Below, one piece after another: positions 1 to 64,000 of a DNA stretch of 64,000 nt (positions within the stretch are counted from its first letter, which is position 1; every line of letters begins with the position of its first letter). The notes beneath the pieces are model-generated. The model did no database searches and was not told where the DNA came from. It was given only the letters and a program-made list of their open reading frames with translations. The stretch lies in contig OZ017750.1 in the NCBI GenBank assembly GCA_963969365.1, positions 2,232,001 through 2,296,000 of the forward strand, in the 5' to 3' direction. Made by a program: the position numbers and the translations under genes. Origin of the DNA: Asterochloris sp. CNOR1. Taxonomy: Eukaryota > Chlorophyta > Trebouxiophyceae > Trebouxiales > Trebouxiaceae.

Positions 1-2452
1 CACAAGGGTGGGCGGCTCGCTGTGTCCGCTGCGGAAGCGCAGCAGCCGTGCACTGTTGTCGGGGGCATCGAACAGCCACTGCTTGAGAGAGTTGTCCTGA
101 GCAGCGCTCATCAGCAATGGCTCCCCAGGAAAGAAGTGCAGGGCAGTCAGCGGTGCATCGTGCGCGTCCTGCAAGATGTTGCCCAAGAGTTGACATCAGC
201 AAGTCTACACCTGCGCTTTGCGGGACATGGCAGCATCCGCTCATGCCCCACATGAGAGGACAGCAGCAGGAGGTGCATAAAGACACACTTTGGGAAACTT
301 CTTGCGCCAACATGAGTTCGAGCAACACCATACTAAAGTAGCACACCATAATTTTGCAAACAGTGAAGTCTCACCCTGATGATGGTGTGCAGGCGGCGCT
401 CCTCCAGGTTCCACACAGTGATGACACCGGCACCTCCACCGGCTGCCATCAGGGGGATGCCAGTGCCTGAGCATCAGAGAGACAGCAGTTTCGAGCTGGT
501 GGACTCATTGGCGGGCGTGCTGGCCGCTCAGCAGAGCAGGACAGGATGCCATGCCCACTGCCAGCCTCCAGCTGCCTCATGCCACCCCAGCAGGTCAGGG
601 CAAAGTGGCCCACTCAAGGTATCACAGTCTGCTGGAAGTGGAGCTGTGGCCTGCCAAGCAGGCTTTGCTCAGTGAATGAGCAGAGCAGGACGCAAGGGCA
701 GCCAGACATACAAACCTTTACATGCACCCCTGACAGGGGCAAGCAGCCCACCTGTCTTGAATGAAATGGCTGTGCAGGGCTGCTGCACCGCTGCATCTGT
801 CTTTGGCAGGCTGCTGAAGGCGGTCAGCTCATTGGCCGCCCCCGCGCCAGCAGCATTAACAAAGGATGTCACCTCCTCATCATACTTGAGGTTCAGCAGC
901 ACAGCACGCCTGCATGATACAGGCATCTGGGTGCACAACATGCAGAGTCTGCCGGATCCCACCATTACCATCACCTCGCTTTTTGACTGCCACACCAGGC
1001 TGCCGCCCAGCAACCAGGCACATGCTGAAAAGCTGTTGGCTGCTAGGCAGGCATCATGCTTCAAGAGAAGAACAGTGCAGCCTCACTGAAGACAAAAGGC
1101 AGGCAGGAAGACAAGGGCTGCCCTGTCAAGCCACCTTGTGCCAGAGCTGGAGACAGGGACGGTGCGCTCAAAGCGTGACTGGCTGAGCCCTGCGCTGTCA
1201 CCTGTCGCTGATGCTACTGTCCACTACTGCCAGAGCAGGGCAGTCACACAAACACGACTTGTGCAGTGCAGCGCTCACCCATCACTGAGGCCAATGCCCA
1301 CCACGTCCAGTGCAGGGCTGCTCGCAATGCACAGCACATCTGCAGTGACCAGCGGCTGGAATTCGTGCAGCAGCTTGCCGCTGACGAAGTTCCACAGCTG
1401 CAGGCGCCCCTGGCGACCACCCACGACCACCTTGTTCAGGTATGTGTCAGGGTGGGCCATGCAGGTGGGCGTGAGGCCTGCTTGAAGCTGGATGGTGCCC
1501 TGCACGCAGCAAAGCAGCTACTGTGATGCATGGGTGCTTCCCGCATGGCCAGGGGGCGCAGCGTCTGCCTGAGGAGGGCGAAGGGGCATGCAGAAGCACA
1601 AGCACGCTTGTGTTGTCTTCCAGGCTGCAACACACATGAGGCCATCTGCCAGCAGAGCATGCCAGAGCATGCTGCAGGCCCACCTCGGGAGCTGCATAGT
1701 CTCCCAGACGCCATCTGAGCAGCTGGCCATCTGAACCCAGGCTCAGCAGGTAATCCCCCAGGCACAGCAGCTGCAGGATGCGGCCTGTGTGACCTGGATA
1801 TGTCCCCACCCTGGAGCAGGGCGTCACCGCTCATGTCAGCATAGAACATTGTGAATGTGAGCATTCAAGCAGGAGATGACAGCACTCACTGGTGCACCCG
1901 CTGGCAGGCCACAATGTTGTGCCCCACTGCTGCAAATGTGGCATTGTCTTTGGTGGCAAGGGCTGTGATGTCTCCCTCAAACTGCAGGAGTCGCACTGTC
2001 AGCATGTGCTGCAGGCAGCTGGCGATGCTGGCAGCCGGATGCTTGACAATCAGGAGTAGCACTGTCAGATGCTGCAGAGGCCAGGTAGTGCTGGCTGCAG
2101 CAAGAGGCACAGTGCCAACTCACCTGGGGCCCCACAAGCAACAGATTGAGTTTGGAGCAAGAGTAGGTCTGCATGTCCGGTCAAAGGCTTAGAAACAAAT
2201 GGCAGCCAACTGTGTTCTGGATGCTTTGTGTTGCCAGCTGTCCATTGTGCTGGTGCACAGTGACCACCAGACTGCCAGAGCTACACAGACGGCTCCTCAA
2301 GTTGGCATTTGTGCTCAAGCAGATGTCTGATGTACCTGCCATGCCTTGCCCACACTGACTGTGACCGTCGTCTCCTTGCCTCGCCTCTGAGTGGCAAATG
2401 GCACCGAGTCTGTAATGTAGCCAAGTGCTCTGAAAGGGATGAAAAGAGACAT
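1..2452 (-). CDS. UTP21: U3 snoRNP-associated WD40 protein UTP21/WDR36 (5' part, truncated at left edge)
   Basis: Nucleolar WD40 protein of the UTP-B module of the small-subunit processome, needed for 18S rRNA maturation. Start ATG at 2452; the first residues MSLFIPFRALGYITDSVPF match the conserved N-terminus of plant UTP21. Exons read on minus: 2336-2452, 2124-2168, 1890-1981, 1684-1810, 1279-1499, from 909 down to about 820, 375-466, and 1-168. Phases agree through exon 6. Key matches are SKLNLLLVGPQ, HPDTYLNKVVVG, GRLQLWNFVSGKLLHEF, SPALDVVGIGL, NLKYDEEVTSF and the last visible block RLLRFRSGHSEPP. The donor of exon 6 is unclear. The rest of the beta-propellers and the C-terminal Utp21 domain lie beyond position 1. 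Known: family role. Seen: repeat order and splice signals. Confidence 0.92.
1986..2094 (-). repeat. Duplicated acceptor region in UTP21 intron 2
   Basis: AGGAGTCGCACTGTCAGC at 1986-2003 followed by ATGTGCTGCAGG-CAG-TGGCGATGCTGG recurs as AGGAGTAGCACTGTCAGA at 2052-2069 followed by TGCTGCAGAGGCCAGG-TAGTGCTGG. The first copy abuts the true exon 3 acceptor (1982-1984). Confidence 0.7.
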
Positions 2453-3518
2453 GACAGCCCTGCGGCCTCAGGAGTGCACAGTGATCCTGGTCATCATCAA
2501 TGCTAGTCCTGCCGGCTCTGACAACAATCAGATCTGTGACCTAAGCCTACCCTTGTCAACCAGTATTGTAATCAAAAATCTCAGGAGGCAACCTCGTCCC
2601 TGCGCAGTGAAAAGGTGCATGGACATGTCGGCAGCTGGACGCCAGGTCAGGCGTTCCTGTTTAGTGTCTGATATCATGCTCGAGCATGAGCATGTCTTGC
2701 CAGGCAGCAAACATGGTCAGGACACGTTGCATCAGTTGATGCAGCATTATCATGAATGCATTGAACAGCTGCGGCAATAACACCTCTGCTGCTTTAGAGG
2801 GCTCTAGACTGTGTCAGGTTGGCATTGACTGCCAAGGCACTTGCGACTTGAGCAAGCCTGGATTGGCAGGCACATCCCAGGAGGAACTCATGTCTCAAGG
2901 GTAGGTGGCATCTGCTAATAGGCAAGGCCCTGGGGCAGCTGAGCTGGCCCTGCATCAGAGTGGCAGCTGCCTACAGAAGTCCAGTTGATCCATCGTGCAG
3001 ATGCTGCAGGCCTCAGATGCACCTTCAAGTCCCTGACAGGCTGCTCTCAGCACAGTCACCAGGCCTTCAGCCTGGAAGCTGCAGCACCATGGCAGCACAA
3101 GGCTTTCCTGATGTGCATTGCCCCCGCCCTCCCCTCCCCCCCACCACATCTGCACAACACCCCACTGCACCACTACCCCGGCAGCAGGAGGAGCACAGCA
3201 GCTGACACAATGATCTGGCCCTGACGCGAGCGCGACAGCAGCCTTGCATCCAGGTTACCCCCAGCATGCCCAGCATCATGATGCCCAAGGGATACACAGC
3301 TCTGCGGTGCCTGGCATCCAGCAGTGCATTTCCAACGGCTGGGGCGCCCATCTTGCTGGTGTTGTGCAGCGCTGCACTCTTCTCAACCTGCTGCGGTGCC
3401 AGCCACCGCTGGGTGGCTGCTGGCAGCTGATGTCATGACGCCCCCTGCCTGACAAATACGTGCAGCTCTGTGAAACGATGTTGTCAGAGTGCCGGCATCG
3501 CTTGACAATGTATGGCCT
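2453..3518. other. Intergenic stretch between UTP21 and the Aven-like gene
   Basis: About 1.07 kb with no family-like reading on either strand. It should hold the UTP21 promoter (near 2453-2700) and the 3' UTR of the Aven-like gene (near 3400-3518). A C-rich pyrimidine tract lies at about 3120-3150. Open frames here are short and look random. Confidence 0.5.
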
Positions 3519-5148
3519 TCAGAGACCATCAAGCCAGGCTTCGATGTCAGTCTCATCCTGTCTAGGCTTGCAAACAACAGTGCTGGCAGCCTGCCTGGTA
3601 GGCTGACAAGGGTGTGAAAGCAAGGCATCTAGCTCATCCTCAGCTTCTGACAAATGGTGCTGGGCTGCGGCAGGCCGGGCAGAAGGCGCTCCCTTAGAGG
3701 ACGGCTTCTGCGGGCTCGGGGTGGCCTGCACGGTTGCGGCTGGAGGCTCTTCAGGCGCCTGTGCCTTTGCCGCACTGCTGCCTGAGGATGCAGAGGGCAC
3801 AACTTTCCCAGGCCCAGGTGCCGGCTTGGTAGCTGTCCCCTGAGGCATGCCTTGTGCTGAACTACTGCTAGGGCCTTGTGTGAGCACCTGGCTGGGGCCA
3901 GCTGCCTGCAGGCAACCCATCATCAGCTTGCAGTAACGGCGAAAACAAGCTGCAGGAGGTGAAGGCATTATCACAACATGGGGGCCAGGCTGCTGATAGG
4001 ACATGCAGTGCAGTGCAGCGACTTGTGCACAGTCTCACCTGTGGGGCCCGCTCTGCTCCAACTGGTGGCACGTCTGCCGAGCTCCTTTGCAGCACATCCG
4101 GCAACTCGCAGCCTTGCAGGAACTTGACCTCGATGCCCAGCACCTGGTGCAGCGGCAGCACTAACAGGCTCTCTGCCAGGGCAGGCAGATCCAACGTCAG
4201 ACCCTGCATTGGGACAGACAGTGCAGTGTCGGGGCCGCCTCCTGGACGCAGTGTGAGCACCTGCAGGTGCAGGTCAGCAAGGAGGCAAATCGTCCATGCT
4301 CGCTTGCACCACACTTGAGGACCATGTAGTGGCAAGAGAAGGTGCTTAGATGGTCCTGAGGATGGTGCTCTGCTGAGGGGAGGAAGGTGATCAGAGGTAC
4401 AAAGATGCAGGGTGACACGGTGCAAGGCTGCCATACCACCGCAAGGGTTGAAGGGTGCTGACATAGTGCCAAGGTCTGTGAATTCAAACACCCTGTGGCT
4501 CAGACATGTGCATAAGGCTGCCTCACCTGGTCAGCCTCAGGCCTAGCTTCCGAAGGCGGCAGCTGCCAGTCGTCCTCAATGGGCACCCTGCACATGCATG
4601 GGCACTTGCAGCAGAACTTTTGGCAAGCCCAGATAAGGTGCCAGACGGAAGCATCTGTAGCATGCATTTGCAGAGGCATTGCAAGACGTCACACCGTGGT
4701 TCTGCAGGCAGCTGGTCATTGCTTTGGCAGGCAGCAGCTGACCTGCCAGCACAGCGCACCGGTATCGAAAGGAGCGCGCGTCACCCAGGCTGTCATCCAG
4801 GAGAGCAGCCAGGTCGGCCCCCTGGGATCTGCGCTGCGGCGCCTCAGGGCCTGCCTCCCCCGACTGCTCTATAGCGTCGTCAGCATACCTGCAAGCCATG
4901 CATGGAACCTGGACAACATGCAGATGCGATCAGATATGCAGTCCAGCACGCAGATCGCTACCTGAGTGTGCCAAGAGCAGAGTCTGGTCATGCCCTGATG
5001 CTACGTCCCACCTGTCCAGGTTGCTGCCAAGTCTGTGTGCTGTAGACGGACTGCCCACATAAGGCCCACTGCCCCTCCCTCTCCCAGTGCGATGTCTCTG
5101 TGTTGCCTTGCGTTTGGCACGGGCATAGTCTTTGGCACTGCTCTCCAT
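3519..5148 (-). CDS. Aven-like protein (cell-death/checkpoint regulator family)
   Basis: Five exons on minus: 5012-5148, 4760-4888, 4527-4587, 4039-4203, 3519-3905; phases agree and give 292 residues. Landmarks of animal Aven occur in the right order: an RG-rich N-terminus (GRGRGSG near residue 25), the NLDRYADD block matching NWDRYQD, GADLAALLDDSLGDARSFRY matching the GTDFSVLLSSAGDSFSQFRF block, a leucine-rich middle around LAESLLVLPLHQVLGIEVKF, a low-complexity Ala/Pro/Ser linker, then DELDALL and a C-terminus ending DIEAWLDGL, like the terminal ELEDWLDSMIS of Aven. In animals Aven binds Apaf-1 and Bcl-xL, activates ATM/ATR and helps translation of G-quadruplex mRNAs. Algae lack classical apoptosomes, so the algal role is unknown; the RGG-like end favours RNA binding (inference). 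Confidence 0.75.
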
Positions 5149-7771
5149 ACGTTATTCAGAGCGCAAGTGGACGTTCATGTGAACGATTGACCCTGGCTCA
5201 GCTGATATAACACCAGACACAGCTTTCATGCTAGTATTGATTGGGCAGGGAGGTTCTATGTGCTGCCTTGATGTCATTAAGATCAGTGAAAGCCAGTCGA
5301 AATCTGATGGCATGCTTGACATGAGAACTGTGGATCTTGGCAGACTGCTGCCTCCCAAGTTGATGGCTGGCAGCCATTGGCTGCTGTTGGCCTCTGTTCA
5401 GACAGCAAAGGCATCTCCAAAGTTGCGCATGACCTGCAGGCAGCAGCTTAGTGCTGTCAAGCAAGGGCACTACCTGCAAGGAAACGGGCATCGGCGCTGC
5501 TCACCAGCACAGACCCAACAAAGAGTCCTACTGCTCGCAGCAGGACCTGCAGCAGACACAACAGTCATCAGCCTTTGCATTCACCTTCGAGCTTGCCACA
5601 GACAGCTCACCAGATTGGCCTGATACTTCTGTGGCTCATTGTACTCGGACTTGAGCCATCTGCAGGCACATGAGGCCTGACAGTTGGTGTAGACTGGAGG
5701 CAGACACAGACCCACTTTCCAGCATGACCTGTGCCCAGCATGTCTACCTCTGTGCCCTACTGACTGGATCCTGCGGACCGGCAGGCAATGCTCGTCTGGG
5801 AGGCATTGCGACGACGGTAGAGACTGCAGCAAGAAAGATAGAGGAAATATCGATGTCATTCGAGTTTAGAACGAACGAAATGCAGCAATGCCCCGCCTTA
5901 GTCTTCAAAGTGCAAGTGAGTAACAACTCCAGTGCTGCATGATATGGTGCCATTCAACCTCTGCTGCTGCATGCAGGAGCTGTCTGTCCTAGTGGAGGCC
6001 AAGGGCACAGGATAGTCCAGACGCCACTGCAGCACTGCTATAGGGGCTGCAGCAGGCACGTCCGGCAGTGCAGTCTGATGTTAATGGTGCTAGTCCCAGC
6101 AGCAGCCTTGCGCTGCACATCATGCAGTTGGTCGTGGTCCTGCCCTTGGCGGCACTGTGCTGGGACCTCTCGACAATGATTGAGGGGCCAAGCCAAACCT
6201 GCCTCATGCGCTGGAGGGGACAGCCGGCGTCTTCGACACGACGCATCTTGGCTTGCTTCAGCAGCTGCAGAGGCTTGTGCTTGACTGCCCATCTGACAAT
6301 CTCAAGCAGCGGGAGCGTGCGCCTGTCCTCACATCGTTGACACTGAATCACTGGCACTGGCAAGGGCTGGACAGCTGCCTGAGCCTGGCGACAGCAAGCA
6401 CATGGCTGAGGCGCTCCAATGGAGCCCCTTCAGATTGGCTGTCACCATGTGGGCAAGGGCGTATCACTGGCAGTGCTAGAAAGTCTCCACATGACCATGG
6501 GATCGGACAGCTTCAGTCAGCTGGACTCATTTGGGTGCCATTGCCCATTCCCTGATGGCTTCGCAAGGTCGTCACAGGGTCAGAGGCACCTCACCTGTTG
6601 CCCCCTGCTGGCTGGCTCCTTCATCACTTTCCTCGACCTGCGGGAGCAGGCCATGCTGATGCACTCCTGGGACGTCCTAGGACACAGGCCGGTGGCTGCG
6701 ATAGCTCCCTGACTTGCTGAAGGTGAGGCTGAGCCAGCACAGTCACAGGCAACTGCCTGTTGCTCCCCTGATCCAAGGCAAGAGGCTAGGCCTGGAGATC
6801 ACTGGCAAGCCTCTCCCACAGGCCTCAAGTCCTGCTTATGTCAACTCCAACACTTGGGGTCGAAGTACATGAGAGCCAGGCAGTTTGGCACATTGGGGCG
6901 GGAGGCCTTGTTGCAAAGGAAGACATGCTGTACCCGACCAGCCCATTGCATGCTTGAACAGGCAGCAGGGAGGCCATTGCTGCTGCTGTGTGCCAGGTTC
7001 TTGCTGGACCAGCCTGTACCCTTCTCACCTAAGGAGTCTGTGCTGTACAGGCGGCACTTAGGTTGTGCCCCAGCTTGACCTCCAATGGGGCAGGGTTGGG
7101 TTCTATTGAGGGCCATCATTACCTCCTGACACACCTTGGGCCTCAGCAGCCACTTGACTGGATGGTGGCGCTGCCTGTGAAGCTGAGGGGAGCAGATGCT
7201 TCAAGATTTCAGAAGCTTTGCCTGGGCCTGGCACTGTAAGCTCATTGCTGCTTGGGACCACCTGGGCTCCTCTGCATGCGCAATGCCTAACAACTTTGTC
7301 CTTGCTGATTTACTCTGCTGCAACAGCTCTGGCCACTGTTGGATACCCTGTTGGAATGCGCCGCTCGTGTTGGGCATTTTTATCCTATGCTCCTGCCGCT
7401 GGTGTCCATGTGTAATGTGCCTCGATGTGACTGACACCACATGTGGCCTTGGCAAGCGCTGCTGCATTGGAGCACAGTCCTGTGCTTCAATGCACTGACA
7501 TCTTGTACATGTGTGCCAGCGAGCCTGAGGTGCAGTGTGCCAGTTAAGTATGGCAGTGGCAACTCATGTCCTTGGCATGAAATGATATGTTTGAGTCGAG
7601 AGGTGATCAAGTCTCATCATGTGTCCTTCAACAAACAGGCGAACATCCTGATGTGCTGCTGTCAGGTGCAAACAACACCACAAGAGGGGACCTGTCTCTA
7701 ATTTCAGGGCCAGCTTTGCCATTGTCATGTAAGACGACAATGCATCATCAGAGCCAGAGTAACTTTCCAGG
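5149..7771 (+). other. Unresolved region; weak leucine-rich reading on plus
   Basis: No product recognised in 2.6 kb. The best plus-strand reading is at 6200-6370, where an open frame contains HLGLLQQLQRLVLDC followed by LTSLTLNHWHWQGL, and a second frame near 6450-6500 contains LAVLESLHMTMGS. These resemble leucine-rich (RNI/F-box-like) repeats, but I could not build a consistent exon chain with good splice sites. A possible first exon is at 5880-5915 (MQQCPALVFKVQ followed by GTGAGT). Minus-strand frames show nothing. The region must also contain the Aven-like promoter (just above 5148) and the 3' flank of the sterol gene (just below 7772). It may hold a fast-evolving gene, a decayed gene or only spacer. 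Confidence 0.25.
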
Positions 7772-10139
7772 TCATTGTGTGCGCTTACTCCTGCCATTTG
7801 AAGGGGCTTGCAGCCGTTCAAAGTGAGTGACGGTGCGCTTAATGGCCTCCGGCACAGACACCTTGGGCTGGTACCCAAAGTCGCGCTTGGCCTTGCCGCA
7901 CTGCAGCTGTCGGTTGCAGGCGGAAAGGTTGACCCTGGTCACGCTGAGGTCTGAACTCCATGCTGTGAATGGCCTAACAAGCGGCATGATGATCCAGTCA
8001 AGAATGAAGGCTATGATGAGCACGAGCAGCAGGGGCAGGTGGATGTAGGGACGACGATACCCCAGGCCCTCCAACAAGTCCCCAATGAAGCCCCAGAAGA
8101 GCTGGGGGTCATCGTTGGTGATGAAGTATGCCTGCCCACCAATGGGGGACTGCAGTGACAGCTTCTCGGCTGCCTGCACATAAGACGCACTACATCAGCA
8201 TGCGCCACCATGGTGTTGATGCGCCACCTCCAAGGCTGCAGACAGCCAGTTGCCCGTGCCACGTCTGGGCCTGCTGAGCCCAGGCGCAGCGCTGGAAGCA
8301 CAGGAGGGCGGGAGGATGGCCCTGCAACAAGTGCAGCTGTCACCAGAGAGCAACATTCTGCCTGTGGCCCCCATTGTGCAAGCCCAGCACACACCTGTCC
8401 CCAGACAGACAATGACCAGAAAGCCTGAGAGGGCAGGACGATGCCCCTCAACAGCCCCAACACTGTCACAGACCTGTACAGCTACCCTGGCCTGGCCAGA
8501 TGCCGTCCCTGGAACCCTGGGAGGGCTTCAGCACACAATGCATTCTGCTCAACAAGGCAGGGGACACATGCTCACCTGGATGTGGGCCTGGGCCACATTG
8601 CCAACATAGGTCCACTCCATCATGTTGCTGCCCTTGCCAATGATGTACTTCATCTTGCCCTTGCGCGCGTTGCCCACCAGGCTAGGCACAAACAGGGGGT
8701 CGTGTTCCCCAAAAATGCCGCTGGGGCGCAGGGCGCAGGTTGCCAGCCCGCCCCGCATGTTGGCCTCCAGAACCAGCTTCTCGGCCTCAATCTGCAGGCG
8801 TGCACCGTCAGACATCTTAGTCCCTGTCTTGTTCTGATGTGATTGTGGGCTGTCCGGCCCCTATAAGATGACCTTCAGGACTAAACTTATTCGCCTTGGT
8901 CTGCAGACAGGCAAGGCAGGTGTTGTCGGGGGCAATCCACAAGATGAGGTGCAGCCTGTGCACCATGCAAGGCGTGGGCTATGACACACAGCACCAGCCT
9001 CTCTTGTTAATTGCAACACACAGCTGAGGGTACTTGAGGATGGGCAAGCAGAGGCTCAGCAAGACATGTGCTGCTGCTGCGCAGCACGGCAGATTGCAGA
9101 ATGCATGCACAACATTGCATCGTCATGTACATTCGCCTCGTCCTGGCAGGCTGACAGACACCGACAACACATCTGACTGAGTGGCAGCACACATATAGCT
9201 CAGGAGGTGCAGCCCTGGCCTCTGCCCATCAGCTCTGTCTGGCTTTTCAGCTTGTATCAGAAACCTTCACTACCTTGGTCTGGGTGTAATAGTCCATAGG
9301 CCTGGCTGCGTAGGGAGCCGTCTCATCCACATTGTTCAAGTCCCTGCCCTGAAAGACCACTGAGGATGTGCTGGTGTAGATGAGGCGGTGCACTCCGCCC
9401 CAGACACAGCCCTCGATCACATTGTGCGTGCCAGTGATGTTGACTGAGGACATGAGGGCCTTGTTGGCCGAGTTGCTGGTGGTGACGGCAGCACTGGCGC
9501 AGTGGAACACAACGTCCATGCCTGCAGGAGGCCACAAACGTGGAGTGTGCATCAAGGCCCAACAGGTAGCAGTCACGGTTTCGCTGCTGCAGACAATGTC
9601 ACAGTGCAGGTGGTCAGTGACGCTGGGCCGCTGCAGACTGGCTTGCTGCCGCTGAGATCAGCTAGCAGTGGCAGCACAGAGTGAAGACCAATGCCAGGCA
9701 GCTGCAGAAGGTCATGCAACACAAGGCAGCAGGACAAGACAAGGAGCAGGTGCTGGCTGAGAAGCTGCAGGGAGTACGTGAGCAGAACAGCCCCTTCAGT
9801 GGCATGAGAGAGCAGATGTGCAAGGGCAGCTGCCATGCAGACTCCCAGGCTCTGAAGCGTCCTTGGGTGTGAGCAAGCCATCAGCAGTGCAGTGGCTGGC
9901 TGAGCGCTCAGGGGCACACCTGAGCAGGCCTGCTTGACCTGGTTCAGGTTGCGCAGGTCCCCCACAATGGTCTGCACCCGGGTGTCGCTGCTGTGCCTGA
10001 CATCAAGCACTGTGACGTGATATCTGCCTGTGGCCACCAGCTGGTCTACCAGATGGCGTCCCAGGAAGCCTGCACCTCCTGTCACCAGGCATTTGAGCTG
10101 CCGCCTTGAGTCTTTTGTGTCCTCTGTAGAGCCTGACAT
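7772..10139 (-). CDS. Sterol-4alpha-carboxylate 3-dehydrogenase (3beta-HSD family, ERG26/NSDHL-like)
   Basis: NAD(P)-dependent short-chain dehydrogenase predicted to oxidise and decarboxylate 4alpha-carboxysterols at the ER during sterol C4 demethylation. Four exons on minus, all phases consistent: 9920-10139, 9274-9521, 8576-8791, 7772-8173, giving 361 residues. The N-terminus has the Rossmann motif VTGGAGFLGRHLVDQL; then GMDVVFHCAS, NITGTHNVIEGC, the catalytic YxxxK within DYYTQTK, ALRPSGIFGEHDP, and a hydrophobic C-terminal segment LLLVLIIAFILDWIIM likely to anchor it in the ER. Land-plant 3betaHSD/D isoforms often carry an extra reticulon domain; this one stops soon after the hydrophobic stretch and resembles the shorter animal/fungal form. 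Related 3beta-hydroxysteroid dehydrogenases cannot be excluded, but the context of algal sterols favours ERG26. Starts 40 bp downstream of the PET100-like stop. Confidence 0.87.
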
Positions 10140-10178
10140 GGGGAATTCTGCTAGGGCTGGTGGTGGCTAAGTGCTGGC

Positions 10179-10569
10179 TTAGTTGCGCTCCTGCTGCTTT
10201 TGCTTGCGGAGCTCTGCAAACTCCTCGGCGCTGGGAGGCCTGGGGCCCTCTGGAGGGTAGACCACGTAGCTTCGCTGTGGCAGAACACAGGGAGTTGGTA
10301 CCTTACATTGGGCAGAGTGCACAGCCAGGATGCTGACAATCAATGGCCAGATCTGCATGACTTACACTTCGAATGATGGCTGCCAGGCGCTCTGGATTGC
10401 CAGCCACAGCCAATGTCATTAGCGCTGGGATGGAGAGGTAACAGCCAAACTTGAAGACCTGCAGGCAGATGGTCAACATGAGCTGTCCATCTGCACAAGA
10501 TCGCTGCTCATTCGCTCGACCACATCAACAGAGATCCTGGATCACCTCAAGCAGTCCATATCTGGCCAT
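10179..10569 (-). CDS. PET100-like cytochrome c oxidase assembly factor
   Basis: Small mitochondrial inner-membrane protein expected to act as a chaperone for complex IV assembly. Three exons on minus: 10546-10569 (only 24 nt), 10366-10458, 10179-10274, giving 70 residues; human PET100 has 73. The protein begins MARYGLLEVFKFGCYLSIP, which follows the PET100 pattern of a short N-terminus, LEx-F-(R/K) and a single membrane segment, then AGNPERLAAIIRS, a YPPEGPRPPSAEEFAELR block comparable to the WPPE...EEF motif, and a basic coiled tail RKQKQQERN. The start was chosen because the exon 1 frame joins in phase 0 to VFKFG. Too short and too intron-split for simple ORF finding. It is divergently paired with TBL2 across 141 bp. 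PET117-type proteins are an alternative but fit less well. Confidence 0.75.
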
Positions 10570-10710
10570 CCCAGCATCTTCGCCTTGAATGACAACTTGA
10601 TGGTCAGGTGCGAACTTTAGGTCACATGTTCCCGACCAACGCAGCAAGCCAGCAGAGTCTTCAGCCTCCTGAGACAGCGAACCTGTGGAGCCTGACAGCG
10701 AGTCGTGCAC
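10570..10710. promoter_or_regulatory. Putative bidirectional promoter, PET100-like / TBL2
   Basis: The 141 bp between the two divergent start codons must contain both 5' UTRs and core promoters, unless upstream noncoding exons exist. No clear TATA box is visible. Confidence 0.5.
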
Positions 10711-13700
10711 ATGGGGCCATCAGATGAATCTGATGAGGTGCCTCCTTCAACTTACATTGTGGCGGCAGTGCTTGGTGAGATCAGTCCCAGGAGCTGTTTG
10801 CCAAGGCTGATCTGCTGCCATGTTGCATCGACCATGGTTTTGATGTGCATGCACATGCAGGCCTCTCATTTGTTGGCTGCCTGATTTACCTGCTGTCCCT
10901 CATCTGGCGAGTCCTGGCCAGCATCCTGCCAGCCTCCAAGCTGAGGCACAAGCCAGCTCCAGCGGCAAGCTCCAGTGCTCCTGTCAGGTGATCCCTAGCT
11001 TGGCGGCATACAGGGCTTCCACTGGTCCTGCCCAGCTGCTTGCTGTGCGAGAAAGACGCAGGGTTCAAAACTTGACATCAAACAACAGTGCTCCAGCTTG
11101 TGCAGATCTACAGGGCAGGCTGCAACTCAGGCTCCCCCGCAGGCCCCGGGTGTCTCGATGAAGACCCTGTTAAAGCAGGCCAAGGCAGGCCAGGGCAGGT
11201 CCGTATGATCTGCTGGTGCCAACTTTCCTGCTGCTTGTTGCTATGCGGCGCTGAAGCTTACCTTGCCACCTGCAGCACTGCCATCTGACAGCTGGGGCCT
11301 GATGCATGCAGGGCAGCAGCCCAGGACAAGGCAACCCATCATCCCCTGTACCTGAACACCCTCAAGGTGGCCCACTGCTGGCAGTCAGCACATTCTTGTG
11401 TCCACAGGCCTCTCTAAGCCTGCTGTGCATGCTGCCTGCCCAGCAAAGCAGCCTCAGGAAGCCCTCCTGGTGCAGGAAGCAGATCAACCCCTGCCTGGCA
11501 GCCCCGCAGGCCTGGTGGAGCAGCTCCAAGCTCTTCGCATATGAGATGGCCGTGACGAGCCCCCCTGACCCATGCAGGGGCACGGTGGCAATGTGTCTGG
11601 CCTAGACGTGTCGCTTGATGGGGGAGCCATCGCGACTGCTGCAGATGACAGGACTGTGCGCATCTACAGGCTTGAGGATGCCATCAGGCAAGCAGGCCTG
11701 CATGCAGCCTTTGCTGGCTTATTGAGACATGGTCGTCTGCAGCCTGCCCACATGTCAGATAGTGCGTTACTTTGCTGGCACTGACTGCTCCCCACCGAGA
11801 TATGGCTTTCTGCAGCCTACTCATATATTCAGCTGCTGCTCTGTTTTGCTGCAGCAAGAACAACAACTTCAAGCACAAGGTCATCAATGCTGAGCCTGTG
11901 GATGTCGCCTTTGGAGCTGACTCCAGCCAAGTTGCTGTCCTGAGTAAAGGTGAGCACGTTGCCGGCATCACGTGCTGCAGCACCCTCATGCTGAGCCCAC
12001 ATGTGCGCGGCTACAGGAGGTCTTGATGCAGCCAACGTCAGCATGCTGGGCCCAAACCCCAGCTCTGGAGGAGGACCCCTGCAAACACTCTGGGAGGTGG
12101 GCAGCTGAGGGTTCAGCCTGACAAATCCATCCAGAAAGGCACATCTGCAGGCACCTTGCAGGTTTGATGTGCAGGCCATGTTGACAAGCTAGAGTCTCAG
12201 CCGGATGGTGTCTCATTTCGTGCAGCACACATGTTCTGTAGGTGCCCAACTGTCACGGCAGCCAGGCAGCAATTGGTCTGCACTCCGGCCTGCGCTGTGG
12301 GGGCCCTCATGGCCTGCTGATGACCTGCTCTGAGAAGAGCGACATGCGCCTGTTCAGCCTCTCTGGCAAGCTGTTGGCTGTGGTGGAACCCTCAGGCCTG
12401 CAGGTGAGGACTGCTGCGCTGCATTGCTTGCAATTGGAGTTGGCCTGCCTGGGCTCCCAAGACTTGGGGGCTGCAATGTGCAGTTGTCAAGTGATGGCGT
12501 TGGGTTGTTGGGCGACACAAGACCCACTTCAATGCAGGCAGCAAGTGCAACTGGCTCACAGCTTGGGTACCAGCTGATCCGTCGTGCTGCAGAACCACAT
12601 GGCTTCCCTGTCGCTGGACGCACGCTTCTTTGCAGCTGCCACTTTCACCAGCGATGTCAAGGTGGGGCATGTACGGACTGCAAATGGAGCTCCCATGCAC
12701 ATGGAGCAGCACCTGCCAGCAGATCACTTTCACCCTGCTGAGGGTTTGCCCCTTCAACCTGCTAAGCTTGGCTTCTTGTTTCAGGTACACGAGGCTAAGT
12801 TTGACAAGCACGGGGAGTTTCAGGGGACCACAAAGGTCATGGATCTCAAGGTGAGGAGTGATGCAGCTGGCAGCACCATGACTGAGTATTCAGGGTGAGG
12901 TGAAGGCACTGGTCTCTTGCCCTCCATGCCAGAGGACAAAGCTTGGCTGCTGACGGCTGGCTTTTGCTCATGTGCAGGGCCACAAAAGCCAGGTTCTGGT
13001 GATGGCATTCTCTCGTGACAGCACAAGGGCGATGACGGCCTCAAAGGACGGCACCTACAAGCTGTGGAGCCTTGATGTGCGGTATCAGCTGAATGAGGAT
13101 GCAAAGTGTCTGTACACCAGAGATCAGCAGGTAGTGGACGGCCCTGCGGCTCTTTGGTATGGTGGGCCATGAACGGGACCAATGACTCTGATGGTGCAGG
13201 CAGCCGCATATGCTGCGCGTCCTGTGACTTACTGCCTGTGCACCCCGGCTTACTTCACACGTCTAGCAGCTGGGTGAGCAGCGCTGCAGGCTGTTGACCA
13301 ACTGCCCCTGCACAGCAGCTTGATGATCATGCATGGCAGCTTTGTGCCTTCATGCAAAGCACAATTGTGGGAGCGTGTTGAGGTGCTTGCAGGCGCCCAA
13401 GGGGTCCTTGTGGAAGCACATGGTCATGATGGACAATGACACCTTTGCAGCGGCGTGGGACAGCACTGTGCAGTTCATCAATGCCAGCACAGGGCAGGTG
13501 ACAGCCACCATTGAGCAGGCGCATGAGGGTCCCATCAGCTACATGCAATTTGCTGGATCCAAGATGAAAGCTGGTGGGTGCCTGCTCTGCCTACACTCTG
13601 CTGCTGATATGAACTTTCGATCAGATCAGGCAGTCATCAATGCTTTTTGCAGGTGATGAGAGTGTCCATGTGCTCCTGACAGCAGCCCAGAAGCAAGTCA

Positions 13701-13753
13701 GACTCTGGAGGGCGCCTAAGGGTGCAGCCAGATGCACTGCTGTGAGACCATAG
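10711..13753 (+). CDS. TBL2: Membrane-anchored WD40 protein, TBL2 (transducin beta-like 2) homologue
   Basis: Single-pass ER-type membrane protein with a lumenal or cytosolic WD40 propeller; animal TBL2 binds PERK and the 60S subunit in ER stress. Start 10711: exon 1 (10711-10774) encodes MGPSDESDEVPPSTYIVAAV and exon 2 (10861-10987) completes the membrane span GLSFVGCLIYLLSLIW. WD exons include 11578-11687 (NVSGLDVSLDGGAIATAADD), a GC-AG intron 11688-11854, FKHKVINAEPVDVAFGADSS, GGPHGLLMTCSEKSDMRLFS, HMASLSLDARFFAAATFTSD then VKV, HEAKFDKHGEFQ, and GHKSQVLVMAFSRDSTRAMT followed by KDGTYKLWSLDV; the last exon ends at TAG 13753. Order and wording follow TBL2 closely. Exons between 10988 and 11577 and around 13200-13380 are not resolved. 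Confidence 0.88.
11688..11854 (+). other. GC-AG intron in TBL2
   Basis: The donor reads ATCAG|GCAAGC and the acceptor TTGCTGCAG|C. Joining 11687 to 11855 keeps the frame (ATC AGC AAG). No GT donor nearby preserves the conserved reading. Confidence 0.8.
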
Positions 13754-13908
13754 TCTGAGCTAGACCATAGTGCCCGATTTTGGTCTGCTGCTGCTACTTG
13801 AGAAGTATGTGTCATATGACTCACTTCTGAAATCAATCCAGAGTCCCATTGAGTTTGACGTGCCGCTGCGGCGGGGGCTGTTAGGTGGCTGTAGGTGCTG
13901 CGGCATAG

Positions 13909-16900
13909 ATGGCGACTGAAGCTGAATTAGTTGGCAAAGTTATGGCAGCTGAAGACCATGTCGTGGATGTTGCCATGCCTTTAGACAGCCAACAAGAGGA
14001 TGGGATGAGCGATGCTCAGACAGGTGAGCGTCTCTGAGAGGCAGAGCAGATGGATCGAAGTGTTTCAATTCAGCTGTTGAATGCTGGGGGAGAGGGACTT
14101 CCTCATTGACCTGCTGTAAGCGTGTGGTTGCCTCCTGTATGATGCAGGCATGCGGGTTACATTCAATGGACTGGTGTACACTGTCAGAAGTGCTCAGGAC
14201 AGAAAGCAATCCCTCTCCATCCTCAAGCACGTGTCCGGCTTCTTCTCAGCTGGACAGATGGCTGCCATCATGGGCCCAAGGTAACTCAGAAATGTTGTTG
14301 ATCAGTGCCAATGAGCCTGTCAGGGATCCACAAATTTCGGTGCTCTGGCAGGCCACATGTGCCTTTGTGCATCTCCTCACTGCCAATGCCATTGACTGCT
14401 GAATGACTACTTCTGTGGCATGCAGTGGTTCAGGCAAATCGACACTGTTGGACATCATCTCCAGCCGCAAGACCACAGGCAAGATCACGGGCCAGGTGCT
14501 GTTTGGCTCTCAGAAGGCAACGCAGCCCTTCTTGCGGCGGTATGCTGGCTATGTGGAGCAGGCTGACACGCTGCTGCCAGTGCTGGTGAGGAGCATCTGC
14601 AGCCCAGTGCTGGTGCTGCAGCCCATCTCGTCTCTTTCGCTGCCAAGAGCGGTGCTGCTGCAGCTGTTGTCAGCCTCGGCTACTGCCAATGATGGTGATG
14701 ATGTGCTGCTGTCTCAGCTGATGCAGCTGCAATGTGAAAGTATGCTACTGCCGAGGCAGATGCTGCTGACCGATGGCTTTTCACTCTAATACTTTCACGG
14801 CTGCACACTGTCGCTGCAGACTGTGCGCGAGATGCTGCTGTACACATTTGAGCTCAAGAACAAAAAGGCGGAGCCACAGGTAAGCCCCTGTGGTGGGTTT
14901 GGGGGGCTTGTCTGCACCAACACAAGCTTTGGCAGCAGCAAAGGCTCACAGTGCAGCATCGGTCCTGACAGCAGCACATTGATCACCAGCTTCAGCAGGA
15001 CTTGCTGTGCCTCCTGCCTAAAAGCACAATGCCTGCTGCAGCCAGGCCGAGGGAACACCTGCCTGTGCCTGCAGACCAAGAAGGCAAGGGTAGATGACCT
15101 GATCAGCAAGCTGGCGCTGCAGTCCTGCCAAAACACTGTGATCGGGAGCCCGCTTGAGCGCGGTGTGTCTGGTGGCGAGGTCAGCCTGTGACCGTCTGCA
15201 AGCTGTGCTGCGTGGCAGGACAGGCAGGCGGCGGGCTCCGCCTAATGACTCAAGAAGGGCGCTCATGAGATGCCAGCCACCTGGGATCTGCGCTGCTTGG
15301 GAGGATGGCAGGCTGCTGTGGTTGCCAAGTGCAAGCTCTGAACTTGTTTCTGTACATGTGCTACAGCTCAAGCGGACGAATGTGGGCATCGCACTTGTCA
15401 CCTCACCCCGTGTCCTGTTCCTGGACGAGCCAACGTCAGGTGTGGCCAACCTGCATTCCTACACACTTCGGCCACTCGAAAATCCTCACGTTGTCCCCTG
15501 TTTGTGCTGATTTTGTGCCCCCCCCGAAGCGGCACGCACTGACTCTTGGGAGAGGCACAGGGCATGATAACACATGGCAACTGCTGTGGAAACATGTTGG
15601 ACACCTGAAACCTGCACCTCTCAGCAGCATCTCGCATGGACTGCTGTATCTGCAGGCCTGGACTCGTTCACAGCCTCTGAGGCAAGTGGCTTTTGCATAC
15701 TGCCAGCAATGCTGGTCCCTGCTGCTGCCCTGCTGCTGACAAGTTTGCCCGCCATCTGTGGCTAACTTGTTGTTGGACAGCCTGTCTGGCTCCTGCTGCT
15801 GACATGCTGCTGCTGAAGAGCTTGCCTGGCTTCTAGTGCTGACTGTTACGCTGCTGACTGCAGGTTATGCTGGTGGTCAAGGGCTTGATCACTGAGAACA
15901 TCACAATCGCTGCCACCATCCACTCCCCAACGCCTAAGGTGCAGGCCTCTCCTGCAACCAAAGCATTGCTGCTGGCCTGTTCCCCTCTGACCTCCCTGCT
16001 TAATGAGGAATGCTGCCATGACCTGCTCTACCCTCACTTCTTTGACAGGCAGGCACCTCCCCTCTGCGCCTGCATGCTGCAACCAGGAACCATTTGCCTG
16101 CAGACTTTTGCCCTGTTCGATCGCATTCTGATCCTGCAACGGGGGCGGGTCGTCTACTTTGGCCCTAATGGCTCCTCCGCTTTGCAGTACTTTCAGGGCT
16201 CTCCTCACTTTCAGGTGAGCAACTGCTGCAGACGGGTGCTGCATGCTGCAAGCTGCTGTCAGCTGGAAGACCCAGGTGAGCTCTACTCTTGTGGGGCAGC
16301 TCAGGACATGCTCACATTGCTGCTGCAGGTCAGGCCACGTGGGGCGGATGAAAGCCCAGCAGAGTGGATTGTCGGTAGGGCAGTGCTTTGTGCTGCCCAT
16401 CTGTATGTGGGCTTATGACCTGGTCAGGCACATCTGCATGTCAGGCAGCAAGACCTGACATGAAAATGATGCCTCATGATGAGGTATGCTGGCATCTGCC
16501 TGCAGATGTGACGACCATTGCTGACAGGGAGGGGCGCAGCAATGAGTTTGCCGATGGGTGAGCTCAAGCATCGTCTGTATGTCCAGGTACCCAGTCGCTT
16601 TGGCAGGTCTACTGCTGCTCATGTACTGCATCATGAGCAAAGCTGTGTAGCGCCCGCTACATGCCTGTCAGACTCCGCAAGCTAAGAGTCCTGTATGGGA
16701 CCCCTGTGGCAAACGCAGCCCAGGCCTAAGTCTAGATGGCTAGCTGTCTGAAACAGCTGGAAGGACGCATCTACTCAGGTCTCTGTGGTGCTCTGTGCGC
16801 AATGCACGTCAGCCAATTCCTGCACAACAGCAGCGCTGTGCACGGCAGCCCCAAACAGATGCAGCCTGCACTGACACTGATGCCAATTGCTGCAGCTATG

Positions 16901-19043
16901 ACCGCTCTGATCTAAAGCAGAGCAACCAGCGCCAGCTGGAGAAATTTCTGCAGACAGATGGGAGAGCCATCTCCAAGCGCACGCTGCAGCAGCTTCAGAC
17001 TAAGAGAAGTACCACCACAGGCTTCTTCAGGGCCATGTGGATTCTTTTCAAGTACAGAGGGCGAGCAGACTTTACAGACCCCGCTTTCCTGGTGAATGGT
17101 GCTGTTCCCAGATTGGTTCTCCAAATGGTTGCAGATGATTGTCAGTAGCGGACCATGCAGTGCCATGCTCTCCTTTCATTCATGAGCCAGACTTATGTCA
17201 GTCGAAACGCCTTGCTCAACTCCACACATCTTGTCACCTCAATGCCTCCCGAGATTGCTCTCGTCTAGCCACCTGAGTGGTCATCTGATGCCTCGTTTGC
17301 GGCCATCTGCCAGAGTGTGCAGCAGTCCTTGCAGGTCCAGCCTGAAGCTCCTGCCATTACCTGACCCACCCCCTACCTCAAGGCTGGTTCATGCTGCTGC
17401 AGGGCCCCAGACTAGGAGAGAAGATCCTGACAACGTGAGCAGAGCTGCTGCTGCTGTGGTGGTCGTCATCTCCTGATGTCATGGGGACAGGTGCTCTGTG
17501 CAAGATGCTGCTGGGCTGCTGCACTAGCGTTACTCTTGTGCTGCAGCTTTCTGATCTTTACCATCTACTGGAAGGCTGGCAGGGGCCTGAGTGAGGGCAA
17601 CATACCCAACATTGCTGGCCTTCTATTCCTCTGGTGAGGCCTGACTGCATCCCAATGGGATGCTGCACCTCCTGGAGGGTGCTTGCATCCACTTGTCTGT
17701 TGTGACTGATCGGCGCCATCTCTTCCGCTGAGCTTTCTCTGCCCATCACAGCAGCGTGCCCCTGCAGCGGCTGACCTTCACACTGTACCATGTGCAGGAT
17801 CACCCTGCCTGCCTATGCCAGCTCAGCCTATGTCCCTGTGCTGGTCATGGAGCGAGCGGTCTTTGTGAGGGAGCTGAGTGATGGCTTATACAGGTATGCT
17901 TGCCAGCACTACCCAACAGGCTGGGCAGCAGGCTGCTTATTTTCCCCATTCTAGATGTCAAGGGCACCTCCACACACATGCCTTTCCTCCAGACGGGCGC
18001 CCCGTTGCCCCCCAGGCTGATGCTAGAGGGGCAGGGGGCAAATGCCAGGGCAGGGGCTGCTTTGCCACTCAGGCAGGTGTTTCCAATGCCTGCAGGCCCA
18101 TCACGTACCTCTGCTTCAAGATGGCTGAGGAGCTCATCCTGTCCACCGTGGGCAGCGTGTGCTTCAGCCTGGTGGTATTTTACTGCTGTCAGATGCAGGT
18201 GATGTGCCTGTCAACATGTATTGTTTTCATGAACTGATGGGAAGGCTGACCTCTAGCATGCCCTTGCTGCAGGGCTCCTTCTTTCCCTTTTGGCTGGTCT
18301 ATCTGGTGACCAACATTGTCGGAATTGGTAAGAAACGATCCTCCAGAGCCACATCGAAAACTCTGACTCGGCCTCACAAGTTGCTCGTCTGCAGTTTTGG
18401 CATTCTTTGTGGCGTCCATCTCTCCCAACATGGACACAGCCAATGCCGCTCTCCCAGGCATTGTCACTGTGTATCTCTTCTTCACTGGCTATGTCATCCA
18501 GTGAGTCTGGCATTTCTGGCTGCTTATTGAAGGGTACTTTCACATGCCACAACACATGTCTCATCTGGCCCTGTCCCAGACAATGCACCTTGCTCGCACT
18601 GCCTTGTATAGGTGGTCCTCCATCCCGCAGTACTGGCGTTGGCTGGGGTGGACAGACTTCCTTCGATACGGATGGGGGTCCCTCATGATCAATCATGTGA
18701 GTGTGCTTGACCACAGCTCTGCTGTACCTGCAGCCCTGTGGCACAAGCGTATCCCCTACCTCTGCTTGCCTCTCCTCACCTTGACTGCTGTGCTGCTTGC
18801 AGTTTGCAGGCGAGCGTAATGTCTTCTTTTTTGGGACGCCTGTCCTGAAGTATTACTCTCTGCAGCAGTACAGCACGTGAGCTGCCTGCCTGGAGCTGTC
18901 ACGCTGCTGCTATGTGTGACACAACGACACATTGCAATCTGTCCTGCAGGTGGGAGTTTCTGGCGTACGAATTCCTCTTCTTCCTTGGCATCTTTGTCGC
19001 CACTTGGGCAGTCCTGGCCTTCAAGAAGCATGTCAACCGCTGA
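13909..19043 (+). CDS. ABCG-subfamily half-size ABC transporter
   Basis: Plasma-membrane or organellar exporter with one nucleotide-binding domain followed by one membrane domain (the reverse order typical of ABCG/WBC). Start ATG 13909 (MATEAELVGKVMAAEDHVVD); exon 1 13909-14023, exon 2 14148-14280, exon 3 14426-14585, last codon TGA 19041-19043. Walker A is split by an intron (MGPS at 14280, GSGKST from 14426). Then come GYVEQADTLLPVL (Q-loop), ERGVSGGE plus LKRTNVGIAL (signature), VLFLDEPTSG plus LDSFTASE (Walker B), ITIAATIHSP (H-loop) and FDRILILQRGRVVYFGP. Membrane helices follow: AGLLFLWITLPAYASSAY, LILSTVGSVCFSLVVFYC, FFPFWLVYLVTNIVGI, ALPGIVTVYLFFTGYVIQ and FLAYEFLFFLGIFVATWAVL. Substrate unknown. 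The linker at about 16500-17150 is rich in basic residues. One intron is GC-AG. Confidence 0.92.
15682..15863 (+). other. GC-AG intron in the ABCG gene, rich in CTGCTGAC repeats
   Basis: Donor TCTGAG|GCAAGT, acceptor GACTGCAG|GTTATG. Splicing joins LDSFTASE to VMLVVKGL immediately after Walker B, as in ABCG proteins. The intron contains several near-copies of TGCTGCTGACA at about 15717-15860. Confidence 0.8.
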
Positions 19044-19194
19044 TGTGTTCGAAGGCACACCTATTGCTGCCGAAATTCTCTCAGTGTTTCATGCATTTCA
19101 TCTTTAGCATGCACTTCTGGGACTGTCAGCTGCTGTTTGGTCATCATGACATAGGCAAGGGATCAGGCCTAATCCAATTGCTGGGAATTACTGC

Positions 19195-22100
19195 TCATTG
19201 CAGCCTGGCGCGTGCGGCGTGCAGCTTGTTGTGGGTCAGGCCCACATTTTGCAGAAGGATGCCGGCAGCATCTGCCAGCGCTGTGGCCTGGCTGCCAACG
19301 GCGCTCATTCCCGCGTCCATGTCCAGGAGTTGCATGCCAGCAGCCTGCTTCTGGCCAAGGGCTGCCTCGTGCAATCGTTGCTGCCTGGCCAGCTCTGCCC
19401 GAGCACCCTTGAGCTGACGTTGCAGCTCCTGAACCTGCATGACAGCAGGTCATCAGGCTGGGTGGCGGCCTTGATCACAGCCCCTGATGTGATGGTGCCT
19501 CCAGCTCAATGACAGACAATTGCATGCAGGCCAGCAGGCCTGTGTGTTGGCTGGACAGCACCGCCTTGGCTCCTTTGGTTGGCACACAAATGGCCATGGC
19601 CAACAGGCTTGACAACAATGCTTCCTGAAGGTCTTCAAGGCAGGGGTGCCACCCCAGCCGACCTGAGAGTTTGCTGCATTGCATCTGGCCAGCATGTCGC
19701 TCTGCTGCTGCTCTGTTTGAGTCCCAGCCTGGCGAGCAGCCTCATGCGTAAGGCGCTCACTGGTCAGCTCCTGTGTCAGCGACTGGTTGGTCCCCTGCAG
19801 TGCAGCTCCATCTTGGGAGCCCTCCAGTTGCAAGCATGCGCTGAAGAAGCAAGTGATCCTGCTGGTCTGACAACCAGATGACCCTCAGCAAAGTGGTGCT
19901 CGCTGGGATACAAAATGTCAGCTGGACTGAGATGCAGGGATCTGCAGGGACAGTCAAGCTTCAAGCCTGAGCTCATCAAGATCTCACCTTGAGCTGCACA
20001 AGCTCAGACAAGAGTGAGGAGTTCTCACCTGCCAGCGTCTGCACCTGCAGCACGACATGAAAGGCTAGGCAGGGGCAGGCGTCCCATAGCTGCAACACGC
20101 ACCAGCAAACAGTCCCCTGCATGTGCAGCAATGAGGCTATCCCTGCCAGCAGATACTCTTGTCAGGGTGGCCATGCATCCGGTGCAGCAGCCGCAGACGG
20201 CGCGTCACTGGCAGCTGCAGTCTCCAGAACCACCTGTTGCTGCAGCTGAGCCCTTTGCCCTGCGGCCTGCCTCAGCTCCCTCTGCATGGCAGCCTGCTGC
20301 TGGCGCAGCGCCGTCAACTCCTGCTGGACCCCGCCCTGGGGCGCTGCCTGCCTCCTGTCTCCAGTACGCCCTTGTCCCTGCGGCATGGTGAGGGCAAGAC
20401 TGGTCAGCAGACCTACACAGGGTGGGGCTGTGCTGTACGCTGCTGCTCGACTGCTGCAGCAACGGGAGGGTGCTGTGCGCGTGAGGCACAGCAGGCCAAT
20501 AGCTGACAGTGGAACACAGGCTGTACCTGCATGAGGGCCTGGCTCTGCACGTCGCTGCTGACAGCTGAGGGCCCAGCCTCTGTGCCAGGTTGCTGCAGGG
20601 CGTGCTGGGTGCGCTGGCCGCCCTTGCCATTGCCCTTGCGTCCCTTGGCAGGCTTGGCGCTGGTCTGAGGCCCAGCATCAGGTGCCTGCAGCGGTGCCTG
20701 CCTCAGCTGCATGGCCTTGGCAGTGTGCAAAGACAGGACATCTCAGAGCAATGGTCGCTCAAGTGCTCTGTGTGGGAGATTGCCAGAACTGAAATGTTTT
20801 CTCTGGCTTGAGACACAAGGTGCTACTTCATGAAGCACCAGCTCGTCAGGAAGCGCATGGCCTTACCTGGCGGTGCACATTGACAGCAGCCATGTGGCAG
20901 TGTAAGGTGTAGTGCTTGGATGGAGGCCAACCTTGACCACCATGGCCCCTGCTACAGCCTGCACCCTATGATGCATGATGACAACAGCTAAGCAGTGGTG
21001 CTTGATGCAGTTCCTAGCTGAAGTTGAAGCCCACCTCAGCCACTACCCCCCCTGCTACAGCCTCCAGGGCCGCTGTCTCAGCTGCAAAGGGCGTCCGAGC
21101 CGGCTTGCGCCGCCCTGTCCCTTGAACACCCGCGGCGTCACCATCACCAGGCTCAGCCTTCCCATCTGCAGCCTGGGCACCCTCAGCACCAGCCCTTGGT
21201 TGCAGAGCCTCCTGAACAGCCCGCTGCACCTGCTCAGCAGCCTGTGAGCCGCTGGGGACGGCTGCGGCTGAGCCTGCCTGCTGCTTTTGCACAGCACTGT
21301 GCAAGCCTGCTGCGCCGCCTGACCCCTCCCCTGCAGCGCGGCTGCCACCAATTGGGCCCCTGCCGTTGGTCTGAGGCCGCCGATCTGGCCGGTGCCCCTG
21401 CGACTGAGGCTGGGACTTGACTGGGGACCCCGTCGCTGCAGCTGCGGCACGCTCAGCAGCCTCCACAGCCGTGCGTGGCACTTGCAGGGACTTGAGTGGG
21501 CGCCCCTGCCCTGGCTGCGACCTCTGCCGGGCGTTGGGTAGAGGTGGAGCGGAGCTGGGCTGTTTGCCATTTCCCTGCTGTTGCGGCTCACCCGCCTCAG
21601 CTTCATGGCGCAGCCTGTCATAGTAGCTCTGCAGCCACAGCAGCACATGTGCCGTGCAGGCCAGGTGCATCCGCTTGAGGCTGTTCCTCTTTCAAGGCCA
21701 CAGGCTGGCTGGGCGGCATTGTGTCAGGGCTCTCTGTTATCTTCAGGGCGCAGCAGACAAGGCCCGCTTGACATGCAAGGCAGGAGGCCCCACAATGTGC
21801 AGCAGTGCCAGGGCCTTGTGCTATCGAACAGGGGTGATAGAAACCGCCCTTGTTGTCGCTGGGACAATCAAGCAGAACGACAGAGCCCACCTTGTTGTCC
21901 CACGATGCCTTAAGGCGCTGGCTGAGGGATCCCAATTCCCCAGAGTCGTCACCTGCTGTCTCCCCCTTGGGCAGCATCTCATCTGCCAGTCTGCTCAGCT
22001 CCCGGGTCATGACAGCCACCTCAGCGGCAGTGCCCTGCATGCACATGCAGTGCCACAACTGAGCTTGGCAGCAGCTCCTGTGCTGGGCGACACGTGACAC

Positions 22101-23596
22101 CCAGCAAAGCGGAAGAGACAGGCGGTCAGGCTGGCCATGCTCAGATTCACGTTGGGATGCAGATACTGTGGCAACACCAACACAGACAGGCACCAGCCAA
22201 GCCTGCAGGCTGGAAGGCAATATGCTAGAGCCCAGTGTGCTGCCTGAGGTCAACAGCGGGTGTCCAGCTGCATCCCAAGGACAGCAGAGGCTCCATTGTT
22301 ACTTGCGGCAAGCAGACCTGTCCAGGGGCGAAGCTCCTATGCTGCTTGCCCTCCGTCTGCGTTTGGCACTCAACTCTGCCCTCGCCACCGCCTGTCTGTG
22401 ATTGTGCCCGTTGCAGGTTGTCGCGCCTGTCTCCACTACTGTCAGAGCCTGAGCTGTCTGCAGCTGGCTGCTGGTTCCACTGCAGACAAAGGTGGATCCA
22501 TCAACCTTTTGCCCACACAACTAGGCCAGACCTCTCTTACATTCACAGGGCTGTAGTGGGTGCATGCCCTGTCCCAGTCTTCTTTGCCAAGCCTCAGCTG
22601 GAGGCTTGGCTGAGCATTCTTGTGCAGGCCCGCACAGCAGGCAATACAATACAAGCTGCAGGAACAGCACCTCGTCGATTTGCTCTTCCAAATCCACATC
22701 AGTGCCCCCCCACCATGTGCCGTATTTGTCCAGATCGCCTGGGCCCCTCACCCTGCACAGCAACCACTCAAGTGCGAAGGCCAGCCAGATGGCCAGAACA
22801 AGCACCAGCATGCTGTAGGCTGCGGCTGCAACTGTTGGCACAGCACATTGCTTGCTATTTGAACAACATGCCTGATGGACAACCACTGAGCGACTTAAGC
22901 TTGGCCGCTCATCAGTGCATCTGTGTGTGCCACCTGCTTTGAGCTGTATGCACCTGGGAGAGCACTGCCTTCTGATGCTTCCCAGATATGACCTCAAGCA
23001 GCAACAGAAGAATAGGCCAGCAGTGCTGCAGACCTTCGTTTGATGATGGCTGTCTGGCATGCCAGGGGCATGGTATTGCTGCTGTCCACAGCTCCCTGCC
23101 ACTGGTCAGTGTCCTGCGCAGCCTCACGCCGCCGCCTCTGCTGCTGCGGCCTCTGCAACAGGGGCAGGTCGCCGCTGGCTGAGGTGCCGCTGTGAGCTGT
23201 TGATGGCTGATGGCCCTGAGCTTGAGCCTCCTGGACGTTTGTATCAGGCTGGGCTGCTGCAATGCAGGGCTGCTCCTTCATCTGCACAGCGGGCTGAGGA
23301 GTGGCCTGCAAATCTGCTGTGGGCATGTCTGGCTGCCCAGACTTGTGAAGGGCAGGATCGGCAGCTGTGCTGCCCTGCCTCCTGCCAGGGGTTTGACCCT
23401 GCTGATCTGTGCCTGCTGCTGGATCAGAACTGTGCAAAAGCTGGTGGTGCATTGCCTGTGCCTGCTGCTGCCTCTCAGCAGCGTGTTGCTGCGAGGCTTT
23501 TAGCTTGGGCACCAGGCTGGGCATGCTCAGGGGTGCTACTGCTGGCCTCGGCCCCTTCAGGCATGGCGTGGCAACTCGACTGCCTTTGGAGGGCAT
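19195..23596 (-). CDS. Uncharacterised membrane-anchored coiled-coil protein
   Basis: Minus-strand gene with start near 23596 (MPSKGSRVATPCLKGPRP) and stop at 19195. Layout: a Gln/Ala/Pro-rich hydrophilic N-terminus with heptad-like stretches (QQHAAERQQQAQAMHHQL); a short basic joint (IIKRR); one strong membrane segment YSMLVLVLAIWLAFALEWLL near 22790; a conserved-looking head (YLHPNVNLSMASLTACLFRF, then VMTRELSRLADEMLPKG); a Pro/Gln/Arg low-complexity region at 21000-21650; Gln-rich coiled coil (LTALRQQQAAMQRELRQAAG); and a C-terminal coiled coil ending QELQRQLKGARAELARQQ and LHAARARLQ. I recognise no family; golgin-like or organelle-tether roles are only possibilities. Splice sites are clear around the membrane exon and the VMTREL exon, approximate in repetitive parts. 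Convergent with the ABCG gene, 151 bp from its stop. Confidence 0.6.
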
Positions 23597-24070
23597 CGCA
23601 ACGTCAGCAGCAGGGGATGAGTGATGAGTGAGTCTTCAAGGAACAGCGCAGCGAAACAGAGAGAACGTTCAGAAAACTTTGACTGATGCTGCCGTTTCGT
23701 GTTGTGGCCTGCTGGCAGGACTGGGTCTGGCAAAGCACACCACAGGCAGGCCGATGATGATGGACACTTCAGTGTTCGTCATGGGTTCATTTGCAAGCCC
23801 TTGTCATACGATGCTGTCGGCTCGCTTGGGAGGCGCTGGGTTCCTGACATGGATGCCACTTGAGGGCTCGCCTGTGCGCCAGGAGGAGATGTGTGAGTAG
23901 ACATCAACATGAAAGGGTAGCTCATGGCCAGGTTGCACAGCAAGCCAGCTTCGATGTATGGCTTGCTGCTCAGAACCGCTGCTGTTTGCACAAGCCATGT
24001 GCCCATCACTGGCAGCTGCACTGCCGATTGCACTTGCGGCCCATCTGCTGCATCAGGCTGCAGAGCAGCA
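23597..24070. other. Spacer between coiled-coil gene start and NIPA-like gene end
   Basis: 474 bp. Both neighbours are on minus, so it should hold the coiled-coil gene promoter and the 3' UTR of the NIPA-like gene. Short frames on both strands show no family match. Confidence 0.45.
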
Positions 24071-27000
24071 TCAGCCAGTCAGCCCCCGACACATGTACAG
24101 AGCCGCACGGCCAGCAGCCCCACCTTTAGGGGTGAGGGCCTCTGCCAGGGGCTCTGCCTTGCCAGCACCACCCATCAAGGGGAGCAGCGGCTGAAAGGGG
24201 CCCCTGACAGCATCGTCAAGGGCGCGTAAGCCCCGTGGGCTGCCCAGCGCCTGTGCCAGCGCTTGAGCTGCTGTCCTGCCGGCTGCCGACCTGCCCCGGG
24301 GGGGCGACCGTGGCCTCAAATGGTATCCCTCGGGCTCCGGGGTCAGCAGATACACGCCGTGGAAGGCTATCTGAGGCAGAAGGAGGCAGACCAGGTGAGT
24401 TACTGAAACTGTTGCTGCTGGGCAGGCGCGGTAGCGCCACGCCCCGCAGGCGCGGCGCAGGTGTGTGCCATGCAGCAGGCAGCGGTGCACGCTGGGGTTG
24501 CTGCTGCTGCTGCTGCTGCTGTGGGCTGGGGACTGACTGAGCCTCGGCACTGGGCTGCTGCTGGCTGGGCGCTGGCAGCTGGCCGGGGGGTTGCTCAGGG
24601 GAAGGGCTGCCAGAATGAGCATCAATTTCCCCCAGCGCGCCCCAGGCGGAGCGTAGGGACCCCGCAGGGTTGTTGTACTCGTGGGCCAGCATGGGCAGGC
24701 TGGGGTCTGCTGAGGCCCTTGGGCTCAGCATGGGCAGGCTGGGTTCTGCTGAGGCCCTCGAGCTCAGCAGTGACCCCTCGTCCCAGGCAGCAGGTTGCCC
24801 CTGTCTGTCACATGCCTGAGGCCCCGGTTGGTGGGCCGGGATGGTCCCAGCTTCCACATCTACCCCGTGGCCACCTGCCTGCCCTTGCCTGTGCTGCTGC
24901 TTGTGCTCCAGCTGCTCCACAAGGTTGCTATACTGCCCAGGCCGCCGTGGGGCAAGGGTGTTGCTGGCATCAGCCTGCGGCGGGACTGGGGGGCGTGGCG
25001 TGAGGGGGTCCTGCTTGCTGACTAGGTCGTCGAAGGCGTCCACCAGGGCCTCGGCAGGGTTTTCAAACTCTGGAACCTCTTCCGCGGTGGGGCGCGGCGT
25101 GCTGTCGTCCACCAGCAGTGGGTGCACCTTATTAATCTTTTTTGCCGTCAGGACGGGGGCCCCGCCGGCATGGTGCTGCTTGCCCGAGAGGATATAGACG
25201 CCCACAAAGATCAGCTGTGGAAGGGGAGGGGACATGGTTTCGGCAAGGGTTCACGCTGCTCACTGGCACTCGAGGCACTGACACACACTGCCTCTGCATG
25301 GCTGTAGGCTGCAAGGCTGTGCTGGAAGCCCAGTTCGCTGCATGCATGCAAGCAGCAGGCATGCAGGCAGGCATGCAGGGGCCAAGTCAGAACATGCCCT
25401 CACCACGACACCGACCGCAAACATCACAGACTTCAGGGTGTTGTAGCCCTTGTACTCCTGGTAATAGATGCCGCCAGAGAGAATGCTGAACAGCGTCCAG
25501 CTGATCTGCATGGTTGGTACAATGACCACAGCGGGGAAAAGCTTCAGTGCCTGCAGACATGTGGCAGCTGCTTGTCAGGTGCCATGTACAACGCTGTGTT
25601 GTCAGAGGCTGGGTTCACTGCTGAAATGGGAGTGCAGCCACAGCAGTTTCAAAAAGTGAGTGATGAGGCTTTGTGGGCATTCATCTCCATGACGAGGAGC
25701 TGCCCTTATGCTTGCAGACATCTGGCAGCCATCTGCATAGAACCTGGTGGAACAGCTTTAATGTTGCTGCTTGTCGCCGGCCAAGCAACCAGTGCAGATG
25801 TGTGCAAGTAGTGCAGTGTGAAGGGGATATCACTGCAACGTTGCTAGTCTGCCAGGCAGGCATGAGCTGGCCCCTTACGCAGCATATGAGTTTACACCGA
25901 CATCTGAAGGCAGGTCCTGTTTGGCTGAGCAAGAGCAGCAATAAGCATGCTGCCTTGTTACAGGCAAGCTAGGCTGACCTTGTTCAGGCGCGACACCCAG
26001 AATGCTGCTGTGCAGATGAAAAGCAGCAGCAGGACGTAGAAGAACCACGTGTCCAGCTGGCTATCGCCGTCAAAGGTCGTGCGCAGCAGGGTGGACAGCG
26101 CCTTGCTGAACAGTACGCTCTGGGTGCCCAGCATGCCACTGAACAGCGCAAACGAGATGGGCAGCAGCTTGGTCCATCTGCGCGACAGGTTGGCCTGCCC
26201 ATGGGCACTGCAAAACAGACTGCACAAGCTCAGCAGCAGGCCCGAGCAGCCTTAGCTTTCCAAATTTGTGCAGACCTGCAGGCATAGACAGATGTGCCAG
26301 CATGAGCAGCTGGAGCCAGCAGAGCTCATGCAGGCATGCTCCACTGCTGCAAAAGCAAGCAGCCATGCTCATGCAGATTGCCGTCGCTGCAAAGCACCAG
26401 GTGCCCTGCAGTCAAGGTGCAGAAATCACATGCTATCCACAGGATGCTTGAGCTTACGCTAGTTTGGCCTTGCCTATCCTATATATGATGTATGTGATGA
26501 CCACTGTGACTAGAAGCAGCACCAGATAGGTGATGTAGACTCGACTGCAAGCAGGGCATTTCCTGTTTTCAGTGGTCCTCTGTGCTTGTTGCAGTCTGAG
26601 CAAGGACTGCGGCGCCATATTTCCATGTTCACGCACCATGCAAGGGATGAGCTGCTGTGCACTGACCCCTTTGGCCAGCGACAGCCTGCTGTCAGACAAT
26701 GCTTGCTCTGCACCACATGCTGATCCCTCTGGCTGGCTTGCATCTCCTTGCTCTGGATAGTTCAGGCTCAGCTGGCACAAGGAAGCTGCAGCCTGACCGG
26801 GATGCCTCCGTGGACATACATGCGAGCATAGCCCTGCTGTGAAGGGCGGTGCACAACTCAGCAGCATGCTGGCAGGCCAGCTCACCTTTTGTAGTACTCC
26901 TGCAGCTGCTGAGCTGTGAGTGCCTTGCTGTGATGGTTGCCAAAAGTTACCAGCACGATGCAGCCGCAGACAATTAGAGCCGTGGCGAGCACTACCCTCT

Positions 27001-27815
27001 TGTTGGACTGCATTACTGGAAAGGCGTGATGTCGTGCATTTGGGCCTGCTTGAGGCATGTTGAGGGTACAACAGGTCTGAACGACTCAGCACCGCAGCTG
27101 AAGACATGCAGCAATTGACAGGCCGACGCTCACCTTTTCGTGCAAGACAAAATAAGCGAAGAAAACATTGGACACAAACTGAACTGAGCCCAGGGCCGCC
27201 AGAAGGGACTGGGCTGCAAAGGCTGCAGGTACCATTGGCTGTTGTTATACCTGTCTGGAATCTGGGAGGACTTTGAAACACAACATGACCCACCGAAGGA
27301 GACAAAATTGAGAATGTTGCCAACCGCAAACATGGCCACTCCTGCTTGCCATTCCCTGATTCTCCTGCATGCAAGATGGCGGCCTTGTAGCATCAGCCTG
27401 ACATTATGAGCAGGAAGACTAAGACAGCCAGCAGAGAACTCAAGCAAGACAATGGTCAAGTATAGGGAGTCACCTGACAGCAGGTCGCTCCTTCTCTGGT
27501 AACGGACTTGCAGCTCGCTTGTTGTGCCCGAGCTTCATGACATTCTGCAGGGCAAGCAGGCTTCACAGTTGGCTTATGCAAGCCAACAGCCTCCTGGGCT
27601 GAGCATGGCAGGTGCGGTCAGGATTGTGCAGTATCCGCTTACGGTGCCCAGATTGATGAATATGCTGCCCACCTGCAGCACAAGGGTGTTCGGGAGGCAG
27701 CAGGCAATGAACAAAATAAAAGGCAACTTTATGCTGGCATGACATCGGCATGGCAACTTGTGAAGATTGCCCGTACCACATTGATGATGGCTCCAAATGC
27801 CCATGAATTGACCAT
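24071..27815 (-). CDS. NIPA/DUF803-type magnesium transporter-like membrane protein
   Basis: Multi-pass membrane protein of the drug/metabolite-transporter superfamily; NIPA members carry or regulate Mg2+. Start ATG 27815. Early exons: 27777-27815, 27643-27672, 27474-27544, 27294-27364, 27134-27222. They encode MVNSWAFGAIINV, VGSIFINLGT, NVMKLGHNKRAAS, WQAGVAMFAVGNILNFVSF and AAQSLLAALGSVQFVSNVFF, matching the family core. Later exons give RVVLATALIVCGCIVLVTFG, YLVLLLVTVVITYIIYRIG, LFSGMLGTQSVLFSKALSTL, VVIVPTMQISWTLFSILSGG and YYQEYKGYNTLKSVMFAVGV. Beyond the last helix is a long cytosolic Pro/Ser/Gln-rich tail, absent from short family members, with a Gln run and a tandem repeat. Two alternative terminal exons are possible (stops at 24216 or 24071). 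The acceptor before RVVLATA is uncertain (AAG or a shifted CAG). Confidence 0.83.
24495..24525. repeat. CTG/CAG trinucleotide run (poly-Gln in NIPA-like tail)
   Basis: About eight CTG units on plus, read on minus as a run of Gln in the hydrophilic tail of the NIPA-like protein. Confidence 0.85.
24688..24770. repeat. 39-bp tandem duplication inside the NIPA-like tail
   Basis: Two near-identical 39-bp units read on minus as RASAEPSLPMLSP and RASADPSLPMLAH. In-frame recent duplication of coding sequence. Confidence 0.8.
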
Positions 27816-28057
27816 GCGTGGATGGCTGCAATGCGCAGGGGATGCCCCTCAGGTGCAATAGAGCTTAGCAACCTTCAGAGGCCAATCCACTGATGCTGGA
27901 GTTGCAGCTTGCGAATATAGATGCAGCAAGCGGCCTGGGGGGGCTTGTGCCGCAAGCAGCTCATGTAGCTGCTGTCCACTTTGCAGACAGCGGTATCATC
28001 TGCTCAAGTGAGGGATGACACAGGTTCACAACTGCCTGCGCATGCAGGAACCCTAGC

Positions 28058-28066
28058 TATATAAAT
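28058..28066 (+). promoter_or_regulatory. TATA-box-like element upstream of ATG13
   Basis: TATATAAAT lies about 180 bp upstream of the ATG13 start codon, in the 431-bp spacer shared with the divergent NIPA-like gene. The position fits a core promoter with a 5' UTR of roughly 150 nt. No other element was recognised in this spacer. Confidence 0.45.
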
Positions 28067-28246
28067 GCAAGGTCTTTGATTCGAGGCCCCCGGCTAGCCA
28101 GGGCGACTGATGCTGGTGGCTCAACAGCTCTGCCTTCTTCAGATTTACAAGCTGACCTCTTATAGGCCAATTGCATGAAGGCCCAGGATGTTGGCCTGTA
28201 AAGTGTGCAACATTGTATGACAGGGTCAGAGCAGACCTGACCTGCC

Positions 28247-31200
28247 ATGGATGTGCGGCAGCGGGTGGAGCAAATGGTTGGCGAGTGCCTGACCAAAGTG
28301 TGTCACGTGGTGCTCAGCGCCAGGCTGGTCCATGGTGTGAGGCCCTCTCCACCAGTTAGGCAGGGCAGCTCGGCATGGGTGAGCAACCTCCCCAGGCAGC
28401 CCTGCTTCACAGCACCAAGCCAATTCAGCCAGGTGCTGCCTGAATTCTGTGAGCCCTCAGCCCCACGCCAGCTTGCCTGGTGCATCTTGACTGGCATGCT
28501 CCGGCCAGCAGCTTATCGAAGGGACATATGCTGCCATGCCTGCAGTTCAACCTGGAGGTTGATGAGGTGCCAGCAGCTGCGCAGCATATCAGTGCCTGGC
28601 GCCAGGAGCCTGGCGGCATCAGGGCTCCCCTTCAGCTGGAGGCAAGTCTGCTGTCAGTGCAAGTCCAGGGCCACCTGCCAGTGCAAGTATGAGACCTTGT
28701 GCTGCTGATGCACGCTCACTGACCTGATCAAGGGGGGTGAGATGCTCGCGCTGACCCTGCAGCCACGTCCTTAGCCGATATTGTGTAGGGGCATTAGCGC
28801 AGTGCAGGCCTGGCTTGGGTGCTGAACCCGTGGCTTGCTGCCTGAGCTCTTGCTGTCTTGCTGCTCTGCACGGTTACCCTGCAGCGCTCGGGGGCCGACT
28901 TGCTGGCTGGACAGATCTTGTATCTGCACTGCAGGTGTACCTGCAGCCCTGGGGCGCTCAGGAGCCAGTGGTGGCACAGGTGGGCACCCACAAAGCAGGA
29001 ACATCCTCTCGGGAGGGCTCCCCAGGCGGGACCCCTGCTGCTGGCAGGGGAATGCTTTTGGAGCGCTGGAGCATGCATTACCAGCCGGACCCACAGGATG
29101 GCAGCCTCCAGCGCAGCAGGTCCCAGCTGGCACGCCTGGACCCACCAGCTATCTACAAACGCATGGTGAGGGCTGAAGTACCCCAGGCGGCGCGGACCGC
29201 TGGCCCCCTCTGCCAGCTCAGCCCTGGAAGCAGTGCACAGCAGGCATGCATTTTGTAAAGATGGGCAGCACCCATCTCTGCTGCTTGTCACTCTTGGCAC
29301 AGGGCGCAGGCGTCAGGCACCTGGCAAAGATGGGCACGCCCCGCATCTGGCTTCTGGCCTGCAGCCAGGTTTCCAATTCTGCTGTGATACCAAGTCATGC
29401 CATGCTGTGCAAACGTCGGCCTGACCGTGGCTACCGACAGGCCTGGTGTGCTGGTGCAGATTATCATGATACGCGCCCTGTACAGCTATGTACGTGTACT
29501 ACCAGCTTACCGCCTGCACCGTGTTGCAAAGGTGAGCGCCCACCAGCAGCTCTGGCGTAAGATTTTCAATGTGAGCACAGGCAGCTGCCCTGACATCGTG
29601 CCTGGCATAATGCACAACGAGCTGCCTGTCATCATGGCTGCTGTGACACATACCCCTGGGTCATCCCTCAGTGTCTGGCAAGGCCAGTTGCTAAAGGCTC
29701 AGGCACTTTGCCTTCATAGTGCAGAATGGCATAGCGCACATGCACTGGGGCCTGGGTCTATGCCTGACGCCCCCTGCTGGCGCTGCAGAGGGTGCAAGGC
29801 AAGTCTGTATCCCTTAGCTTCCAGCTGACCCGCTCCACAGAGCAGCCCCCTCAGGCCGCGCCAGCAGGTGCCGCCCCCATGTCCCCGATGGAGCACTTTC
29901 AGTTTGCTCCCATTCACACGCCCTTTGGGCAGTTCAAGCTGGCAGTGGAGTACCGCCCAGCCAGCACGGTCTCGGTGTTTGAGCAGAGCACGGCGCCTGT
30001 ACCCCGGCCGCAGATCATTGCGGACTACATAAGGGGCCCGGTGCAGGAACATGCATCAGGATTGAAGGCCCCAGAGGCTGGGGCTTCTGCTGCAGCTGCA
30101 GCGCAGCAGCAGACAGAGCGGGCGCCCAAGTCCATCCTGTCTGCCTCCCTGAACGCAGACGGCTCTGCCGGGCCGCAGGACCCGCTGCAGGGAGCAGCCA
30201 GCCCCCCTGTTGCCTCCGGTCAGCGACTCACCTGCTGCAATGCTGCATGGTGGAGTGCTGCACTGTCCACCTCCAGTTTGTGGCTGAAGTGATTATTGAG
30301 GCACCCAAACAATTCTGAACACAAAGTTGCAGGTGTATGCCTGTGACATTGTTCAGCCACCCTGCCCGCCTTCATTGCCTTCCCATCAGGGAAGGCACCA
30401 TCGGAGTGGGGTGGGGGCAAGAAGAGTCGTCTGCCATTGAGTGCCACCTGACAGCTGCTGCTGCTAGCAGGGCCGGCCATGGCGCGTGCGCACTCAGCAG
30501 TGGTGCGCCGGCACAGCTGGAGCAGCCAGCACGCCGTGCGCATGATGCAGTTGGTGCCACACAGCGCTGGGGCGGCGCAGCAACAGCCGCTCGCTGCGGG
30601 CCTGCCTACCCCTGTGGACCAGTCGCCTCCACAGCTGCAGCCTTGCATCAGCCTGCCTGTGCCGGCTGCTCAGCAGGTGGGTCAGACAGGGAATGCCTGA
30701 CTGTGCATCAAGTAACAATGGGCTGCAAATCGACATGTGGGCTTGTCCATCCCTATGTGAAACCCTATGTGTGCAAAGTCCAGAAATTCAGCAGGCCATG
30801 TCATACGGCAGGCTCAAACTGCACGCTGAGCCTTTTTGTCTGTTGTGGCTTGCCCTCTTTGCGCAGGACCTGCTGCTGTCAGCACTGCTAGCATCTTTGA
30901 CCGCATGTCCACTGGGTGCCTGCAGGGCCTGTTGGGAGGTCACTCCCCGGCGGCAGGGAGGGGGCACAGCACCCCGCCTAGGCACCCCAGCAGCCTGAAG
31001 GCCAACCGCCGAAGGGGGCCACGGGAGTCTTCAGGCAAGCCACCATGTTCAGTCATGGTTGGTGTGTGCTCTGATGGCCAAGCCTGATACCCTGGCCGTG
31101 GCCTGGTCCGGCATCGCTGCCGGGGTGGGCTGTTGCAAGTGGGTGATGGTAGCATTCTCTGAGGTGTCCTGAATTGCACCTGCGCGGGTGGATGGCCCTG

Positions 31201-34200
31201 CCCTCCCAACATCATATGCTCATGCTGCAGGCAGCCCCAGGTATGCAGGCACGCTGGGGAGCAGCCCTCTGGGGAGCAGCCCCTTTGGCCGCAGCCCCTC
31301 AGGACCTACGGCGCTGGGGAGCAGCCCCCAGCAGCAGGGCAGGGGCAGGACAGAGGCTGCGGCGCCTGGCAGCGCTGGCAACTGGCTGGGGCATCTGGCA
31401 GGGCCCAGCCCCGCAGCTGCGCTTGGAGTGCAGCAGCAGGCGTGCCCAGAGGCTCGTGCACTGGAGGGGGGCGAGCCCATGTCGGGCGGCAGGCAGTGCA
31501 GTGCTCTGGTGAGCCAACATGCGTATGAGATGCGCCGCAAATGAGTCTCCATGTTGGGCGGCTGGCCTCCAGGTGCACCTGTGTGCAAGTGGTGGTTGTT
31601 CTGCAAGCAAAAGCTGGCGGCCGCAGTGCATTGGCATAGCATTTCCCAGCCTTTGCTGCCTAGGTGCCCAGGGCTGAGAATGTCTGCTTCCTGACAGAAG
31701 CAGCAGCTCCTTTGCAATTTGCAATCCTGCAAATGCTGCAATCTGTTGCTGTGTCGAAGGCAACTTTGTTGGCGGCTTGCCAGATGCTTGCATGGTATGG
31801 GCTTGCAGAGCCCTGCAGGACACAAGAGCCGCGCACAACAAGGGTGGGGCCAGATGCTGATGCTGCACAGCACACAACGCGGCACCTTGAACATCTTTTT
31901 AAGGTGTCTATCCCAGTGGAGTGTGGTGCTGGTGCAGCCGTAAGACAGCAACTGAGCTCCCCTGTTACTGCCTGCCCAGGTGTGCATCCCAGGGGCCTCT
32001 GACAGTGGCCGTGCCCGCTCAGCCAGCGACTTGACCGACGCAGCCCTGCTGCAAACACGGCAGCACGCCACAACCATGGTGCGCCAGTATGGGTGGAGTC
32101 TGCCCAGCCAGGGTCCTGCCTCAGCCCCTGCGGCTGCCAGCATGATTGGCCATGCAGCTGAGGCTGGAGCAGGCGGTGGCGCACTGCAGGAGGCGCCGCC
32201 CCTGCCAGCCGCAGCGCAGGCGTCAGGGTTGGGGGCGGTGCGGCAGCCACTGGGGTCCTCCCCAGGGAAGCCCCCTCTTGCCCGCACCTCAGGTGGGGCT
32301 GTCTGCACAGGGTCCAGGATGCAGCAGCCGGCAGCACCCTGTGCGCCTGCAGACACCTGCTGAGTGCGAGGACTCCAGACAGGCTGCCTGGTAGCTTGAG
32401 AGTGACAGCTGCATGTGCACTGGGTTCAGCCTGAGGGGTGCTGGCTTGCCTCATTTGGCCACCTCAAGTTTCAAGCTGTGTTGCCCCATCATGCTGGACA
32501 TCTGGGTCCGCAACAACTTTCATACACGCCTGTGCCTGGCTGAGGCCTGCGGCCTGGTGTGCATCCAACGTTGCCACAATGTGCTGCTCATCGAGGCATT
32601 GCTCTGCCAGCAGCCCTGTGCGGTTCTGACAGCTGCCTGGGTGAGGGACATTTCACTCGAGTCTGTCACACATCAAGTTGCGGATGTCTGCTGGGCCTGC
32701 CGAGTGTGCTGGCCTGCCAGCATTCCATGTGCCCATGAAGCTTGAGTGTCCTTGCTCGACCAGCTGCCTACCATCAGGGAGCGCAGCAGCTGCCAGATGC
32801 GTGGCCGCCGGCGCCTGAGGACGTCCATCTCTGGTTGCAGCCTTGATGAGCACTCCAGGTGCACAGCCCATCCTGTGCATGCAGAGAGCTCAGGGTGGAG
32901 GTCCTCCACCTGCCACGCCTCACAGCCCCCAAGTGTCTGTGCAGAAGGCCACTCCCTGCTTGTCTGGGCTGTGCAGGGAGCTCAGGGGGCAGCGGGTCCT
33001 CCACCCTGCCGGGCCCCTCCCCGCCGGGGATGCCCCCGCCCACGCCGCCGGCCGCCCACCCAGCGCCCCACATCGGCAGCGCCAGCGAGAGCAGCCTGGC
33101 CAGCAGCTACCCCGCCTCCTGCAGCCCACAGCTCCCCTTCGCCTTCACGCCCTCGCAGCACTGGCTGGCGTCCCTGCAGGAGCACCAGGTGAGCTGGCTC
33201 GTGCCAGTCCAGAACCCCTGCAATGCCATGTCCCGTCACGGTTCATGCACGTCTGACCGCTCTTTGCGAGGGCTCCAGCCCATCAATCTGCCTGCCTGCT
33301 GTCCTGGACTTTGCATGCACAGAAGCAGCCTGCTGTGCTGTTTTCAAAAAGGCCACAAGCGGCTTTGGGCTGCTACATGTTGCATGAGACGCCCTGCCCC
33401 AGCCCCACAGGATACTAAGCAGCTTTGTCACCCCTCATGACAGCCAGTGTGCAACTCGCTGCCCTTTTGATGTGCAGGGCCTTGGGACTGCAGTCAGCCC
33501 CTCCCCCCCCATCAGCGGGCGGGATGTCAGTGCTCTGGCTGTCATACGGCGCCCCTCGTGGAGCAGCGCGCGCACCAACAGCTCTGACGGGGTCGCTGCT
33601 GCGGCCACGGGGGGCGTGGTGGGCTACAGCGTCTCCCCTGTGCAGGTGAGGGCTTCTGAATATCTTGCAGGGAACAGTTCAAAGCGTTGTGAACGATGTG
33701 AGGTCAGCTCCCCATTGTGGGGTTGCCTGCCACTGCCAACACTCAGCAACAGCTGCATCACCCTCTCTGCAGCTGGACGGCTCTACCTGGGCAGGCTGCA
33801 TTGCCTCTGTGGGGTGCAAAAGACTGCTATGTGCAGCACCAGCAGGCTGTCTTTGTGAGCAAACTTGTCTTGCTGCCGGTGGCAGCAGCAGCTGCTGAGA
33901 GGACCAGTCTGCTGTGTGTCTGAGAACACCCGTTTTGTTGCGGGGTGCTGGGGTGTCCTGCATGCCTTGAGCATGTGGTGACTCTCTCGCCGTCTGCAGA
34001 GTGTCTGCTGCAGTCTTAGGCCCGGGGCCCGTGCTCGCTGCGCTGCACACCCCAGAAGGGCTTTGCCACTCTGCCGCAGCCTGGAGAGAAGATGCTGAAT
34101 TCATTTTGCTCTGCCGAATGTCTCAGCGTTGCCACTGTCACGTGCTGCAGGACAGTCTGGAGAGCAGCCTGCTGTCATCCGGGACGCCCAGGCATGGCGT

Positions 34201-35209
34201 GTATGGAGCATCATCTGGCGCCTTGCTCAGGGGACCTCTAGGCCTGCCCTCTCCAGGCATGTTCCCGATGTCGCTCCCTCTGACAGCTGGTGAGACTGAT
34301 GCTGCGAGCAGTGGGCGCCTTCAGCCAGCACTCGCCCGATGCGGTGGGAGCGCCCCAGCCTGCATGGCAGTTGCCAGCAGTGAGCGCCTCAGCGAGCACT
34401 TTCAGCGTGCAGCTTTCTCCTGTGGGTCTGGCAAGAGCTGCCACAGTTTTGCCCAGGAGATCCGCTCGCTTGTCAATGCTCCCTATGCAAAGGGCTGACC
34501 GCAGCTGTCTGCTCTCGTGCACCCTGGGGCTGGTGCCTGCCTCTCATCACCCAGTACTCTCTGTGTGAGCCCTCAACTGTTGTGCCTGCAGTGGGCGGCA
34601 ATGCAATGTTTGGCTCCAGCTACGGCCCCCCTCGCATCACCTACGAGCCGTTGGAAGGCGAGGCTCAAGATGAATCTGAGTCTGACATGCTGCCCTTCGC
34701 CATCGATGGCGATTTGGCTCATGCGCAGGAGGACAGCCGGCAGCAGCTGGCCGCCTCCAGGTCGTCAGGTAAGACTGGTGGGTGCATGAAGCGGTGTCTG
34801 TCTTGTCAGCCATGCAGCACCTGGATGACATACCCCACAAGTGGCCAGCAGCTGAACAACATATGGATGTCGTGGTGGTGGCACCTTAGCTGGCAGACTT
34901 TGCGACACTAAGGATGTGTAGTGTGTGCAGCACCTGGTCACTGGATGGCAGGGGCCCGCTGTGCTCAGTTGCTGGTTGTGGATGACTGGCAGTTGCCTCA
35001 CGTGCTATCTGTTGGCTGCAGGTCCAGGCGGGTCTGATGTGGAGGCCTTTGTCAGGATGGTGCAAGAGGCCCCGCCTCTGCAACGTTCTGGCAGCATGCA
35101 GGACGGCGCTGCCCTGTCCATCGATAGCGCACTACACCAATTTGAGCTTCTGAAAGCCCAGGCAACCCAACTTGCCTCTGGCATTGCGCCTGCTCTGGCT
35201 GAGCAATGA
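28247..35209 (+). CDS. ATG13: Autophagy-related protein 13 (ATG13)
   Basis: Regulatory subunit of the ATG1 kinase complex that starts autophagosome formation. Start ATG 28247 (MDVRQRVEQMVGECLTKVCH). Exons with matching phases: 28247-28378, 28546-28686, 28935-29165, 29460-29531, 29789-30218, 30471-30676, 30923-31034, from 31231, from 31981, from 32975, from 33478, 34151-34289, 34591-34768, 35022-35209. The HORMA part gives FNLEVDEVPAAAQHIS, LLERWSMHYQ, AIYKRMIIMIRALYSYV, RVLPAYRLHRVAK and FQFAPIHTPFGQFKLAVEYR, very close to plant ATG13. The rest is a long disordered Ser/Pro-rich tail with RRHSWSS, PRYAGTLGSSPLGSSP, LPFAFTPS, YGPPRITYEPLEG, DMLPFAIDGDL and DVEAFVRMVQEAPPL, all plant-type ATG13 landmarks and probable phosphorylation or ATG1/ATG8-binding segments. 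Some middle-exon ends are approximate. Confidence 0.93.
31035..31230 (+). other. GC-AG intron in ATG13
   Basis: Donor TCTTCAG|GCAAGC and acceptor ATGCTGCAG|GCAGCC. Splicing yields SSG SPRYAGTLGSS in frame, a conserved stretch of plant ATG13. Confidence 0.75.
32881..33020 (+). repeat. Copy of a 3' splice junction upstream of an ATG13 exon
   Basis: The acceptor and exon start at 32973-33020 (GTGCAG|GGAGCTCAGG, then GGTCCTCCACC and TGCC) has a degraded copy at 32877-32920 in the preceding intron (GCAGAGAGCTCAGGG, GGTCCTCCACCTGCC). Spacing is about 94 bp. Confidence 0.75.
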
Positions 35210-35491
35210 GAAACCTCTTGCAAATCACAAGTCAGCGCCTGGCCCACAGAACTATCTGAAGCCAGCCTGGGCACCTGCATGTGCACATCTCACACCTGCT
35301 GCAGTGTCATTCTGCTCCCATCAAGGGTGTCTTGCTCAAATTATCACTGCTCAAACCATTGCAGTCCTGTTTTTCAATGGACATGACATCAATGATTGAA
35401 GGAGGGCCACAGGGAAGCAAGTGTGTTGCTGCGCTGCACACGCAGCAGTCAGCCAGGGGTTGTGGCACAACAAGGAGGGCATTGGGAGCTG
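35210..35491. other. Convergent 3' flanks of ATG13 and the HAT/TPR gene
   Basis: 282 bp between facing stop codons. Only UTR and polyadenylation signals are expected; no gene seen. Confidence 0.5.
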
Positions 35492-36626
35492 TTACACAAA
35501 GTAGCGGGTGTTGCGTTTCTGCCTGAGGGTGAGGGCCTGCTGCTTGGCCAAAATGACAGGCTTCCACTTCAGCACATTGGAATTTCTCTGGTCGAACTGC
35601 ACACTGCGCTCTAGAAGTAGGATGGCGGCCAGGACATTGCCACGCTGCAGCTCCATGAGGCCCCAAGCCTGCAACAGCACAGCATTTAGTGTTTGCGTTT
35701 ACTGCACAGTGCATTCTGCTGCTGCCAGGCACAGTCCTGCCAGGTGCCACATGCTACACAGGGGTGGCCTGCCCTAGTGTCCAAGCAGCATGGCCAGAAG
35801 CTGGCACGCCAGGCTGGGCAGGCCCAGCAGGCACAAGCTTCTGCTGGGGCATCACTGTTTCCGCCTTGCACGCAGAGCTGAAAGCCGCAGAACTGAAAGT
35901 GATGAGAAAGCACTACCTGGCAAAGCGCTGCAGAGCTAGGGTTGAGGGTCAGGCCCCGCTGCAGCACCTCTCGTGTCTTGTCAAAGCGGGCCATTGACTG
36001 GTCGGCCAGCCGCTCCATGCGCTTCTCAAACTGCGCCCAGCTGACCCAGGCCTGCAGGAGAAGTGCGATGCTAAAGGGGGGTGTGGACACTGGGCTGTGG
36101 CATGACAGAAGGCACCCACCTCATGTGCGCCTGCAGCAGGGTTGCCCTCACGTAGATGTTTGCAGATGCTGGATCAGGAGATCCACAAGTTTTCAGCTCA
36201 GTTGCAAAGGGGTGCAGGGTTCATGCAGGAGCTGGATCGACCACGAGGTCCCAGCTCAGCAGGAGGGATGCAGGTGCTTGGCTGGTGCAGATGCTTGGCT
36301 GGCGGAATGGAAAGCAGCCAGCTGACTCTCGCCTGCAAGGGGTTCACAATGGCTGAGTGTGCACGACAGGCAGCTCATCAACAGAGGCCTACAGAGCTGC
36401 ACCGTCCATCTCAACCCACAGAGCCGGGCCTTGACCACGTCAGCTCACGCCCTGGAGGTTGCTGTGATGCGCAGACCCCAAAAATCTGGCACCTACAAGC
36501 CCAGCACACCTTTACATTTGTTGGCATCTGGGTGCAGCAGTGCTCAAAGGCCACTCTGGCCTCCTCACGCTGCAGGCGGGCAAGCTCTAGCGCCTGGGCG
36601 TACAGGGGTGCGATGCTGGGTCTCAA
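35492..36626 (-). CDS. HAT/TPR-repeat protein, HCF107/MBB1-like (3' exons)
   Basis: Helical-repeat protein of the kind that stabilises or processes organelle RNAs (HCF107 in plants, MBB1 in Chlamydomonas) by binding RNA. Supported exons on minus: near 36546-36585 (REEARVAFEHCCTQMPTNVK), near 36121-36165 (HLREGNPAAGAHE), 35940-36054 (AWVSWAQFEKRMERLADQ then REVLQRGLTLNPSSAALCQ), and 35492-35668 (AWGLMELQRGNVLAAILLLE then RSVQFDQRNSNVLKWKP), ending TRYFV and stop. Repeats carry the AW..W..FE and L.P.S....W...E signatures of HAT motifs. The spliceosomal Clf1/Crooked-neck family has similar repeats and is an alternative. The 5' end is unresolved: possible repeat-like readings occur near 37010-37490 but could not be joined. 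Family membership is inferred from repeats, not from a specific motif. Confidence 0.55.
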
Positions 36627-37597
36627 GCTGTGATCTGAAGCGCAGCCAAGCAGCCCTCAACCCGCCGGTGCCTTGCGTCCATTTTGGCGTCTCAGCATGC
36701 GCACACATGGAAGTCCCTGATGATGTTGTGATGTCAGCCTTGGCACTGGACCAACTGCATCAGAGCAGATCAGAGCTACCAACCTGCTCGCTTGTGCATG
36801 GCAGACCTTCGCAGCGAGTTCACTCCATTCTTGCTGCCCGAAGACGGCACTGCCGGGCGTAGTGACTTGTGGGCAGTGTTTGCCGCTGCCGGATTCATGC
36901 TTATGAGTTCCGAGAAATTCCGCAGCGTCAGCAGGGCACCAAGTGAAGGCCTCTTGATGCACTTCTGCAGGTTGAGGCATCAACAACGGCCCAGAGTGAG
37001 CGGCCCAGCTCAGCAGTGTTGAGCTTGTGTTGTGCACATGTTTGACCGTGCAGGTTGGACCCCCACAAAACCTCCATGCTTACGCTTCATTGAGGCGCCC
37101 TGTGCCCTGCACACGCACATGTCCAATTTGAGGATGCTGTTGTAAGTCTTCCCACGTTGCAATCCACTACAGCTGTGATGTTGGGCTGGCTGCGAGCTGA
37201 AGTTGATCTCCTGGCAAGGCAGCTGAAGGTGGCCGGCTGACATTGGAACATCAGCAGCAGCTGATTGGGTTTCCAAGCGCTAGGGCATGTCCTACATGTG
37301 CCCTGGGGGCTGTAGCAGCATGACACTAGCTGCTTGCTGCATGTGGGCCCAGCTGATGCCAATGCTGTGCAGATGTTGGGCTGGGCTGGAGCAGGCAGCC
37401 CTTCCGTAGCCATGCAGCTTAATGAAGAGCTGCACGGCCCTGCTGAAAGCACTGCTTACAACAGCATCAGCTGTGCAGCTGTCCTGCAGCATTCTTCTAG
37501 GCCCATCAGACAGCCGGCCGAAGTACTGCTACTTCTGTCCTTCTTGCTTCAAGCATTCGTACTGGTTGCGCATTTTTCAGCTTTGCTGAATAGCCAG
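36627..37597 (-). other. Unresolved 5' part of the HAT/TPR gene and spacer
   Basis: Minus frames near 36830 (EWSELAAKVCHAQAS), 37110-37180 (KTYNSILKLDMCVCRAQG) and 37390-37470 (AFSRAVQLFIKLHGYGRA) look helical and could be 5' exons of the HAT/TPR gene. I could not link them in one phase. The promoter of the divergent small mitochondrial-type gene must lie just below 37598. Confidence 0.3.
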
Positions 37598-38279
37598 ATG
37601 ATCAGAGGATTCGCCTCCAAGCACTGCATCGTGAGATATGCAGTGCAGCCGGGCTTCAAACTTCGGCAACTGCAAACCTCCACAGTAGTATATGGTTTTG
37701 GCAGCCATGCATCAGGTGAGGTCCGTCCATTGGCAGGCATGTATCCAGGGCCATTCCTGACTGCTGACCTTGGCATCAGAGTCGCCAGATATTCTGTGCT
37801 GCAGACAATGACCCAGAGGTGCTGGAGGCTGAGAAACGCAAGAACCTGTCTGGCCAGACCAAAAGCTCCATGCCAGGGCATGCACCAGGGTAAGCCCGCC
37901 CTGCTGCATCTCATTGACCTCTCGCAGGCAAGACACTTGCAGCTGTATGAATGAAACATTGTCGCTGGTGCCTGCACAGGTGGAATGAGCGGCTTGCCAG
38001 TGACTCTGAGGCAGCCGTGAAGGCTGAGAAGGTTGGCGGAAGCCCCGAGGAGCTGGTGAGTCCCTGCACCAGCTGCCTGCTATACCTCTGCTCTGCTGTG
38101 GTGCCTTCTTGCCGCCAGACTTCGGCGTGCCAAGCCCATGTGTTCTGGGCATGCAGATGGAGCACTCTGTGCGCCATATCAAGGAAGGCGGCGCAGATGC
38201 CAGCACTGCAGGCGAATCTGACCCCAAGAAGCAGGGCCAAGCCAAGCCTAGCTCAGGCAGCTCTGGGTTTGACAAATAG
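37598..38279 (+). CDS. Small conserved protein with a mitochondrial-type presequence
   Basis: Four exons with consistent phases: 37598-37715, 37805-37889, 37980-38055, 38157-38279, giving 133 residues. The first 40 residues (MIRGFASKHCIVRYAVQPGF, then KLRQLQTSTVVYGFGSHAS) are basic, hydroxylated and free of acidic residues, as in a mitochondrial targeting peptide. The mature part is hydrophilic: DNDPEVLEAEKRKNLSG, a HAPGWNERLASDSEAAVKAE core and a MEHSVRHIKEGG helix, with a Lys/Ser-rich tail to FDK. I recall the pattern DPxVLExEK...APGWNExLAxxSEAxVKA from unnamed plant and fungal proteins. Function unknown. The APGWNE block spans an intron, which supports the exon chain. Confidence 0.75.
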
Positions 38280-38402
38280 ACATGAAGTCTCCACCTGATA
38301 GAGGTGCCTGCTAGTTCGCCCCATCGTCTTCTACTGGCATGAAGCCCTTGAACGCATGACCCAATGCATGTACACTTTGTCCCCACACTTTCTGTGTGAA
38401 TT

Positions 38403-41400
38403 TCATATGACCTTCATGCCCTGCTGCCTGATGTGCCGCATGGCGGCGTACTGCACAGCAGCCGCCACCATTGCAAACCCAGCAAGCAGTTTGGGGGTGG
38501 TGTAGTCAGCCAGAAAGAGGGCAGGAAGACAGCAGGGGGTTGTGGCAACCAGCCAGACATCAGCGACCCTCTGGCGGCTCCAGAGATACTGCAGCACAAC
38601 ACGCTGATGAGGGGGCCAAACCTCTTGTAGAGCGACAGGCACAGGAAATACAGCCCAGAGGGCGATAGCACTCACCTGAACAAACAAGACATGGTTGGGG
38701 ATGGTGCCAGCAATGAGCAGGGCATTGCTCAGGAACGTCATGCGCACGGATATCGTGGACTTGAGCAGCGACTCTGGCTGCATGAACGTCGTTTCGACAA
38801 GCTGCATGCCAGACCACCCGAACAGGCCAAGGGAGGTGGCAGCAACAGGTGGGGCATAGCGTTGCTGGCTGCCTAGGCCTGGCAGTATGAGGGGGTCCTG
38901 CACAGAATGGGTCTGGGTGTGAGCAGGACACCAGGTGGCACCAGGTACAGCACTGGCCAAGGGAAGAACTTAGCAGTCAGGACCCAGCTTCACATGACAG
39001 AGCAAAGTGTCAACAAGGACACAGCCAAATGCATGCTAGTGCCTGCAGGCAGCCTCCCCAGGCGAAGGTGCTCCCCCCTGGATCAGCAGCAGTTGGGCAT
39101 GCAGGACTTCAATGTGCACCTGATCCAGCAGCAGCATGACAGGTAGGCAAAATCCCCCACCTGGTTTTGCAGCAGCAGGATATGCATGTGCCTGCCTCCA
39201 AAGGTCTCACCTGACTGAGCAGCAGCAGGATGGGGGCCAGCACCACAATGGCCGCATCCAGTGACTGGTCCAGCTTGCTGCTCAGCGCCAGGCAGCCAAG
39301 GTAGCAGGCCCCAGTGATGAGGTTGCCGGCAGTGGGTAACCAGCCCAGGCCTTGACCTGCAAGGTTCTCCATGGCCAGGCCAACGGCACCCTGCAGATGG
39401 TGAGGTCACACCCTGTTGAGGCTGGGCTGAGCCAGATACAGCAGCTCTCCGTGCCAGGCAGACACGCTGTGTCTGAGTCTGCCCCGGCAGGTTGGTTGGC
39501 ACGGCCTACCTTGAAGCCGCTGCTTTGCGGGGGCTTCCCGCCGCCCCTCAGGGGCTGCATTTGGGGCATGCAGCTGCCCAGGAAGCCTGCCGCCCTGTCC
39601 CACTGTGCTGCGTTTCCGCCGCCCCTGAAGGGCCGTGCGCTGTGCAGCGCGGGGCGGGCCTTGCCTGCTATGGCCGCCGACACCTTGAGCTTCAGGGCAA
39701 AGGCCAGCAGCAGGGCCTCTGCAGAGTATACTGCCAAGAGGGCAGCCCTGCAGGCAGCGGTGTAGGAGCTTCCGTACATCTGCGCGCTGCACATTGGAAC
39801 TGCAAGTAGCACTGCAGGAGTGAGGCTCTTGCAGGCGAGATGGCCACGCACCCTGGTGGTGGGCATGTCAACCTGCACGCAGTAAGGGTGCCTGCGCACA
39901 AGCAGACATCTGGCACGCGCCTGAAGTTATTCCTTCACGCACTGGAATGCTGCCTGGGCCCCTGGACGGCGGTGTCGAGCCCGTGACTGATGACAGCGCC
40001 GCAACCCAGCAAAACACTCCATGCCCAGCTCTTGGTTCAGACCATACCTCAAAACAATCTGCCTGAGTGCTTATCTGCTGGCTGTCTACTGTTCAACATC
40101 AAAAAAAGGAACCACCAGATTCAGGGCCTGACGGCTGCCCCTGCTGGCTGCCAGTGTGTCCCAGCAAGAGGGCAGAGTCATATGCGTCCCTGAGGCACAT
40201 TGACAAGACCCCAGCTTCTGATTGGGGCAGAAAGCACTGATAGACTTGCTTACAGACAGCCCCAAGAAGGTTGCCAAGCGCTGACATGCCCCCGCCCCCC
40301 TCCCGCCTGTGCAACTGTTCAGAATGACCTGCCAGACTGCTGAGGGGCATGACGTGGCGCCTGGGGACGAGCTCACCTGTTTGCCGCCCATCTCTCATCC
40401 TCCAGCTGGACACCAGCATCTGGGAACAGCTCCTGCGCACTTGCAGGCAGGGCGGGCAGCCCAGACGCTGCCTGCACAAAGTAGGCCACCGGGAAGGAGC
40501 CGCCCCACAAGGCGAGCATGCCTGGCAGCAGTGCAGCAGCGGCAGAGGGGTTGCGCAGCAGGGGCAGAGAGGCTGCCACCAGCAGGGTGGCTGCCAGCAC
40601 CAGCACCTGCATTGCAAGCCGCAGGAGAATGACCTTATCAACCCTGTGCCGGGGACTGACTGGGTCTCATGCAACAACCAGTTGCATGGCAGGGAGGGTC
40701 CTGCTTAAGCTGAGACAGGCAGAGTCTATCAGGGAGGCCCCAATGCACAATCAACTGGGCCCAGACAGCCGCCACCGCACCTGCAGGACGCCCTGCCGTG
40801 GAAAGAACTCCAGGGCCATGTACAGGCCCACGCAGGTCCCGCTCAGGGCAGCAAACGCCTGCACACATGAGGGCGACAAGCTGGCCACTCTCTGGTGTCC
40901 AGTCCAGGGTCCAGGGCAGGCCCCGTCGCCTTCGGTCTCAGGCAGGCTCGCAATGCTTGCTACACTCAAAGGTGCTGCCTGCCATTCTGCTGCAGGTTCT
41001 CACTGCTCAAGTCAGCCCTCCTCTCCACCCCTGATCTTGCCAGAACACTGCTCTGCTGTGCTACTGGCGGTTTGCATACGCTGCTTTGCTTCAGCAAGCA
41101 CCAGGTCATTGCTGGACAGCAAGTGTCAGGCGCAGACTCTGTTGGCGCTGAACCCTGCCCACGTGCCACAGCCTGCCAGTAGTGGACGCCCTGTCACCAG
41201 AGGCAGCGCCAGGGGCCCCGCATGCACCACTGCCACCCAAAGCAGCCAGTGCTCCTGCCGCCCCTGTGTGTTGCGTCAGCACCCGCTTCTGGCACCCTGC
41301 TCACCAGCTTCAGGCCGCTTGAGCTGGAGACACGGCCGCCCGAAGTGAGCGCCATCAGCCCTGACAGCACTGCCGCCACCAGCATCCACAGCGGCCAGTG

Positions 41401-44400
41401 CTCTCGCTGGAGCACCCCCGCGCCATACATGGACACATCATCAACCTCGTGCTCTGGGACATGCCCCTCATCCCAGATGCGCGGGCAGAGTCCGAATGGC
41501 AGGTTAGGGCATAGGGTGCCGCCCTACAGGCAGCATGTCATGGGTTTGGCCAGACACAGGCAGGCCAGATGGCAGTCCAGGGCAGAGGGCACTGCCCTGA
41601 AGGCAACATGAAAGTCAGCCTGTAAAATAGAAACAGGGCACAGGGCACGCTGGGGCAGAAGGGACACGCCCTCTAGGCGACATGGAGGGCAGGCCTGGCA
41701 AGGAGACAGCCACAGGGCCAGACACAGGTGGTGTGGGCTAATGGGTGCACAGGGCGAGCTTGCCAGACAGAGCACGCAACAGGTCAGTCTAGTTCAGCCC
41801 TGCAGTGCAGGTGACATCGCCAGACATTGTATGGCAATGGGCAGTCTGGTGCAGCAGGACAAGGCCTGCAGGCATTGTACAGAGCATACTGAGGGAGGAT
41901 GGTGGGGAAACTAGCACTGCACTGCAGGTCTGAAGTCAAGCCAGGCAGCAGCACATGCTGCAGCAGATATTTACTACACCAGGCTCACTCTGATCAGCCT
42001 GTTGCAGGCACTTCAAAAAACAGCAGGACCAGCCATTGGACCAGATGGCTTGCTGTCGGGCAGGAGAGACCTTGCCCTGGTTCCACATTGCCAGCTGCGC
42101 TGCAGGCGGCCTCACCTTGACGGGCATTGGGGGGCGCAGCAGCACAAGCAGCACCCCTGCGGCAGCTGTGACTGCCACCAGGCGCTTCGCCACAAAGGAG
42201 TGCCCAAAATGGCGGAAAATGAGGGGCTGGCAGCCTGCTGCCACCAGCAGCAGTAGCACCCCCAGCACTAGGCCCTGCAGGCAGTCACCCATGCCCAATC
42301 AGCGCACAAACCGAACAAAGGCAGCGACAGCAGCACCCAAATATCAGGCCATATAGGGCATGTGCCAGATGGAGGCATGTGCTGCTCATCTAGAAACTTG
42401 ACCTGGGGACAGGCAGCATTCACATGTTTGCCTTTCCAAGAGCAGGCTTTGAGTGAGATGCAGAGGTTGCAGACTGCCTCAGTCTGATCGTTGCCATCTG
42501 CAGCTGCCAGAGGCCCACCTCTGCAGGCCGGCTCCCTATCTGCCACTGCAGAAGATCAAAAACGGCAAAGCGCGCATAGGTGACTGCAGCTGCAATGGAG
42601 ACTGCATGCGCTGCGCCCTGCCACGGCGCCATGCGGCGCTGCTGAGGGCGGTTGCTGGCTAGCAGCAGGGGTGGCGAGGCAGCTAGGACATACGCTAGCA
42701 CTGGGTTGGCCAGGCGAGCCTGCACAGGGCGTGGGTTGGGCTGGTGCAAGCTTGAGAAAGGCCCTTGCAACCACCTACACAAAGTTGGCAACACCTGTCT
42801 CACAAGCAGTCATGCTGGCCAGTAGGGCTGTGTTTACATGTTGATGCTCCAACAAGTTTCAGGTATAGTTGGGCTCCAGCCAGGTAGCTGCAAGCACTCA
42901 ATAACTGGATGCCTGATGGTTCAAAGCTTACCTCAGGCAACAGCAGCATGGCCAGTTTGGCTGCAAACATACACTGCAGCAGCCAGGTGGTGGTGCGGCC
43001 AACGGTTTTGGCCTCGGCCAGGCGAGATGCCAGCAGGACGCCCAGGCCAGACGTCAGCACCACCAAGTATGCTGGATAGGCTTCCACCCAGCCCTCCTCC
43101 ACCTCACCAGCATACAAGTGCTCCTCCAGGAAGGTGAGCAGCAGGGCCTGCACAGAAGAAGGCATTGTTGCCGGTGTCCGAGTCGGCAGCAGAGCTGGTG
43201 GTAGAACAGGTACACCGCCAATTGCTGTGCAATTGTGACTGATGCTGTGGTCAGCCGCAAAGGCTGCAGGTGGGTCATGAGAGGTGTGCAGCATCAGCAA
43301 GTGGCTCCTCAGCAGGGCCTGCCAACATGCCCTCATGTGTGTCTAGACTAGTCCTGCGAGAGACATTCAACATGGTAAAGGTGAGCGACAGAGAGACTTG
43401 TTCAGTGCAATGTGCCAGGCCGCCTAGGCAACAGGAAGTATGAGACTGCAGGCTACAAATGGGTGCTGCAAGGGAAGTGGCATGTACATATCCTGATGAA
43501 CAAGCAACACAGCCTTTTGTTTCGTACTGTTTGGAGGAATGCTTGGTGTGAACCGCTAAGACAGCCTTACAGCCAGACACTAACAGATGTTGCTGCAGTC
43601 AAGCAAGCAATTCTGAAGGCTTGCCTGCGTCACCAGGAATGCGTTGGTGAAGCCTTGGCTGCTGCGGGCCAGGATCAAGCCTGGCAGGACAGTCGCGGGC
43701 ACCATCGCGGCAAAGATGAGCCTACAGAGCGCTCTCAGCTGCATGCCCTCCAGCTGCACATTCAGGGCCCAAAAGTGGTGGTGCAGGAACCAAGCTCCTG
43801 TGGCAAGTGCGCCCACCTGCAGAATACAAGGAAAGCCTGTGACCATCTGAGCTGTGATACTCTGGGTGCTTGAGCAACGCTTGGACGGCAGGCTTCAACA
43901 CTGAAGTAAAGAGAAGTGAATAGAACGGACACAGGCGCAGGACATGCCATTGGAGAACCTGCACTGCTGCCTGCCTGCAGAGCCGAGAGGGCTCCCCCAT
44001 GTGCTTGTCACCCACCCTTATGCGGCCCTGCCACAAGGCAGGGCTCTGGAGATTTGCCAAGACCATGGAGTGGCTGCACAAGTAAAACAATACTTGCACT
44101 GTCCGCAACTTCCAGCCGCCGAGAGCTGATGCACATTGAGGCGTGAACAAGCAAGTGCCTCAAGGCAACAGGAGCCACAAGGCAGAGCACTGGCAGTTAA
44201 CGCTCAGGCCCCACCACAAACATGCAGTAGTAGCGCAGCTCTCTGCCCTCATAAAACATGGCCAGCCCTGTGGCTGCCAGCATGGGGGCTGGCATAATGT
44301 GCAGGGGCAGCCCAGCTGCCAGGCCGCCAGCAGTAGCGCTGCACACAAGGGCAGCTCCTGTTGTCGTCCTGCCAAGCTCGTCCCCCAGCATGCCTGTAGG

Positions 44401-47253
44401 CGGCAGAAGCCTGGTGGGGCCACTTCATGCAGGCAGCTGCATTAGCTCAGAAGGCGGGAAACGCTTCATGATAGCAAGCTTGTCACACCAAGACCATGAC
44501 GCCATGCAGAAGATTTTTGGCCTGGGTCAGATACAGCTGCCTGTGCACGCCAAGCCATGAGGCAACCAGAAAGTCCGCCACCCACATATCTGCCTGCTCC
44601 TTACAAGAAGGCACAACAGTTGCCGCGGCCTAGGCGGCGGTGCTCAGGCCAGCTTGCTGAAAGTCAGCACCTGCCTGATGCGCACCATAAACGCAGCTGC
44701 AGTGGCCATAGCAGCGCGACTCTCAGCTCCTTGTGAGCCCACCTGCCTGGTGCACCACAAATACTGCAGCTGCAATGGCCAAAGCGGCAGTGACTGCCAG
44801 GTAGCTCCATGGCGGGTGCAGGGGAATGTACTGCCCGAAAGCTCTGAAGATGACCCGCCCCTCGAGGCCGGCGAGCGTGCTGGCCAGTGCCAGCAGCAGC
44901 AGGATGCTACGCCAGGCCTGCTGACTCCTCTCTGAGCCTGGCAGCCACCAAAGGCCGCTCTGCAGCAGCAGGGCGGGTAAGGCTCAGTCCTGCCTTGTAC
45001 ATGCTGTACAGGTGTGCACCTCAGGGCACTGCTCAGGCATGCCTAACCCCCATGCTGTGTCTCAGCAGCTGGCAAAGGCGTGAGTCACACTGGGGGGCTG
45101 GCCACCTGTCTGTCTGACGCTGGGAAGCCGCTGGGCTGGCAGGCATCAGGGGCCTGAGTGCACGGAGCAAGCAAGGTGGCAATGCAACAACATGCTTGCC
45201 GACCTCGGGCTGGCTCCCTCCAGCAGAGGCTGATCAGTATGTCTGCAGGCCAGCAGGGCTGCAGCATGCTGCTCACAGACAGTTGGGAAGGACACTGGGG
45301 CCCTGAAGTCCAGCAGCAGGCTCCTGGACAAGTTGCTGGCAGGTATCTCATGACAGCGTCAATTGTTGCAGCTCAGAGACAGTCAAGCACAGAGTGCTCC
45401 AGGTTCCCATTCAAGCTTACCGGCAGCACTGTGAGAAACAGCAGGGGCCCAGAGCCCAGCAGCAGCAGGCTCCAGAAGTGGACCCAGTGCCCCAGCATGC
45501 TGATGTGGGAGGCCAGGTACAGCAGCGCTGGCATGCCAACTGTCAGCACTGCTGCAATGCAGCCCTCCAGGGCACCCTGCACCTGAGTGCCGGTGCCCTT
45601 GCCACCTGCATGGGGGCAGCAGCCCAGGATGCATGGTCTTCTGGCCATCTGTGATGAGGCAGCACTGCAGTGAAGAGTTTGCTGCCCTTCACTGCGACAG
45701 TACATCCATCTACATAGAATACTGGTGCATCAGCTGTCTCGTGCTCAGAGCGTTGGGTTGCCGAGGCAGTGCACACGTCAACAGACTGGTGTGCAATCTG
45801 GCTTGCAGAATGAGCTGGCTTGCCTGTTGCAACACTTGGCTTGATGGCATGGAACGACGATGGCAGCGGCAGGGCACAAAGGTAGTAGAGAACACAGAGA
45901 ACTGGTGCCAGGTAGAAGGGAGCCGCAGTAGCGCCCACAGCACTGACCAAGCCATACCTGCAGAATGATCATCAGCTGCTGCAACAGCAGTCAAACAACC
46001 CAACAACAAAGCACAGCAAATGCATCTACAGGTGCTAGAGGCTGACCGCTGACAGAGACATGCTGAAGCAGTGACTCACGTATCCAGAACAGCTGCCACT
46101 GGGAGGCAGCAGCCCAGCACCAGCTTCTCAAATGCCAGCACCACCACTGGGTACTGCACCTGGACCCACTTGAACTGCAGCGTGGCCCAGACGCCTGCAG
46201 GAAACAACACCTGGGTTGTGCTTGGGCTCACAGCATGCAAGCATTCCAACATGAATGAGCTTGGGCAGACTGCTCTGATGTACTGACGCCGGGATCCCTG
46301 GTCCAGCTTCACAAATACGTCCCAGAGGTAGCTGACTGCTGTCAGGCACCGCCACAAAGCCTGCTGCAGGCACAGATAGATTTAGGAGCTGTGCCGTGCC
46401 TGACCTGTCAGGAATAGTGTGATGGCTGACACAAAGGCCACACACAGCGACAGCAGGGCTGGGATGGTAGGGCTGAAGGCCAGCACTGAAATGATCGTGC
46501 TGAGGTTGACTGCGCCCATCGTGAGCCACACTGCTCCCAGGGCACCCTCCCGCACTCGCAGAGCGTCCAACAGGTAGGCTGCCACAGTGCCCACCTGCAC
46601 CAAGGATTTGCAATTTGTTCTGTTGATGTTTGGTTTGCCAGTGTTGAGTGCACAAGGGTGCTTGAGCCGCCTGCACCAGCATGCAGCTCAGCAGGTCAGC
46701 TAGCCTTGCCAGCACTGACTTTCCTTGGTGCTCACCGCCCACCTCACTGGCAGGCAGCTCAGGAGGTAAGCCAGCCTTGTCATTGCTGTATCGGCTGATG
46801 CTGGGTGCCCAGAGTTTGCAGTGCCACAGCGCCCGGTTGCACAAAATGCAGCACCAGCATGCAGGCCACGAAGCTCTCCAGAAGCGCTGGCTGCAGAGTT
46901 CAGCAAGCTCCAATACTGCCAAGTGCAAGCTGCCAAGGTGTTCAACTGTGATGCTGTCGTGCACTGCCGTGCAGCTCAACAGCAGTGCTAGCATCTGGTG
47001 CTTTTGATGCTTCATGCTGATCATGTGTGCACAGGCCGGTGTATCACGAATACTGAAAGGCTAATGTCAAATGGCAAGCTTTGATGTGGCCTGGGCCAGT
47101 CCAGCGGTCCCAGACAGGACGCACCAGGATGATTCCCATAGACACCGTGCCTCCAAAGCCTGTCACCACTGTCAGGCATGGCACCAACGCTGCAGCGATC
47201 CGGCTGTTGTGCTGGACGCGATTTGCCTGAAACCTCCCTGATGCAGCAGCCAT
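38403..47253 (-). CDS. NO EXINE FORMATION 1 (NEF1)-like multi-pass membrane protein
   Basis: Large polytopic membrane protein; the Arabidopsis homologue is plastid-associated and needed for pollen exine and lipid homeostasis. Start ATG 47253 (MAAASGRFQANRVQ, then HNSRIAAALVPCLTVVTGFG); stop at 38403. Blocks matching NEF1 in order: VWATLQFKWVQVQYPVVVLA (46150), GALEGCIAAVLTVGMPALLY (45560), RAFGQYIPLHPPWSYLAVTA (44830), GAWFLHHHFWALNVQLEGMQ (43770), AYLVVLTSGLGVLLASRLAE (43060), QPLIFRHFGHSFVAKRLVAV (42220), EVDDVSMYGAGVLQREHWPL (41430), GTCVGLYMALEFFPRQGVLQ (40800), GLGWLPTAGNLITGACYLGC (39330), AIVVLAPILLLLSQ (39230), and a C-terminus LLAGFAMVAAAVQYAAMRHI ending QGMKVI. About 15-20 exons, many with GTGAG donors. 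Roughly a dozen or more membrane helices. The function cannot be pollen-specific here; a plastid lipid or cell-wall role is inference. Confidence 0.88.
41507..41700. repeat. Three 73-bp tandem repeats in a NEF1-like gene intron
   Basis: Units begin near 41507, 41580 and 41653 with GGGCA-(T/G)AGGG, share a GCCCT...AGGC..CATG core, and the second and third also share (A)GTCAGCCTG / GGCAGGCCTG ends. The spacing is constant at 73 bp. They lie in the intron upstream of the EVDDVSMYGAG exon. Confidence 0.75.
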
Positions 47254-47680
47254 TCAGACTGCCTCTCCTCAGGCCATCACAGCCTTGCTGATCACCACAT
47301 GGCTTCAGAGCTGCAATCGCTCCATGTTTCTGGGTGCCTTTGCCAATGCCTACCTGTCTATACCACAAATCACTGACCAGAGGGGCGGTCTGGATCTTGC
47401 GTTTGCAGCCAAGCTGGCCATCTCAAAAATCAGGTGTGGCGTAGCTGGCGTTAGGTCCTTGGCCTTTTTTCGATACACCAGGGGAGAGACAGAGGAGACA
47501 CGGCGAACCCCCTTGTAGTGCTTCAGCCTTGCAGGAAACCAAATATGGGGCATGGTCCTCTCTTACTGGTACTGACAACACAACACAGTTGCACTCAGCA
47601 AATGATGTCCCACAGATACAGACTGCCTGGGACATTTGCTGTCACCATTCAGCACAGCCCATCAGCAGGAGGCCAGGAAG
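47254..47680. other. Spacer upstream of the NEF1-like start codon
   Basis: 427 bp between the NEF1-like ATG and the probable end of the next minus-strand gene. It should contain the NEF1-like promoter. A T-tract (CTTTTTTCG) is at about 47463. No gene seen. Confidence 0.45.
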
Positions 47681-49544
47681 CTACACAGCAACCTCAGCAC
47701 CAGGGCAGCGGCCAGCAATGAAAAGTGGCAGACAGGCCAAGCGGCTTTTCAATAGAACAGGCACCAGAAGTACATACACGTCCTGCAGCTGTCGGATCAC
47801 CAGAAACGCCTGTGCACAAAGTCTTGTGCAAATTTCAAGGCCTCCAATTTGCTCACTTCCCACACCCTGGCCAGCACCCTGGCCAGCAGCTGGTGCTGCT
47901 GGCCCTGCAATATTTTGGGCGATTCAGAGATGTCACTGCCAGAAAAGTGCATGCTGCTCCTCCAGTTCTTGCTGCAGAACACAAAGGCTGCAGGCTCAGT
48001 GGTTGTCAGCTTGTCCATAAGCATGAGAGCAACTAGCTCAAACCAGGTGCAGACACTGCAATGCCAGGTTTTACAACATGAGTGCACCAATATGCCGAGC
48101 CTACAGCATGACATCAATGTGGCCAAGCGTGCAAGCCTTCCCTACTACTGAAGTGCCACTTTGCAGAGGGGTTGTGCAGACAGCAGGCACGTTGTGGCGC
48201 CGCTGTGTGAGCTTATTGTGCCTGCCTGCCACCCAACGGCCACCTGACCAAGCTCAGGTGACATTCAAGTATAGGCCTCTGTGCCTTCCTACCATTGACA
48301 GCAACACCTAAGAACATTGCAGTTGCAGGCCACACACTCTACAGCAACTTATGGGGACCCGCAACACTGCTTACCTGCTGCTGAACAGCCACATGGCAGA
48401 GCGCAGGCACATTGCGGCGTCCATGTGCTTGCCCAGGGCTGCCACCGCCTCTGATGCTTGAGCAGCAGCCTCGTGGACCCTCGGCCTTCTGAGCAGCTCC
48501 TCCACAATGTCACTCACATGGAAGTCGATGGCTGAGGCAGGGATGTCTGCTGCTGCCACGCTGTCCACGTCTGGGACAGAGACGCTCACACCTGGGCAGA
48601 GTGAATTCCAGCGTGGCAGTATGTTGAGGGCCATCCCTGTGCAGGTATGTCTGCGTTCTGACACTGCGCTCACCAGGAACAGATCCTGCTCCCACCCAGG
48701 CAAGGGGGTGCTACCAGCTGAGAGCCTCCGAGGTCAAACAAAGCCTCAACAATATCATTGTTGACCAGAAGTCGACCAGATGAGCCAGGGATGGCAGGTG
48801 ACCCCACACTGCCCATATCCTCAGCAGGGACCCTTGCACCTGGGCACGTGGCGCAGCCAGCAATGAGCTCTGCACCCCCTTGGGAGCAGACGCCAAGTGT
48901 ACAACAGAGCACCAAGCGTAAGTTGATTGTCATGCACTATGCCCCAATATAGGCAGACTGTTGTAGGTGAGCGATGTTGAGGGCTTCTGGGCTTGTTTCG
49001 AGATTAGAGACCAAGCGGTTGCATGACAGATGGCCAAGCACCGGTGCGTGACTTCAAGCAGCAGGATCCCCGCCATGGCGCACGAGCAAAAAGTTTGGGC
49101 TGAACGGCAGGATGCATCATGCCCCGCTCACCGGCTGGGTGAACAGCAGAGAGGCAGTCCTGCCAGGTCGCTGGCTGACATGCAGCCTTGCCTGGGGAGG
49201 CTGGCAGCAGCGGTGGCGGCCCAGCATGCCCAAGCAGCCTGCAGCAAATACAGAATTGCGGGTTGGCGATGGCGGCACCCAGCCTTCCAGTGAGCTCATT
49301 GCGTGCAGGGCAGAGCGTCACCCCAGGACTGCAGTGCCGGGAGGCAGCACAGCCAATCAGCCTCCATGCTGCTGGCGCTACAGCTCAGCATGGCACCTGC
49401 TTGCATATGCACAGGTCTGCAAAGCTGTGCTGTGCAGCCAGCTGACATGCACACGGCTGGCAGGGAGGTGGCCTGCATCTTTGCAGACCTCCAACGCCAT
49501 GCAGCGCATGCAGCACACCCAGCTGGCATGCAGGCAGGCTCTAA
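47681..49544 (-). CDS. Probable 3' exons of the UBZ4 gene (or a separate unknown gene)
   Basis: Minus-strand coding-like exons: near 48750-48860 (RLLVNNDIVEALFDLGGSQL), 48380-48600 (VPDVDSVAAADIPASAIDFH, then VSDIVEELLRRP, ASEAVAALGKHMDAAMCLRS and AMWLFSSR), and 47800-48040 (LVALMLMDKLTTTEPAAFVF, LLARVLARVWEVSKLEALKF). The last frame could end at 47681 after VLLKSRLACLPLFIAG. The IPASAIDFHVSDIVEELL block looks like a conserved continuation of the domain in the upstream exons, so one gene is favoured. I recognise no named family, and the links between exons were not proven. A start at 48933 (MTINLRLVLCCTLGVCS) would make a separate secreted protein, which I consider less likely. Confidence 0.4.
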
Positions 49545-52104
49545 CTAATTTGGAAAAAGTGTCCTCAGGCCTGCACAACCTCCGAAGCAACTGCAGCACA
49601 GCCCACTTGCCTCACAGGCTGGTGGAAGTAGGGCTTGCCTGCGTGTCCACAGTTCTGCGAAGCCGTGCAGCATCCTCAAGTCCCCCTTCATGCCGCCAAA
49701 GGCTGCCCGTATACGCATGCTCCGGATCAGCACCGCCTGCTGCGGCGTCAGCTGCTGCTGCAGGTTGCCAGACAAACAGGCGGTGCCCTGAGAGCCTGGG
49801 CCAGCAGCAGCGGCAGCAGGGCTGCCGACCGGCAAAGAGCCGCCTGAGGTGGCTGCTGGCGCATCAGCTGCTGCAGCAGGTTGCAGCGCCTTGCCTGTGC
49901 TGTGCGCCTGCCGGCTGACATCCGCATCCTGCTGCATGCTCTGTGTCTGACTTGCGGACACGGTCAGCAGGCGCCCTACCTGAGCCTCCTCATCAGAATC
50001 CTCGTCTGCAAGCTGCCCTGCCAGGTCCTCTTGAGGCAGGGCCAGGCTGTGGGCCAGGCTGTCCTGCACTGGCACGCTGGCCATCTGCGCCACCAGCGTG
50101 AGGCAGCACTCTGCCAGGGCCACGCCCAAGCGGTAGCCCTTTGCGGCTGCGCACATGAGCCAGACAACCAAGGGCAGCTGGGGGTGCAGAATGGCGTCCT
50201 CCAGGCAGATGATGCTGCAGCGGCGCAGGAACTCGCTGGCGTCCTCCTTCAGCAGGTGCAGGGCCACCCTGCACAGAAAGGGTCTGCTCAGCTCGACTGG
50301 CCCGCTGAGGCTGTCCTCCGGGGAGCCCTGCACCCTGGAGGTTAGGAGCCGGCACTGTGCCGGAGGGACTCACTGCAGCGGCCAATTCGCATGTCCTCTT
50401 GCATCAGGTGCAGGGCAACCCTTCAGGCCTGGTCATCTGTGGAACCCTGCAGGTCAACTCCACAGGCTTGTCCAGACAAGCCCTCTGCAGCAGCAGCTGA
50501 GCTAAGACTGCAAGCAGCAGCCTTGCTCACAGTGTCTGCCTGCCTGCCATGACGTCAGGCGCTGGTGCTGCATATGGTTGCAGGTTCCTGGGGTGTCCTC
50601 ACCTAACAGAGGCATCTGTCCTGCCCAGGCGTACATTCTTCTGGAGCGCGCTCTTCAGGATGCCACAGCTGCCGCGAAAGCGGCGCTCACTGGGGCCCTG
50701 GCTGCTGCGCAACCCCTGACTTTCCCAGGAGACCTGCAGCTGCACTTTAGGTCTGCGCACTGCTGCCAGGATCAGCCATGCCAGGGCATGGCATGTGGCA
50801 TGCTTGCGCAGTTTGCTGCAGCGCATGCCACATGGGCAGCACTTGTCACGGGAAACGGAGGCAAAAGCCCTCGCTGCCAGCCAACAGCCGCCGCACTTAC
50901 CAGAAGTTACGCCCAGAGTTCCAGCTTCCGTGACACACAGGCAACCATCACCAATGAGATTTCCAGCACTCTCCACACAGGCAGGTGCCACTATGCATGT
51001 CCAAAATGAGAGTGACAGGGCTCTCCTCACCTCACCTCCCAGGCCGGATGGAACGTTGGTCATCAGCACAACAGGCAATTTGGCCGCAGCTTTGGCAATG
51101 CTTCCCCCTGGCTGCTGCTGCCCGTGCACCGTGCTGGCCGACATCTGAGTGGCAGAGGTCCACACTGCAGCAGCCTCGCAGGCTGCCTGCATGCCCTGCC
51201 TTGGCTGTACCCCTGGCCCTGCTGCTGGGACCTGCGTGGGTGCCCTTGCCGCCTGTGGGGCCTGCCTGGCCTCTCCTTCTGCCCCTGCTGTGTCAGGGGC
51301 AAGCTTGGCAGCTCCCCTTGTGGGGCCTGCCTGTGGGGCCTGCCCAGCTCCACAGTCAGTGCCCAGCTGCTGGCCTGGTGGCTGGGCAGGCGCCTGTGTT
51401 TGGTGTGCAGGGCCCCGCTGCTGCTCTGGGTGCTTCTTGCTGGCGCCGCCTGCCTTGAGCCACCAGTGGATGCTGAACTGCCCCTGCTCGCTCTGCATTA
51501 GGTAGAAGACTGCCATCCTGCTGAGCTCTCGCTGCTGCTGCATCATGGCAGCAAAGGCATTTGGCCTCTCAGCCTTCTGCTGGCCAGGTGCAGGCAGGGT
51601 GTCGGCACCAGCATTAGTGGATGCAGTCACGCTGCCACTGTCTGTTGGCAAGACTTTGCCAGCAGCTGTGGCATCCACAGGAGGTGGAGCTGCATCTGTT
51701 TTGGCAAATGAACGGCCCTTGCCTGCAGGCAATGGGAGGTCTCAGCAGCGCACGCCACCTCTGTTGCAGGTGTGTATGCAGCAGAGAGACCTGCACTGGC
51801 TGACATGCCTTCTGCATTGCTGGGCCTCGCCAGCACCTGCTCACGATGCTGCTGACTGGCAAGACAGAGATTGACATGTGCCTCAAGCTGAGGTATGGGA
51901 AATCGCCTATTGCACACAGGGCAGACGCTGTACTCTGGAGCCTGCAGGAAGGTGACCACTACTGCTCCATGAATGGCAGCAGTGTTCAGAGTCGAGCTGC
52001 GGACACGCCACCTTGGGAAGTGGCCTCTTCTGCCTTTTGATTGATGCTGCTTCCTCATTTACGTCACGGCCTCGTTTCAGAAGCAGATCCAAGGCATTCG
52101 GCAT
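49545..52104 (-). CDS. UBZ4 zinc-finger protein with an unfamiliar conserved C-terminal domain
   Basis: Start ATG 52104; exon 1 52012-52104 encodes MPNALDLLLKRGRDVNEEAA plus a KRQKRPLPK nuclear-localisation-like stretch. Exon 2 (51790-51941) carries a Rad18-type ubiquitin-binding finger, CPVCNRRFPIPQLEAHVNLC, with exact C-x2-C-x11-H-x3-C spacing. Exon 3 (from 51722) has NAFAAMMQQQRELSRMAVFY then SEQGQFSIHWW and a Pro/Gln/Ala linker. Later exons give LPVVLMTNVPSGLG (51060), VALHLLKEDASEFLRRCSII then CLEDAILHPQLPLVVWLM and CAAAKGYRLG (50150-50270), and IRSMRIRAAFGGMKGDLRML (49700). UBZ4 proteins (RAD18, WRNIP1, FAN1, SNM1A, SPRTN) act in DNA-damage tolerance, so a genome-maintenance role is likely. 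The domain itself matches nothing I can name. The exon ending at 49639 has a GC donor (CGCAG|GCAAGC). Confidence 0.65.
51880..51941 (-). other. UBZ4 ubiquitin-binding zinc finger
   Basis: Coding segment for the C-x2-C-x11-H-x3-C finger preceded by APEYSV. Spacing is identical to Rad18-type UBZ domains. Confidence 0.85.
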
Positions 52105-52220
52105 GCTGCTGCTCACCCAGAAATCTTTCTTGACTGTATTTCCATGTTGCCATCTTTTCGGTCAATGGTAGTAAATCTCTCTCTCTGCCATCTCTCAGAA
52201 CCTGCTGCCACGCTCTCAGC
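52105..52220. promoter_or_regulatory. Putative bidirectional promoter, UBZ4 gene / TANGO2
   Basis: 116 bp between divergent ATGs. Contains a CT-rich stretch (AATCTCTCTCTCTGCC at about 52174-52189). No TATA box. Confidence 0.5.
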
Positions 52221-53533
52221 ATGTGCACAGCCTTGTTCTTGTGGGACAGTCACCCCACTATTCTTTTTGCGCTGGCCTTCAATAGAGATGAGACCTTCAG
52301 GAGACAGACCCAGCATGCTCACTTCTGGGAGGCCTATCCAGACATCCTGGGAGGCCGTGACATCCAGGGAGGGGGGACCTGGCTGGCCATCTCGCGCTCA
52401 GGGCGCTTTGCAATGCTGACAAACTTCCGAGAGGTGCTTGCATTTACAGGCGACATGCAGCTTTGCAGGACCTGTGCTCAGGCTGCCCCTGTTGCTGCAG
52501 CCAGCATATGACAAGGTCAAGAACGCTCCCAGCAGAGGTGCTCTTGTGACAGACTTTCTGCTTGGAGACACAGCGCCGCTGGCACACCTGCAGGCCCTGG
52601 ATGGCCAGGTGGGCTAGAGCATTCATGCCCTGTGGCAGTGAGGCAGGTCTCTCAGGCCGTCAGCAAGCAGCTGGCATCCTTCTGCAGAAAGACTTGTGGC
52701 TGGCTATGGCCAAGTCTTGGTAGGCATCAGGCAGGCATAGCATGCGGCAGGCCTGACAGGCTGCTGGCGAGCAGCTGCTGTCCCGTTGCAGAATGCTTGG
52801 CAGCTGGCATCAGACAAGGTCCGGGTAGGTGCTAGGCAGCCATGCCCTTTGGCAACAGGTAGCCCCAGCAGGCTGCTGGCAAGCACCTGCTGTCCTTCTG
52901 CTGAGAGCTTTAGGCTGTCACAGGGGACAAGTCCTTGGGTCAGCCAGCATTATCTCATTATTGCCAGCCTTTGCAGTAGTGCTGCCCTGGCTCCTGCAGG
53001 TATACAACGGCTTCAACCTGGTTGTTGGGGACATGGTATCCCACCAGCTGGCGTACCTAAGCAACCGGGCAGAGACTGGCGCACAGGCCCTCGAGCCAGG
53101 TTTGCATGGCATCAGCAATGGTGTGCTAGATTCTGCCTGGCCTAAGGTTGAGAAGGGCAAGCTCAAGCTGCTGGATGTTATGGCTCAGCAGCACTGCGAC
53201 AGCACTGGAAAGGCTGATGATGGCACCTTCAGCCACGAAGAGGTCCTATCCCTTGTGATGAGTGACACTGAGAAGGAGCCCATCTCACACCTGCCGCAGA
53301 CCGGCATGCCGCTTGAGGTGGAACAACTGCTCAGTCCCATCTTCATACAACCCATTCCGGACCTCCTACCAGGCACAGGCCTGTATGGAACACGCAGCCA
53401 GACCGTGCTGGTTGTGGGGCAGGACGGCAATGTCAACATGTGGGAACGCTCAATAGCAGACGCACAGGGCAAACAATGGCACACCGTGCAGCACCACTTC
53501 AAGACTGAGCCGGGCGGGTGCAATGCTAACTAG
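52221..53533 (+). CDS. TANGO2: TANGO2 homologue (NRDE family)
   Basis: Cytosolic/mitochondrial protein linked in animals to haem or lipid trafficking and to Golgi organisation. Three exons with consistent phases: 52221-52433, 52516-52608, 53000-53533, giving 279 residues against 276 in human TANGO2. The N-terminus MCTALFLWDSHPTILFALAF then NRDETF holds the family's invariant NRDE motif; GGRDIQGGGTWLAISRSGRF and MLTNFRE follow, then APSRGALVTDFLLGD, VYNGFNLVVGD and a C-terminus with GTRSQTVLVVGQDGNVNMWE. The acceptor of intron 1 appears to be AAG (GACAAG|GTC), since the nearby CAG would create a stop. Intron 2 is made of tandem repeats. Convergent with the methyltransferase gene, 109 bp away. 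Confidence 0.95.
52605..52999 (+). repeat. Tandem ~105-113 bp repeats forming TANGO2 intron 2
   Basis: Four unit starts at about 52605, 52711, 52815 and 52928 share a junction-like start (CCAGGTGGGCTAG, CCAAGTCTTGGTAGGC, CAAGGTCCGGGTAGGTG, CAAGTCCTTGGGTCAG). Units 2 and 3 also share GCAGGC..GACAGGCTGCTGGC and AGCAGCTGCTGTCC..T-TGC-GA. The first unit is the real exon-2 donor region. Confidence 0.8.
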
Positions 53534-53560
53534 AGCAACGACAATTGAATTTTCATAGCA

Positions 53561-53565
53561 TGTAA
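53561..53565 (+). terminator. TGTAA polyadenylation signal of TANGO2
   Basis: TGTAA, the usual chlorophyte poly(A) signal, 28 nt after the TANGO2 stop codon. Confidence 0.55.
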
Positions 53566-53642
53566 TGGATTGAGAGGCAGAACAAATCCCTCAGGGGACG
53601 CGCTAGTAGACAAGAAGCACTCACTGAGCCTGGGCAGCCGCT

Positions 53643-55215
53643 TCACACAAGCTGGCCCCATGCGTCCTGCTCATCTGCGCCCTGCACATGCTGCTGGTAG
53701 ATGCTGTGTTCCTGCAATGAGTGCTTTTGCTGTTGAGCCACAAAGAGCCACTTCGTCTTGTCACCATGAAGGGTTCCATGTTTGTCCAACTTTTCAGTGT
53801 GGTCAGTCCTTGTCAGGTCTGCTGCTGCCTCCTGATGCTTCAGCAAGATGCCAAGCAGGCCAGCACTGCCCAGCAGCTCCTCAGCCTCAGCCTTGCTCAT
53901 AGATGGCAGCCACCCCATCACCACACTCTTAAGGGCTGCCAGCTGAGATGCTTGAAGCAGAGCCTGCTGCACACTTGCCACAGAGGTTTCCTCCAAGCCC
54001 TGCAGAGCAGTGCACACTGTCAGCATGTGGACAGCAGTCAAACAGCTGCCACTAGCTATTGATGCACGACTTCAAAAGGTCAGCTCCGCAGCAGTTGACA
54101 GACTTGGATGATCCAGACAGACAGCTTGTTGCCGCGGAAGCCACTGCCTTCAAGGTCTGCTGCCCAGTCCTCTTCACTCTGCAGTGGCAAGTGTGCTGAG
54201 TCACGGCAGCTGCGCCATGTGGACAGCCAGTGGAATCATTGCATCAAGCAGCTGGCTCTCCAAATGCAGCACAATGCTGGAAGTTGAGGGCACCCAGAGG
54301 CAGATGTGCCCATCCTGTACACCTGGAATGTGGCTGGAATGCGCCTGAGCAGGCAGCCAGCGGGGATCTTGGCCTTCTGGCGATTCAGCTCCTTTGCGGC
54401 AGCATGCTGTACGTTTACATCTGCCACAATGAAGTACAGCGTGCCCCTAGGGCTGAGCAGCCTGCAGCATCGGGTGTGCCTGGAAGTGCATCAGGCCAAA
54501 ACAGCCTGATGCTGCAGGGGTTGCGGCCTTTAGCAGCAGAATCTTTCACATCTGCGTGGCTACTCTTGAAGCATCCATTTACGGCACCATTCAGCTGCCA
54601 AGCAGCTCTTGGAATCTTATAAAACGTCACACACACATTCAACATTGCTGCCACTGGCCACTGCACTCCCCTCAACCCTATGCCAGGTGCGGGCATCCCT
54701 GATGGGCCCTGCTGGCTACTCACCCACCTGAAGGGGCGGGTGTCCATGCCATCGCCCACCAACACAACCTGAGTGAACTCCTGTCTGAGCTCAGGCTCTA
54801 CGCTGTCAAGCATGCGCAGCAGCTGGGTGTCCAGGAAGAGAGTGGCGGTGGTTGCCTCAGCCTGCTCTGCTGCAGTGATGGTGGGGCATTGTGCCTGCAT
54901 GCACGACTCCTGAGTGCATTGCATGCTGGCGCCCTCATCTTTCATGTTGAAGAGCAGCTGTGGTCAGTCTACCTGCAGCTGCAACAGCCCCTCTGCATAT
55001 GGGTCCAAAGGTGCAGCGTCCAATGTGGCGGTCTGCCACCTGGCTGTTGCTAGCTGCAGGCTCCTTTGTGAGGCAGGACCGTGCGAGAGCAGCTTGGCAG
55101 CACAGCTGATGGTGGCCCTGGGTCTGCCTTGCGCACGAAGGACCTGATGGGCTGCAAAAACAGACAGCAGGGAGGTGGGCCTGCTTGAACATTGCACATC
55201 ATACATGATCATCAT
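53643..55215 (-). CDS. SAM-dependent methyltransferase of the leucine carboxyl methyltransferase (LCMT) superfamily
   Basis: Class I methyltransferase of the LCMT/PPM group, as in unnamed plant plastid proteins; substrate unknown. Start at or after 55215 (MMIMYDVQCSSRPTS). Exon 1 ends 54973; exon 2 is 54728-54894. Landmarks: RPRATISCAAKLLSHGPASQ, ATTATLFLDTQLLRML, the SAM-binding motif QVVLVGDGMDTRPFRW, then ADVNVQHAAAKELNRQKAKI followed by PAGCLLRRIP (54320-54420), GFRGNKLSVWIIQ (54110-54150) and a C-terminal exon with LASALKS-like helices, KAEAEELLGSAGLL and TKWLFVAQQQK, stop at 53643. Order and motifs match the plant family (VLLGDGMDTRP, ARIP..CLF, NRPSIW, FVAEQ). An intron of about 78 nt (54895-54972) removes an in-frame TGA after LLQLQ. 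Shares a 98-bp divergent promoter with the OSCA-like gene. Confidence 0.8.
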
Positions 55216-55313
55216 GCATTGACAGTTACATAATGTGCACCTGCTCGCGGGTTAATTGGTGAAACGATAATTGGTGAAACGACCCATGAACCGCAGCTAG
55301 ACTGGACACAGAG
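55216..55313. promoter_or_regulatory. Putative bidirectional promoter, methyltransferase / OSCA-like channel
   Basis: 98 bp between divergent start codons. Contains a perfect tandem 15-bp repeat at 55253-55282, the only striking element. AT-richer than its surroundings. Confidence 0.5.
55253..55282 (+). repeat. Perfect tandem 15-bp repeat in the divergent promoter
   Basis: TAATTGGTGAAACGA occurs at 55253-55267 and again at 55268-55282 without a mismatch. It contains ATTGG (a CCAAT box on minus) in each unit. Possible transcription-factor site pair. Confidence 0.9.
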
Positions 55314-58300
55314 ATGAGCGGGCAAGGCGATGACCTGCGTACATATAGTATGGCCCCTGTTGAGAGCAACTACATGCCTGGGGAGCCTGGCTACTCTGGG
55401 CTGTCCATTAGTCCTTACACGCGCACTCCAGCAGTCACAAGCTTTGTCTCCTATCCCTCACCCCTGACCCAGCCTCACGCAAGCAATGATGAAGCAAGTT
55501 CCAGGTGGCCAGTCCAGGTGAAAGCCCCAGCCAGCTGCAATGCAGTACCACAAATGTTGCATGAGGAGCAGTGCGTGCGCATGCAATGATACCTGCCGCA
55601 ATCCAGGCCTTCGATGACCGCTCAAGCTGACACTGAGGCTGGCCCTGAGCAGCTGCACCCTTTTGCGTGCTTGCAGGAGGATCTGGGAGAGCCTGCGTGG
55701 CGGGTTCCCATGCCCTCAGTGACGGCCAGGCAGGGCACCCACTTTGATGCAGACGGAGACTCAGCACAGGACAGGCCAGGCAGCCACCCCAGCAGGCTGC
55801 GGCCCACCCCGCAGGGCGATCAGGGACAGCCTGCCTGGCATGTGCCTGCACCGACTGACCAGAGCAATCAAGCCAGTGGCAGCGGCGCGCAGTCTGCCGG
55901 CACTGCCAGGCCAGCAGGAGCCTTGAATGGGGATGCTAGCTCGCCAAGGGCTGGGGACAGGATGCAGGCATGGCCAGCTTGGGGACAGGACCCAGCTGAC
56001 TTACCGGCTGGAAAGCGTGTACACCCGTCGGCCACAGGCAGCGCTGCAGATGTTGGGGCCTTGCAGGGCAAGGTTGGCCATGTGGACAACGTGGCTGTGG
56101 TGGGCGATGGAAAGCCCTCCAGGTACGCTCAGCCATCGCATGACCTTGCTGTCACACCAGGCCATGCCTGGGGCTGGATGTGTTGGAACAATGGCTGGGC
56201 TGCCCTGATGTCAGTGCTCTGCCACAGAGGCAGCAGCCACCTGCACCTTGCAGCCTTGCAGAGGTGTACGCTGACCCAGGCAGCAAGAGCTGGCAGCACC
56301 TTCGACAGGCCCTGCAGCAATTCCTGAAGTTGGTGTCAACACAGCCTGCACACACTGGCCCCCAGGAAGCACACGGCCAGCCGTGCCAGCAGGGAGCTAG
56401 CCAGGAAGCGGGGCAAGACGCTGCTGCTGTACGAGTTCAGCCGGGATGCGGCAGGCCTGCCCCTGCCTGGCACTCAGAGCCGTTTCAGCCTGACAGCCAA
56501 CCCGCGCCATATTGGGCAGGAGTCGGTCGGCCTGGGGGTGAGTCGATCACCCTCTGTTGCCACCTGCGTGCCAGGTGCAGTGGTAGGGGTCTAACTCACA
56601 ACTTGATGCTATGCACCTGCATGTTAGCTGTCGGCTGCTACTTGCAGCCTCCCTGCCTGCTACAGGAGCACAGCGTGAGATGCTGGGCCCCAGTGCGCTG
56701 TGCATTTTGGTGGACTGGTCCTCTGCTGCACTGTGGCTGTCACTGTCTGTGCCAGCCTGTGCTACTTGACACACTGCACTGCTGTCAACGGGTGCCCCTG
56801 CATGGCTTAGGATGAGCTGGTCTTGTGATGCAGGTCTACCTGACCAGCATTTTGCTGTTTGGGCTGGTGGCCTTTGTGCTGAGCCTGTTGTCCATCTACC
56901 TGATTGTGGACAACAGTCAGCAGCAGGGGTACACCTATACATTCACCAGTTACATCAACGGGGTGAGCGCACGCAGAAGGGGCATCACAGCTGATTTAGA
57001 CACTCTTTCTGCCCAAAACAGACTCTGATCCCCCGGGCTCTGGCCACGTCTTGCCTTGCAACACGCATCCCGCCCTGAGGGTGATGCAGGCACTGCCCCT
57101 GCACATACACCCTGCCATGTGGGTGTTGCCCAGGCGCTCGCAGGCTCTGTGGCTGCGCTGAGGCAGTTTGCCCACTCTGCCATTGCACCAGCCCATGCAT
57201 GATCTGCGGCTTTTTGGCTGGGCGGCTCCATGCCAGGTGCCCCCCTCCCTGGTGCCACTCACCTCAGGCCTGACGCACTGGCCCATGCAGAGTCCAAGAG
57301 GCAGCTCTGTGCACCCATGTCTCTACCCTGGTGCTGCAGTGCCCAGCAGCAGCGCCACCCTCCCAGTGTGCCCCACTCTGGTGCAGATCACCTCAGGCTA
57401 TTGCCCCAAGACCTGGGAGGTCAGCAACACGCTGACCAAGACTTCCATTGGCAACTTCTGTGCCACTCCCCGCTACAGCAGCAAATACAGCTGTGCTGCC
57501 AACTGCGTGTACACCAGCCAGAAGCTGCGGCAGGCCCAGTGTGCTGGCCTGCCTGATCGGCTGTCTTACTTTCAAGGTGGCCCTCAGCCCTTGCAGCCCG
57601 TGATCTGGCCGCAGCAGGCGAAGTGTGCAGGCCTACCTGACAACCTTTTGCTGTCAAAGCTGCTGCAAGTGACCCTCAGCTTTCCTGCCTGTGGCCATCA
57701 GTGGTCCCATCTGTGCCGTATGAGCTGCCTGGCTGCTGGGGTGGCAAGGCGAGAGCTCACCTGTGGGTACACTTGAGAGACTGGCCTGAGCCTGGTACCT
57801 TGAGGCAGAAGCGCCCCTGCAGGCATCCATGTGGCATGCATTGAGCACAGGTCCTGCTCACAGGGCTGCTGTGCAGGCTCAAGTGGCATGTGCTGAATCA
57901 GGATTGCTGCTTGTTTGCCGCAGTCCTCAAGCAGGTGGCTGCCCCTGCAGGCTTTGATGTGGCGTGCGCTGAGCACAGGCCCTGCTCCTCTTTCACCACC
58001 AATGTGTCGGCGCCAGATGGCCCATGCTACTGCTGCGACCTCCAGCTGCAGGTGATGGGTCCTTGCACTGGCACAGATTGCCTGTGCGGCGCTAATTGCT
58101 GTATGCATGTATTGCCTGAGCTCCACATCTGGGCCCTTTGTGCCAATGGAGGCACGCCATGTACCACTCGATCTCTGCTGCATGCGCCCTCTGGACGCAC
58201 ATTTTGCCTGCAGTGTCTCTGCAGTCGCCATTGTACTGCCTCTAGCTGCAGACAGACACTGTCGCCAAAAACTCTGTCACGGAGGCCCAGCTGTGGGTGC

Positions 58301-61300
58301 TGTTTGTGGGGCAGCTTGTCTTCCTGGGCTGGCTGCTGCTGCTGAAGAAGGTCCAGGTGAGACATCACACGAGCCCTGCCCACAACGCCTGCATGCATGC
58401 CTCAAGGTCCCTCAGGCTGACTGCTCCTCTGCACCTCCACGCACACTTCATGGACTGCTGCCAGAGACAGCTGCTTAGAAGCAGCATGCTGCCCTTGCCC
58501 CACCTTGTTGGTGTGCATACTGCATGGGACCGGCGTCAGCTTGGAAGCGGCACCTGTCAAGCAGCTCAACGTGCATGCTCCAGCTGGGCTAGATTGTACC
58601 GGCACTCTGTGCACATGGCTGGCTGCCTGAGCACTTCGGTCCACCGCTCAGGAGCTTGCTGCACTTGCCCACTGCGCCCCGTGCCATGTATAGATGACGA
58701 CTGGGGCGCAGATCAACGCCAGCATCCTGACCGCGGGAGACTTCACAGTCCTTGTCACTGGCCTGGACTCAGAGACCACCAATGATGAGCTCTCGGACTG
58801 GGCCTCCCACTATGGCGAGGTGAGCAGGCAGCCTGCCTGCTTCTTTGCCTAGAATGGGCCTCTAGGTGGCTCTTGAGCGCAGCCAATTGCAGAAGCTGTC
58901 GGTGGTACTGAGCTGACAAGGTGGTGTGGCACTCATCTGGGGTAGTCTCAGGAGCCCTGGGCCGCCACCAGTCGCTTGCCAATGCTGGAGCTGCCTATGC
59001 TCTCTTAGATGCTGCCCGCAGCATCGTCTGTTGACAGCTGGTGGCACCCTCCCTGAACTGCTTTTGCATCTAAGCTCACCAGTTGCTGCACCTGCTGGCC
59101 TCTGCAGACGCAGGAGTGGTCAGGTCAGCAACATAGCAGCCAGGCCAGGCTGCATGCAGCAATCACCTTGCTGCATGCAGGTGGTGGGGGCCAGCAACAT
59201 TATCAGTGCTGGACGCGTGCTGCACACAGCTGAGATTGTGCAGAACCTGCAGAATCGCCATGCAGAGATCCAGGCCTGGGCCCTGGCCAGGGCTGATGCG
59301 CGCACAGGCACCGAGCCGGAGGACAGGGCGCTGCAGGTAGACCCTGGCCCTGCAGCAGCAGCCAACTGTTGGCATTTGCTGTTGCACCATAGATCTGTAG
59401 ACAGCCATCTGAGAGAGCCTGAGAGCAAGGCGCCGCAGATGTTCCCCAGCCCTGTAGCAGCAGCCAACTTTGCACAGCTGACAGTTGATGTTGCACCACC
59501 ACCAACCCCTAGACAGCCATTGCGTGGCTGCTGCTGCACAAACATTGCCAGAGCTTCTCCCTGCCAGGGTGGACGCCTCTCAGTTGCAGGCCTGTGTGGG
59601 CTCCTGAGGGCGCAGGGCTCATCTGCATAAAACCAACCTGCTGGCAGGACTCATCGAGTCAGGGCGTTGTCATCAAGATCTGCATCTCTGGCATGCTCTG
59701 GCTGTGCAGGCGCTGTGATAGCTGCTTGTCACTGACATGTCTTGCACAGAGTGGCCGGCCAAGCTGGCTGCCTGACGGTGCAGTATACTTCTTCAAGCTT
59801 CTGCAGTGTTGATAAGCCGTGTGCTGCATTTGAGACAGGCTAGGCTGGCTTCCGATGGCTGTTCGGGGGCTTGAACAGCTTCCTGCACTTGCCTGGTTTG
59901 CCAGAATTCACTGTCAGCAAGGCGGGCTGCCTGAGGATGCATTGCTCATCTGCGCTGCTGACAAGCCCTAAGCCCTTCGCAGCCCGTGTATGACTGACAT
60001 AGCATGGCGCTGCAGACTCGTGCCGGTGCTGCAGCGACAGCTGTGGCGGGGCTGTCCCGTGCTAGGCGGGTTCCGAGGGAGCTCATTGGCGCCAGCCAGG
60101 GCCTGGTCAGCGGGGACGATGGCACCCCCAGCAGCGTAGGCAGCAGCGAGCCCAGCTCCTCAGCTGTTACCACCTCTGAGGTGGTTGTCTGGGGCAGGCG
60201 ACCCCCTGCCAGGTACTGCCTCGTCTTCTGAAGAGCATGCAGTGTGTTTGATGCAGGGCACCAGCTCCGCGGTGGTCACCTGGGGCAGGCCACCACCTGC
60301 CTGGCGAGGTTTGACGCACTGTCAGCGTGCTTTACCACAGTCTGCTGAGAACCCCGTCATCGCTGGGGCTTGTATGTGGCACATGACTGTCAGCAGAGTA
60401 TCAGCAATGCTGAAGCCATGCCTTCCCAGTCTTCCAGCGGCCTGCAGAGCAGTACATTGACAGTGTCGTCTTCCGGCATGCAGTGGGGCCTGCATGTGGC
60501 ACATGGTCGTTGTTGCCTCCGCACAGATCAGCATTGCTCCTGCCATGCAACTCCACAGCCCACAGAGCCTGCTGCACCTCCCTGCGCAGGCTCGCCCACG
60601 CAGGGTACGACCCCTCTGCCAGCACGGGGCCCCACTCGCAGTCCCACAAGGGCCTCTTGGGGGCCCTACACCGCAAGCCCCCGGCCGACAGGCAGCTCCC
60701 TGCAGCCATGCAGCAGCGCCAGGGAGGCAACCGCCACAGTCACCGCCTGGTCAAGCAGCACAGCCCGGGGCGCACCTGGAACCCCCTGCGCGCGCTGTAC
60801 TGGTGGTACTTTGTCGGCAGCCCTGCTGCCGTGCAGCAGAAGTTAGGGGCTGCCCAGCACAAGCTGGCCGACCTGCAGCTGCACCGCCTGCGGAACACAG
60901 GTGAGGTGGCGCTGGGAGGGCAGTTGTGGTGTCTGCTGCGTGCAGGCTACAGGCTGGCACACTTGCCTGGTGTAGCTGCCTGGGGCCCCTTGCTGCCTGC
61001 TGCGGTTACACAGCACATGTGGCAGGATTGGACCGCTTGAGGCACAAGGGTTTGGTTGTTTGGGAATCTGGTGTTGTTGTCTGGTGCCTGCAGCTGCAAC
61101 ACCAGCAGACCATAGGATGGTGTGCTGCCTGATGTTGCTGTGCACTGCAGCTGCACAGTGAACGGGGCTACCTGCTCCTCCTAAGGCATAGGATTCAGGT
61201 GGCTGTGGAGCGTGCTGCTACTGCCTGCTGCGGCATGGCACATTCAACTGCGCTGCACCTGCTGACCTGCTCAACCTTGATGTTGCTTTGCTGTGCAATG

Positions 61301-63976
61301 CCTTGGCCATCTTGTAGCTGCAGCACCAGCAGGTGAGGAAAGCATGACTGCCTGCTGGGGCTGTAAATGTGCATCGGTGATGTTTGCAGGTATCTCTACC
61401 TGTGGTAGCCATGCATCTCCAATTGCACCAGAATGCAGGGCATCTCTGGCAAATGCAGTATCTGCTGCATGTCAGATCTGCCTGGCTATTTGCTTGCCAG
61501 GCGGCGTCAGTTTGCACGCTATCTGAGGCAGTGAGCGGCCGAAACCTGGTCCTGCAGGTGCTGCCTTCGTCACCTTCAACTACGAGCAGCACGCACGCAA
61601 CTGTGTGACTGACCACCAGCGCCCTTGGTCCCATTTCTTTGGGGACACCCTGCTCATGCGCAGCAGCCGGGCACCCAGGATCAGAGGGCGCCGTGTCTGG
61701 GTGGAGAGGTCAGCCCCTGATGACATCAGCACCAGCACACCTCTTGAGTGCAATCTGCATGGGTATGCCCCCTGCTCTTGCCGATCAGGCCATGCTTGGT
61801 GTCTGCGCCTGCTGCGTCCCAGAGAAGAGGTGAGGAGCTCTGCAAGCCTGCTGCCAAGCTTATCTGGACCAGTACCCTGCTGAGCAGCATTGACATAGGT
61901 AGAGGCATACCTGGCACTGGCTGCTCTACGCAAGCTCAGCTGGCAGCACAGGAGTCCTGCAACCCCGCAGCACCTGATATGAGCAGCATCTTGCACGGGC
62001 TTGCTAGCCGCGCTGAGGCAGACTGCGTTCTGCTCCGTGGTCCGGGGACACAGCGGCTGGGGGAGGGAGGGGAGGTGAGGGGCCCCTGCATGTCAACTGC
62101 TGTGTGCAAGCAGGGAGTACAGGAGTCCTGCTTCCCTGCAGCACCTGTTATGAGCGGCATCTTACATGCGCTTGCCAGCCGTGCTCAGGAGGCTGCACAA
62201 CCTGCCCCAAGTCTGTCGGGGCAGCCTCCGGCTCAGAGGTGGAGAAGGGCGCTGCCCTGAATGTGCTACATCGGCTCCAGCAAGAGTGCTGATCACCCAT
62301 GGGCCCCTCTGTTGCAAGGGCACAGTCGCAGCCCCGCTGCGCGCGGCATGTGACCCTCTGCACAAGCCAGCTGTGCTCTGCTTCCATCTCGCCCCCCAGG
62401 TGGAGGGCACGCAGGCTGTGCCCCAGAAGTGAATGCAGCACTACCAACCTTCTGAGCTCATTGCCGCTGCCCCATTCTCCCCGGCGCCTCACAGCAACCC
62501 TTTTGTGACACCGCTATCCAAGGTGTGCCTTGACCACCTGCCGGTTGTGGCTGCAGGGCCCCTGAGCCTACAGACGTCTGGTGGGAGAACACTTCTGTCC
62601 AGGGGCGGGCAGCAGCCAGGAAGCGCCTGGTGTCCGCAGGTGCCACCCTCCTGCTGCTGGTGATTGGAGGCATCCTCCAGTACTTCCTGTCCGTGGCCTC
62701 GCAGCGGGAGCGCAACAAGCGCATCAGCTATGAGGTGGTGTCCCTCTGCGGCTGTGGCCACAGCACCCTGAGATGGCTGCACTGTGTGCGGTGATGCCCA
62801 AATGCAGGGGCCGCCCTCACTTGGCCACAGCACCCCACGGCAATTGCCCCTGTGTGCCTTGCTTGCTCCCAGCGCTCGGCCACAAGGTGTGGTCCCTTGC
62901 AGCGTACCCACAGCGACAGCATTGCTTGCGCTTTTGCCCAGTACAGCAGCTTTGATAGCTGCCTTTCACCCCTGGCTCATATGCTGCAACAACAGTGCAG
63001 AAGTTGCCCCCAACCAAGAGCAGCGCCTGTAGCTCATGCACATGGTGCCCATCTGCCAATCCTCTGCAGGTGGCCCAGGGCGATGACGTCAACACCAGCT
63101 ATGCCGACCTGTACATCATTGCAGCCCGCCAGCGCATCATCGCCCTCTTCAGTGGCATCTTCGTCGTCATCATGAACACAGCCATCACCATGGCTGTGAG
63201 GTACCTGTCCTTTTATGAGCGTTGGCACTCCCGTAGCGACCGCGAGAAGTGGCACGTCGTCAAGCTCAGCGTCTTCTACCTTGTCAACTCCTACCTCATC
63301 CCTGTGCTGGCCACCTCCCTCAGCGGCGCGCAGAACACCTGGTGAGGAGCGCAGGCAGGCTGTCGTGGCGCTGCCGGCTGTGGCATGCATGAAGCGGGCC
63401 TAGTGAAGCAGGGTCTGCCTGCGGTCTCAGCACACGCCCACGCTGGCCACCCCGGTGCGCGCAGAACAGCTGTGAAGAGCCCTGGTCTGATGCGATTAAC
63501 TGCGGTCTGTGAGCTGCATCCGCCAGCACCTGTCTGAGCGGCATGCAGAACACCTGGTGATACAGGAGTTATGCACTGCTGCCTGAAGCATGCAGAACAC
63601 CTGAGGTTGGGTTTGTGGGGCTGGCCACACCTGCCACCTGTCTCAGCAGCATGCAGAAGGACTGGTGGGTGATGCATCTCGTCTTCTGGATGCACATGCA
63701 GGCCACAGATACTTACAGGGTTGCCTTGGCTGTTCACATTGGCGTGCTCAAGCTGCTAGAAACACCGGGATGGCTGGATGCCAGCCTTGAAGAGCTTGCA
63801 GCTCCAGCGCCCTCATAGGTGCTCATGCAGCCCCGCTGTGCTGCTGCTGGTGCAGGTACGACAGGGGTGGTCTGATTGAGCAGGCCTTCTACATCCAGAT
63901 TGTGAATGCCATCGTCCCGGACCTCACAGATCTGCTCAACCCCTACCAGTTCGTACTGTACCACATCATGTCAAGG
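55314..63976 (+). CDS. OSCA/CSC1/TMEM63-type mechanosensitive cation channel (5' part, truncated at right edge)
   Basis: Calcium-permeable stress-gated channel family (DUF221/RSN1_7TM). Start 55314 (MSGQGDDLRTYSMAPVES). Exons: 55314-55517, 55677-56122, 56405-56537, 56834-56962 in phase, then approximate. The N-terminus is long, disordered and Gly/Ser/Pro-rich. Then GKTLLLYEFSRDAAGLPLPG, first helix ILLFGLVAFVLSLLSIYLIV, a Cys-rich loop (SGYCPKTWEV, CAANCVYTSQKLRQAQC, DGPCYCCDLQ), second helix QLWVLFVGQLVFLGWLLLL, and a PHM7-type cytosolic domain (DFTVLVTGLDSETTNDELSD, VQNLQNRHAEIQAW, NPLRALYWWYFVG, GAAFVTFNYEQHARNCV). The pore region follows with TLLLLVIGGILQYFLSVA, IIALFSGIFVVIMNTAITMA, LSVFYLVNSYLIPVLATS and YDRGGLIEQAFYIQIVNAIV. 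The Cys-rich extracellular loop is larger than usual. The exon with APEPSD-like residues was not found. Continues past 64000. Confidence 0.75.
57528..57660 (+). repeat. Exon-edge duplication in the OSCA-like gene (copy A)
   Basis: 57528-57577 (GGCAGGCCCAGTGTGCTGG, then CCTGCCTGATC and a CTT-ACTTTCAAGG end) is repeated at 57609-57660 in degraded form (GCAGCAGGCGAAGTGTGCAGG, CCTACCTGACAA, GCTGTCAAAGC) with about 70% identity by eye. Confidence 0.75.
57813..57988 (+). repeat. Intronic copy of the following exon start, 128 bp apart (copy B)
   Basis: 57813-57860 and 57941-57988 share GCCCCTGCAGGC, ATGTGGC, TGC, TGAGCACAGG and CCTGCTC at a constant offset of 128 bp. The downstream copy is within the Cys-rich coding exon. 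Confidence 0.8.
60181..60309 (+). repeat. Duplicated junction near 60.2 kb (copy C)
   Basis: GTGGTTGTCTGGGGCAGGCG followed by ACCCCCTGCCAGGTA at 60181-60215 recurs as GGTGGTCACCTGGGGCAGGC followed by CACCACCTGCCTGGCGAGG at 60271-60309. Both end in a donor-like AGGT or AGG-T. Confidence 0.75.
61950..62190 (+). repeat. 70-bp duplication, 171 bp apart (copy D)
   Basis: 61950-62020 and 62121-62190 share AGGAGTCCTGC, CGCAGCACCTG / TGCAGCACCTG, TATGAGC-GCATCTT and CTTGC-AGCCG-GCT. Roughly 80% identity by eye. Confidence 0.8.
63321..63671 (+). repeat. Exon end plus donor site copied three times in its own intron (copy E)
   Basis: The real junction at 63321-63347 (CAGCGGCGCGCAGAACACCT then GGTGAGG) has copies at 63530-63560 (GAGCGGCATGCAGAACACCT then GGTGA), 63582-63606 (CATGCAGAACACCTGAGG) and 63621-63671 (GGCCACACCTGCCACCTGTC, CAGCAGCATGCAGAAGGACT, GGTGGGTG). 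All lie in the intron that follows. Confidence 0.85.
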
Positions 63977-64000
63977 TGAGGCATTGCGCTCATTCTCAAG

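Follow-up and report, generated by a model that had tools for sequence, protein, structure and literature searches.

Imperfect copies of an exon end inside its own intron in Asterochloris sp. CNOR1: a probable record of tandem duplication across splice junctions

The window analysed here is a 64,000-nt stretch of contig OZ017750.1 (C5) of the green alga Asterochloris sp. CNOR1, and the gene under study lies on its forward strand. The source exon (U0, 63070-63341) was placed by the HMM gene model and by the reading frame of the junction, TG/G..TAC (the slash marks the junction); its 3' end encodes ...SGAQNT plus the first 2 nt of W, with the terminal letters ...CAGAACACCTG, after which the intron begins with GTGAGG. 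The host intron (63342-63855, phase 2, 514 nt, GTGAGG...GGTGCAG) was delimited from the sequence, and its donor (PWM 6.47) and acceptor (PWM 7.37) were found to have the top values within this interval. The following exon (63856-63975), supported by both the sequence and the HMM model, reads G/Y D R G G L I E Q .... The HMM gene finder ends the host intron at 63595, owing to a pseudo-exon (63596-63664) built from the acceptor-like end of the third intronic copy and the donor-like end of the fourth. The first split codon of this 69-nt cassette is TGA; we do not believe it to be a real exon.

The identity of the gene is only weakly assignable. A Pfam Anoctamin match, below the cut-off, crosses the 63341 junction (residues 14-111 of 121, with the junction at codon 81), and a match to RSN1_7TM is also below the cut-off. 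The search of the peptide against solved structures gave no match (best E 0.69), and a search with the two exons returned only the gene itself. From its sequence the gene may be anoctamin/OSCA-like and is probably algal.

Four imperfect copies of the end of the source exon are present inside the intron. The repeat search gave a family of five 34-nt members, consisting of the exon end (63312-63345) and four direct intronic copies, whose ungapped identity to the exon unit is 62% (63443-63476), 85% (63527-63560), 62% (63574-63607) and 74% (63635-63668). The initial annotation had described three such copies; these are real and were correctly located, and the count has to be raised to four. It had also described every copy as resembling an exon end joined to its donor, which holds for U2 and U4 and fails for U1 and U3. 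U1 (63442-63480, score 37) extends from exon position -36 to donor position +9, has GC[GC]GCAG like the exon and retains the exon's GCGCGCAG, and its end reads CT/GTGAAG with one G missing ahead of GT. U2 (63527-63560, score 43), the copy with 85% identity, has GC[AT]GCAG and ends in CTG/GTGA, continuing as CTG/GTGATA. The weakest copy, U3 (63574-63607, score 24), has GCATGCAGAACACCTG in common with U2 and its donor is lost (CTG/AGGT). U4 (63620-63668, scores 30 and 18) runs from GCTGGCCAC (exon position -36) to CTG/GTGGGT, a strong decoy donor with a PWM score of 5.91 against a median of 5.34 for used donors.

The successive unit spacings from the exon end through U4 are 131, 84, 47 and 61 nt. 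GCATGCAG is common to U2, U3 and U4, and CACCTGTCT to U2 and U4; because these changes are held in common, the three copies seem to have descended from one another. When read into the exon, the changes common to U2-U4 would alter amino acids. The simplest order, drawn from a handful of bases, would be that the exon gave rise to U1 and also to an ancestor of U2-U4, which was then duplicated within the intron.

The significance of the copies was evaluated by local alignment of the last 40 nt of the exon and first 10 nt of the intron with the remaining intron. The four best local scores were 43, 37, 30 and 24, with a sum of 134. Comparison with shuffled sequence had been set in the initial annotation as the refuting test, and in 1000 dinucleotide shuffles the maximum single score was 29 and the maximum four-hit sum 84, so that the claim was upheld. 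Almost the same limits (29 and 83) were obtained from 500 real segments of equal length, overlapping by half and taken from both strands of the remaining window. When the whole 56.4-Mb assembly was searched at the DNA level using the intron as query (best candidates scored), two places were recovered, the intron and the end of its own exon (85%, E 0.025), and no further place that would indicate a dispersed family of the intron unit was found among the candidates scored. The array is absent from the Tandem Repeats Finder list for the window, as is to be expected of copies that are decayed and unevenly spaced. The top hit of that program in the window is a separate 39-nt tandem array at 24682-24769, with 2.3 copies and 92% match.

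The survey covered the 64-kb window and the 190 kb that follow it on this contig, i.e. 254 kb (0.45% of the genome, GC 58.6%). A self-trained HMM gene finder, which learned AG/GTGAG donors and CTGCAG/G acceptors, predicted 658 introns; its output comprised 21 calls in which neighbouring genes are merged. Introns swapped in from elsewhere served as the control, and a score of at least 30 was the cut-off for a copy. Of the predicted introns, 26 of 438 contain a copy of the adjoining exon edge on the donor side (0.5 expected) and 23 of 462 on the acceptor side (0.3 expected); 3' and 5' junctions are affected with similar frequency in this sample. With 3 introns common to both sets, 46 are positive overall. 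The gene-finder entry for the host intron stops at 63595 (63342-63595), and U3 and U4 are therefore outside these counts. The pattern had been reported in several genes of the window, and 5 of the 46 positive introns do fall there, one of them being a CAG-rich low-complexity match.

Orientation and side were examined using the flanking introns alone. The last 50 nt of the exon were matched in the downstream intron in 18 of 339 cases (0.1 expected), in the upstream intron in 1 (0.7 expected) and as reverse complement in none (0.1 expected). Similarly, the first 50 nt were matched in the upstream intron in 17 of 339 cases (0.2 expected), in the downstream intron in 1 (0 expected) and as reverse complement in none (0.5 expected). 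The effect is concentrated at the exon edges, with 15/205 on each side versus 2/205 and 1/205 (0.1 and 0.25 expected) for sequence lying 41-90 nt inside the exon, and at 80 nt into the exon the profile had 0/194 and 0/192 matches. The median distance between copy and junction is 118 nt for the 59 copies, with a range of 47-700. Similarity extends to the intron flank past the junction (mean rank 0.664, 53 of 59 copies, KS p 1e-4), while the flanks of acceptor copies are hardly recognisable past about 6 nt. The direct orientation, the correct junction side and the extension of the match into the intron support the earlier proposal of a tandem duplication across the exon-intron boundary. Intron lengthening by such duplication had been proposed as well, and it gains support from the larger number of copies in longer introns: donor-side copies were found in 5 of 236 introns of 60-249 nt versus 14 of 72 introns of at least 400 nt, although longer introns also offer more room.

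Repeats in the 254 kb are mostly local and direct. Local BLAST pairs separated by less than 1 kb comprised 99 direct and 9 inverted pairs; of 126 direct pairs in all, these 99 lie within 1 kb and 7 at 5 kb or more, and inverted pairs total 17. When 40-nt windows were compared, 48 of 778 junction windows scored at least 28 versus 71 of 2182 interior windows, an approximately two-fold excess (Fisher p 6e-4, the windows being non-independent). At a score of at least 52 of 80 the relation was reversed, with 0/778 at junctions and 16/2182 in the interior.

Mismatches between exon and copy are distributed near-evenly over codon positions (76/513, 79/510 and 104/525, i.e. 0.148, 0.155 and 0.198; chi-square p 0.10), with a slight third-position excess. 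In copies anchored on the exon part alone, GT is retained in 13 of 29 and AG in 12 of 20, below the two-base expectation from the exon-part identities of 0.85 and 0.82; alignments that include the junction inflate retention to nearly all copies. These two results together indicate that the copies decay much like noncoding DNA. Selection on the copies was examined through the same GT/AG retention and codon-position bias, and no claimable signal was obtained. The shifting of splice sites, also suggested by the initial annotation, is not borne out: read-through beyond the used donor gives QNTW and then immediately a stop (TGA), and the copies hold GT/AG less often than the exon-part identity predicts.

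The copies, their orientation and side, their dependence on intron length and their pattern of decay were observed directly. From them we infer a head-to-tail duplication step, a wave of duplication that is for the most part over, and the succession of events in the host intron. The likely explanation, in our judgement, is that tandem duplications arose locally and in series across splice junctions, most of them long ago, and then decayed neutrally. Gene stretches of about 50-200 nt would be duplicated head to tail. Where a duplicate straddles a junction, the spliceosome would stay on the outer junction, and the exon piece, together with the intron's first (or last) part, would be absorbed, leaving a longer intron. 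In the host intron such events would have been repeated, U1 arising straight from the exon edge and U2-U4 one from another. The copies would afterwards decay as ordinary noncoding DNA. Junction copies would be conspicuous because one member of the pair, the original, is preserved in the coding exon, whereas two intronic sequences of equally old origin would both accumulate changes.

Simulations were used to evaluate the timing of the duplications. Steady uniform duplication was rejected, as it gave a junction/interior ratio of 0.35-0.56 over five settings versus the approximately two-fold ratio observed; in an earlier version of the steady simulation the ratio was about 0.4-1.3 (three settings). 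A neutral past wave, with about 0.2 substitutions per site since, gave window rates of 6.6% and 5.8% at junctions and 3.3% in the interior, compared to the observed 5.9%, 6.4% and 3.3%. This setting is one of five and was picked post hoc after the misfit of the steady simulations. It under-predicts near-identical interior arrays (0.23% vs 0.73% observed at a score of at least 60) and the 5' intron edge (1.0% vs 2.7%), and over-predicts deep-exon matches (0.8% vs 0.3%). Under a past wave, junction copies would remain recognisable for longer than interior ones, since the exon member of each pair hardly changes. In a second sample, 50 kb of contig C1 scanned with the C5-trained model, copies scoring at least 30 were found for 3 of 90 donors (0.2 expected) and 0 of 90 acceptors (0.15 expected), and no junction excess was seen at a score of at least 28 (3/152 junction vs 7/382 interior windows). 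The donor effect is thus present in the C1 sample and small; either the effect differs in level from place to place or the C5 region is the exception, and a genome-wide rate is not claimed.

The junction excess may also be read as copying aimed at exon edges, in which a process linked to transcription or splicing (R-loop breaks, RNA-templated or error-prone repair) favours junctions. About 40 nt at the junction would then be copied into the adjoining intron, the copies being over-produced and born imperfect. The two-fold excess in the 254 kb, which is three- to five-fold above the steady-state simulations, agrees with such a process, and so does the absence of near-identical junction copies at a threshold that 16 interior windows reach. 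However, the location-blind past-wave simulation yields a similar profile, the intron flank is duplicated as well, and the C1 sample is without a junction excess. Templated repair often produces inverted copies, and inverted exon-edge copies numbered 0/339 each way. We therefore consider an aimed process unlikely.

It is quite improbable, judging from the sequence, that the copies are used or retained, whether as alternative donors, pseudo-exons or decoys tuning splicing. The above-median U4 donor, the cassette that the HMM assembles out of U3 and U4, and the status of GT and AG as the best-kept flank pairs among the positions examined (they are also nearest the exon) would be in line with a use. 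Against this, use of a downstream donor adds an immediate TGA and the cassette holds a split TGA, and both the low GT/AG retention and the near-even codon positions point the other way. The chance that a dispersed repeat or introner-like element resembles the exon end by accident is very remote; such an element would account for the repeated structure and nothing further, the genome search having returned, among the candidates scored and besides the intron itself, its own exon end alone, and the repeats of the 254 kb being mostly local. Chance similarity or base composition, the latter in the form of a GC-rich intron with common words, has almost negligible probability as an explanation: TGCAG and CTG words are indeed frequent here, but the scores lie far beyond those of the shuffles and the real controls, and the intron-swap controls are near zero.

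Serial tandem duplication across junctions has relatives among known systems. In the potato RdRp gene (PMC4974935), splice signals were carried along when a tandem duplication extended over the border between intron and exon, and another 83-bp tandem duplication lies inside an intron of the same gene. The boundary-crossing duplication with its splice signals is the common feature. In potato, one recent event, demonstrated by RNA-seq, gave rise to a new intron as well as to extra exon sequence, whereas here the old junction is still in use according to the gene model and the copies are intron-internal, decayed, multiple and known from the sequence. In the model of intron gain through tandem genomic duplication (PMC4974935 and PMC3443670, citing Rogers 1989, Hellsten 2011, Gao and Lynch 2009), gene pieces with splice-like sites are likewise duplicated locally. 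As outlined in these sources, an exonic AGGT segment is duplicated and an intron created, from which exon-derived intron ends would follow; the host-intron copies, in contrast, sit inside an existing, growing intron. An AGGT-type gain was looked for in the host intron alone, where the copies (63442-63668) are internal and absent from the 3' end. Novel intron positions in Drosophila have been attributed to intron sliding or tandem duplication (PMC2891723). Regional tandem duplication near splice sites is again the source of change; there the intron position changes, whereas no change of position is shown for the host intron. Boundary-crossing tandem duplication (PMC4974935) and duplication-driven intron gain (PMC3443670) are already in print; among the papers listed by searches of the open-licence literature, none surveyed copies of exon edges as traces of how introns lengthened.

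The history of an intron is quickly lost, and a conserved exon used as reference keeps old straddling duplications visible. In the C5 sample a copy is present at either given end of about one intron in twenty. A single genome could hence be enough to measure both the growth of introns through local duplication and the decoy splice sites left over from it.

Homology support was sought for a minority of the 46 affected junctions, with six peptides compared to solved structures and the host gene and seven other peptides compared to Pfam. Four of the six peptides matched a solved structure. The protein alignment is unbroken across the junctions at 163027 in RPC1 (four donor copies) and at 250760 and 251533 in RIO1 (sample positions); at 203951, in a SnRK2-like kinase, it crosses as well, and a short insertion lies close by. 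The homologue is without a stretch just ahead of the junction at RPC1 161829 (acceptor copies), and at RPC1 153313 the acceptor side is aligned and the predicted donor side has 5 additional residues. Pfam matches cross the affected junctions of syntaxin (131062), Sec15 (247926) and an eEF1A/eRF3-like GTPase (226885), and also RPC1 158659, with a large insertion. For a polycystin-like peptide there was no solved-structure match and Pfam remained below the cut-off; the best SLBP stretch among the Pfam matches listed (25-56) stops short of the junction at 89, and the peptide of intron 221220 had no Pfam match.

Some of the other introns are of interest in their own right. RPC1 intron 163027-163950 (C5:2395027-2395950) contains four copies (88, 92, 76 and 88%) of the exon end encoding ...HTMLLADCMTFR, located at 92, 188, 284 and 384 nt, i.e. 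in steps of 92-100, and is a cleaner case than the host intron. In RPC1 intron 161829-162800 (C5:2393829-2394800), four copies of the 3' junction with the start of the next exon (80-89%) form a mirror image of the host intron. In intron 76309-76636 (C5:2308309-2308636), a 24-nt stretch near the intron start is present in two copies 84 nt apart, which are alike mutually and 92% identical to their source.
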